Shown piece by piece: positions 1-40,843 of a stretch of 40,843 nt of DNA. Position 1 is the first letter of the stretch, and each line of letters starts with the position of its first letter. Location: IMG/VR virus record IMGVR_UViG_3300031787_000289, positions 1-40,843 of that record, one strand, 5' to 3'. The notes under the pieces were generated by a model, which was not told where the DNA came from, made no database searches, and saw only the letters and a list, made by a program, of their open reading frames with translations. The stretch is from a virus. A program made the position numbers and the translations under genes.

Positions 1-1
1 A

Positions 2-3000
2 TATGATACCACTCATCCATTTACAATTGAAGTAGCAAATAATAATTCCACAGCTTCGGAATTTATGGGGGTTTATGCTGACGGCGGTGGGATTGCTAAT
101 AGAGTTGTTTTTCCAACCGGTAATGTTGGTATAGGTACAACCAGTCCATCTCAACTATTGGAGTTATATGGTACTAGCACGGCAATGCGTATAATATCTA
201 CTAGTGGTGATGCTTACATTAGATTAACAGACAACGGCGTAAGAAACTGGGATTTGAAAGTTGTTGATGTAAATGATTACTTTGAAGTGGGCGGTACATC
301 CGCAACTTCATTGGTTGTAACAGGAGCAGGTAATGTAGGTATAGGTACAACAAATCCTGCTTATAAACTAGATGTTAGAGGAAATGTTCTAATAGGAGAT
401 AATACTACAAACACTGTGCGAATTGGCAGTTATGCATCCGAATCATTTATTTTTTCAACAAGCGCTATTCCTCTTACTTTTTATGTTAATGGGTCTGAAA
501 AAATGCGTATTGCTAGCGATGGTAATGTTGGTATAGGTACAACAAGTCCAATAGCTAAACTTCATGTATCTTATGGTAATGATTCTCAGTCTGTAAAAAT
601 GATTGGTGGAAGCGGAAGTACAAATGGTAATTTTATATATTCTTTAGCAACGGACTACTCAGATACATTTGGATTAAATGTCTTCGCAACTGCCCACACT
701 AACGCAGCGAGAACAAATAATTTAGTCAGAATACATTCTAATGAAACGTCAAATGGAAGTTTACCTCTTAGAGTAACAACGCAGGGAACTATAGCGTCAC
801 CAACTTATGAAGCTTTATCTGTTAATTATTTAGGTAATGTTGGTATAGGTACAACCGCTCCTGCTGCTAAGTTACATGTTGCGGGATTAGTAACGTTAGA
901 TAGTACGATTGTTTATAGTAAAGTAAATAGTATAACTACAAATAATCCTATAAGAATAATCGTTCCATTTACAAAAATTAATACTGGTGCTGATTTTATA
1001 GTGAAGGTAAAAGCCATAGCCATGGCAAACAATAGTTCTGGTGTAAATTATTTAGATTATGTTGGTTACTCTGGATATACTTTCAATTTTAATGCAAATT
1101 TAACCACTATAGAAAAACTTGGAAATGTGGTGGTGAATAGTTATGTATCCGCATCTAGTGGTACCGCAGGAAACCTTTATATCGAATTAAATGGTGATGA
1201 TGGTTATTTACAAGATAGTAATTGGACTATACAAACTGATATATTAGGTAATAGTATGTATTCTACTTTTGATAGTGGATCAATTACTACAATTGCTACA
1301 AGCATTTCAGAAGATAGTTTAGAAACCAGTTTCAATAAATATTTTGGTGGTAATGTTGGTATAGGCACAACTTCATTTGTTTATTCAAATGCAGCCCGTG
1401 GTGATATTGAAGTGTATGGTAGTACAGATGCATTGATATCATTAAGAAATGCTACAGCAAATTCATATCTACAAAAAAGTGGAAATGATTTTTACTTTAA
1501 TAATGGTGGTGCTGGATTCATTTCAGTAACTACAAATGCTAGTGAAAGAATGCGTATTACCAGTGATGGTAATGTTGGTATAGGAACAAGTAGTCCCACA
1601 ACTAAATTAAATGTTTACGATTCATCTCCAACAATTCGTTTACAAGATAGTAACACTAATGTTAATGCTGGCGTTTATGGAACAATTGATTGGTTATCTT
1701 CAGACAGTTCAATGCCGGGAGGTCTTGCTGCAAAAATTGATGTAATAGATGATAGTAGTTTCGGCGGTGACAGAGGTGCGTTAAGATTTTTTACGAATAA
1801 CGCTACATCACTTGGCGAAAGAATGCGTATTAGTAGCAATGGTAATGTTGGTATAGGTACAACAAGTCCTGCTAGTAAATTGCATATAAGTGGATCTGGA
1901 CAAACAATAATGCGTCTTGATGGAAGTACCACAACCAGCGTATCTCAATTTCAGATAAAAGCTGCATCTGATGCGGTGTTAATTATGGGTATGTTCGGTG
2001 GTTCTGCTACGGGTAACAACTATGGAGTTACTGCTGCTGGTCAAGCATATATTGGAACTACTACTCTTGGTTCACCTCATCCAACTTCTTTAGTAATTGG
2101 AACCGCATCTCCTATACCAACCATATTCAGTATAAATAATACTGAGAAAATGCGTATAACTAGTACAGGAGATTTATTAATAGGCACTACAACTTCTCCT
2201 AGCAACGCAGGTATATCTCTTGGTGCTACTGGAACTGTTAGACAGCTTCTTGGTGGTATGGAAAACACAAGTTGGCGTATACGTGAACGAGATCAAATAG
2301 ATGCGCTTGCAATTACTACAAATATAAATGATGCTGGTACTCAAGATTCCTCAGCAAGATCATCGTGGAAGTTAAGAATGGGTTGGGGTAATGGACAAGA
2401 TAATTTTGTAATTGCTAGATCACCTGTTGCTAGTAATTCATTTTCAGATTTATTTTATATTAAATCAGATGGCAACGTTGGTATAGGCACAACAAGTCCA
2501 TCAACTATTTTAACACTTAGTAAACCAATTGACGCTGCTGCTTATGGATCAGGATCTAGAGCAATTGATTTTAAAGTATATTATCCTGGATTTGACGTTG
2601 ATTCAGTAAAAGCAAGCATTTATGTTGGTGTAAGCAAAGAAGGAACTTTACAGACAACAAAAGGTTATCTTGCATTTTTAACTTCTGCTACCAGTGGAAG
2701 TCAAAATTTGACTGAGAAAATGCGTATTGAATCAGATGGTAATGTTGGTATAGGTACAACAAGTCCTACTAATAAATTGCATATAAGTGGATCTTCTACA
2801 AATTTACCACTCAAACTGGAAGGTCTGACCAGTAACGCAACTGGTTACTTTTTAACAGTAGATAACACTACCGGCGTAGTACATAAATCAACAAGTGGCG
2901 CGAGCGGTACCAGTGGTACCAGTGGCGCAAATGGTAGTCCAGGCACCAGTGGCACCAGTGGCGCAAATGGTAGTCCGGGCACTAGCGGTAGTAATGGCGC

Positions 3001-3427
3001 AAATGGTAGTCCAGGCACCAGTGGCACCAGTGGCACCAGTGGCACCAGTGGCGCAAATGGTAGTCCAGGCACTAGCGGTAGTAGTGGCATATCTAGTATT
3101 AAAGCTTGGGTACATTTTAATGGGGGTGGCACTAGTGGTACATCTGGTATATCACCAAATGCTTCAAACAATGTAAGTTCCATAACTGATAATGGTACAG
3201 GAGATTATACAATTAATTTTACCACAGCTTTTGCAAATGCAAATTATGTGGTAGCTGGTACCGCAACATATGAATATGAAAATCCTGGTCAATCTATAAA
3301 TAATATGTTTATTGCAGTACCAAGAAGACCTAATGCGCAACTTGCAGGTAGTTGTAGAATATCAACTCCAGGATCAGATAATGTTTTATATGATTGTCAA
3401 TATGTTAGAGTATTATTCTCAAATTAA
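2..3427 (+). CDS. Tail fibre protein with GNVGIGT repeats and collagen-like region (5' partial)
   Basis: The reading frame is open to the left edge, so the gene starts upstream; the ATG at 65 is probably internal. About 1141 residues are visible. The body has nine copies of GNVGIGT plus one GDLLIGT variant, often preceded by EKMRI or ERMRI, each followed by a beta-rich segment. This is typical of trimeric phage fibres and adhesins. A run of 22 Gly-X-Y triplets follows (2897-3094), then a C-terminal domain with the SSITDNGTGDYTINF motif common in phage fibre tips. It probably binds the host surface. No C-terminal intramolecular chaperone domain is recognised. The fibre role is confident; the receptor is unknown. 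Confidence 0.85.
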   Translation, partial: YDTTHPFTIEVANNNSTASEFMGVYADGGGIANRVVFPTGNVGIGTTSPSQLLELYGTSTAMRIISTSGDAYIRLTDNGVRNWDLKVVDVNDYFEVGGTSATSLVVTGAGNVGIGTTNPAYKLDVRGNVLIGDNTTNTVRIGSYASESFIFSTSAIPLTFYVNGSEKMRIASDGNVGIGTTSPIAKLHVSYGNDSQSVKMIGGSGSTNGNFIYSLATDYSDTFGLNVFATAHTNAARTNNLVRIHSNETSNGSLPLRVTTQGTIASPTYEALSVNYLGNVGIGTTAPAAKLHVAGLVTLDSTIVYSKVNSITTNNPIRIIVPFTKINTGADFIVKVKAIAMANNSSGVNYLDYVGYSGYTFNFNANLTTIEKLGNVVVNSYVSASSGTAGNLYIELNGDDGYLQDSNWTIQTDILGNSMYSTFDSGSITTIATSISEDSLETSFNKYFGGNVGIGTTSFVYSNAARGDIEVYGSTDALISLRNATANSYLQKSGNDFYFNNGGAGFISVTTNASERMRITSDGNVGIGTSSPTTKLNVYDSSPTIRLQDSNTNVNAGVYGTIDWLSSDSSMPGGLAAKIDVIDDSSFGGDRGALRFFTNNATSLGERMRISSNGNVGIGTTSPASKLHISGSGQTIMRLDGSTTTSVSQFQIKAASDAVLIMGMFGGSATGNNYGVTAAGQAYIGTTTLGSPHPTSLVIGTASPIPTIFSINNTEKMRITSTGDLLIGTTTSPSNAGISLGATGTVRQLLGGMENTSWRIRERDQIDALAITTNINDAGTQDSSARSSWKLRMGWGNGQDNFVIARSPVASNSFSDLFYIKSDGNVGIGTTSPSTILTLSKPIDAAAYGSGSRAIDFKVYYPGFDVDSVKASIYVGVSKEGTLQTTKGYLAFLTSATSGSQNLTEKMRIESDGNVGIGTTSPTNKLHISGSSTNLPLKLEGLTSNATGYFLTVDNTTGVVHKSTSGASGTSGTSGANGSPGTSGTSGANGSPGTSGSNGANGSPGTSGTSGTSGTSGANGSPGTSGSSGISSIKAWVHFNGGGTSGTSGISPNASNNVSSITDNGTGDYTINFTTAFANANYVVAGTATYEYENPGQSINNMFIAVPRRPNAQLAGSCRISTPGSDNVLYDCQYVRVLFSN
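119..2767 (+). repeat. Dispersed GNVGIGT-coding repeats in the fibre gene
   Basis: Nearly identical DNA encoding GNVGIGTT(S/T)P recurs about ten times (first copy at 119, last at 2738), spaced by roughly 80-330 codon-diverse bases to longer segments. The copies stay alike at the nucleotide level while the spacers differ, which makes them plausible sites for recombination between fibre modules. Confidence 0.8.
2897..3094 (+). repeat. Collagen-like Gly-X-Y tract (22 triplets)
   Basis: In frame, every third codon is Gly for 22 consecutive triplets, mainly GTS, GAN and GSP. The DNA repeats a GTS-GAN-GSP unit with very few changes. Such tracts form trimeric rods in phage fibres and vary in copy number. 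Long open frames on the minus strand here are artefacts of the repeat. Confidence 0.9.
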
Positions 3428-3441
3428 AATAACTAATAGTC

Positions 3442-3470
3442 TTGACTTTTTGTTTTATATAAAGTATAAG
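3442..3470 (+). promoter_or_regulatory. Sigma70-like promoter
   Basis: TTGACT (3442-3447), a 17-base spacer, then TATAAG (3465-3470). It lies in the gap after the fibre gene and would give a leader of about 105 bases for the HAD-nucleotidyltransferase gene. The -10 is imperfect. Confidence 0.5.
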
Positions 3471-3476
3471 CTAAAG

Positions 3477-3560
3477 CAAGCGCTTGTTTAATTAGATGCT
3501 TGTTAAATATTAATTAAATAATACTAAATTATTGATAGTTAAATTAAAGATAAGCGCTTG
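3477..3560. promoter_or_regulatory. Two AAGCGCTTG palindromes in the leader
   Basis: CAAGCGCTTG at 3477-3486 is a perfect 10-base palindrome. TAAGCGCTTG recurs at 3551-3560. They are 74 bases apart and lie between the sigma70-like site and the TATTTATT signal. They could be paired operator sites. No binding protein is known. Confidence 0.35.
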
Positions 3561-3569
3561 ATATGCTAC

Positions 3570-3577
3570 TATTTATT
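3570..3577 (+). promoter_or_regulatory. Late-type TATTTATW signal
   Basis: TATTTATT preceded by C, with four bases between it and the ATG at 3582. There is no Shine-Dalgarno sequence. It belongs to the recurring set described in the findings. Confidence 0.5.
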
Positions 3578-3581
3578 ATAA

Positions 3582-4745
3582 ATGATTACTAATAAACATA
3601 GAATATATTTGGATATGGATGGTGTAATAAGTGATTGGGAATCACAGTTTAAGCGCTATAGCGGTGGTGTGCCTGTAGAAACTTATGATGTTGAACACGG
3701 TAAGAAGAATAGATTTAAGTTTGTAGATAAAAACTGTCCTGAATATTATACTACAATGCCTTGGATGAAAGATGGCAAATTGCTTTATAATTTTGTTTCA
3801 CATTTGCCTGTAGAAATATTAAGTCATGCGCCTACCAAGCTATCTTATATTGGTAAAAAGCAATGGTTGGCTAATAATAAAATAGATATTAAAGCTAATT
3901 TGGTACCGCATAGAAACTTAAAAGCGAAGTTTGCAACTGCTGATAGTATCTTGATAGATGACCGAGAAGATAATGTAAATGATTTTATTAATGCTGGTGG
4001 TAAAGCAATATTGCATAAAAATGCTATAGATACTATCAATCAACTAAAAGAAATGTTGGGTATCAAAGAAAAACATAGAATTTATAATAGTATTTTAAAT
4101 CCTGAAATTTGGGCAACTGAAGATGCAATAAAGACTGAAGTGCTAAATAAACTATTAACCATTGCCAATACTTTCTATAAAGATACTGATTTGAATGTAC
4201 CCCTTGAAGATGTTTATTTTCTTGGTAGTACCGCTGGGTATAATTGGACTCCAACCAGCGATATAGATTTACATTTGCTTGTAGATTTTTCTAAAATTGG
4301 TGACAATAAAGAACTTGTTAAGAATTATGTAGATGGATTAAAGAGCAAATGGAACGAATCACACGATATTAGAATTGGTAATCACCCAGTAGAAGTTTAT
4401 ATTCAAGATATTAGCGAAGTCAATAGAAGTCAAGCTGTATATAGTTTGATGAAAAATGCTTGGGTAAAAAAACCAAAAGTTGAAGATATACAGATAGATA
4501 AAGCTGCTATTTCTAAGAAATACAAAGAATATGTAACATTTATTAATACTGCTATAAAAGAACAAAATTTGGATAAATTAAAGCGGTTGGTAAAACGGTT
4601 ATATGAAATGCGTCAAGCTGGATTGGATAAGAGTGGGGAGTATAGTACAGAGAACTTGGTATTCAAACTTTTGAGATCCACTGGGTACGTTAATCAACTA
4701 AAAGACACTATAACCAATATTACAGATAAAAATTTGAGTAAATGA
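3582..4745 (+). CDS. HAD phosphatase (5'-nucleotidase-like) fused to Pol-beta-type nucleotidyltransferase
   Basis: A 387-residue two-domain protein. The N-terminal part (about 1-165) has the HAD nucleophile motif DMDGV (residues 11-15 region), a later EILSHAP segment, a Lys in GKKQWL and an acidic ILIDDRED motif, as in NT5C-type deoxyribonucleotidases. The C-terminal part has GSTAGYN followed by D227-I-D229 and a possible third acidic residue at E271 (VEVY), the signature of minimal nucleotidyltransferases. The first domain probably dephosphorylates a nucleotide or related small molecule; the second would transfer an NMP group to an unknown acceptor. It sits alone before the tail tube gene. 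Domain calls are fairly firm; substrates are not known. Confidence 0.7.
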   Translation: MITNKHRIYLDMDGVISDWESQFKRYSGGVPVETYDVEHGKKNRFKFVDKNCPEYYTTMPWMKDGKLLYNFVSHLPVEILSHAPTKLSYIGKKQWLANNKIDIKANLVPHRNLKAKFATADSILIDDREDNVNDFINAGGKAILHKNAIDTINQLKEMLGIKEKHRIYNSILNPEIWATEDAIKTEVLNKLLTIANTFYKDTDLNVPLEDVYFLGSTAGYNWTPTSDIDLHLLVDFSKIGDNKELVKNYVDGLKSKWNESHDIRIGNHPVEVYIQDISEVNRSQAVYSLMKNAWVKKPKVEDIQIDKAAISKKYKEYVTFINTAIKEQNLDKLKRLVKRLYEMRQAGLDKSGEYSTENLVFKLLRSTGYVNQLKDTITNITDKNLSK

Positions 4746-4777
4746 TAAAAAACTTTATATAAAACTAAATCATTTAA

Positions 4778-4785
4778 TATTTATA
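4778..4785 (+). promoter_or_regulatory. Late-type TATTTATW signal
   Basis: TATTTATA lies 23 bases before the tail tube start, further away than the other copies. A weak AAGG ribosome-binding element (about 4799) fits a conventional short leader for this highly expressed gene. Confidence 0.5.
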
Positions 4786-4808
4786 TTCAAGAACAATAAG
4801 GTAAAAAT

Positions 4809-5300
4809 ATGGCAGAACTACTAAATCCAAGTGAAATATTTCAAACAAATTTCGAGCCAAAAGTAAAGAATCGTTTTATTCTTTATGTTGATGGCATTCC
4901 ATCATTCATTATTAAAAAGGTCAATCGTCCTAAGCTAACACAAGCTAAGAAAGAACTTGATCATATCAATCTAAAACGTTACTACAAAGGCAAGAGTGTA
5001 TGGGATGAAATCAGTATGGAACTTTATGATCCAATTGTACCATCTGGCGCTCAAGCTGTAATGGAATGGGTTCGGTTGCATCACGAATCTGTTACTGGTC
5101 GTGATGGTTATCAAGACTTTTACAAGAAAGATTTGACCATCAACGTTCTTGGTCCAGTTGGTGATAAAGTAGAAGAATGGAAGTTGGTAGGTGCATTCAT
5201 TGTAACTGCTGATTTCCAAGAAATGGATTGGAGTGATGATGGTGCTGCTCAAATGATCAGCCTATCAATTGCAATTGATTACGCAATTCTTCAATATTAA
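4809..5300 (+). CDS. gp19: Tail tube protein, gp19-like
   Basis: A 163-residue protein, the same length as T4 gp19. Features of the family include the N-terminal NRFILYVDGIP strand, KVNRPKLT, the RYYKGKSVWDEISMELYDPI segment, and a C-terminal WSDDGAAQMISLSIAIDYA strand. It stacks as hexamer rings to form the inner tail tube of the contractile tail. It is followed by a strong intrinsic terminator, so it can be expressed as its own high-level unit. The sheath gene (gp18) is not in the window and would be expected upstream. Confidence 0.9.
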   Translation: MAELLNPSEIFQTNFEPKVKNRFILYVDGIPSFIIKKVNRPKLTQAKKELDHINLKRYYKGKSVWDEISMELYDPIVPSGAQAVMEWVRLHHESVTGRDGYQDFYKKDLTINVLGPVGDKVEEWKLVGAFIVTADFQEMDWSDDGAAQMISLSIAIDYAILQY

Positions 5301-5321
5301 TATTTTTGCCAAATCAAAAAG

Positions 5322-5347
5322 AACCCCACATTTATCTGTGGGGTTTT
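5322..5347 (+). terminator. Intrinsic terminator after tail tube gene
   Basis: A perfect 9-bp stem (AACCCCACA / TGTGGGGTT) with a 6-base loop and a T-run. It ends one base before a CTATTTATT signal for the next gene. Confidence 0.85.
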
Positions 5348-5348
5348 C

Positions 5349-5356
5349 TATTTATT
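5349..5356 (+). promoter_or_regulatory. Late-type TATTTATW signal
   Basis: TATTTATT directly after the terminator T-run, five bases before the ATG at 5362. No Shine-Dalgarno sequence. The terminator/signal pairing argues that it starts a new transcript. Confidence 0.55.
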
Positions 5357-5361
5357 AACAT

Positions 5362-6270
5362 ATGCAAATGGGCAAGAAAGTATTCGTCATTTATCCTGGT
5401 AGATTTCACCCCTTTCACACAGGGCACAAAAGTGTATATAATTATTTAAGCACCAAATTTGGTGGTAATGATGTATACGTAACCACAACGGGGGTAATTA
5501 AATTGCCAAAGTCACCTTTTTCATTTGATGAGAAAAAAGAAATGATGATGGCAACTGGCATACCAGCCAACAAAATACTAAATGTAAAGAACAACTACAA
5601 CTTGAAAAGTGTATCAAATCAGATACCAATCAATATAGAACGTGATAGTATCATTTTTGCAGTTAGTCAAAAAGATATGGCTGAAGATCCTAGATTCAAG
5701 AGATTTGTCAAAAAAGACGGATCTCTTTCGTATTTACAACCAATGCCAAGAAACGAAAGTAAATTGGAACCCGCAATTAACCGCGGTTACTTAATTACTG
5801 TTCCAACAACAGATTTTACAGTATTGGGGTCACCTGTAAGAAGCGCAAGTCAATTGAGATATCAATATTCAACGTTAACCCCAGAACAACAAAAATTATT
5901 TATTATAGATTTATTTGGAAGTTATAATTCAAAGATACATCGTATATTAAACAACAAGTTGGGTAATACCAGCGGTAAATTAACTGAAAAGCAAAAGAAG
6001 TTATTAAAGAAGTTGATTGTGGGTATCTTAAAAGAAGATGAAGCTAAAGTTAAATCAGCGACACATAAAGCAAATTTAGCATTAGTTGTGCAAAGACAAG
6101 CTGAATTAGATGACGCTGAAGAAAAATATGATGTTGCAAATGAAAAATATACTGCAGCTACAACTCCAGAAGAAAAGGCAGCGGCAGACATTTCTTTAAA
6201 AAATGCTAAAAAAGTTGTGGATTCAAAAAAATCGATGTATGATGCTGCAAAACATCAAGCAAGTACTTAA
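5362..6270 (+). CDS. Nucleotidylyltransferase (NMNAT/cytidylyltransferase superfamily) with C-terminal coiled coil
   Basis: 302 residues. The start holds the superfamily signature PGRFHPFHTGH, with the HxGH motif at residues 19-22. A later segment around residues 155-165 (SPVRSASQLR) resembles the second conserved ISSTxxR-type motif. These enzymes adenylylate or cytidylylate small phosphates such as NMN or phosphopantetheine. From about residue 205 the protein is Lys/Ala/Glu-rich helix, probably a coiled coil, with no catalytic motifs. It sits between tail tube and baseplate genes, so the tail could tie it to the virion; that is inference. Substrate unknown. Confidence 0.75.
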   Translation: MQMGKKVFVIYPGRFHPFHTGHKSVYNYLSTKFGGNDVYVTTTGVIKLPKSPFSFDEKKEMMMATGIPANKILNVKNNYNLKSVSNQIPINIERDSIIFAVSQKDMAEDPRFKRFVKKDGSLSYLQPMPRNESKLEPAINRGYLITVPTTDFTVLGSPVRSASQLRYQYSTLTPEQQKLFIIDLFGSYNSKIHRILNNKLGNTSGKLTEKQKKLLKKLIVGILKEDEAKVKSATHKANLALVVQRQAELDDAEEKYDVANEKYTAATTPEEKAAADISLKNAKKVVDSKKSMYDAAKHQAST

Positions 6271-6319
6271 ATATAATAACTAAAAAGTTATATAAAGTTC
6301 TATATATTGTTATAAAGTT

Positions 6320-7141
6320 ATGAGTGACGAAATTATTATTCAAAAATTAAAACAACAACATTCAGCTGCTCCTGCTCCTGTAGCTACGAGTTATCCAGCC
6401 GAAACAATTGAGTTGCCATCAAAGGGTTATTTTTACGATGAATCCAATCCACTGAGCAAAGGAACTATTGAATTAAAGATGATGACAGCTAGGGAAGAAG
6501 ATATTCTGACCAATGAAAATTTCATCAAAAACGGTACTGTATTGGACAAATTGTTGGAAGGTCTAATTGTTACGCCTGGTGTACGTACCCAAGACCTATT
6601 AATGATTGATAAAAACGCTTTGTTTATTGCTGCTAGACGATTGGCATATGGTGATAAATATGGACCAGTAAAGATTGAATGTAAGAAGTGTAACACCGAA
6701 AACAAAACTTATATTGATTTAAGCACACTAAATGAAAAAGAAGTAGATTTCAGTAAGTTTGAAAAAGGTACTAATGAATTTGAATTTGAGTTTCCATTTT
6801 GTAAGAGACGAATCACATTTAAACTAATTACGTCTGGTGATCAGGAAAGTATTGAACGTGATATTAAAGCATTGACCAAGATTAAAAAACAATCCAGCGC
6901 TGAAGTTACCACCAGACTTAAGAGATTGATTGTTAGCATTGATGGTAAACCTGATATAGCCGCTATCAATAAATTTGTTGATAATGAATTGTTGTCAAAG
7001 GACAGTATGGCGTTGAGATCCTATATTAAAACAATTGCGCCTGAATTGGATATGGGTTTCGACTTTGTTTGTGAACACTGTGGTGAGGTGGAAAGGATGG
7101 ATGTACCGATGACGGTACAGTTTTTTTGGCCTGAGTCCTGA
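6320..7141 (+). CDS. gp26: Baseplate hub protein / tail chaperone, gp26-like (T4_baseplate family)
   Basis: 273 residues. The N-terminal block LPSKGYFYDESNPLSKG followed by TAREEDILT and LLEGLI is the hallmark of the T4 baseplate gp26 family. Two CxxC pairs (C121/C124 and C251/C254) suggest a zinc ribbon. In T4, gp26 acts in baseplate hub assembly. The gene ends in a run of seven T, and a gp51-like frame without a normal start begins at the same place, immediately before the tape measure gene. That is the position of frameshifting tail chaperones in other phages. Confidence 0.8.
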   Translation: MSDEIIIQKLKQQHSAAPAPVATSYPAETIELPSKGYFYDESNPLSKGTIELKMMTAREEDILTNENFIKNGTVLDKLLEGLIVTPGVRTQDLLMIDKNALFIAARRLAYGDKYGPVKIECKKCNTENKTYIDLSTLNEKEVDFSKFEKGTNEFEFEFPFCKRRITFKLITSGDQESIERDIKALTKIKKQSSAEVTTRLKRLIVSIDGKPDIAAINKFVDNELLSKDSMALRSYIKTIAPELDMGFDFVCEHCGEVERMDVPMTVQFFWPES

Positions 7142-7331
7142 ATACAAGGTACAAGTTCACAGTCAAATATTTGAATTGAGTTACTTCTCGCAAGGAGCGG
7201 TAAATGTACAAATTGCGTATCAATTGCCTGTATTTTTGCGCAATTTTTATTATGCTCAATTGGCAAATATAAAGAACAAAGAAAGTGATAGTTACAAAGA
7301 ACCAGCTAAAAAGTCAGGCAAAGTAGATAAG
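7113..7331 (+). CDS. gp51: gp51-like tail assembly frame, probably made by frameshift from gp26
   Basis: The frame is open from 7113 to a TAA at 7329-7331 and has no ATG or GTG start near its beginning (a TTG at 7176 is possible but internal). From 7128 it reads GLSPEYKVQVHSQIFELSY and then a YQLPVFLRNFYYAQL segment, a pattern typical of gp51-like proteins (bulky aromatic/Leu motif then charged tail). It lies in the +1 (equivalently -2) frame of gp26, and the two frames meet at the T7 run at 7121-7127. A slip there would give a gp26-gp51 fusion of about 340 residues. It ends 44 bases before the tape measure gene. Confidence 0.65.
7121..7127 (+). other. T7 slippery run, candidate programmed frameshift site
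   Basis: The zero frame reads CAG TTT TTT TGG and ends at TGA 7139-7141. Skipping one T (+1), or slipping back two (-2), gives CAG TTT TTT GGC and enters the gp51-like frame. A -1 slip meets a TGA at 7132, so only +1/-2 works. Confidence 0.6.
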
Positions 7332-7361
7332 CCTTTTTAGTGTAAAATGATATAGTTGTCA

Positions 7362-7369
7362 TATTTATA
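7362..7369 (+). promoter_or_regulatory. Late-type TATTTATW signal
   Basis: TATTTATA six bases before the tape measure ATG at 7376, with no Shine-Dalgarno sequence. Confidence 0.5.
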
Positions 7370-7375
7370 TATTAT

Positions 7376-10300
7376 ATGGCAGCACAACCGTTTGATAAAG
7401 AAACCGCTAATAAATTAGCAGAGGCGTTTAATAATTTAAGCACCGAAACTAAAAAGACATTATCTGATCTCGCCGCTAGTGTTGAGGCTGAGAAAAAAAT
7501 GCTTGATATAGCTAAGCAACTTGGTCAAGTATATAAAACACAACAAGATAAGCTTGATGAACAGTTAAAAGGAAAAAATTTACAAGAACAATTGCAAATA
7601 AAACTTGAACATTCTGAAAAAAAGTTAGATGAATTGGCGCAGGCACGAATCAACAGTTTTGTGAAGGAAAAAGACATACTAGACCAAATACAAACAACAT
7701 CAGCTAAGCTGAACTTCGAGCAAAGTAAAGATCCAGGGAGTGAACAAGTTAAACTATTGCAAAATCAACTCAATGAACAAAAAGCATCGTTAAATTTGGA
7801 AAGACAATTGTTGGCAACTAGTGCTTCTCAGTTAGAATTGTTAAAGTTAAAAAATATTGCGTTAAATGCATCAATTAATTTGTTAAACGTCTTCAAAAAA
7901 GGTTTACAGGAGGCTGAAAAGTTGTTAAATAAGATGGGTGATTTGGCGGGCAGTTTAATGACCAAACTAAATATGCCTACTACAATAGTTGGTACTTTTA
8001 CAAAAATATTAGACATATTTGACCAAATTGATACTGCTGCTACAAATGTAAGACAAAAATTTGGATTGTTGCCTAGCCAAGGTGCAATTTTTGAAAAAAA
8101 CATACGAGACGCTTCTATTGAGTTAGCTGAGTTTGGTATAAATGCTGAACAACTTGGTGGTACAATGAAACAAATAGGTTCGACTTTTACAAGTTTGCAA
8201 TCTATGGAAAAAGGATTGGTAAAAGATGTTTCAATAATGTCTGCACAATTTGGTGTAGCTTCTGAAACAAGCATTAAATTTTTACAAACGTTAGGTGGTG
8301 TATCTGGTAAAAGTGTAATAGCCAAACAAAATATGTTGGGATTGGCAAAATTTGCTGCAAATGCTTATGGCGTTGGGTTGGATGATGTGATGAACGATGT
8401 AGCAAATGCATCCGAAGAAGCTAGAATGTTTTCTGGTAAAAATGCAGATGAAATGGTTAGAGCAGCTGCTCAAGCTAGACAGATGGGTACTACACTTGAT
8501 AATATGGCTAAAACTGCAAAAGGTCTTCTTGATTTTGAAAGTAGTATTCAATCAGAATTAAAAGCTAGTGCATTAATTGGTAAAAATATTAATTTCAATG
8601 AAGCTCGTAGATTGGCATTTCAAGGCGATATTGTTGGAGCTAACAAAATAATATTGGATCAAGCTAAGAAAATTAAGTTCAATCAGTTAAATCCAATTGC
8701 ACAAGAGGCATTTGCGAAGGCAGCTGGTAAGAGTGTAAAAGAATTACAAGAAATGTTAAACGCTGAAGAAAATCTGAAAGAAGCATTGAAATCAAAAGAT
8801 CCATTGGTAAGAGCTGAAGCTGAAAAGAAAAAACAAATGGCGGAGATGATGAAGAAAGATCCTATAGCTGCTAAAAAAGCTGCTCAGGCCGAATATGAAA
8901 AGGGGTTGATTCAAGAAAAAAATCAAACCAGAATGAAACAATTGCAAAATGAAATTAATGCAATTTTTATGGAATTTATCGGACCTATATTGGAACAAAT
9001 AGGGCCAATATTTACAGAGTTATTAAAGTACATAAAAGACAACAGAGAGTCTGTCAAATCATTTGCTCAAGACGTAGGTAAACTATATATGATGTTTAAA
9101 AGTTTAAACATAATTTCAATTGTACTCGGCGGTGTAGGGAAATTAATCAGTGGATTTGGGAAGTTAATCTCCTATGCTTCTGAATTTTCATCGATTGTAC
9201 TAAAAATATCAAGTTTTATTATTAGATGGTCAACAAGTACATCTGGTATTATAAACACCTTTGAAGCTATTGCGGTCAAAAGTGAAAAGGTAGCTAGCGT
9301 ATTAAAATCGACGGCTGATACATTAAAAGGATTCGGCGCGGGTTTTCAAAACATATCTAATTTTATCGGAAAAGGAGCTACGCAATTAACAAAACTTTCA
9401 AATGGTGCATTGAATGTCGGAATAAATATTGAAAAAGTATTTACAAAATTTCCAGCAATTTCAAAAATTGGAAATATAATTTCAAAAGTATTTAGTGGAC
9501 TAGGTAGTTCGGTGAAAGGAATAGGAAGCTTCGTCGGTGGAATATTTGGTAAACTTGGCGCTGGAGTTGGGATTTTTTCAAAGTTAGGACCACTTTTTGG
9601 AGCAGTAGCTAAATTCTTGGGCCCTATAGGATTAGTTGTATCTGTGATACAAGGCGGCATAGCATTTTTTAAAGCTTTTAATGACACAACGGGTACTACG
9701 AGTCAAAAAGCTGTGGCTGGATTAAAAGCCGTAGTTAATGCTTTGGTAATAGAGCCATTAAAAATGGTTGGGGATTTTCTTAAAAAGATACCATCGTTTT
9801 TAGCAGACATAGATTTTGGATCAATATATAAAGATGTAACTACCTTTTTATTGGATGCATTGACAAGTTTGCCCGATAAAATCGAAGAGTTGTTTAGTGG
9901 TGGAAGTGGTGGGATAGATTGGGGTAAAATTTTCTTTAATATTGGAAATCTTTTTTTTCAAATGATTATGTTTAGTGCAATTAAATTGCCATTAGCAATT
10001 TCTACTGTAGTACTAAAACTAGGAGTATTAATCCTCAAGGGAATTGTCTCAATAGGTCCAGCTCTTCTGTCAGCATTAATATGGGCATTTAAAGCGGGTT
10101 ATGATTGGCTAATGAACCTATGGGGCGGTAAATCTCCATCAAAAATTGGTTTAGCAATCGTTGATGGTATAGAATCAGTAGTTGATATGTTATTTGATTT
10201 AATTACGTATCCATTTAAAAAAGCAGCTCAAATTATACCTGAGTTTATTAATATTTTAAAAACAACATTTGTTGACGCTTTTAAATCAGTAGTGGACGTA

Positions 10301-10765
10301 ATATTTGATTTAATTACATATCCATTTAAAAAAGCGTTTCAACTAATAAAGTCTGCTGTATCGGAAGTTGGATCCGTTCTAAAAGATACATTCAGTGGCG
10401 CTTTTACATTTATTATTAATGCGCTTGAAAAAGTATTGGAGAAGTTAAAAGGAGTAGGTGAATTTATAGTCGATTTAGTAGGAAAAGGATTTAATTTTGT
10501 TGGTAAAATACTTGGTGTTACTGATGAACCTACTGATAAATCTACGAAAGTTGATGAAAAATATAAACAACAAGGTTTACAAACTGATTCTATTATTAAT
10601 GCAATTGTAAGTTCCAACAAAGCGGTGGTTGAAAAACTAGATAAACTAACATCGATGATGGCATCTGGTCAAATTGCTGTATATATTGATGGACAACGTG
10701 CAAATCAACTATTGGCAACAAGTAATTCAAAATTCGGTTCATTTGGTCAAGCAACAACCAATTAA
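7376..10765 (+). CDS. Tail tape measure protein
   Basis: 1129 residues, the longest structural frame of the tail block. The first 150 residues are Lys/Glu/Gln-rich coiled coil. The middle is Ala/Gly-rich helix. Strongly hydrophobic stretches lie near residues 575-600, 735-765 and 855-905. This coiled-coil plus membrane-active layout, and the place directly after the gp26/gp51 chaperone genes, identify the tape measure, which sets tail length and may enter the host membrane. It is about twice the length of T4 gp29, implying a longer tail if the usual length rule holds. A 37-residue duplication (SVVDxxFDLITYPFKKA) lies near residues 935-985. Confidence 0.8.
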   Translation: MAAQPFDKETANKLAEAFNNLSTETKKTLSDLAASVEAEKKMLDIAKQLGQVYKTQQDKLDEQLKGKNLQEQLQIKLEHSEKKLDELAQARINSFVKEKDILDQIQTTSAKLNFEQSKDPGSEQVKLLQNQLNEQKASLNLERQLLATSASQLELLKLKNIALNASINLLNVFKKGLQEAEKLLNKMGDLAGSLMTKLNMPTTIVGTFTKILDIFDQIDTAATNVRQKFGLLPSQGAIFEKNIRDASIELAEFGINAEQLGGTMKQIGSTFTSLQSMEKGLVKDVSIMSAQFGVASETSIKFLQTLGGVSGKSVIAKQNMLGLAKFAANAYGVGLDDVMNDVANASEEARMFSGKNADEMVRAAAQARQMGTTLDNMAKTAKGLLDFESSIQSELKASALIGKNINFNEARRLAFQGDIVGANKIILDQAKKIKFNQLNPIAQEAFAKAAGKSVKELQEMLNAEENLKEALKSKDPLVRAEAEKKKQMAEMMKKDPIAAKKAAQAEYEKGLIQEKNQTRMKQLQNEINAIFMEFIGPILEQIGPIFTELLKYIKDNRESVKSFAQDVGKLYMMFKSLNIISIVLGGVGKLISGFGKLISYASEFSSIVLKISSFIIRWSTSTSGIINTFEAIAVKSEKVASVLKSTADTLKGFGAGFQNISNFIGKGATQLTKLSNGALNVGINIEKVFTKFPAISKIGNIISKVFSGLGSSVKGIGSFVGGIFGKLGAGVGIFSKLGPLFGAVAKFLGPIGLVVSVIQGGIAFFKAFNDTTGTTSQKAVAGLKAVVNALVIEPLKMVGDFLKKIPSFLADIDFGSIYKDVTTFLLDALTSLPDKIEELFSGGSGGIDWGKIFFNIGNLFFQMIMFSAIKLPLAISTVVLKLGVLILKGIVSIGPALLSALIWAFKAGYDWLMNLWGGKSPSKIGLAIVDGIESVVDMLFDLITYPFKKAAQIIPEFINILKTTFVDAFKSVVDVIFDLITYPFKKAFQLIKSAVSEVGSVLKDTFSGAFTFIINALEKVLEKLKGVGEFIVDLVGKGFNFVGKILGVTDEPTDKSTKVDEKYKQQGLQTDSIINAIVSSNKAVVEKLDKLTSMMASGQIAVYIDGQRANQLLATSNSKFGSFGQATTN
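10175..10335 (+). repeat. Tandem duplication in tape measure gene (period 111 bases)
   Basis: A 50-base segment at 10175-10224 recurs at 10286-10335 with few changes, encoding SVVDMLFDLITYPFKKA and SVVDVIFDLITYPFKKA. Period 111 bases (37 codons), so the copy keeps frame and would lengthen the tail ruler. Confidence 0.8.
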
Positions 10766-10770
10766 TCTAA

Positions 10771-10778
10771 TATTTATA
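10771..10778 (+). promoter_or_regulatory. Late-type TATTTATW signal
   Basis: TATTTATA four bases before the ATG at 10783, in a 17-base gap after the tape measure stop. Confidence 0.5.
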
Positions 10779-10782
10779 ATTA

Positions 10783-13404
10783 ATGGCAAATAGTAATACA
10801 TATTATAGCGCAATAGGCAATGATGGTGCGCAGGTTACCACACTTTCTAATATACAAGGTGCTGGTTTATCTTTACCGCCAAATACTGAACAGTATATAA
10901 ACCTAAGAGCGCCTGGTAAATTAGAAACGTTATTCAACACTAATAATAACAGTGAAGTATTGTATAGCAAAAATAAGCCAACTGATTTATATACCAAAGG
11001 ATTAATTAGTAGCGAATTAGCACCTCCGTTTTATGCAAATCCTAATCAAGGGCAGCGTCAAAAGATAAACGTTAGCAGATCGTTTCCTATACAATCCGCA
11101 TTAAGAGATGGAACGCGTATCAGAAGATTTTTGGGATCTGGCAAAGGTGCTACGTTTTTAACAAAACAAATAATACTACAGGGATTTGCTCCGTTTGACG
11201 AAACAAAGATTTATAACCCAGCTAGTCCTCTTTTAGCCGCAGTTAGATTGTCAACATTTGGTGCTATAGAAAGACCAACCAGATTTATAGATAGCAGCAA
11301 CCTTGTGGGTGGTTTAATGGGAGCCGCTGGTCTCGGTGGCATTACCAAAGCTATTGGTGGTTTATTTGGTGCTACTGAAGGAAATCCATCTCCACCACGT
11401 AGTAGTGTGGCTAGTGCTGCTAGTGAGCCAAAAAGCGGACTGGGAGGATTCTTTAATTTTACAGGATTGCTTGGTGGAGGTGATAAAGCGGATCAAGTAA
11501 TGCCTATTACAGGTCGAGACGGTGTTAAAGGATTACTAAGAGGTAATACAGCTACCTCTGCTTATAATAACAAACGATACAAGAGTTTGATGAGTAATTC
11601 GGCAGCTAAAGGTGGATTTTTCGGTAATCTATTAAAAGCGGCTGGATCATTTTTAAAGAATAATACGATTCTAGGTGGATTGTTGCCACCTACTCAACCA
11701 ATAGCAGGATTAAATTATAGAGCGGACGAAGATACATATCAGCTAATGTTGAATACTAATAGATGGAGTAATTTTATTACACAAGACGGTGGAGATCGTG
11801 GTGGCAAAAAAAGTCAAAATTTAAATGTTGGCGTAAACCAAGGCAACAATTTATTATTTACAGGTACCCAACCAAAAACAAAAGGTGGTTTTATTGGTGG
11901 GTTATTGAAAGCTATTGGATTACAAAATATAACAGGCGGTAACAGTAGTGGTACCAGTGGAATGAGATTTTTTGCTACACCGTTAACAAACATAGTTTCA
12001 AAAAGATTGAGATTATATGTTCAAAGCAATAAAAATTTAAGAAACAATAGCTTTTTATCGGTTACATATTCGACTACTCCTGGCGTTGGTAAATTAACCG
12101 ATTCATATACAATTGATAACGTTGAAATTAGTTCTGTAGACGGAGCTAACACCAACCGATATGGCGACTTGGTTAAAATAGATGGTGATGTAGAATACAG
12201 CGATCAACTATTAAACTACAAACAATATACAGATCCAAAGTTATCATTAAATTATCAACGTACTCTTTCAGATAAAACGGATAAAACTGTACAATATCTC
12301 CAAGACTTAAACGTTACTTTAAAAAATACAATTGCTGGAATAGACAATCAAAAATATGATTATTATCCAGCATTTGGAAAAATACAACAAAATGTTACTG
12401 ATGATGTAGGTTTTAATTATTTGGCAAAAGTAAAATCGGATAGAACGAATCCCGAGGGATCTGATAGTGCAAATCAGTATACATACACAGGAAGAATAAG
12501 ATCAGATCCAGAAAAAGAAAAATTCCCAACCTTATTGGGTAAACGAGTGGGTAAAGACAGATTTATAAGACCCACCAATAACGTTGATTATGTCAACAGT
12601 TTGGGTGTGTTAAATGCTGATGAATTTGCTGAAAAATATAACGATCAATTTAATGGATTGGGTCCTGATTTGGTTAAGTTTTATTTTTATGATATTGTCA
12701 ACAATAGATTCATACCATTTAATGCTACGGTAAAAGGATTGCAAGAAAATAATACATCAACCTGGGAGCCAATTGAATATCTTGGAAGACCTGACAAGTT
12801 ATACTATTACAAAGGATTTACAAGAGATGTTAGTTTCAACTTCAAAGTGGTAGCACATTCTGTTAAAGAATTATTGACTATGTGGCAACGTGTAAATTAC
12901 TTGGTAGGATTAACTAGACCTTCTAATTATACGTCTACTGTTAATGGTGGATTTATGATACCGCCTATGGTACAATTTACATTTGGTGACTTTTATAAGA
13001 ACCATTGCGTTGTATTAAATGCTTGCAACGTATCTATACCAGAAGATGCATCTTGGGAACTGATCAATGAAAGTACTGTAAAAAACCAAGATTGGAGTTA
13101 TAATTTGGGTAATATATTTACAGAAGGTAAAACCAGTATGAAAGGTAAAGTAGCTCAGTTTCCAAGAGAAGCGGAAATTAGTATCACAATGGCTATAATG
13201 GAAAAAGACAGACCAAAAACAGGAAGAGCTGTTTGGGGAAATGCTCCTGTTCCAACCTTTACACAAGCAGATATTGGGGAAACTGCTACTGTATCCACAT
13301 TTGGTACAACTGATTTATATAATGGCAAAGATTATAATGATGTGGCTAATAATGATTTCTCAACGAATATGAGATATGATGTTGATAAACAAGGAAATAA
13401 ATGA
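10783..13404 (+). CDS. Large tail/baseplate structural protein
   Basis: 873 residues, not matched with certainty to a T4 gene. The N-terminal half is Gly/Ser-rich with hydrophobic Gly-rich segments (for example near residues 180-200 and 375-395). The C-terminal 250 residues form a compact region with FIPFNATVKGLQENNTSTW, YYKGFTRDVSFNFKVVAHS, MWQRVNYLVGLTRP and MIPPMVQFTFGDFY. This resembles a conserved domain of environmental T4-like phage tail proteins with a tube-initiator-like strand pattern. Position between the tape measure and a gp53-like gene, with the next start overlapping its stop, supports a baseplate or tube-initiation role. Exact role is inferred. Confidence 0.6.
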   Translation: MANSNTYYSAIGNDGAQVTTLSNIQGAGLSLPPNTEQYINLRAPGKLETLFNTNNNSEVLYSKNKPTDLYTKGLISSELAPPFYANPNQGQRQKINVSRSFPIQSALRDGTRIRRFLGSGKGATFLTKQIILQGFAPFDETKIYNPASPLLAAVRLSTFGAIERPTRFIDSSNLVGGLMGAAGLGGITKAIGGLFGATEGNPSPPRSSVASAASEPKSGLGGFFNFTGLLGGGDKADQVMPITGRDGVKGLLRGNTATSAYNNKRYKSLMSNSAAKGGFFGNLLKAAGSFLKNNTILGGLLPPTQPIAGLNYRADEDTYQLMLNTNRWSNFITQDGGDRGGKKSQNLNVGVNQGNNLLFTGTQPKTKGGFIGGLLKAIGLQNITGGNSSGTSGMRFFATPLTNIVSKRLRLYVQSNKNLRNNSFLSVTYSTTPGVGKLTDSYTIDNVEISSVDGANTNRYGDLVKIDGDVEYSDQLLNYKQYTDPKLSLNYQRTLSDKTDKTVQYLQDLNVTLKNTIAGIDNQKYDYYPAFGKIQQNVTDDVGFNYLAKVKSDRTNPEGSDSANQYTYTGRIRSDPEKEKFPTLLGKRVGKDRFIRPTNNVDYVNSLGVLNADEFAEKYNDQFNGLGPDLVKFYFYDIVNNRFIPFNATVKGLQENNTSTWEPIEYLGRPDKLYYYKGFTRDVSFNFKVVAHSVKELLTMWQRVNYLVGLTRPSNYTSTVNGGFMIPPMVQFTFGDFYKNHCVVLNACNVSIPEDASWELINESTVKNQDWSYNLGNIFTEGKTSMKGKVAQFPREAEISITMAIMEKDRPKTGRAVWGNAPVPTFTQADIGETATVSTFGTTDLYNGKDYNDVANNDFSTNMRYDVDKQGNK

Positions 13405-13694
13405 GATATCAATTTACACCAACAGAAAAAAGATATGATGGTAAAATAGTGTTTAAAACAACATATTATCCAAACATACCCGAATCTGAAGATGATCTAT
13501 ATATTACAGCGTCTAATGAAGATTATTTAGACAGTTTAGCTAAAAAGTATTATGGTAATGAAATGTATTGGTGGATAATCGCATTGGCTAATAATATATC
13601 AGATGGTAAATTATCTGTTAATGCAAATAAACAATTGCGAATACCAGGTAACTTACCAAATATATTGCAGAATCTCAAACAGATTAATAGTTAA
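13401..13694 (+). CDS. gp53: Baseplate protein with LysM-like fold, gp53-like
   Basis: 97 residues. The core LAKKYYGNEMYWWIIALANNIS followed by LRIPGNL is the LysM-like pattern of T4 gp53 and related baseplate wedge proteins (short residues, then YYG..xYWWxIAxAN, then a proline after a beta strand). The ATG overlaps the upstream TGA (ATGA), so translation is probably coupled. It would help join baseplate parts. Confidence 0.7.
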   Translation: MRYQFTPTEKRYDGKIVFKTTYYPNIPESEDDLYITASNEDYLDSLAKKYYGNEMYWWIIALANNISDGKLSVNANKQLRIPGNLPNILQNLKQINS

Positions 13695-13699
13695 GTTAT

Positions 13700-16564
13700 A
13701 TGGCATACGAAGATGAAATTGCAGAAGAACCTAGATGGTGGGAAGTGCAAAATATTCCAGTTGCACTGATTCGTGAGTTACGGCGTAGAAAAAACACAAA
13801 TAACGTTGGTTTCAACTATCCAAGTTCAGGAGATCCAAGTGGTGTAGTTTATGACTTTTTCAATAAACACGGTCAGTACAAAGGTCCAATGACTCCGTGG
13901 ATACGTGTATTTTCAAATGGAACTGGTATAGCAGGAAACGGATTGGTGCCACGTAGCACAATATTGAATAAGAATGGTAAGGAAAAAGAATACGATGGTT
14001 TTTTATTTATTCCTGGAAACGGTTTTTATGAATCGTATGGATTCAAACAAGAAGGTAATATATTAAAACAAGATAAGGCTATTATTGGATATGAAGCCAA
14101 TGGAGAAGCGCATTATATAGATCTTAAATACCGATCTCAATTTTCTTATAAGTGGCCAAGTACTTTTAACAAAAATGGTAATATTGTAGAGAGTGTACAG
14201 AAATCTGAAGTATCTTCTGTATTACCCCCTCCTAATTTGGATAGCATAGAAATAAAAACTAGCAAAGATATGTTATCTTTTGCTACGATAAAATTCAAAT
14301 GTTATGGATTGGCTCAATTGGAATATTTAGCACCATTCTTTTTAACACCCAGAATAAATGTATTCGTTGAAATTGGGTGGAACTTATTTAATATTAATTC
14401 ATTAATCGAATTGAGTAATACTAATGAATGTTGGTCTATAATACAAAGCCCTCAAAAAGTGATGGACAAGTGGTATCAGTCATATGGCAATTATGGATGT
14501 ATAACGGGCATTATCACAAAATATAACTTTGCTACTCAAGATGGCACGATATATGATTGTAGTGTTGAATTAACTTCTCGTCAGGCATTGTTTGCTGGTA
14601 TGCCAGCTGAAAATAACGTAAGTACCGCCGTAGAAACAAAAACGGATGCAAATGGAAAAAAGATTCCAACGGAAACAAAAGAGTATACTGGCCTAAAGAC
14701 TTTCTTAAAAACAGCATTACCTAAGTTAAAACAAGTTATTATAGATAGAAAGAATTTTATGGAGTATATCGCAACAAACGGTATATCCAATTCAGAAGAT
14801 TATGATAATTCAATAAATCAACATTTTATACAACAACAAACATTTTACGATGGTAAAGTTGAAAATAGAATTTTTATAGGCAGAACCGATGCACCTAATG
14901 TGTACAAAAAACCGTCTATTCCAGTTGGTGATGATGGTATATCGTACAAGTCTGTTCAAATTGGTGGTGTAAATTATAAAGCTGTATCATATAAAGATGA
15001 TAGATGTGATTTTGACACTAAAGGTGATGATGAAGTTTGGATGCAATTGGACTTTCTTTTTGAGGTGGCTAACAAATTTTGTTCGGTTGTTTCAAATAAA
15101 ACATTTACTATAAATGTTGATAAGATTATTAACGCACATCCTAACTTAATAAGTTGTGATCCGCATGTATTAATTCCAAATGGTATTGCTCCTAAATTTA
15201 ATATTGGCAAGAAATTACCAGACGAAAGTTATTTAAACACTATAAAAAATAATAAACTTGATCCGACTGCGCAAAGTAGAGTGGAAACAGAGATAAAATC
15301 AGGTGGTTATTTGAAAAATGGAGATCCAAATCAAAATAACTTTTTAAAATCCAAATACGATGTAGAAATTACCGATGTAAATGATGAACTATATAGAGCT
15401 GCTAAAAAGGTAGAAACCGTGTTCAAAACAGCTGGTGCTTATAGAGATAATTTAGACACGGTTATAAATAGATTGTATTATGATATTGGTGGATTGAGCG
15501 AAGATAATCCATCTGACAATATATCATTTCCATTTATTTATGATAAAAATGTTGAATTGAGTGGTCAAGAATTGGTATTAACAGATCCACAAAAACAAAG
15601 ATCTTCTACTATCAAGAGAACATATAAGAAATTTAGATATGGCAATTTAAAAAATATCTATATAAGCAAGACTAAAGTGCTTGAAATTGTAGAAAATAAA
15701 GAAGTTCAAACTTGGCAACAATTTGCAAATGCTGTGTTAAACATTATCAATGAATCTTCAAATGGATTTTGGAAGTTTCAAATATCACAGGATGATTTGG
15801 GTGGGTTATCAATACTAGATAACAATTATATTGATTTGGGTGATAAGGCTCCGAGTTTGAAACAGGTGTATGTATTTGATGCGGGTGGAACTGAGTCGTG
15901 TATAAAAAATATTAGTCTTGATACGTCTTTAACAAGTGAACAAGCTACATTAACACTATTTCAAGCTGGTATAAATAAACCAGATAATTCTGATACATCT
16001 ATGAGTGCGAAGAATTCAAGTGTACCAGCAACTAGTTTTATAGATAGATTGGACGTTTTTAATAAAGAAGAAACTGGTACCGGTGAAAGTAACACTGTAC
16101 CTTCACAAGATGAAATTACAGTGGATCAAAACCAATTGATTTCTACAATACAAACTCACGGTGCTATAGACAAAGTATTAACTATTACCAGTGCTTACAT
16201 AGCTACAGGTGAAAATGCAAATGATGCTTCAAAGAACTATAAACAATTAAACTTATCTACTGATTTGAAGGATAAGTTGGGGCAAATTATAGATGATCAA
16301 GATATAGAAAACAACTTGTCATTATATAGTGGTATATCGCCAAACTTTTCATTGACTGTAACGTTTGATGGTATATTTGGATTTAGAATGTTTCAACACT
16401 TTGGTATTTCTAATTTTCCAAAACCATATATTCCTGAAAACGTTATATTTATGATTACCGATGTTACACATTACGTAACCGCTGGAAATGGTAAATGGGA
16501 AACTGTTGTTGGTTGCTTAGCTAGATGTGTAGCAGATCAAAATATTGAATTGGTGCCTGTATGA
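13700..16564 (+). CDS. Large baseplate hub-like protein
   Basis: 954 residues. The N-terminus is charged (DEIAEEPRWWEVQ). Around residues 175-230 it has SIEIKTSKDMLSFATIKF and LTPRINVFVEIGW, and around 250-300 GCITGIITKYNFATQDGT, strand-rich patterns seen in hub proteins (gp27/gpD-like). The C-terminus has GISPNFSLTVTFDGIFGF and a final ENVIFMITDVTHYV.AGNGKWETVV segment typical of hub ends. No lysozyme motif is visible. It lies between gp53-like and a coupled small gene. A hub or central spike role is inference from fold-like patterns and order. Confidence 0.6.
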   Translation: MAYEDEIAEEPRWWEVQNIPVALIRELRRRKNTNNVGFNYPSSGDPSGVVYDFFNKHGQYKGPMTPWIRVFSNGTGIAGNGLVPRSTILNKNGKEKEYDGFLFIPGNGFYESYGFKQEGNILKQDKAIIGYEANGEAHYIDLKYRSQFSYKWPSTFNKNGNIVESVQKSEVSSVLPPPNLDSIEIKTSKDMLSFATIKFKCYGLAQLEYLAPFFLTPRINVFVEIGWNLFNINSLIELSNTNECWSIIQSPQKVMDKWYQSYGNYGCITGIITKYNFATQDGTIYDCSVELTSRQALFAGMPAENNVSTAVETKTDANGKKIPTETKEYTGLKTFLKTALPKLKQVIIDRKNFMEYIATNGISNSEDYDNSINQHFIQQQTFYDGKVENRIFIGRTDAPNVYKKPSIPVGDDGISYKSVQIGGVNYKAVSYKDDRCDFDTKGDDEVWMQLDFLFEVANKFCSVVSNKTFTINVDKIINAHPNLISCDPHVLIPNGIAPKFNIGKKLPDESYLNTIKNNKLDPTAQSRVETEIKSGGYLKNGDPNQNNFLKSKYDVEITDVNDELYRAAKKVETVFKTAGAYRDNLDTVINRLYYDIGGLSEDNPSDNISFPFIYDKNVELSGQELVLTDPQKQRSSTIKRTYKKFRYGNLKNIYISKTKVLEIVENKEVQTWQQFANAVLNIINESSNGFWKFQISQDDLGGLSILDNNYIDLGDKAPSLKQVYVFDAGGTESCIKNISLDTSLTSEQATLTLFQAGINKPDNSDTSMSAKNSSVPATSFIDRLDVFNKEETGTGESNTVPSQDEITVDQNQLISTIQTHGAIDKVLTITSAYIATGENANDASKNYKQLNLSTDLKDKLGQIIDDQDIENNLSLYSGISPNFSLTVTFDGIFGFRMFQHFGISNFPKPYIPENVIFMITDVTHYVTAGNGKWETVVGCLARCVADQNIELVPV

Positions 16565-16953
16565 CAATAAAAGACACAGATATTATAACCAAGACAAAAT
16601 TAAATTTGGGTAATTTCAATATTAACCTACCAAATACATTTTTGCCAAATCCGACTGATAAAGACTACAAAGTTGGATATATAGAAAGATATGTGGTTTC
16701 TAAAATAAATTACAATGAGATAACTGAAGTTTCATCTGATGTGTATAGTAAAATGGACAGTAACTTTTTTAAAAAGGTAAAATTCAAATGGAAGATTACA
16801 GGCGTATTAAATAGCAAATACGATGGCAAGATGTTATTACAACAGGGAGTAATAGAATTTAATAAAAAACAAGTGGAACAAATAAACACCATAATCAGAG
16901 GTGCTAATGATGTTTTTTCAAATCTTACTCAATTTTACAAACAAATAAATTGA
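16561..16953 (+). CDS. Small baseplate-cluster protein of unknown function
   Basis: 130 residues, start overlapping the upstream stop (ATGA), so translation is coupled to the hub-like protein. The sequence is strand-rich with a GYIERYVVSKINYNE segment, a central KVKFKWKITGVLN strand, and a C-terminal helix (KQVEQINTIIRGANDVFSNL). No family recognised. Coupling suggests a partner in baseplate assembly. Confidence 0.6.
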   Translation: MTIKDTDIITKTKLNLGNFNINLPNTFLPNPTDKDYKVGYIERYVVSKINYNEITEVSSDVYSKMDSNFFKKVKFKWKITGVLNSKYDGKMLLQQGVIEFNKKQVEQINTIIRGANDVFSNLTQFYKQIN

Positions 16954-16977
16954 CTTTTGATGTTGTTGATGTAAAAT
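16950..16977 (+). promoter_or_regulatory. Sigma70-like promoter
   Basis: TTGACT (16950-16955) overlaps the upstream stop codon; after 16 bases TAAAAT (16972-16977) follows. Transcription would begin at about the GTG start at 16984, so the mRNA would be nearly leaderless. Confidence 0.4.
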
Positions 16978-16983
16978 TAAGTT

Positions 16984-18282
16984 GTGGAGTATTCATCTAA
17001 AATTTATTTAAAATTAGTTACAAAACACAATAATTATCATAATGCTTGTAATGATATTATTGCTGCTTTCATTTATAATTTTAAAGATGGTACAAAACAG
17101 TATTTGAATTTTGCGCATACAGATTTACCTATAGATTGTAGTTTTGAAAAGTTTAAATCTGATATTGAGTCACAAAATGTAAGTGTATATGTCAACAACA
17201 AGAAGACGTACAAGTACTGGTTAAATTGTAATTTGATAGATGTTAATTTGTTTGGTTTCATTGATAACAATGAAATACTCGACGAAGTGGAGTGTTTGAC
17301 TGAAAACTTCCTAAAATATAGTTATCGTAATATCAATAACTTCAATATGATATTACCTTATGTTATACACCAACGAATATTTGACGTTGAAATAAAGCAA
17401 ATTGAGTCTTTGGGTGACAAAGACACAGACAATTATTGTTTCAAGTTTTTCAATAATGTTATATCCGATACTTTGTTTGAGGTGGAGAAAAACGGATTAA
17501 AAGTTGATACGGATGTATTTTCAAAATACTTTAAAAGCAAAACGTACAACAAATTCATATATACAAATTATAACATTTATAATCCAACGGGTAGACCAAG
17601 CAATGCATATGATAATATCAATTATGTAGCGCTTAAAAAAGATGATGGATCTAGAGCTAGTTTTGTGTCTAGATATGGGGAATCTGGTCACTTAATGATG
17701 GTGGATTTCACTGGGTTTCATCCTTATATTGTGGCTAATTTGATTGATTATAAAGTTCCTGAAAAGGAGACCATATATGAACATTTAGCGAAACACTATT
17801 TTGATATTGAAATCGTAACACCAGATGATATAGTTAAATCGAAGAAACTGACGATGGTTAATCTATATGGACAAATTTCCCAACAGTATTGTGATATTCC
17901 ATATTTTGCGAAGGTAAATGAATTAAAGGACAAGTACTGGCAAAAATTTGAAAAGAATGGATACATAACAACTCCTATCTATAAACGTAAGATTACAAAT
18001 AAACACATTGTTGACCCCAACAAAAACAAATTGTTTTCTTATATTATTCAAGCTGCTGAAACTGAATATGGTATTGATAGTTTAAGTAAGTGCATTAAGT
18101 TTGTTAGTGATAAAAGAATCGTGCCTATACTATATGTGTATGACTCAATTGTATTTGATGTACACAATGATACGAATAAACAAGAACTAATTGATTTGGT
18201 TGATATTATCAAAAACAAACGATTTAAGGTAAAAACCTACACTGGAAATAATTACAATGATTTGAAATTAGTCCAATTGTAA
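16984..18282 (+). CDS. Divergent family A (PolA-like) DNA polymerase palm protein
   Basis: 432 residues starting at GTG (an in-frame TAA lies just upstream). It carries the family A polymerase motifs in order: TGRPS (202-206) before a NINYVAL segment, like TGRLSS...NLQNIP; motif A MMVDFTGFHPYI with D241; motif B K287 with Y295-G296 eight and nine residues later; motif C VYDSIVFDV with D387. In canonical motif A the residue after D is usually Y and S; here F and T. Motif C has YDS instead of HDE. No clear 3'-5' exonuclease is present; the first 150 residues are divergent. It is short for a polymerase. T4-like phages normally use family B gp43, so this may be an extra or a replacement enzyme. 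Confidence 0.7.
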   Translation: MEYSSKIYLKLVTKHNNYHNACNDIIAAFIYNFKDGTKQYLNFAHTDLPIDCSFEKFKSDIESQNVSVYVNNKKTYKYWLNCNLIDVNLFGFIDNNEILDEVECLTENFLKYSYRNINNFNMILPYVIHQRIFDVEIKQIESLGDKDTDNYCFKFFNNVISDTLFEVEKNGLKVDTDVFSKYFKSKTYNKFIYTNYNIYNPTGRPSNAYDNINYVALKKDDGSRASFVSRYGESGHLMMVDFTGFHPYIVANLIDYKVPEKETIYEHLAKHYFDIEIVTPDDIVKSKKLTMVNLYGQISQQYCDIPYFAKVNELKDKYWQKFEKNGYITTPIYKRKITNKHIVDPNKNKLFSYIIQAAETEYGIDSLSKCIKFVSDKRIVPILYVYDSIVFDVHNDTNKQELIDLVDIIKNKRFKVKTYTGNNYNDLKLVQL

Positions 18283-18297
18283 ATATATTTATATGTA

Positions 18298-18305
18298 TAT
18301 TTATA
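18298..18305 (+). promoter_or_regulatory. Late-type TATTTATW signal
   Basis: TATTTATA four bases before the ATG at 18310, same spacing as the 3582 and 10783 genes. A second similar ATATTTATAT run lies just upstream (about 18285-18293). Confidence 0.5.
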
Positions 18306-18309
18306 ACAG

Positions 18310-20631
18310 ATGAACTTTAAATCATTAGTAAACGAAATTGGTTGTGATAGTCGTATTAAAAACGGAACATTGGATCTTAAAAACGAAGATCACGTTTTTG
18401 TATTGCAAGAGTACTTGGAGAAGGCTGGTTATGATATTAATGAAATCGTAGAAAAGACTGCAAAATTATTTGAAGCTGGTAGATTTCCTGATAGACAAGC
18501 ATACAACAAAGATGGTATACTTGTAACATTTCCAAACAAACAATATAGAGATAGAGCTGTAAACAAAGGTACTCACTTTGCAGAAAATCCTAAGAAGGCT
18601 CAAGCTAATATTTTTAAAGCAGATGCTGAACAAGGAGCTGATCAAAAAGACGATTCTTCAAAACCAAAAGAAGAACCAGCTACATTGGATCAAACACTAG
18701 AAAAAGATATTGTTAGTGACAAAGATACCGATGATAGAACTCCCAAAGAAAAACAAATTGACGCTGGTGGTGTAGAAGCAATACTAATTGGACAAACTCC
18801 ATTAGTAAACTATAGTGTAGACGAGGCTAAAAAATTTGGGTTCTATAAAAAAGGATTTAATTGGTATGATACTGAGGGTAGTTTTATTGGAGAACAAGTA
18901 TATGATGAAAGTCAGTCGAAAAATGTGATAGTGTCTGACGCTATATCACCATCATCTTATTTGAAAAAAGCAGAAAGAATTTACTCTTTAATGGACAAGG
19001 ATCTTTTGTCTAAGTTGGAATTTTTAAAAAACGCTGAAAAAAGTCAAAGAACATTAATATTTGAAACTATTCCTATATTGTTTGCTAATGGTATAAACGA
19101 CTTTAAAAACTTAAGTGTGAGCGGCGATTATCACGATTATGCAATCAAATTCTTAAAAGAATGGGGAGATTTAAGAAGTAAGTTAGAGACAATAGAAAAA
19201 CAGATTGCAAGAGATGAAAACTTAAAGATTTATGATTTGGTGGATACTGATCTTAAAGAAATAGGGAGTAAGAATGGTGTATCACTTTCTCAATTGGGAT
19301 CGCCTACGGACTTTATTCATAAAGACATAAGAAAGTTTTATCAGTATTCAGGTGAATATAATAAAAAATTTGTACAGGGAAAAGAAACGAAAGAAAACAC
19401 AGCTGATATTGTTTTGATATATGGCGGAAAAGCTGACGATGTTTATAGAGCTCTTCAATCTGGAGATATATCTCAACAAGACGAAGACTCAATGGCAAAA
19501 GTTAATAGCAAAGATGTTAAATTTGCTTTGATTAGTTTGAAAGCTGGTAGTGCTAGATTGGGACACGTACTACAACAATTGGTAAGCTATATTGGACAAG
19601 AAATACCAATTTCACCAAAGAAATCAGTAAAAGAAAATACATTGCAAGAAGGAATTGTTGATACGATTGTGTCGAGTATTAAAGATTTTACTAAGAAGAT
19701 TAAACAATTGCCTGAGTATATAAATAATATTTTCCAAAATTTTATTAATCTGATTAAACCATTTGAAATTAAGATAAACAACTTTTTATTCAAAGAACTA
19801 AACGCGGATGTGCAAAAGATGCAAAGTACCGAATTACGTAATTTGGCTCATTTGGAAAAAGAAATTGAGAAGGATATAAAATCGGTAAAAGAAGATTATG
19901 ATGATTGTGATTCTGAATCCGCAGCATTGAAACCACAGCTAATCAAAAATCTAAATAGTTTTAGACAATCTTTAAACTCTACAAGGGAAGATAGTAGATT
20001 AATAGGGCAAATTTATAAATTTGCAGAAAATCCATTACTTGTTCAATATTTTCCAGTCATAATCGATAAATCTCAAGCAGTAGAAGCTGCGTCTTTAAGA
20101 AATACCACATTAGGCACAATTGATCATTTGTTGGATGCGTATGATGAAGGTGAGTGTGTAGACAGATCCGAGCTACAACCAATTCTAAAATACAGAAGTA
20201 ATGTTTTAGCACTTGGTTATATCGAATTGATTTTGAATAATATTTTGAAGGATGTAAGTACATCTAATCCTGAAAAAATTAGAGAGGAATTTATCAAGTT
20301 ATCCAGTGTATTGTCTTCAGAAGCAGTATTTGGAAATAACGTTAGTTTGCCGTTGATTAAATTTACCGGCGATAAAATTGAAAAGTTGAGATATAAGAAG
20401 GATTATAAATTGGTACTTCCAGAAAAAATAGATGATCTCAAGTTGGGTAAAATAAGAATTAACATATTGCCTAGTCAGGGATATCTAACTGTCAATTTAT
20501 ATTTGTTCAATGGCATTGCATCTATTGATGATGTGCCAACTCCAACATATGTTTATTATTTGATGGATAGTAGTAGCGGAAGTAAATTTACATTCAAAGT
20601 AGAAGGTCAGAAAGTCGTTGAAAAAATATGA
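18310..20631 (+). CDS. Large unknown phage protein, possible nuclease-like segment
   Basis: 773 residues, no firm family. The first 100 residues look folded (FPDRQAYNKDGILVTFPNKQ), followed by a charged linker (about 115-155). A middle helical block is followed by ENTADIVLIYGGKADD and, about 40 residues later, VKFALISLKAGSARLG. The D..(x)..SLK spacing is reminiscent of PD-(D/E)XK nucleases but is not diagnostic. The C-terminal 250 residues are helical and end in a beta-rich part. It has a late-type signal and its stop overlaps the next ATG. A virion or DNA-handling role is possible. Confidence 0.6.
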   Translation: MNFKSLVNEIGCDSRIKNGTLDLKNEDHVFVLQEYLEKAGYDINEIVEKTAKLFEAGRFPDRQAYNKDGILVTFPNKQYRDRAVNKGTHFAENPKKAQANIFKADAEQGADQKDDSSKPKEEPATLDQTLEKDIVSDKDTDDRTPKEKQIDAGGVEAILIGQTPLVNYSVDEAKKFGFYKKGFNWYDTEGSFIGEQVYDESQSKNVIVSDAISPSSYLKKAERIYSLMDKDLLSKLEFLKNAEKSQRTLIFETIPILFANGINDFKNLSVSGDYHDYAIKFLKEWGDLRSKLETIEKQIARDENLKIYDLVDTDLKEIGSKNGVSLSQLGSPTDFIHKDIRKFYQYSGEYNKKFVQGKETKENTADIVLIYGGKADDVYRALQSGDISQQDEDSMAKVNSKDVKFALISLKAGSARLGHVLQQLVSYIGQEIPISPKKSVKENTLQEGIVDTIVSSIKDFTKKIKQLPEYINNIFQNFINLIKPFEIKINNFLFKELNADVQKMQSTELRNLAHLEKEIEKDIKSVKEDYDDCDSESAALKPQLIKNLNSFRQSLNSTREDSRLIGQIYKFAENPLLVQYFPVIIDKSQAVEAASLRNTTLGTIDHLLDAYDEGECVDRSELQPILKYRSNVLALGYIELILNNILKDVSTSNPEKIREEFIKLSSVLSSEAVFGNNVSLPLIKFTGDKIEKLRYKKDYKLVLPEKIDDLKLGKIRINILPSQGYLTVNLYLFNGIASIDDVPTPTYVYYLMDSSSGSKFTFKVEGQKVVEKI

Positions 20632-21023
20632 TAATACAAAAACAACTACTTTGCACATTCGCAAATAGCTTAAATTATATAGACGTATTAAAAGAAATAC
20701 CAAATCAATATACTCTTATAGATAATAAGATATTTGTTTTTGCTAATGAAACTAATCTAAGGGAGTTATATCTTACATTCAATGTGGAAAAGAATGATCG
20801 CAATAATCGATTCAAAGGCACTATTAGCATACATCGTAAGAAGCAAACAAATACACTATATACGCTCAACGCAATGAATAAGTTGATTGCTGACGAAAAC
20901 AATGGTGTATTTGATAAGAGCTTTCAATTAAATTGGGATTTATATAAAAATAGTATCATTTTAACAAATGAAGTTGGGGTTAAAATAGTTCCATTAAAAT
21001 TGTTTTCTATCTCCGAAATTTGA
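20628..21023 (+). CDS. Conserved-looking small phage protein, unknown function
   Basis: 131 residues; the ATG overlaps the upstream TGA (ATGA), indicating coupled translation. It contains a central NTLYTLNAMNKLIADEN segment and FDKSFQLNWDLYKNSIIL, a pattern I associate with short unknown proteins of T4-like environmental phages. No catalytic motif or membrane segment is seen. Confidence 0.65.
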   Translation: MIIQKQLLCTFANSLNYIDVLKEIPNQYTLIDNKIFVFANETNLRELYLTFNVEKNDRNNRFKGTISIHRKKQTNTLYTLNAMNKLIADENNGVFDKSFQLNWDLYKNSIILTNEVGVKIVPLKLFSISEI

Positions 21024-21032
21024 TATATATTT

Positions 21033-21061
21033 TTGACTTGATTTTTGTCTGCACCTAGTGT
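21033..21061 (+). promoter_or_regulatory. Sigma70-like promoter for gp32 gene
   Basis: TTGACT (21033-21038), 17 bases, then TAGTGT (21056-21061). The -10 lies in an imperfect 8-bp inverted repeat (GTCTGCAC / GTGTAGAC, 21047-21065). An alternative pair is TAGACT (21061-21066) and TACAAT (21084-21089), also 17 apart. Confidence 0.5.
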
Positions 21062-21088
21062 AGACTTAGTTTCGAGTTGGTTATACAA

Positions 21089-21148
21089 TCTGGTTTGAGT
21101 GAACCAGACGAATTAATTAACTAATTAAACATTAAACATTAAATAATT
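21089..21148 (+). promoter_or_regulatory. Structured leader of the gp32 gene, candidate autoregulatory operator
   Basis: A perfect 7-bp hairpin (TCTGGTT / AACCAGA, loop TGAGTG, 21089-21108) is followed by about 38 bases of unstructured A/T with ATTAAA repeated three times before the ATG at 21149. T4 gene 32 mRNA has a 5' structure followed by A/U-rich repeats bound by gp32 to shut off its own translation. The layout matches; the pseudoknot was not found. Confidence 0.5.
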
Positions 21149-21994
21149 ATGGCATTAGATCTAAGTAAGTTAAAGAGCCGTTTGAGCTCTCTCTCAAACA
21201 CAAATCAAAAATCTAACTTGATTTGGAAACCAAAGCCTGGAAAACAGGTAGTTCGTATTGTTCCGTACAAGTATGTACCGGAGAATCCATTCATCGAACT
21301 AAAGTTTCATTACAACATCAACAACAAGACATATCTATCTCCTGATAGTTTTGGTCGTCCAGATCCAATCGTTGAATTTGCTAACCGTCTGAAGAAGACT
21401 GGTTCAAAGGAAGATTGGCAGATGGGTCGTAAGATGGAACCAAAGATGCGTACTTTCGTACCAGTTATCGTTCGTGGTGAAGAAGGTGAAGGAGTTAAGT
21501 TCTGGGGATTTGGTAAACAAGTTTATCAAGAACTTCTATCGATCATCAGTGATCCTGACTTCGGTGATATTACTGATCTAACCAATGGTCGTGATATTGT
21601 TGTAGAATTCAAGACGGCTGAAGGTGGAGCTAGTTTCCCAGAAACCAGTATCCGAGTTAAGCCAAATGTAAGTGTTGCAGTAGATCCTAAGAACGGACAA
21701 TTGCTTGAAGCACTAAAGTCTCAAGTAAATATTTTGGATCTATTTGAAGAACTATCCTATAACGATCTAAAAGATGTTATGGATAAGTGGTTGAATCCAG
21801 AAGCATCTGCCACTGAGATTGCAGCGGAACCAACTACAAGTGGGGATGATGACGAAGCTCCGTTTACAGTTCCATCTACTCCATCTACTCCATCGGCAAC
21901 AGCTCCTGCCAAACCAGTACAGTCACCAAGTACTGCTAAGGCTAAGGGTAAAGACAGTGTAGAACAAGCATTTGATGACTTGTTTAACTCCTAA
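21149..21994 (+). CDS. gp32: Single-stranded DNA-binding protein, gp32-like
   Basis: 281 residues. The N-terminus LDLSKLKSRLSSL is the cooperative-binding region; the core has KPGKQVVRIVPYKY, NPFIELKFHYN, FWGFGKQVYQELL and DFGDITDLTNGRDIVVEF, all typical of gp32. The T4 zinc site is not evident. A Pro/Thr/Ser/Ala linker leads to an acidic tail ending VEQAFDDLFNS, used to recruit replication proteins. It coats single-stranded DNA in replication and recombination, working with the UvsX next door. Followed by a strong terminator. Confidence 0.9.
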   Translation: MALDLSKLKSRLSSLSNTNQKSNLIWKPKPGKQVVRIVPYKYVPENPFIELKFHYNINNKTYLSPDSFGRPDPIVEFANRLKKTGSKEDWQMGRKMEPKMRTFVPVIVRGEEGEGVKFWGFGKQVYQELLSIISDPDFGDITDLTNGRDIVVEFKTAEGGASFPETSIRVKPNVSVAVDPKNGQLLEALKSQVNILDLFEELSYNDLKDVMDKWLNPEASATEIAAEPTTSGDDDEAPFTVPSTPSTPSATAPAKPVQSPSTAKAKGKDSVEQAFDDLFNS

Positions 21995-22005
21995 AAAATA
22001 AAAAT

Positions 22006-22040
22006 AAGCCGGTGGAGTTTTTATACCCCACCGGCTTTCT
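22006..22040 (+). terminator. Intrinsic terminator between gp32 and uvsX
   Basis: A perfect 10-bp stem AAGCCGGTGG / CCACCGGCTT (22006-22015 and 22028-22037) with a 12-base loop containing a T-run, and a short T-rich tail. The uvsX ATG lies only about 14 bases after it, leaving little room for a promoter. Confidence 0.8.
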
Positions 22041-22053
22041 AGTTATATACGTT

Positions 22054-23193
22054 ATGGCAAAAAAAAGTGTTAGTAAAGATACGGGTCAACGTGACGAGCT
22101 TATCGAAATGTTGGCAAATGAATTAAATAAAGCAAATAAAGACGGTGGAAAGATTGCTCATTTTCTAGATGAACAAGACAATCCATCTGAAATCACGGAT
22201 TGGATTAGCACTGGTTCTTCTATTTTGGATTTGGCGATTAGTAATCGTCCTCACGGCGGATTACCAGTTGGTAAAATGGTAGAATTTAACGGCCTCGAAG
22301 GTACTGGTAAAAGTTTGCTATCCGCACACGTTGTTGCCGACACTCAGAAGAAAGGTGGAGTTGCAGTAGTAATTGATACTGAAAATGCAGCTGCTCCTGA
22401 ATTCTGGAGAAGTTTGGGTGTAGATCTATCCAAGTTACTATATGTTCAATGTGAAACCGTTGAAGATATTTTTGCTCAGATGGAACGAATGATTGCTATT
22501 GTTCGTAAGAGCAACAAAGATCGTATTCTAACAATTATCGTTGATTCTGTAGCAGCGGCATCAACCAAGGTAGAACTTGAAAGTGACCACGGTAAAGATG
22601 GTTATGCTACGGGTAAATCAATTATTATCAGTAAAGCAATGCGTAAGATTACCACTATGATTGGTCGTCAGAAGGTTCTTACTGTATTCACCAACCAATT
22701 GCGTCAGAATCTAAATGCTATGGCATTTGGTGACAAGTATGTAGTAAGTGGTGGTAAGGCACTTGCTTATCACTGTAGTGTTCGTGTTCGTTTGAATAAT
22801 ACTGGTAAACTCAAAAAGGGTGAAGAGATTATTGGAAACGAATGCAAAGCAGTTGTTGTGAAGAATCGTATGGGTCCACCACAACGTCAAGCTAGTTTCG
22901 ATATTTATTTTGATTCTGGAATTGCAGATTATGGTTCTTGGATCAAGGTATTGAAGGAAAATAACTTGGTGAAGCAAGGTGGTGCTTATTATACATATAA
23001 GAAGACCGATGGCAGTGAATGGAAGTTCCAATCCAAAGACTTTGTAAACATTATGCAAAGTGACAAGGAATTGAGTGAAGAAATTTACTTGAAGATTTGT
23101 GACGCTGTAATTATGAAATACAAAGATCCTAATAGTCAAATCATTGACGATGCTGTAGTTGAAACAGAAGAAACTGCAGGCAACGAGGAATAA
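22054..23193 (+). CDS. uvsX: UvsX/RecA-like recombinase
   Basis: 379 residues from the ATG at 22054; a longer frame from 22012 would run through the terminator and is rejected. Walker A GLEGTGKS (K86), Walker B-like ILTIIVDSVAAAS, and TVFTNQLRQNLNAMAFGDKYVVSGGKAL correspond to the RecA core and DNA-binding loops. Length is close to T4 UvsX (391). It forms filaments on single-stranded DNA with gp32 for strand exchange and recombination-dependent replication. The stop is followed by the hairpin that also covers the start of the homing endonuclease gene. Confidence 0.9.
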   Translation: MAKKSVSKDTGQRDELIEMLANELNKANKDGGKIAHFLDEQDNPSEITDWISTGSSILDLAISNRPHGGLPVGKMVEFNGLEGTGKSLLSAHVVADTQKKGGVAVVIDTENAAAPEFWRSLGVDLSKLLYVQCETVEDIFAQMERMIAIVRKSNKDRILTIIVDSVAAASTKVELESDHGKDGYATGKSIIISKAMRKITTMIGRQKVLTVFTNQLRQNLNAMAFGDKYVVSGGKALAYHCSVRVRLNNTGKLKKGEEIIGNECKAVVVKNRMGPPQRQASFDIYFDSGIADYGSWIKVLKENNLVKQGGAYYTYKKTDGSEWKFQSKDFVNIMQSDKELSEEIYLKICDAVIMKYKDPNSQIIDDAVVETEETAGNEE

Positions 23194-23209
23194 AACACAT
23201 TGATAGGAT

Positions 23210-23269
23210 GTTTTTCCGCATTGCCTACTATTTATTAGTATGGATAACAATGCGGAAAAACTTTTTTTT
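23210..23269 (+). terminator. 14-bp hairpin with T8 tail, terminator overlapping the endonuclease start
   Basis: Left arm 23210-23223 and right arm 23248-23261 are perfect 14-bp complements; the loop (23224-23247) contains the TATTTATT signal and the ATG at 23240. Eight T follow (23262-23269). It can end uvsX transcripts and, in read-through RNA, would occlude the endonuclease start. Confidence 0.8.
23229..23236 (+). promoter_or_regulatory. Late-type TATTTATW signal inside hairpin loop
   Basis: TATTTATT, three bases before the ATG at 23240. A transcript starting here would lack the left hairpin arm. Confidence 0.55.
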
Positions 23270-24172
23270 GAAGATCAATCTGAACGATTATATCAAATCT
23301 TTATAAAAGATGAATCGATATGTGGATTTGCTTCTTTATTTAAACTAAATAAAATTGGTAGCAAAATCGGATCAAAAATAAAAAAATATTTATATGATAA
23401 ATATGGTGAAACTTATTTGAAAAAAATAAGTGCTGTTAGAACGTCTAAAGTTGCTCATCAAAAAAGATCCAAAGATAGTTATTTTATTTCTTCGGAAAGA
23501 AGACAAAAAATGTCTGTTGGTATTAAAAAATATTATAAAAATAATCAGTCCGCTAAATCTAGATGTAGGGATTTAATGATTAAACATTGTTTACCAAAGT
23601 GTCAAACAATTGAGAGTAAAATAAAACGAGTAAAAAGTAGAGACTGGTATAAACCCAGTGAAGACACTAAACAAAAAATGTCGCAATCACAACTTGGAAA
23701 GCCATTAACAGAAGAACATAAGTTAAAATTAAGAAAACCAAAGAAAGCCAAACGATCTAATTTTAGACATACTATTGAAACAAAACACAAATTATCGTTA
23801 ATTACTAAAAATCAGTGGAAAAGTGGAATTCATAAACCAATTTTTAAATCTAAAGGCCAGCAGGAAGTAATTAGATTGTTAAAAGAACAAGGATATTCAA
23901 TTCAAGATGAATATGTTGTTGGGGGGAAGCCATACGATGTGTTTGTAAAAGAAAAAAATTTATTAATAGAATTTAATGGTACTTATTGGCACAGAGATCC
24001 TAGATTTTTTACATCGTCCGATGAAGTTATTAAAATATGGGAAAAAGATAAAAATAAAATGTTGATTGCTGAATCGAATGGGTATATAATAAAAGTTATA
24101 TGGCAACATGACTGGGAACAATGTAAAGACAAAAATATATACATTAAAAAACTATTAAATGAGCAACTTTGA
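23240..24172 (+). CDS. Free-standing homing endonuclease (NUMOD3 repeats plus Vsr-like nuclease)
   Basis: 310 residues, Lys-rich. Several NUMOD3-type helical repeats (SSERRQKMSVGIKK near 85-100, SEDTKQKMSQSQLGKPLTEEH near 139-158, TIETKHKLSLITKNQWKSG) are DNA-binding motifs found in phage homing enzymes. The C-terminal domain (about 205-305) has PYDVFV with D233 and LLIEFNGTYWH with E244, then VIWQHDW, matching Vsr-like/PD-(D/E)XK nucleases. It lies between uvsX and the exonuclease gene, and its 3' end overlaps that gene's start by 14 bases. AT content is higher than its neighbours. It probably cuts phage genomes lacking it and spreads by repair. Confidence 0.8.
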   Translation: MDNNAEKLFFEDQSERLYQIFIKDESICGFASLFKLNKIGSKIGSKIKKYLYDKYGETYLKKISAVRTSKVAHQKRSKDSYFISSERRQKMSVGIKKYYKNNQSAKSRCRDLMIKHCLPKCQTIESKIKRVKSRDWYKPSEDTKQKMSQSQLGKPLTEEHKLKLRKPKKAKRSNFRHTIETKHKLSLITKNQWKSGIHKPIFKSKGQQEVIRLLKEQGYSIQDEYVVGGKPYDVFVKEKNLLIEFNGTYWHRDPRFFTSSDEVIKIWEKDKNKMLIAESNGYIIKVIWQHDWEQCKDKNIYIKKLLNEQL

Positions 24173-24287
24173 CAACAAAGAAATGAAGAAATTATTTTCT
24201 TTATTTCAAAACATAGAAAGCGATTCCGTCACCGGAGGACTTAAAAAATCACTTAATAGTGATGTCCTTTTGGTTGACGGATTGTAG
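24159..24287 (+). CDS. N-terminal fragment of 5'-3' exonuclease (split gene, part 1)
   Basis: A 42-residue frame from ATG 24159, ending in TAG 24285-24287. It ends SDVLLVDGL. In FEN/T4 RNase H-type enzymes the N-terminal VDG Asp is a metal ligand, and here it should be followed directly by NTYIRSF, which instead begins the next frame. The first 30 residues (DNKEMKKLFSLFQNIE) look like the usual leader of this enzyme in related phages. The start overlaps the end of the endonuclease gene. See findings for the TAGTG interruption. Confidence 0.7.
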   Translation: MSNFDNKEMKKLFSLFQNIESDSVTGGLKKSLNSDVLLVDGL

Positions 24288-25231
24288 TGAATACTTACAT
24301 TAGAAGTTTTATGGCCATTCCTTCTCTCAATGAGGATGGATTACATACAGGTGGTATTGCTGGTTTTTTGAAAAGCATTGGGTATGCAATTAAATTACTT
24401 TCTCCTACCCGAGTTATTATTGTATTTGATGGTAAAGGTGGTAGTCAGAAACGCAGAAAGATTTATCCAGCGTACAAAAATGGTAGAAAGACAGATATTA
24501 GACTCAATCGTAATTACGAAGAACTATCGTCATCTGAAATAGAATCTGTAAATTTTAAAAAAGAATTAATTCGTACTATAAATTATTTAGATACATTGCC
24601 TGTTACTGTAATGGCGATTGATCAAATAGAAGCAGACGATACAATTGCTTATTTAGCTACAGAAACTTTTAAGGACAGTAATGTAACAATTATGTCCACT
24701 GATAAAGACTTTTTACAATTGGCAAACGATAAAGTCAAAATTTGGAGTCCTGTCAAAAAGAGAATTTTTGGTTGTAAAGAAATCTTGGATGAATATGGTG
24801 TTACATGCAGCAACTATATCTTGTATAGAGTTATGGAAGGTGATGTAAGTGATAATATACCTGGTTTAGATGGTGTAGGTTTAAAACGTGTAGTAAAATC
24901 ATTTCCTTTCTTATCAGAAGAACGTCAATATGATCTGAATGAGATTTACAATTACGCGGAGAATAACAAGAGTAAATATAAAGTATATCAGACTGTATTA
25001 GACAACAAGTTATTACTTGAACGTAATTATAGTTTGATGCAGTTGAAAGATACGCAAGTGCAATCATTTACCCAGTTACGTATAGAAGAAATTATAAAAT
25101 CTCCTGTACGTAGAATTGATAAAATGAGCTTTTCTAAATTAATCACAGAGGACAAAATGTGGAATAATATCCCCAATTATCACATTTGGCTCAATGAATG
25201 TTTCGGTAAATTAAATAGTTTCGTAGAATAA
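24287..25231 (+). CDS. rnh: 5'-3' exonuclease/RNase H, FEN-type (split gene, part 2)
   Basis: 314 residues from GTG 24287, whose G is the last base of the upstream TAG. It reads NTYIRSF, then DGLHTGGIAGFL, FDGKGGSQKRRKIYPAYK (conserved Arg/Lys arch region), QIEADDTIAY with E115, D117, D118, STDKDF with D139 and D141, and GDVSDNIPG with D186 and D189 of the helix-three-turn-helix. All metal ligands are present except the first Asp, which sits in the upstream 42-residue frame. The family removes RNA primers and 5' flaps on lagging strands, often with gp32. Activity depends on joining or association of the two parts. Confidence 0.8.
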   Translation: MNTYIRSFMAIPSLNEDGLHTGGIAGFLKSIGYAIKLLSPTRVIIVFDGKGGSQKRRKIYPAYKNGRKTDIRLNRNYEELSSSEIESVNFKKELIRTINYLDTLPVTVMAIDQIEADDTIAYLATETFKDSNVTIMSTDKDFLQLANDKVKIWSPVKKRIFGCKEILDEYGVTCSNYILYRVMEGDVSDNIPGLDGVGLKRVVKSFPFLSEERQYDLNEIYNYAENNKSKYKVYQTVLDNKLLLERNYSLMQLKDTQVQSFTQLRIEEIIKSPVRRIDKMSFSKLITEDKMWNNIPNYHIWLNECFGKLNSFVE

Positions 25232-25251
25232 AAAATATCGGTTAATAAAAG

Positions 25252-25280
25252 TTGAAGGCCACTTAATTCAGTGGTATAGT
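25252..25280 (+). promoter_or_regulatory. Sigma70-like promoter for helicase gene
   Basis: TTGAAG (25252-25257), 17 bases, TATAGT (25275-25280) with TGG before it (extended -10). The spacer contains CCACT-TAATTC-AGTGG (25259-25274), an operator-like inverted repeat. The leader would be only about five bases. Confidence 0.65.
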
Positions 25281-25291
25281 AGAGTTATCTT

Positions 25292-26674
25292 ATGGAAAAC
25301 AAAAAAGCAATTGATTCATTAACAAAATACGGTCGTGACTTCCAAATCAAGTGTATTTCGTGCTTAATATCTGATCGTTCATTTATTGAACGTATTAACG
25401 ATATTATCGAAGTAGATTTCTTTGAAAGTGATGCAAACAAGTGGGTTGTAAAAGAAAGTATTAAATACTTTAACGAGTATAAAGATCTACCAACCTTAAC
25501 CGTATTTAAAATTAAAGTTGATGAAGTAAATGATGAGCTTCTCAAACGAAGTATCGTAGACAATCTAAAGTTAGTTTACCAAAAGGTAAGCGACAATGAT
25601 TTGAAGTTTGTCAAAGAACAGTTCTTGGAATTCTGCAAAAATCAGAAACTAAAGAATGCTATTATTGAAAGTGCAGACCTATTGGCACTTGGTCAATATG
25701 AAAAGATCAAGAATGTAGTTGATCACGCAATGAAAGCTGGTATGGAACGTAATATCGGCCACGATTATACTGAAGACGTTGAAAAACGTATGAGTGTAAT
25801 GAGTCGTAATTGTGTCAAGACCAATTGGACTGAAATTGATACTATTATGGACGGCGGATTAGCAGCTGGTGAATTGGGTATTATTACAGCTTGTGCAGGT
25901 AGCGGTAAGAGTTGGGTACTATCTAAGTTAGGAGCTGAAGCTATGAAACAAGGTAAGAACGTAGTTCACTTCACTCTAGAATTGAATGAAAACTATGTGG
26001 GTCTTCGTTATGATGCTTGTTTTACTGGAATTGATTTCCAGAACATTCGTAACAACGTAGACATCGTAAAGCAGAAGATTGCTGATGTGCCTGGCAAGTT
26101 GAAGATCAAGTACTTTCCAATTAAAACTGTAAGTGCTTATAGTCTTAAGGCTCATTGTGAACGATTGGCAGTACTAGGCACCAAAGTTGATATGATTATT
26201 GTTGACTATGCTGATATTCTACGTCCCTCACAGAGTGAACGTAATAGCAATAGTTATAGTGAAGCTGGTGGTATTTATGAAGAACTTCGTGGTGTAGCTG
26301 GTGAATTACAAGTTCCTATTTGGAGTGCTTCACAGAGTAATCGTGCTGCTATGGATGAAGATATTATTCAGGCTAACAACATTGCTGATAGTTATCGTAA
26401 GATTATGACCGCTGACTTTGTTATGAGTCTAAGTCGTAAAGTTAACGATAAACAAGCAAATACTGCACGATTCCACGTAATTAAGAATCGTTTCGGACCA
26501 GATGGTTTGACATTCCCAAGTAAAATGAACGCTGGTTGTGGTCACATCGAAATTTATGGCGAAAATAGCCGTGAGGGTATGAGCATCTTGAATGAAATGA
26601 TGGATGGTGAAAATCAAGTCAAAAAGGCTCTAAAATCCAAATGGAACGTTCATAACAACGATGATGAAGAATAA
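25292..26674 (+). CDS. gp41: Replicative DNA helicase, DnaB/gp41-like
   Basis: 460 residues. The C-terminal RecA-like core has Walker A ACAGSGKS (K206), the ELNENYVGLRYDA segment, Walker B MIIVDYADIL (D305), a QVPIWSASQSNR motif with the Gln/Ser sensor, and IKNRFGPDGLTFPSKMN near the end, all typical of phage gp41 and DnaB. The N-terminal 170 residues are helical. It unwinds the fork as a hexamer. It has its own promoter directly after the exonuclease gene. Arg codons are nearly all CGT/CGA. Confidence 0.9.
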   Translation: MENKKAIDSLTKYGRDFQIKCISCLISDRSFIERINDIIEVDFFESDANKWVVKESIKYFNEYKDLPTLTVFKIKVDEVNDELLKRSIVDNLKLVYQKVSDNDLKFVKEQFLEFCKNQKLKNAIIESADLLALGQYEKIKNVVDHAMKAGMERNIGHDYTEDVEKRMSVMSRNCVKTNWTEIDTIMDGGLAAGELGIITACAGSGKSWVLSKLGAEAMKQGKNVVHFTLELNENYVGLRYDACFTGIDFQNIRNNVDIVKQKIADVPGKLKIKYFPIKTVSAYSLKAHCERLAVLGTKVDMIIVDYADILRPSQSERNSNSYSEAGGIYEELRGVAGELQVPIWSASQSNRAAMDEDIIQANNIADSYRKIMTADFVMSLSRKVNDKQANTARFHVIKNRFGPDGLTFPSKMNAGCGHIEIYGENSREGMSILNEMMDGENQVKKALKSKWNVHNNDDEE

Positions 26675-26743
26675 TTGATAGTATGTAACAGACAAAAAAC
26701 ATACAAAAAAATTATTAAAAAGTTATAATCTAAACACAAAAAG

Positions 26744-26769
26744 AACTATCCAAAAGATAGTTATTTTTT
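26744..26769 (+). terminator. Intrinsic terminator just before nrdA
   Basis: Stem AACTATC / GATAGTT with a CAAAA loop, then A and six T. A TATAAT (26724-26729) lies just upstream without a good -35. The nrdA ATG is seven bases after the T-run, so this could be an attenuator as well as the helicase terminator. Confidence 0.6.
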
Positions 26770-26775
26770 ACCCAT

Positions 26776-29061
26776 ATGAATAAAGAAATTTTTATAAAGA
26801 AACGAAATGGTAATACTGAAAAGTTCAATGCAGACAAAATCAATAAGATTTTACAATGGGCTACAGAAGACATAAAAGGTGTTGGATTTGAAGAAGTAGC
26901 AATGAATGCACATTTGTCATTTTTTGATGGAATGACATCTAAGGACATTCACGCAATGTTAATTGAAGCTTCTGCAAATCTTATTACAGAAGAGAAGCCA
27001 AACTATCAATTTGTGGCATCTCGTTTGTTGAATTATCAATTGAGAAAAAATGTTTGGGGAGGTAAGAATCCTCCTAAACTATATGATCTAGTTAAAACTA
27101 ATATTGATGCGTTAGTCTATGACTCATCTATTCTTGATTGGTATAGTAAACAAGAGTTTGATAAGCTAGATGAATATCTAAAGCATGACCGTGATTTTAA
27201 TTTCACGTATGCCGGTATCAAACAGTTGTGTGATAAGTACTTGGTACAAAACAGAGTTACCAAAGTAATTTATGAAACTCCGCAATTTGCATATATGCTT
27301 ATTGCAATGACATTCTTTAAAGACTATAAAGAAAACCGTATTGAGTACGTAAAGAAAGCTTACAACTACTTTAGTAAACATAAGATTAACCTACCCACAC
27401 CAATTATGGCTGGGGTAAGAACTCCAATGAAGAGTTATGCTAGCTGTTCACTATTCACAGTAGATGATGATCTACGTAGTATTTTCAGTAACAACAGTGC
27501 AGTTGGTTTTGCTACTGCAAGTCGTTATGGTATTGGATTGAATCTATCAAGACTACGTGCTACTAATGCTCCTATTCGCAATGGTGAAGTAGTACACACA
27601 GGTCCAATTCCATTTGCTAAAGCATTTGAATCTACTGTAAAGAGTTGCCATCAAAATGGTATTCGTGGCGGTAGTGCAACTGTAAACTTCGCTTGGTTCC
27701 ATTATGATATTCTAGATATTCTTGTATTAAAGAACAATCAAGGTACCGATGATAATCGTGTACGTAAACTAGATTATTGTGTGGGGTTAGATAAACTAAT
27801 CTTTGAACGTTTCTTGAAGAATCAAGATGTAACATTGTTTAGCTATCACGAATGTCCAAGTCTTTGGAATACCTTTGGCTTGGAAGGATTCAAGGAAAAG
27901 TATGAAAAAGCTGAAGCTAACAAGAACATTAAGTTCAAGAAGAAAGTACCTGCTCGTGAATTGATGGGACTTCTTGCTAAAGAACGTCTTGAGACAGGTC
28001 GTATTTATACAATGTTCGTTGATCACGCAAATGAACACGGTAGTTGGTTGGATCAAGTAGATACAAGCAATCTGTGTCTTGAAGTTAATCATCCGTTGAT
28101 TCCTATTTATGACGTTAATGATCCAACTGGAGAAATTGGTGTTTGTGTCTTGGCAGCACTAAATTGGTTGGAAATTAAAGATGACAATGAAATGGAAAAC
28201 GTTTGTGATATTATTGTTAGAATGTTGGATGCTTTGATTGATCATCAGGAATATTTCGTACCAGGCGCAAAAAACTTTGCTACTAAACGTCGTAGTCTAG
28301 GTGTTGGTGTAAGTAATTTGGCTGCTCTATTGGCTAAAGAAGGATTGAAGTATTGGGATACTAAAGCTCCAAACTTCGTAGCTCGGTGGATGGAAAAAAC
28401 CAGTTACTATCTAATCAAGGCTAGTGTTGAAATGGCAAAAGAGTTGGGTAAGTGTGAGAAGTTTGATCGTACAAAATTCAGTCAAGGCATTCTTCCAATT
28501 GATACTTATAAGAGAGACGTTGATGAATTTATCACTGAACCTCTACATATGAATTGGGAAGCTCTAAGAGAAGAAATCAAGAAGTATGGCATGAGACACA
28601 GTACACTTACTGCTTGTATGCCTGTAGAATCAAGTAGTGTAATTCAAAGTAGCACCAATGGTATTGAACCACCTCGTAGTGCTATTAGTTTCAAAGGAAG
28701 CAAGAGTAACATTTTGCCTGTGGTGGTTCCAAATATTGATAAGTACAAGGATAATTATACCTTTGCTTTTGATATGCCAAGTAATGAAGGATATTTAAAG
28801 GTAGCGGCTGCTATTCAGAAATTCACAGATATGAGTATCAGCACTAACACTTACTATATTCCTTCACGTTATGAGAAGAATAAAGTACCCGTAGAGGTTG
28901 TTATTAAAGATATTTTGTTGGCATACAAGTATGGATTGAAGAATCTATATTACGCCAATACAGATGACGGTGATAAGCAAACAGCTATGGAAACAAAAAC
29001 TGTTGAAGTGAAACCAGTAGTACAAGAATCCGGTTGTGAAAGCGGTGCTTGTGCTCTATAA
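26776..29061 (+). CDS. nrdA: Class Ia ribonucleotide reductase, large subunit
   Basis: 761 residues, the same as E. coli NrdA. The N-terminal ATP-cone (FIKKRNGNTEKFNADKI) gives allosteric control. Active-site Cys are C224 (SYASCSLF), C434 (radical site, NLCLEV) and C457 (VCVLAALN); the C-terminal shuttle pair is C754 and C759. The Tyr pair in NLYYANTDD matches the radical transfer path. It reduces NDPs to dNDPs with NrdB, which follows directly. It sits just after an intrinsic terminator with no promoter between. Confidence 0.95.
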   Translation: MNKEIFIKKRNGNTEKFNADKINKILQWATEDIKGVGFEEVAMNAHLSFFDGMTSKDIHAMLIEASANLITEEKPNYQFVASRLLNYQLRKNVWGGKNPPKLYDLVKTNIDALVYDSSILDWYSKQEFDKLDEYLKHDRDFNFTYAGIKQLCDKYLVQNRVTKVIYETPQFAYMLIAMTFFKDYKENRIEYVKKAYNYFSKHKINLPTPIMAGVRTPMKSYASCSLFTVDDDLRSIFSNNSAVGFATASRYGIGLNLSRLRATNAPIRNGEVVHTGPIPFAKAFESTVKSCHQNGIRGGSATVNFAWFHYDILDILVLKNNQGTDDNRVRKLDYCVGLDKLIFERFLKNQDVTLFSYHECPSLWNTFGLEGFKEKYEKAEANKNIKFKKKVPARELMGLLAKERLETGRIYTMFVDHANEHGSWLDQVDTSNLCLEVNHPLIPIYDVNDPTGEIGVCVLAALNWLEIKDDNEMENVCDIIVRMLDALIDHQEYFVPGAKNFATKRRSLGVGVSNLAALLAKEGLKYWDTKAPNFVARWMEKTSYYLIKASVEMAKELGKCEKFDRTKFSQGILPIDTYKRDVDEFITEPLHMNWEALREEIKKYGMRHSTLTACMPVESSSVIQSSTNGIEPPRSAISFKGSKSNILPVVVPNIDKYKDNYTFAFDMPSNEGYLKVAAAIQKFTDMSISTNTYYIPSRYEKNKVPVEVVIKDILLAYKYGLKNLYYANTDDGDKQTAMETKTVEVKPVVQESGCESGACAL

Positions 29062-29062
29062 T

Positions 29063-29068
29063 AGGAGG
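29063..29068 (+). promoter_or_regulatory. Strong Shine-Dalgarno AGGAGG deciding the nrdB start
   Basis: AGGAGG ends four bases before the ATG at 29073. It is the best ribosome-binding site in the window and fixes the nrdB start, in contrast to the TATTTATW genes, which lack one. Confidence 0.85.
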
Positions 29069-29072
29069 ACAT

Positions 29073-30131
29073 ATGAAGACAGTACTAAATAAGAAAAACA
29101 TAGATCAGTTACGTAATCCAATGTTCTTGGGAGAAGATCTTTCGCTACAACGATATGATCAAATTAAGTATCCCAAGTTTTACGATCTGTATGATCAACA
29201 GCTAAACTTCTTTTGGCGACCACAAGAAGTGTCACTGGTAAAAGATATCAGTGATTACAAGAATCTTTCTCCTGAAGAACGATTTGTTTTTGATAGTAAT
29301 TTGAAGTTTCAAACTATGACTGATAGTATGTTGAGTCGTAGTATTCACGAACTGATGAAACATTGCACCAACAGTGAATTGGAAATTTGTATGAATGCAT
29401 GGAGTTTCTTTGAAACTATCCATAGTAACAGTTATACATACATCCTCAACAATGTTTATCCAGATGCTACCAAGTTCTTTGATAGTGTTTTGGAAGATCA
29501 AGAAATTGTTAAGAGGGCTAATGCAATCAGTAAGAAGTATGATGAACTACTAGCACCATCAGATGATGTTAAACAACAATTGTTTGATGCGGTATTGGCA
29601 ACTCAGATTACTGAGGGGTTGATTTTCTATGTATCATTTGCTTGTAGTTTCTACTTTGGATATCGTGGAAAGATGGAGGGTAACAGTAAGATTATTAAGT
29701 TTATCAGTAGAGATGAAAATCTTCACGTTGCTATTACCCAGAACATTATGAAGAACTGGATTAATAACCCAGAAGAGGGATTCCAAGATGTTGTTAAGAA
29801 GAATGAAGACAAGATCTACGCTGCTTATGAAATGGCAGTTAATGCTGAAAAGGATTGGGCAGATTATCTATTCAGTAAAGGTAGTTTGATTGGATTGACT
29901 GCGGAAAGTTTAAAGCATTATGTCGAATGGTTAGCTAATAACAGATTATCAAATATTGGATATAAGAAATTGTATCCAAACGCTAAGATTAATCCATTGG
30001 CTGGATGGTTGGATAGTTACTATGACAGCAAGAAACTACAAGTAGCTCCTCAAGAAACTGAATTGAGTAGTTATGTTAAAGGAGTCGATAATACCATCAG
30101 TGAAGGTGCTTTTGATGACTTCAAATTGTAA
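29073..30131 (+). CDS. nrdB: Class Ia ribonucleotide reductase, small subunit
   Basis: 352 residues from ATG 29073; a TTG at 29049 is in frame but overlaps nrdA and lies before the Shine-Dalgarno site. The radical Tyr is Y121 in FFETIHSNSYTYIL. Carboxylate iron ligands are visible in FFETIH and SRDENLHVA, with further ligands in VLATQITEGLIFY. It supplies the tyrosyl radical to NrdA. The two genes are separated by 11 bases and form one operon, ended by the terminator at 30159. Confidence 0.95.
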   Translation: MKTVLNKKNIDQLRNPMFLGEDLSLQRYDQIKYPKFYDLYDQQLNFFWRPQEVSLVKDISDYKNLSPEERFVFDSNLKFQTMTDSMLSRSIHELMKHCTNSELEICMNAWSFFETIHSNSYTYILNNVYPDATKFFDSVLEDQEIVKRANAISKKYDELLAPSDDVKQQLFDAVLATQITEGLIFYVSFACSFYFGYRGKMEGNSKIIKFISRDENLHVAITQNIMKNWINNPEEGFQDVVKKNEDKIYAAYEMAVNAEKDWADYLFSKGSLIGLTAESLKHYVEWLANNRLSNIGYKKLYPNAKINPLAGWLDSYYDSKKLQVAPQETELSSYVKGVDNTISEGAFDDFKL

Positions 30132-30158
30132 TTACAATTGTAAATAGTTAAAAAATGT

Positions 30159-30188
30159 AACGGGTACTTTAATTAGTATCCGTTTTTT
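30159..30188 (+). terminator. Intrinsic terminator after nrdAB
   Basis: Stem AACGGGTACT / AGTATCCGTT (10 bp with one G-U) with TTAATT loop and a T-run. A TATATTTATA signal begins two bases after the tail. Confidence 0.8.
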
Positions 30189-30192
30189 ATTA

Positions 30193-30200
30193 TATTTATA
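30193..30200 (+). promoter_or_regulatory. Late-type TATTTATW signal
   Basis: TATTTATA immediately after the nrdB terminator, 12 bases before the ATG at 30213. Confidence 0.55.
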
Positions 30201-30212
30201 TTCATCTCTATT

Positions 30213-30767
30213 ATGGAAATCATTTTTGAATATCTTGAAAAAATATTGGTAATAAGCGCAGCTGGTGGCGTACTTTTTGGCGCTTTTAAGTGGATATTTA
30301 CACTGAATCGGAATGTGAAGGAGATTTTGAAAGAAGTTAAGCCTAATTCTGGAACATCACTAAAAGATCAAGTTGCTAAGATTGAAAAACAGGTAAGTTG
30401 TGATAGTAATTTAATAAATACCATATGTAGAAGACAAAAATGGATATTGGATACTAGACCCGAACCAATATTTGAATGTGATGTCAATGGTAATTGTACG
30501 TGGGTAAATGAAAAATATTGTCAATTATTGAAACACGATGTAGAATATTTCTTGAATAATGGATGGAAAAACGGTGTACACGGAGAAGATTTAGAAATGG
30601 TGGAAAAAGAGTGGGAAAGAGCTATTAAAGATAAAAGAAGTAGCACCAGTATACACAGAATGATTGATAGAGAAGGAAATGTATATAACGTTAAAGTAGT
30701 AGCAACCAGAAATAATGGTTATGGGTATATAGGACATATTGAAGTATTAGACGATAAAAAAGATTAA
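30213..30767 (+). CDS. Membrane-anchored PAS domain protein
   Basis: 184 residues. One N-terminal transmembrane helix (about residues 10-30, VISAAGGVLFGAFKWIF) leads to a short helical linker (VKEILKEV...LKDQVAKIEKQV) and then a PAS-type domain (about 75-180): PIFECDVNGNCTWVNEKYCQLL, a GVHGEDLEMVEKEWERAI helix and a final RNNGYGYIGHIEVLDD strand, close to PAS_3. No kinase or cyclase output domain follows. It could sense a ligand or bind a host protein at the membrane. Phage PAS proteins with no output domain are unusual. Function unknown. Confidence 0.7.
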   Translation: MEIIFEYLEKILVISAAGGVLFGAFKWIFTLNRNVKEILKEVKPNSGTSLKDQVAKIEKQVSCDSNLINTICRRQKWILDTRPEPIFECDVNGNCTWVNEKYCQLLKHDVEYFLNNGWKNGVHGEDLEMVEKEWERAIKDKRSSTSIHRMIDREGNVYNVKVVATRNNGYGYIGHIEVLDDKKD

Positions 30768-30785
30768 TAATTAGATACCCAACAC

Positions 30786-30793
30786 TATTTATA
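30786..30793 (+). promoter_or_regulatory. Late-type TATTTATW signal
   Basis: TATTTATA ends at the A of a possible ATG (30793) and 11 bases before the next in-frame ATG (30805). The spacing rule favours 30805 as start. Confidence 0.45.
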
Positions 30794-30804
30794 TGTATAT
30801 TAAT

Positions 30805-31440
30805 ATGAAGTCTTCTAAAGAATTAGTCAATAAACTCGTAAAAGAAACATTAGAACAAAAGTACACCAATGCTTCGGCTTCTTGGAGTGATTTAATCGAC
30901 GAATTATCCAAAGAAATTAAGAAGCCAATCGAACTTGATGATGCTGGTAATTACAATGTATGTGACTGTGAACCACATCATATTAGTATTAGACCAATTG
31001 TACACGGTATTTGTGACGTACAAGCATTCAGAGATTATAGCGATAGAACCAAAAAACTCTTTATGAAATTTGAAGATGTTAAGAAATTCGTAAAAGAATA
31101 CTTAAAATCTGATATTTTAAATTATGTAGACAGTACTTTAGCCAAAGGTGTTGAAAACAGCAAAGATAAACAAGGTGGTAAAAAAGCCGATAAACAATCT
31201 GAATCTGAAGAAAACGTAGTTGATCCAGAAAAAGGATTTAAGATTGTAAAGAATGTCAAAGTTGATAATATGAACGATCCAAAAGACGATCCTACTCAAC
31301 CAATGCAAGCAGTTGGTAAGTTTGCTAAACAAGGCGATCATAAACCAAAGAAAGCAGAATACGTCCCACCTACATTGCCAAAGAATCTTCAAAAATTAGT
31401 TATTAAATATACCAAGGGTGGTAAAGCTAAAAAGAAGTAA
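30805..31440 (+). CDS. Unknown phage protein with charged, basic C-terminus
   Basis: 211 residues from ATG 30805 (an upstream ATG at 30793 would add four residues). The first 105 residues look folded, with a helical start (SSKELVNKLVKETLE) and CDCEPHHISIRPIVHG. From about residue 115 it is Lys/Glu/Asp/Pro-rich and probably disordered, ending in KYTKGGKAKKK. No family recognised. A nucleic-acid-binding or scaffold-like role is possible but unproven. Confidence 0.6.
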   Translation: MKSSKELVNKLVKETLEQKYTNASASWSDLIDELSKEIKKPIELDDAGNYNVCDCEPHHISIRPIVHGICDVQAFRDYSDRTKKLFMKFEDVKKFVKEYLKSDILNYVDSTLAKGVENSKDKQGGKKADKQSESEENVVDPEKGFKIVKNVKVDNMNDPKDDPTQPMQAVGKFAKQGDHKPKKAEYVPPTLPKNLQKLVIKYTKGGKAKKK

Positions 31441-31470
31441 TTTATAAAGTTATAAAAACTGCAACTATTT

Positions 31471-31710
31471 ATGATTCCGGAATACAACCCAAACGATTAT
31501 AACGCGGTAATATCACGAATAGATGTAAGTCTAAAAAATATTACCGAAAAATTAACTGCCATAGAATCTAGTGTAAAGATAAATGTAGTTCAAGTAGAAA
31601 ATAGATTGACGTTGTTAGAACAATTTAAATGGAAATTAATAGGTATAAGTACGGGTATAACTACTACATTTGCAGCATTAGCGCATTATTTTACAAATAA
31701 ACAGTCTTGA
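31471..31710 (+). CDS. Small coiled-coil/transmembrane protein, XhlA-like topology
   Basis: 79 residues. Residues about 12-52 form an amphipathic helix (SRIDVSLKNITEKLTAIESS...ENRLTLLEQF), then one membrane segment (KLIGISTGITTTFAALAHYF) and a short tail. This is the layout of XhlA-type holin partners, though short sequences make it hard to prove. A TATTTATG run overlaps its start codon. It sits in a cluster of small membrane or exported proteins and could take part in lysis or membrane docking. Confidence 0.6.
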   Translation: MIPEYNPNDYNAVISRIDVSLKNITEKLTAIESSVKINVVQVENRLTLLEQFKWKLIGISTGITTTFAALAHYFTNKQS

Positions 31711-31737
31711 CAATTTTTCCATACTAACGTAGTATGG
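31707..31737 (+). promoter_or_regulatory. Sigma70-like promoter with operator-like palindrome
   Basis: TTGACA (31707-31712), 17 bases, TAGTAT (31730-31735). A perfect 7-bp inverted repeat CCATACT-AACGT-AGTATGG (31719-31737) covers the -10, so a repressor could block it. A GAAAGG ribosome-binding site precedes the ATG at 31754. Confidence 0.65.
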
Positions 31738-31753
31738 ATAAGAAAGGTAAAAT

Positions 31754-32071
31754 ATGAAAAAATTAATTACTATCGCAGCATTGAGTGCAACTCTAGCTTC
31801 CCAAACATTTGCTGGCGATAGAGAATGGGCTACGGTTGGCAAAGTATTAACCGGAGTCGCCGTAATTCACGTTATCGACAGAATTGTAAATCCCCCAACA
31901 CACGTTGTATATGTACATCCACAACCAGTGGTTTATGCACAGCCTGTAGTAGTACAACCTCAACCTGTTGTATATTATCAACCTGCTCCTGTTGTTTATG
32001 TACAACCAGCAGTAGTTGTATATGGATCTTGGGGTCGTCCAGTATACCATTATCATCACCATCATCATTGA
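31754..32071 (+). CDS. Exported Pro/Val/Tyr-repeat protein with His-rich tail
   Basis: 105 residues. A clear signal peptide (MKKLITIAALSATLASQTFA, cleavage after the AXA-like TFA) is followed by a GDREWATVGKVLTGVAVIHVI segment, then repeats of PVVY/QPVVV (about 50-90) and a C-terminal YHYHHHHH. It resembles small cell-envelope proteins of bacteria rather than virion proteins. It has its own promoter, Shine-Dalgarno and terminator, so it is a separate unit, perhaps taken from a host. Metal binding by the His tail is possible. Confidence 0.7.
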   Translation: MKKLITIAALSATLASQTFAGDREWATVGKVLTGVAVIHVIDRIVNPPTHVVYVHPQPVVYAQPVVVQPQPVVYYQPAPVVYVQPAVVVYGSWGRPVYHYHHHHH

Positions 32072-32092
32072 TAATATCATTTAAAAAAACCC

Positions 32093-32118
32093 AAACCACC
32101 GTAACTGGTGGTTTTTTT
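32093..32118 (+). terminator. Intrinsic terminator
   Basis: Stem AAACCACC / GGTGGTTT with loop GTAACT and a T-run. It ends the exported-protein unit; a sigma70-like promoter follows 11 bases later. Confidence 0.85.
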
Positions 32119-32128
32119 ATTTTTCCGG

Positions 32129-32156
32129 TTGACTTCTTATAAATCCGTGGTAAGAT
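32129..32156 (+). promoter_or_regulatory. Sigma70-like promoter for AAA+/VWA pair
   Basis: TTGACT (32129-32134), 16 bases, TGG then TAAGAT (32151-32156). Nearly the same sequence as the sites at 38275 and 39234. Leader of about 16 bases. Confidence 0.75.
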
Positions 32157-32178
32157 GGTTTTACGGTAAGAAACGCAT

Positions 32179-33150
32179 ATGAAAAATAAAAACTCACTAA
32201 ATCTGGTTACTGGCAAGGACTTCAATATCAAGGCTTATCTTGACACTTGTGTAAATCTACGTCCATCTTCTTTGATTATGGACGATCTCAAGTGGAAGTA
32301 TATGGTGCGTAGTGCTATTCGTGGCAAGAACATTCTGCTTCTTGGTCCAACTGGTTGTGGTAAGACTCTAGCAGCGCAAACTGTTGCTAAGGCTATTGGT
32401 CGTGAAGATAACTTCTTCTATTTTAATCTGGGTGCTACACAAGATGCTCGTAGTGCTTTGATTGGCAACACTCACTTTGATAAGAAGACTGGTACTCTAT
32501 TTAAGGAGTCTAGTTTTATCAAGGCTATTCGTACTCCCAACGCTATCATTCTACTTGACGAAATTAGTCGTAGTCATCACGATGGTGTTAATATTCTAAT
32601 GACTGTTCTTGATGATCTACAACGTTATCTTCGTTTGGATGAAAAGGACGATTGTGAAGTCGTTAAGGTTGCTGAAGGTGTTACCTTTATCGCTACCGCT
32701 AACGTAGGTAACGAATATACCGCTACCCGTGTTATGGATCGTGCTCTACTTTCACGTTTTCCAGTCAAGATTGAAGTAACTCCTCTTGACAAGGATAGTG
32801 AGTTTAATCTACTAAAAAACCGTTTCGACATTTCAACCGAAAATCAGCTTGATATGCTCAAGGCTGTTTGTGAAATTGCTGAACATACACGTAAGCAGGT
32901 TAAGCAAGATGATAGCAAGCTAACCAATTTTATTCCTACACGTAGTACAGTTGAAATTGCTGAACTTATTGTTGACGGATTTAATTTGCTTGAAATTGCG
33001 GAGTCAACCATTTATCCTAACTTCAGTGATGATGGAGGTGTAGATAGTGAACGTACTTATATTCGTCAGCTTGTACAAAAGTACATCAAGGTTGAATCTA
33101 AGGAAAAGCTATTTAATGATCCACTAAAGAGTGATCAACCTCCTTTTTAA
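32179..33150 (+). CDS. MoxR/CobS-type AAA+ ATPase
   Basis: 323 residues. Walker A GPTGCGKT (K62-T63), Walker B IILLDE (D127-E128), a sensor-1 Asn in FIATANVGNEY, and the LLSRFPVKIEV arginine-finger/sensor region define a MoxR-type ATPase. Its relatives in cyanophages are named cobS, but this does not prove a cobalamin role. It probably remodels protein complexes with the partner encoded next (25-base gap). Arg is almost always CGT, unlike the structural genes. Confidence 0.8.
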   Translation: MKNKNSLNLVTGKDFNIKAYLDTCVNLRPSSLIMDDLKWKYMVRSAIRGKNILLLGPTGCGKTLAAQTVAKAIGREDNFFYFNLGATQDARSALIGNTHFDKKTGTLFKESSFIKAIRTPNAIILLDEISRSHHDGVNILMTVLDDLQRYLRLDEKDDCEVVKVAEGVTFIATANVGNEYTATRVMDRALLSRFPVKIEVTPLDKDSEFNLLKNRFDISTENQLDMLKAVCEIAEHTRKQVKQDDSKLTNFIPTRSTVEIAELIVDGFNLLEIAESTIYPNFSDDGGVDSERTYIRQLVQKYIKVESKEKLFNDPLKSDQPPF

Positions 33151-33175
33151 TAACTAAATAAACAAACAAACTATT

Positions 33176-35254
33176 ATGAGTAACTACAGTGATTTCTGGC
33201 TTAAAGACAACCATTATGAATGGGATTGGGAAGATGAGCTAGATGCGGCTATTGAAGAAGAATCAGGTACAGATGCTACAGTTGATGCTGAGGATCGTCT
33301 CAGTGATACTACAGCTAGGTTGATTCGTTTATCTTCAGCTCGTCGTGCTGTTGCTAACTATGTTAGTATTCTGACGAACCAGAATATTCCTGTAGTATTC
33401 AATGATAGTGCTGTAAATTGTACTGATGGTAAGCTAGTCTATATCAGTAGCGATATTACCAAGAAGGATAATTTTGATGTGGCTGTCGGACTAGCCTTAC
33501 ACGAAGGCAGCCACATCAAATATTCTGATTTTGAATTGTTTAAGACTGTATGGATGAATGTTCCCCGTGACATTTATAACTATACTGAAAAGTTAAGCAT
33601 TTCAAAAGATGAAGTGGGTAAGACTTGTCAGACTATTCTAAACTATGTAGAAGATCGTTTTATCGATTATACTGTACATCGTAATGCTCCTGGCTATCGT
33701 GGATACTACGATGCTTTGTACGACGAATACTTTAATAACAAGGTAATTAGTGATGCTTTGGACAGCGATATGTATCGCACACTAAGCGTTGAGTCTTATA
33801 TGTACCGTATTATCAATCTTACAAATCCTAATACCAATCTTAAGGCTTTGCCTGGTTTGTACGATATTGCCAAAGAATTGGATCTTACCAATATTAGTCG
33901 ATTGACTACTCCAAAGGATCGGTTGAATGTTGCTTATAAAATTGCAGAAATTGTATTTAAAAATATCAATGAACACAATCAAAAGCAAACTGGGCCTGGA
34001 TTTGATCAAAATGATAGTGGTGTACCTGACAATTCCAATGGAATGCCTGGTGATGGCGAATCTGGTAAATCAACTGATGATGTACTTGGTGGTACTGAGT
34101 CTACTGTAACAAGTGATAATGCTGCTGTAACAACTGATGTTGGTACAGATGCAAATATCAGCAAGACCAAACAGAGCAAGATTGCTAAGAGTTTTGAGAA
34201 ACAGAAAGACTTTCTTGCTGGTAAGATCAAAAAGAAGAAGGTTTCCAAGCGTGAAAAGACGATGTTGGATGTTCTTGAAAAGAGTCAGATCGATCTTGTG
34301 CCTGTAGCTCAAGATATGATGAAGGCTAGTGGATTTGTTGGAAGTGTAGAATGTATCTTGGTTAAGAATATGACCAAGGAACTTATTCTATCTGAAGAAT
34401 TTCCAATGAGCGTTGGTGCTAACAATGAAAGTAGTCGTACTGAACTACAAAAGAATGTGGATGCTGGTATTGTTTTGGGTACAAAGCTAGGTCGTCGTCT
34501 TCAAATTCGTAATGAAATTAATATTGATAAGTTTACCCGTCGTAATTTGGGTAAGATCGATAAGCGTTTGATGCACGAATTGGGATTTGAGACTGATACC
34601 AATATCTTTTACAGCACATTTACCAATAAATATAAGAAGGTAAACTTCCATATTAGTGTAGATGCTAGTGCTAGTATGCGTGGACCAAAGTGGAATCGTA
34701 CAATCAAGTTATGTGTAGCACTAGCAAAGGCTACATCTATGATTGATAATGTTGATCTTACTATTAGTTTTCGTACTACTATGAGCTACAATCCATACAT
34801 TGTGGTTGCTTATAATTCTAAGGTAGATAAGTTCTCAAAGATTAAGAATTTGTTTTCTTATTTAATTCCAGTGAATACCACTCCAGAAGGATTGTGTTTT
34901 GAAGCACTAATGAAGTTTCTGCCTAAGTCTGATACTAATACAAACAGTTATTTTGTTAATATTAGTGATGGTGAACCGTGTTTCTATTACAACAACACTT
35001 CATCTGGTATTGCATTTTCTTATCGTGACAAATCAGCTTGTGAACATACACGCACTCAAGTAAGAAAGATTAAGGAATCTGGTTATAATATTATTTCCTA
35101 TTTCGTATCTGATTATGATAATTTTGGCATTGAATTGTTACGTCAGAACTTTAAGACAATGTATGGTAGTGACTCACATTTTATTAATGTGGAGAATTTG
35201 AATCAGATTGTTAAAACGGTCAATAGTAAGATGATGGAAGCTATTGACATATAA
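33176..35254 (+). CDS. HExxH metallopeptidase-like / VWA protein, partner of the MoxR ATPase
   Basis: 692 residues. ALHEGSH (H109-E110...H113) gives a zinc-peptidase-like HExxH. Residues about 260-350 are a low-complexity acidic/Ser/Gly linker followed by a Lys-rich stretch. The C-terminal VWA domain has the metal site DASAS (D496, S498, S500), a TTPEG loop and ISDGEP. Pairing of a MoxR ATPase with a VWA protein is a known arrangement (CobS/CobT, MoxR/VWA chaperones). The HExxH at the front is less usual. It could assemble or cleave a target; the target is unknown. Confidence 0.75.
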   Translation: MSNYSDFWLKDNHYEWDWEDELDAAIEEESGTDATVDAEDRLSDTTARLIRLSSARRAVANYVSILTNQNIPVVFNDSAVNCTDGKLVYISSDITKKDNFDVAVGLALHEGSHIKYSDFELFKTVWMNVPRDIYNYTEKLSISKDEVGKTCQTILNYVEDRFIDYTVHRNAPGYRGYYDALYDEYFNNKVISDALDSDMYRTLSVESYMYRIINLTNPNTNLKALPGLYDIAKELDLTNISRLTTPKDRLNVAYKIAEIVFKNINEHNQKQTGPGFDQNDSGVPDNSNGMPGDGESGKSTDDVLGGTESTVTSDNAAVTTDVGTDANISKTKQSKIAKSFEKQKDFLAGKIKKKKVSKREKTMLDVLEKSQIDLVPVAQDMMKASGFVGSVECILVKNMTKELILSEEFPMSVGANNESSRTELQKNVDAGIVLGTKLGRRLQIRNEINIDKFTRRNLGKIDKRLMHELGFETDTNIFYSTFTNKYKKVNFHISVDASASMRGPKWNRTIKLCVALAKATSMIDNVDLTISFRTTMSYNPYIVVAYNSKVDKFSKIKNLFSYLIPVNTTPEGLCFEALMKFLPKSDTNTNSYFVNISDGEPCFYYNNTSSGIAFSYRDKSACEHTRTQVRKIKESGYNIISYFVSDYDNFGIELLRQNFKTMYGSDSHFINVENLNQIVKTVNSKMMEAIDI

Positions 35255-35271
35255 TATAAAGATGGTATAAT
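35244..35271 (+). promoter_or_regulatory. Consensus sigma70 promoter
   Basis: TTGACA (35244-35249), 16 bases, TGG then TATAAT (35266-35271). It is the best match in the window and overlaps the end of the VWA gene. A GAAAGGA ribosome-binding site precedes the next ATG. Confidence 0.8.
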
Positions 35272-35318
35272 ATATAAACGGGGAAATTTATCACAACATA
35301 AACAAGAAAGGATAAAAT

Positions 35319-35687
35319 ATGAAAAAGACAGATCGTAAGAATAAGACAAATCAAACAGTAACGTATCCAAGTTGTATTTTTACAATTAAGGAACTAAACG
35401 AACTTAATCCTGATATCGTAACTATTAGTTTACGTGACAAGGTTAAGAAAGCAATTAAACGAGGTGAACTAAATGTAATTGGTGTTTTGCCTAATGGTAA
35501 AGGTCGTCCAACTTTGGTACACGTATTTGGCTCAATTACCAAGTCTATTATTGATGAGGCTAAGAGCAAGGGTGTACATCTCAATCGTGAATTGTTGGTT
35601 GAAATGGTTAATATCAATTCATCTGCCAAGGAATCGGTTGTTGTGGTTGATGTTGACACAACAAAGACCAATTCGGTTAATGTTTAA
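35319..35687 (+). CDS. Small basic protein, possible winged-helix DNA-binding
   Basis: 122 residues, pI high in the first half. FTIKELNELN, then LRDKVKKAIKRGELNVIG, then PNGKGRPTLVHVFG resembles the helix-turn-wing pattern with a GRP wing seen in small phage DNA-binding proteins. The C-terminal 30 residues are Ser/Thr/Val-rich. It has the strongest promoter in the window, a Shine-Dalgarno site, and its own terminator, so it is probably made early and in quantity, perhaps as a regulator. Confidence 0.65.
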   Translation: MKKTDRKNKTNQTVTYPSCIFTIKELNELNPDIVTISLRDKVKKAIKRGELNVIGVLPNGKGRPTLVHVFGSITKSIIDEAKSKGVHLNRELLVEMVNINSSAKESVVVVDVDTTKTNSVNV

Positions 35688-35710
35688 ACTAAAAATCATA
35701 TAATTGAAGC

Positions 35711-35742
35711 ACCGTATATCTTTGATTTGATATGCGGTTTTT
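35711..35742 (+). terminator. Intrinsic terminator
   Basis: Stem ACCGTATATC / GATATGCGGT (10 bp with one G-U), loop TTTGATTT, then T-run. CTATTTATA begins one base later, again pairing a terminator with a late-type signal. Confidence 0.8.
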
Positions 35743-35743
35743 C

Positions 35744-35751
35744 TATTTATA
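35744..35751 (+). promoter_or_regulatory. Late-type TATTTATW signal
   Basis: TATTTATA seven bases before the ATG at 35759. Confidence 0.55.
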
Positions 35752-35758
35752 CTATATT

Positions 35759-35992
35759 ATGGCAAAAAAAAGAGACAAAGTACTACTATATTTAGACAAA
35801 CTCAACAAAAAAAACTTTTTGGTATATGAGGAAAAAGATTTACTTGATCTTAAATTGCCTATAGAGTATGTTGATAACGGTACCAATTTGTATTTGGATA
35901 CACTAAAAGAAAAGTGGAAAATAATAGAAGTTAAGAGATCTACAAACGAATTGACGTTAAAATTTTCAATGATTTTAAGAAAAAAAGAATGA
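35759..35992 (+). CDS. Small unknown protein
   Basis: 77 residues from ATG 35759; the upstream ATG at 35732 lies in the terminator and is rejected. Lys-rich start (MAKKRDKVLLYLDKLNKKN), strand-rich end. No family recognised. The next gene starts one base after its stop, so the two are probably translated together. Confidence 0.6.
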   Translation: MAKKRDKVLLYLDKLNKKNFLVYEEKDLLDLKLPIEYVDNGTNLYLDTLKEKWKIIEVKRSTNELTLKFSMILRKKE

Positions 35993-35993
35993 T

Positions 35994-37178
35994 ATGGATG
36001 CGTTACAAGAATACTTTGGAGTAGAAGCATTTGATTTTGAGGGAAACAAACGAAAATTAATTGATAATCTTAATTTGTTAAAAGCTATGTCTGTAGAAGA
36101 ACAGACCTTTTACAAAAAGTGGTTGGAAATACAAACTTGTGAAAGTTTATCCAGTAAGGCTAATACAATTAAAGCTAGAATTTGGACTCCCACTGATATC
36201 AATGATGAATCTTTAACTATTAAAGAAATAGAAAGTATAAATCCAACGTTAGTGTATGTTGAAACAAAACAACAAAATGAAGACTGGACGATTCTTCGTA
36301 TTTTTGGTCATACAATGACATTTGACCAAACTCCTGGTAGATTTATTAAATTTCTTGTAACCGATGGTAATGTTGATAGTCCAAAGTATATTGGTTGTAT
36401 TAGTGTTTCCAGCGATGTAATTGCTATTACTGATCGTGATAATTATTTGGGGTGGACTACAACTGATAAAATGGATAACAAACGATTGGCACATAGTGCA
36501 ATTGGTAGTTGTATTATGAGTACCCAACCAATTGGTTATAATTTTCTAGGTGGTAAATTAGTAGCTGCTATGATTACCACATCAACTGTACGTGATCTTT
36601 GGAAACAATTATACGATCAAACTCTTGTGGGTATGACAACTACAAGTTTGTATGGTAGTTATAGTATGTATAACAGTTTAAAATGGTGGCACAAATGTGG
36701 TAGCAGTGCTGGTAAAATTTCAATTAAACCAGATGATAGTATTTATGAAACTTGGCACAATTGGTTGAAAGACATTGATGTAACTGCTTATGATAAAGCA
36801 CTCACTCAAAAAGAAGGAGTAAGTGGACCTGTAACTGGAGCCAAATCTCGTATTCTTGGTATGATATTTAGTAAATGTGGTATAAAACAATCCAATTATC
36901 AACACGGATATGAACGAGGTGTATATTATAGTTGTTTTTATGAAAATACCAAAGAGTTTTTACAAAGCAAAATAGGTATTGATCAATTGAATATGAAAGA
37001 CCTCTTTAAACGTGATATGCAAGGGGTAATTGAGTGGTGGCGACCAAAGGCTGTAGATCGATATAAAAAGCTAAAGAGTGAATCAAATTTAAAGAATACA
37101 GTACATTTTTATAACCAGATGTTTGGGATGTCTTATCAAGAAGCTAAAGACACATATTTCAAAGAAGTTGGTAGATAG
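35994..37178 (+). CDS. DruA-like protein (DUF4338 family)
   Basis: 394 residues. The middle (about residues 110-260) has the DruA/DUF4338 pattern: RFIKFLVTDG, YIGCISVSSDV, a DRDNYLGW motif near 150, NFLGGKLVAAMITTSTVRDLW near 183-203, and VGMTTTSLYGSYSMYNSL near 212-229. The YxCFYENTKEFL and MSYQEAKDTYF ends are also folded. DruA is the marker of Druantia bacterial defence loci; here no other Druantia gene is present and it sits in a phage structural region with a late-type signal ahead. It could be a DNA-processing enzyme or a domain used in interphage competition. Function inferred only. Confidence 0.65.
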   Translation: MDALQEYFGVEAFDFEGNKRKLIDNLNLLKAMSVEEQTFYKKWLEIQTCESLSSKANTIKARIWTPTDINDESLTIKEIESINPTLVYVETKQQNEDWTILRIFGHTMTFDQTPGRFIKFLVTDGNVDSPKYIGCISVSSDVIAITDRDNYLGWTTTDKMDNKRLAHSAIGSCIMSTQPIGYNFLGGKLVAAMITTSTVRDLWKQLYDQTLVGMTTTSLYGSYSMYNSLKWWHKCGSSAGKISIKPDDSIYETWHNWLKDIDVTAYDKALTQKEGVSGPVTGAKSRILGMIFSKCGIKQSNYQHGYERGVYYSCFYENTKEFLQSKIGIDQLNMKDLFKRDMQGVIEWWRPKAVDRYKKLKSESNLKNTVHFYNQMFGMSYQEAKDTYFKEVGR

Positions 37179-37212
37179 AATTATTATAATATAAATTACT
37201 TATTATACATAC

Positions 37213-37226
37213 TATTTATATTTATA
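37213..37226 (+). promoter_or_regulatory. Two overlapping late-type TATTTATA signals
   Basis: TATTTATA at 37213-37220 and again at 37219-37226, sharing two bases. The second ends 10 bases before the fibre ATG at 37237. Confidence 0.5.
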
Positions 37227-37236
37227 AGAGTAATTT

Positions 37237-38271
37237 ATGGCAAATACCCCAATTAATGCAATGACCGCTACATTCGGGTCTGGTGATCAGACTGCGATAA
37301 AAATGAATGTAGCGGATTCAGGACCGTCAGATAGTACCAGTAAACTTATTGATTTACAACTTGGGAGTGTCACAAAATTCAAAGTTCTCAAAAGAGGTGA
37401 AGTAATTGCTACAAATTTTACGGGTAGTTTTAGTGGTAGTACTTTTGTTAAAAATCAATCAAGTGTTGCTGGCACCAAATATATAATATTTTCTGATGGA
37501 AGTGGTCAAAGAACATTGGGATATGATACTTCATTAAATTATGATGCTTCTTCAAACACATTAAATACCAATGGCAGTGTTAATATTGGTGGAGATATAG
37601 ATAGTACAAATGGTTCGCCACTTTTACTATCAAGTCCAACCACAATAGAGTTTGGTGGTGCTGCTACCACAATTCAAATAGGAACATTTTCCGTTGGTAG
37701 TTATACACGATTCAACTCAAGACAGGTCAGAGGTAATTTCACAGGATCATTTACAGGCAGTTTTAGTGGAAGTCAAGGTAATTTTACCAAGTTAAGTGGT
37801 AGTAATGCTAAAATAACAGGTAGAGTAATAGCCACATCATTTACTGGTAGTATTAGCGGTAGTAGAGCTAGTTTTAATAAATTTACCGCAAATTCATTTA
37901 CAGGAAGTATCAGTGGCGCCTTGGCTACTTTTAATAGTATCAGTGGCGCCTTGGCTACATTTAATAAAATAACCGGTAGTAGCGGGTTAATAACTGGTAG
38001 ATTAGTTGCTACTTCGTTTACTGGAAGTATCAGTGGGGGATATGCTGCTTTTGGAAATATTACTGGTGGATATTCTTCTTTTACAAAAGTAACTGGCAGT
38101 AGTGGCAAAATTCAAAATAATTTTATTATAAATGGTACATTAGAATTGAATAATGCTATCACAGGATCAAATTCTATGTTTATAAGTGGGGCTGGTAGTC
38201 CTATTGCTGGTTACATAGGAATTTTAATAGGCGGAACAAAATATAAGTTACCATTGTATCCTTGGACTTAA
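37237..38271 (+). CDS. Tail fibre/structural protein with FTGSISGS repeats
   Basis: 344 residues. The N-terminus (MANTPINAMTATFG) and middle hold beta-rich repeats such as FTGSFSGS, ATSFTGSISGS and GALATFN, typical of trimeric beta-helical fibres. The C-terminal GYIGILIGGTKYKLPLYPW is common at the end of phage fibre proteins. It lacks the GNVGIGT repeats of the first fibre but is probably part of the same adsorption apparatus. The start follows two late-type signals. Confidence 0.8.
   Translation: MANTPINAMTATFGSGDQTAIKMNVADSGPSDSTSKLIDLQLGSVTKFKVLKRGEVIATNFTGSFSGSTFVKNQSSVAGTKYIIFSDGSGQRTLGYDTSLNYDASSNTLNTNGSVNIGGDIDSTNGSPLLLSSPTTIEFGGAATTIQIGTFSVGSYTRFNSRQVRGNFTGSFTGSFSGSQGNFTKLSGSNAKITGRVIATSFTGSISGSRASFNKFTANSFTGSISGALATFNSISGALATFNKITGSSGLITGRLVATSFTGSISGGYAAFGNITGGYSSFTKVTGSSGKIQNNFIINGTLELNNAITGSNSMFISGAGSPIAGYIGILIGGTKYKLPLYPWT
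37906..37965 (+). repeat. Exact-frame 30-base tandem repeat in fibre gene
   Basis: Units 37906-37935 and 37936-37965 differ at one base and each encode SISGALATFN. A recent in-frame duplication within the fibre. Confidence 0.9.
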
Positions 38272-38274
38272 GGC

Positions 38275-38303
38275 TTGACTTATTATAAATTTGTTGGTAA
38301 GAT
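38275..38303 (+). promoter_or_regulatory. Sigma70-like promoter for UV endonuclease
   Basis: TTGACT (38275-38280), 17 bases, TGG then TAAGAT (38298-38303). The start point would be about 38310, and the ATG is at 38311, so the mRNA may be leaderless. Confidence 0.75.
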
Positions 38304-38310
38304 GATAGCA

Positions 38311-39222
38311 ATGAAAAAATCATTGTGCTGTATTTCTCTTCAACTTCAAGAAAAAGGACTCAAAGCTAATACTATGACCAAGACTAGATTCTTGGCATTG
38401 GAACGAAAAAATGCTTTATCTACTGTTTCACAGCGTACCTTGAACAATGTAAATGTTGCGGTAAATACCTTTTCTTTTTGTATAAGTAAAGGATGGAATT
38501 ATCGAATTAGCAGTGATTTATTTCCATTGGCTACTTTACCCGAAGCAAATTTATCGTTTGATGTTCTTCCTGACAAAGACCGTATTTATGCTGAATTCAA
38601 ACGTGGTGCTGAAATTATTAAAAAGAACAATTTACGATGTAGTACACATCCCGATCAATTTGTTGTGCCTGCAAGTGCTACAAAGACTGTTGTGGAAAAG
38701 TCTATTATTGAACTAAAAAACCATGCATCTATTATGGATTTATTTGGTTTGCCACAATCATATGAAGCTCCTATTAATATTCATATGAATTGTTATAAAG
38801 GCAATGCCAAAGATATTGCTAAACGTTTTATTGATGTGTACAATAATTTTCCTGTAAATGTAAAGTCTCGATTGGTACTTGAGAATGAAGACAAGCCAAA
38901 CAGTTGGAAGGTAGAAGAATTGTATGAATTAATTTATTCAAATACTGGCATTCCTATCACTTACGACAATCTTCACTTTCGTTGTAACCCAGGCAAATTG
39001 TCTGCTAAAGAGGCAGTTAAATTGGCTACGTCCACTTGGGGAAATCATCGTCCGCTATTTCATTTCAGTGACAACGATCTAACCAACAAGAATCCACGTG
39101 CGCACGGTGATTATGTACGCAGTGTTCCAGATGAATATGTTGATCTTGATGTAGATTTTGAATTTGAATTCAAAGCAAAGGACTATGCTCTTGATCGGTT
39201 TGAAAAAGAATTCAAAAAATAA
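38311..39222 (+). CDS. uvdE: UV damage endonuclease, UvdE/UvsE family
   Basis: 303 residues from ATG 38311; the open frame extends to 38275 but that part is promoter. Family marks are LNNVNVAVNTFSFC, YRISSDLFPLATL, RCSTHPDQFVV, the IMDLFGL helix, a NIHMN strand, LVLENED and an FHFSDND metal-site strand of a TIM barrel. It nicks DNA 5' to UV photoproducts to start repair. A phage copy protects its genome in sunlight. Confidence 0.85.
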   Translation: MKKSLCCISLQLQEKGLKANTMTKTRFLALERKNALSTVSQRTLNNVNVAVNTFSFCISKGWNYRISSDLFPLATLPEANLSFDVLPDKDRIYAEFKRGAEIIKKNNLRCSTHPDQFVVPASATKTVVEKSIIELKNHASIMDLFGLPQSYEAPINIHMNCYKGNAKDIAKRFIDVYNNFPVNVKSRLVLENEDKPNSWKVEELYELIYSNTGIPITYDNLHFRCNPGKLSAKEAVKLATSTWGNHRPLFHFSDNDLTNKNPRAHGDYVRSVPDEYVDLDVDFEFEFKAKDYALDRFEKEFKK

Positions 39223-39233
39223 TTAAAAAGTCA

Positions 39234-39262
39234 TTGACGGTTTGAACATTGGATGGTAAGAT
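39234..39262 (+). promoter_or_regulatory. Sigma70-like promoter
   Basis: TTGACG (39234-39239), 17 bases, TGG then TAAGAT (39257-39262). Leader of about 60 bases, rich in A. Confidence 0.7.
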
Positions 39263-39327
39263 AAATTTAAGTTAGTGATGAAACTAACGAAACAAAAAAC
39301 AAACAAAAAAAGAAAGTAATAAATAAT

Positions 39328-39531
39328 ATGTATACACGTACAAATGCTCGTAACAAGACTAACTTCGTAGGCCATAACTCCACCGGCGTTGAGATTTATC
39401 TCTCTACCCCAGTCGCGAAGGCCAAGAAGGCTTCACGTTTGACTCTACGTGCTGGTAAGACCCGCGTTGACCTCAATGGTCGTCAGATCAAGGCTCTACG
39501 TGATGTCTTGAGCGCTGGTTACACTGCTTAA
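39328..39531 (+). CDS. Small basic protein with distinct codon use
   Basis: 67 residues, many Lys/Arg, with RLTLRAGKTRVDLNGRQIKALRDVL. GC content and codons (GCC, CGC, ACC, CTC) are clearly unlike the AT-rich neighbours. It has a strong promoter and a long leader. It could be a highly expressed early DNA- or RNA-binding protein, or a recent arrival. No family recognised. Confidence 0.65.
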   Translation: MYTRTNARNKTNFVGHNSTGVEIYLSTPVAKAKKASRLTLRAGKTRVDLNGRQIKALRDVLSAGYTA

Positions 39532-39544
39532 TTGAAATAAATGT

Positions 39545-39580
39545 TAACTCATATGTGTGCATAGTTATGCATATGAGTTA
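39545..39580. promoter_or_regulatory. 11-bp hairpin over the next gene's start codons
   Basis: TAACTCATATG (39545-39555) and CATATGAGTTA (39570-39580) are perfect complements with a 14-base loop. The GTG 39555, ATG 39567 and ATG 39573 starts all lie in it. No T-run follows, so translation control is more likely than termination. Confidence 0.55.
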
Positions 39581-39824
39581 CATATTCAATAATCAAACGA
39601 TGATGTGGCTACTACTAATAATAGTAGCCATTTTTACTTTTGCAAACTTTTACTTGTTTATCAAGCTGCTTAGACAGTTTGACGATCATCAAATTCTAAC
39701 GGTAGATGCATTGGAATTAATTAATGTTAAAAACAATAAAATATCAAAAGACATTGAAATTTTGCAAAAGCGTAGTAGAATATTAAATAATGAAAGCAAA
39801 GAAAACATCCGAAAACAAAGTTAA
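39573..39824 (+). CDS. Small membrane protein
   Basis: 83 residues from ATG 39573 (GTG 39555 and ATG 39567 are also in frame). One transmembrane helix (MMWLLLIIVAIFTFANFYLFI, about residues 10-30) is followed by a cytoplasmic-type charged helix with LINVKNNKISKDIEILQKRS, a probable coiled coil. Function unknown. The 3' end overlaps the next gene by 35 bases. Confidence 0.6.
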   Translation: MSYIFNNQTMMWLLLIIVAIFTFANFYLFIKLLRQFDDHQILTVDALELINVKNNKISKDIEILQKRSRILNNESKENIRKQS

Positions 39825-40263
39825 AGTTCGTGGTTTATTTGATCATATAAATCATATTCGTGAGGTAAAGAATAAAGATTATTATAAGTCTTTATCCGAG
39901 GAAGAAAAGAAATCATTTAACAAGTATATGATAATTAGATTTCTTAGTATGGATGTTGATATTATAGAAGACGTATCATTTGTTTCTAAATATTTTCAAA
40001 ATATACCAGATGAACAATTTTATCAAGTAATGATCGATTTGGTGCCAAAAGGAAGAAAGTTCTGTAAGTATATTAAAAATAGTACCGAGGGTATCAATGA
40101 AACAATATTAGATTGTATTTGTAAGAAATATAAAATTGGAAAACGGGATGCTATAGATTACTATAACATATATACGTCTAATGACACTAACTTAAAAGAC
40201 TTGTGTGAACTAATACAAGGTTTTGGTTATAGTGAAAAAGAAGTAGAGAAGTTATTTAAATAA
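39790..40263 (+). CDS. Possible clamp-loader small subunit, gp62-like
   Basis: 157 residues. A YMIIRFLSMDVDIIEDVSFV segment, then DEQFYQVMIDLVPKGRKFCKYIK, matches my memory of short clamp-loader (gp62) proteins of environmental T4-like phages, which have an RxLSM motif then a PK..xFxxYIK motif. The C-terminus (YKIGKRDAIDYYNIY, GFGYSEKEVEKLF) is helical. If right, it works with gp44 to load the sliding clamp, but neither gp44 nor gp45 is in the window. It starts inside the upstream membrane gene, suggesting coupling. Confidence 0.5.
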   Translation: MKAKKTSENKVKVRGLFDHINHIREVKNKDYYKSLSEEEKKSFNKYMIIRFLSMDVDIIEDVSFVSKYFQNIPDEQFYQVMIDLVPKGRKFCKYIKNSTEGINETILDCICKKYKIGKRDAIDYYNIYTSNDTNLKDLCELIQGFGYSEKEVEKLFK

Positions 40264-40264
40264 T

Positions 40265-40843
40265 ATGAAAATTATAGGTGTATCTGGTTTTGCTCGTAGT
40301 GGCAAAGATTTGTTTGCCAAAGTTGCTCAAAACGTTTTGGAAAAACGTGGACTGAAAGTTGAAAAGTATGCATTAGCATATGAGTTAAAAAACGATCTAA
40401 AAGACCTTATCAAAACTAAGGTGGGAATTGATGTTTTTACAGAAAACACCGAAGAAAAGAATATTATTAGACCATTGTTAGTTGCTTATGGCGATGTAAT
40501 GAGAAAGGTATCAGAAGGTAAATATTGGACGGGTAAGATTGAACAAAAGATCAAACAGTCTAATGCTGATGTAATTTTTATTACAGATATCAGATATGAT
40601 GTATATCCCGAGGATGAGTGTACTTGGTTACAAAATAAACAAGACGGTAAATTGGTACACGTTACTAAATTTAAACAAGAACCAATGCCTTCAGGCAGAA
40701 GATTCAGTAATAATAAAATTGTTAAGATTTATAATTCCGCCGCAAACGATCACGAAATGTTAAATGATCCAAAGGTAAAGGCTAAAGCTGATTGTGCTTT
40801 TGAATGGGAAGATTATAGCGATAAGTTAAACGGATTCTCTTTA
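40265..40843 (+). CDS. Deoxynucleoside monophosphate kinase-like protein (3' partial)
   Basis: The frame starts at ATG 40265, one base after the upstream stop, and is still open at the right edge; 193 residues visible. The P-loop GFARSGKD near residues 7-14 and IFITDIRYDV with its Asp/Arg fit a dNMP kinase (T4 gp1 type). It would supply dNDPs with NrdA/NrdB for phage DNA. The lid domain is not yet recognisable. Confidence 0.7.
   Translation, partial: MKIIGVSGFARSGKDLFAKVAQNVLEKRGLKVEKYALAYELKNDLKDLIKTKVGIDVFTENTEEKNIIRPLLVAYGDVMRKVSEGKYWTGKIEQKIKQSNADVIFITDIRYDVYPEDECTWLQNKQDGKLVHVTKFKQEPMPSGRRFSNNKIVKIYNSAANDHEMLNDPKVKAKADCAFEWEDYSDKLNGFSL

Follow-up and report, generated by a model that had tools for sequence, protein, structure and literature searches.

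A DruA-like protein kept in phage replication gene clusters, with a fold and relatives that suggest chemical marking of DNA

DruA is the marker of Druantia type I, a widespread defense system in which DruA is encoded in one operon with DruB, DruC, DruD, and the large DruE helicase. Here, we asked what a gene of this antiphage family is doing in a phage genome. The window, by which we mean the whole stretch of DNA that was analyzed (IMG/VR record IMGVR_UViG_3300031787_000289, 40,843 bases), carries an intact ORF at 35994-37178 on the plus strand, which begins with ATG and encodes 394 aa. An earlier note on this DNA had read the middle of the protein as a DruA pattern (DRDNYLGW, NFLGGKLVAA, and GMTTTSLYGS with YNSL) and had proposed that it may serve a phage function such as DNA processing or superinfection exclusion.

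The motifs are present, and a profile search agrees with this reading. The 394-aa protein matches Pfam PF14236 DruA (DUF4338) over residues 80-324 with an E value of 3.9e-22 and a score of 79.2 bits against a curated cutoff of 27 bits, which makes it a member of the DruA/DUF4338 family. It also matches the PADLOC DruA model (E 8.7e-21) and PHROG 19197, a family of uncharacterized function (E 1.2e-28). A sequence search of the PDB returned nothing up to an E value of 10, and NCBIfam holds no model for any DruA form. The protein and its conserved segments are as follows.

35994..37178, + strand: DruA-like protein, PF14236 long form, 394 aa, with a predicted GNAT-fold core at about residues 84-314 and helical N- and C-terminal extensions (Pfam, AlphaFold2, PDB fold matches)
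36435..36455, + strand: RDNYLGW, residues 148-154, the hallmark RDxxIGW of DruA/DUF4338 (alignment of long, short, and Druantia DruA)
36525..36560, + strand: QPxGYNFLGGKL, residues 178-189, conserved, at the start of GNAT helix alpha3, which is the position of the acyl-CoA pyrophosphate loop ([QR]xxG); largely invariant in viral long forms, with GGKL also in Druantia-I DruA
36630..36683, + strand: GMTTTSLYGSYSMYNSLK, residues 213-230, conserved, spanning the end of strand beta5 and helix alpha4, a candidate active-site segment (conservation in viral long forms)

In all viral long forms, the residues kept are Q178-P-x-G181 and G186-G-K-L189 in the acyl-CoA loop region and, in the beta5/alpha4 segment GMTTTSLYGSYSMYNSLK, T216-T-S-L-Y-G221 (T216, T217, S218, and G221 among them) and Y226. 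The counterpart of this last motif in Druantia-I DruA reads TTS-x-x-G-(x)-S-x-YN. The His in the HTM segment of the long form is not invariant. Long forms are basic throughout, with a pI of 8.0 to 9.7.

Because the window carries gp32-like, UvsX, gp41-type helicase, NrdA/NrdB, baseplate, and tail genes, it is a fragment of a T4-like myovirus. The named isolates closest to it are Microcystis phage Mel-JY01 (UvsX and helicase) and Flavobacterium phages (helicase), at 37 to 51% identity. Orthologs of the DruA-like protein that are 56 to 94% identical, with long invariant stretches, occur in at least 80 virus contigs. We counted neighboring genes in 65 distinct loci, each scored where the flank was long enough. 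The loci were chosen by their DruA match, with neighboring genes not a selection criterion, and a search with the 692-aa neighbor returned almost only contigs already in the DruA-selected set. The genes around DruA in the window are listed here with their counts.

32179..33150, + strand: MoxR/CobS-like AAA ATPase, a kept neighbor (50 of 52 loci) that adjoins DruA in pelagiphages too (Pfam AAA_5, 7.8e-18)
33176..35254, + strand: 692-aa protein of unknown function, a kept neighbor (51 of 52 loci) in the position of the pelagiphage "peptidase" (neighborhood survey)
35732..35992, + strand: small ORF of 86 aa (77 aa if translation starts at the ATG at 35759) that ends 1 nt before the DruA start, is found in the closest relatives only, and bears TATTTATA (sequence, neighborhoods)
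37237-38271: fiber-like protein, no Pfam or PHROG family match
38275..39222, + strand: UvdE-type UV damage endonuclease, a common neighbor (38 of 48; Pfam UvdE, 4.3e-40)
39790..40263, + strand: gp62, small subunit of the clamp loader, which follows DruA at a distance of no more than 6 kb in 48 of 48 distinct loci (Pfam Phage_clamp_A, 5.6e-12)
40265..40843, + strand: dNMP kinase, cut by the window end, a kept downstream gene (47 of 48; Pfam DNMK, 1.8e-6)

In hhalign comparisons with cyanophage gp62, the 39790-40263 product scored above every other family of the window. Elsewhere in the window, a gene beside UvsX (23240-24172) encodes an MTES_1575 (Vsr-like) nuclease domain with a weak NUMOD3 match and is probably a homing endonuclease, and 30213-30767 encodes a PAS-fold domain protein with a TATTTATA element upstream, which is unusual for a T4-like phage.

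None of the neighbors matches the Druantia DruB, DruC, DruD, or DruE models in Pfam, PHROG, or PADLOC, in line with what the earlier note had claimed. Among them, PADLOC returned only hits of the MoxR gene to generic AAA ATPase models and a single weak hit of 30793 to a candidate family. The type I operon of DruA with DruB, DruC, DruD, and DruE is therefore not present at the window, in contrast to loci L121 and L176.

Two further elements of context, a late-type signal upstream of DruA and a fiber gene beside it, turned out not to be general. The TATTTATA element (TATTTAT) occurs 17 times in the window against 8 expected, and many copies lie 5 to 25 nt before start codons (examples on the plus strand are at 4778, 7362, 10771, 18298, 30193, 30786, 35744, and 37213); we consider it a candidate for a late promoter whose leader is very short. 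Relatives keep the element before the genes at 30793 (44/45), 30213 (18/20), and 37237 (5/6). The copy at 35744 precedes the small ORF upstream of DruA instead, and a count of TATTTAT across relatives found it near DruA in only 1 of 73 family members, so a late-gene reading of DruA was rejected. A partnership between DruA and the fiber was rejected as well, since a fiber-like gene occupies this variable slot in 6 of 48 loci. The late signal and the fiber neighbor are local accidents.

The phage DruA-like protein is not a stray defense gene; it is a long-conserved part of a phage replication gene cluster. The T4-type replication cassette runs 45-44-62-regA-43, and in several lineages the DruA-like gene lies inside or adjoins this cassette, although it is absent from most T4-like phages, with T4 itself outside the comparison. 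Cyanophage homologs are 25 to 27% identical to the window protein. The order gp44-DruA-gp62 is found in eight of the nine cyanophages examined (S-SSM7, S-PRM1, S-T4, S-SCSM2R, S-SM2, S-CAM9, S-SRM01, and S-CREM1), and in several cyanophages the DruA-like gene and gp62 have overlapping stop and start codons. In the ninth, S-B68, the DruA-like gene precedes gp47 by two genes. Two copies are present in pelagiphage HTVC008M: the first has the recombination-nuclease genes on one side and the peptidase/CobS pair on the other, which is the arrangement nearest to the window and is also that of Mosig, and the second overlaps the end of the gp43 polymerase and is followed by UvsX. Within cyanophages the gene is accessory (approximately 25 records versus approximately 460 with gp62), and one GenBank record already names a homolog "methylcarbamoylase mom." That several virus lineages retain DruA in their replication/recombination module points to a role in the phage's own DNA metabolism. 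Separately, a contig binned as a Thermoplasmata archaeon, but probably viral, encodes DnaB helicase, a small ORF, two tandem DruA-like genes, and a family-B DNA polymerase (PolB) at L087:604-7026, and a second such pair occurs elsewhere in the same bin.

We compared the viral proteins with those of defense loci in a tree of 42 proteins, in which placements in detail are unsure because some branches are long. The viral long forms group in a single clade, whose support of 94/99 falls just short of the starred threshold, the Druantia type I DruA proteins make up a separate one (100/98), and the short forms stand apart from all long forms (100/100). Among the Druantia-type loci in the tree, a large helicase is nearby in L121 and L176, and L122 consists of DruA and helicase only. 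Druantia type I DruA is a long form of the same family with a similar length, colinear with the window protein over residues 80-356, and the RDxxIGW, GGKL, and TTS..G..SxYN motifs are common to both. Unlike it, the window protein has no DruB, DruC, DruD, or DruE, belongs to the viral clade, and sits among phage replication genes.

In approximately one-fifth of the relatives fetched, a second, short DruA-family protein of about 250 aa is encoded 1 to 5 kb downstream of the long form (loci L052, L056, L058, L065-L072, L074, L076, L077, and L079-L081). The short paralog has the classic DUF4338 ending ETFVxPxR ... GxxYxAxNWxxVGxTxG, which is absent from the long form. In single-sequence scans, 8 of 14 short phage paralogs match the Mom PHROG (best E 3e-5). 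The AlphaFold model of the short paralog is poor (pLDDT 54).

An AlphaFold2 model of the long form, built from 29 orthologs, reached a pLDDT of 86.3 and a pTM of 0.82. Its predicted elements are a strand at 85-88, a helix at 92-105, strands at 117-123 and 132-139, a strand at 168-176, helices at 180-207, a strand at 213-218, a short helix at 225-228, and strands at 233-243 and 303-314. In this model the order of elements is that of GNAT acetyltransferases, for which we used the beta1-alpha1-beta2-beta3-beta4-alpha3-beta5-alpha4-beta6 topology with an acyl-CoA loop as the criterion. The top 50 Foldseek matches in the PDB are nearly all acetyltransferases (p300/CBP, MYST, GNAT, and TacT), with malonyl-CoA decarboxylase also among them; this result alone is suggestive, because the best E value is only 0.026, no match falls below 1e-3, and full-length TM-scores are low. 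In the viral-model library BFVD, the best fold match is Faunusvirus A0A3G4ZXG3 (E 1.9e-18), and since this is a giant-virus protein, large viruses of eukaryotes have the fold as well. Matches to Faunusvirus A0A3G4ZXG3, Yasminevirus A0A5K0UAJ3, and Dasosvirus A0A3G4ZRA1 range from 1.9e-18 to 1.5e-8.

Mom is a GNAT-superfamily enzyme that puts an acyl-type group on adenine in phage DNA (PMC7824862). We compared profiles of the DruA forms with each other and with Mom of phage Mu (PF25680, PHROG 1384), which has an acetyltransferase-type fold. Because E values from pairwise hhalign runs are not database E values, we relied on controls: among 32 unrelated families, the highest probability was 6.6 and the highest score 28.5. 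The long phage form aligned with Druantia-I DruA at a probability of 99 (score 133, 266 columns), with the short phage form at 96.4 (score 72), and with short bacterial DUF4338 at 95.5 (score 67). Short bacterial DUF4338 aligned with Mom at probabilities of 93.6 (score 57) and 96.3 (score 73) over 164 to 175 columns, and the short phage form did so at 88.7 (score 48). These alignments indicate that short DUF4338 proteins are homologous to Mom, over most of its length. The direct comparison of the long form with Mom was negative (probability 0.5), the window protein has no match to PF25680 or PHROG 1384, and its candidate catalytic positions differ from those of Mom. Mom-profile matches are confined to short relatives of the window protein, and the link from the long form to Mom, as judged from profiles, runs via these short forms.

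Together, the fold and the distant relatives of the phage DruA-like protein suggest chemical marking of DNA. We tentatively favor, at somewhat less than an even chance, a replisome-coupled GNAT-fold enzyme whose substrate would be freshly synthesized phage DNA. Long-form DruA would be produced as one component of the phage replication machinery and would bind DNA close to the replisome, where, like Mom of phage Mu, it would add an acyl-type group to a DNA base; phage DNA modified in this way would then resist host nucleases. We infer the reaction from the predicted fold, and it may not be that of Mom, because the long form lacks an acidic residue where beta5 ends: Mom has SxAD there and short DruA has ETFV, whereas the long form has TTTS. 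Among the phage functions proposed in the earlier note, DNA processing is the best fit as a prediction, and superinfection exclusion fits poorly with a gene fixed in a replication/recombination module.

A nonenzymatic role in the replisome is possible but doubtful. The GNAT-like fold would then bind DNA ends, single-stranded DNA, or forks and bring in recombination nucleases, the polymerase, or the clamp loader; in Druantia, DruA would similarly bind DNA as a partner of the DruE helicase. The gene is repeatedly embedded beside gp43, gp44, and gp62 and near gp46/gp47, its catalytic-type positions are altered relative to Mom, and the basic pI of the long forms is also consistent with such a role. 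However, the conserved residues cluster at the GNAT motif-A loop and at beta5/alpha4, the presumed active site, which would be unusual for a pure scaffold, and many of them, including GGKL, are common to Druantia-I DruA; we favor a catalytic protein over a scaffold for these reasons.

Acyltransferase-fold proteins also modify proteins or RNA, and GNATs commonly modify proteins or tRNA. An acyltransferase that acts on RNA or on a protein such as RNA polymerase, the clamp, or a host nuclease would agree with the GNAT fold and with the presence of TacT among the fold matches. We consider such a substrate unlikely, and DNA the most likely one, because the closest functionally known kin are a DNA-modifying enzyme (Mom) and a defense system directed at DNA, and because the gene travels with polymerase, clamp loader, and recombination genes. 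One 734-aa protein (L086:8915-11116) joins a ParB N-terminal domain (ParB_N) to a DruA domain that belongs to the viral long type, and ParB genes adjoin Mom in actinophages; by analogy, these arrangements likewise point to DNA.

An anti-defense decoy, imitating DruA and thereby poisoning the Druantia complexes of the host, would be in keeping with the GGKL and TTSxxG...SxYN signature common to Druantia-I DruA, but it is very unlikely, given that the viral long forms are a clade of their own, apart from Druantia-I DruA, and that a decoy leaves the deep conservation in cyanophage and pelagiphage replication modules unexplained. Although DruA marks Druantia type I at loci L121 and L176, a phage-borne defense or superinfection-exclusion gene is highly improbable at a position fixed beside replication genes, with the partner genes absent and no conserved late signal. 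A spurious DruA match, by chance or misannotation, has almost no likelihood, since nothing was found in its favor and PADLOC, PHROGs, the profile comparison, and the tree independently agree with the Pfam score of 79 bits against a cutoff of 27.

Returning to the favored DNA-modifying enzyme, a broader proposal would be that viral long DruA proteins are enzymes, coupled to the replisome, that place acyl modifications on DNA bases and are kin to Mom but of a kind of their own, and that Druantia DruA does the same chemistry or recognizes such a mark; we regard this as rather unlikely as a whole. If true, a phage DNA-modification enzyme and a bacterial antiphage protein would be two uses of one enzyme family. 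If the protein is a replisome part with a DNA-modifying fold in cultivated phages (HTVC008M, S-SSM7, and S-PRM1), DruA activity would be directly accessible on phage DNA, with no need for the rest of the Druantia genes. In viral and metagenomic data, DruA/DUF4338 by itself is a poor marker for Druantia.

In the literature searched, which left most subscription papers outside its coverage and so offers no proof of priority, we found no account of where viral DruA sits in the T4-type replication cassette of different lineages, of the homology of short DUF4338 to Mom, or of long and short DruA in one phage. Nor did we find there a description of a biochemical activity of DruA, and "DruA" as a whole word is absent from a main paper on Druantia III. 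Cyanophage DruA-like proteins, DUF4338 as a GNAT domain, and Mom as a GNAT enzyme are already published. In six Synechococcus phages (S-PRM1 shown), Phold called a DruA-like CDS from structure (PMC12774648); that paper reports fold similarity only, and these proteins are the homologs at 25 to 27% identity noted above, on another sub-branch of the viral clade. DUF4338 was independently assigned as a GNAT domain in a fusion with DndF (PMC10853773, 2024), where the same Pfam domain is joined to a DndFGH restriction subunit, whereas the window protein is free-standing in a phage replication module. A bacterial long DruA at L178:7931-17828 lies in an operon that ends in a 1678-aa FtsK/HerA-like protein and resembles a DndFGH-type restriction locus.
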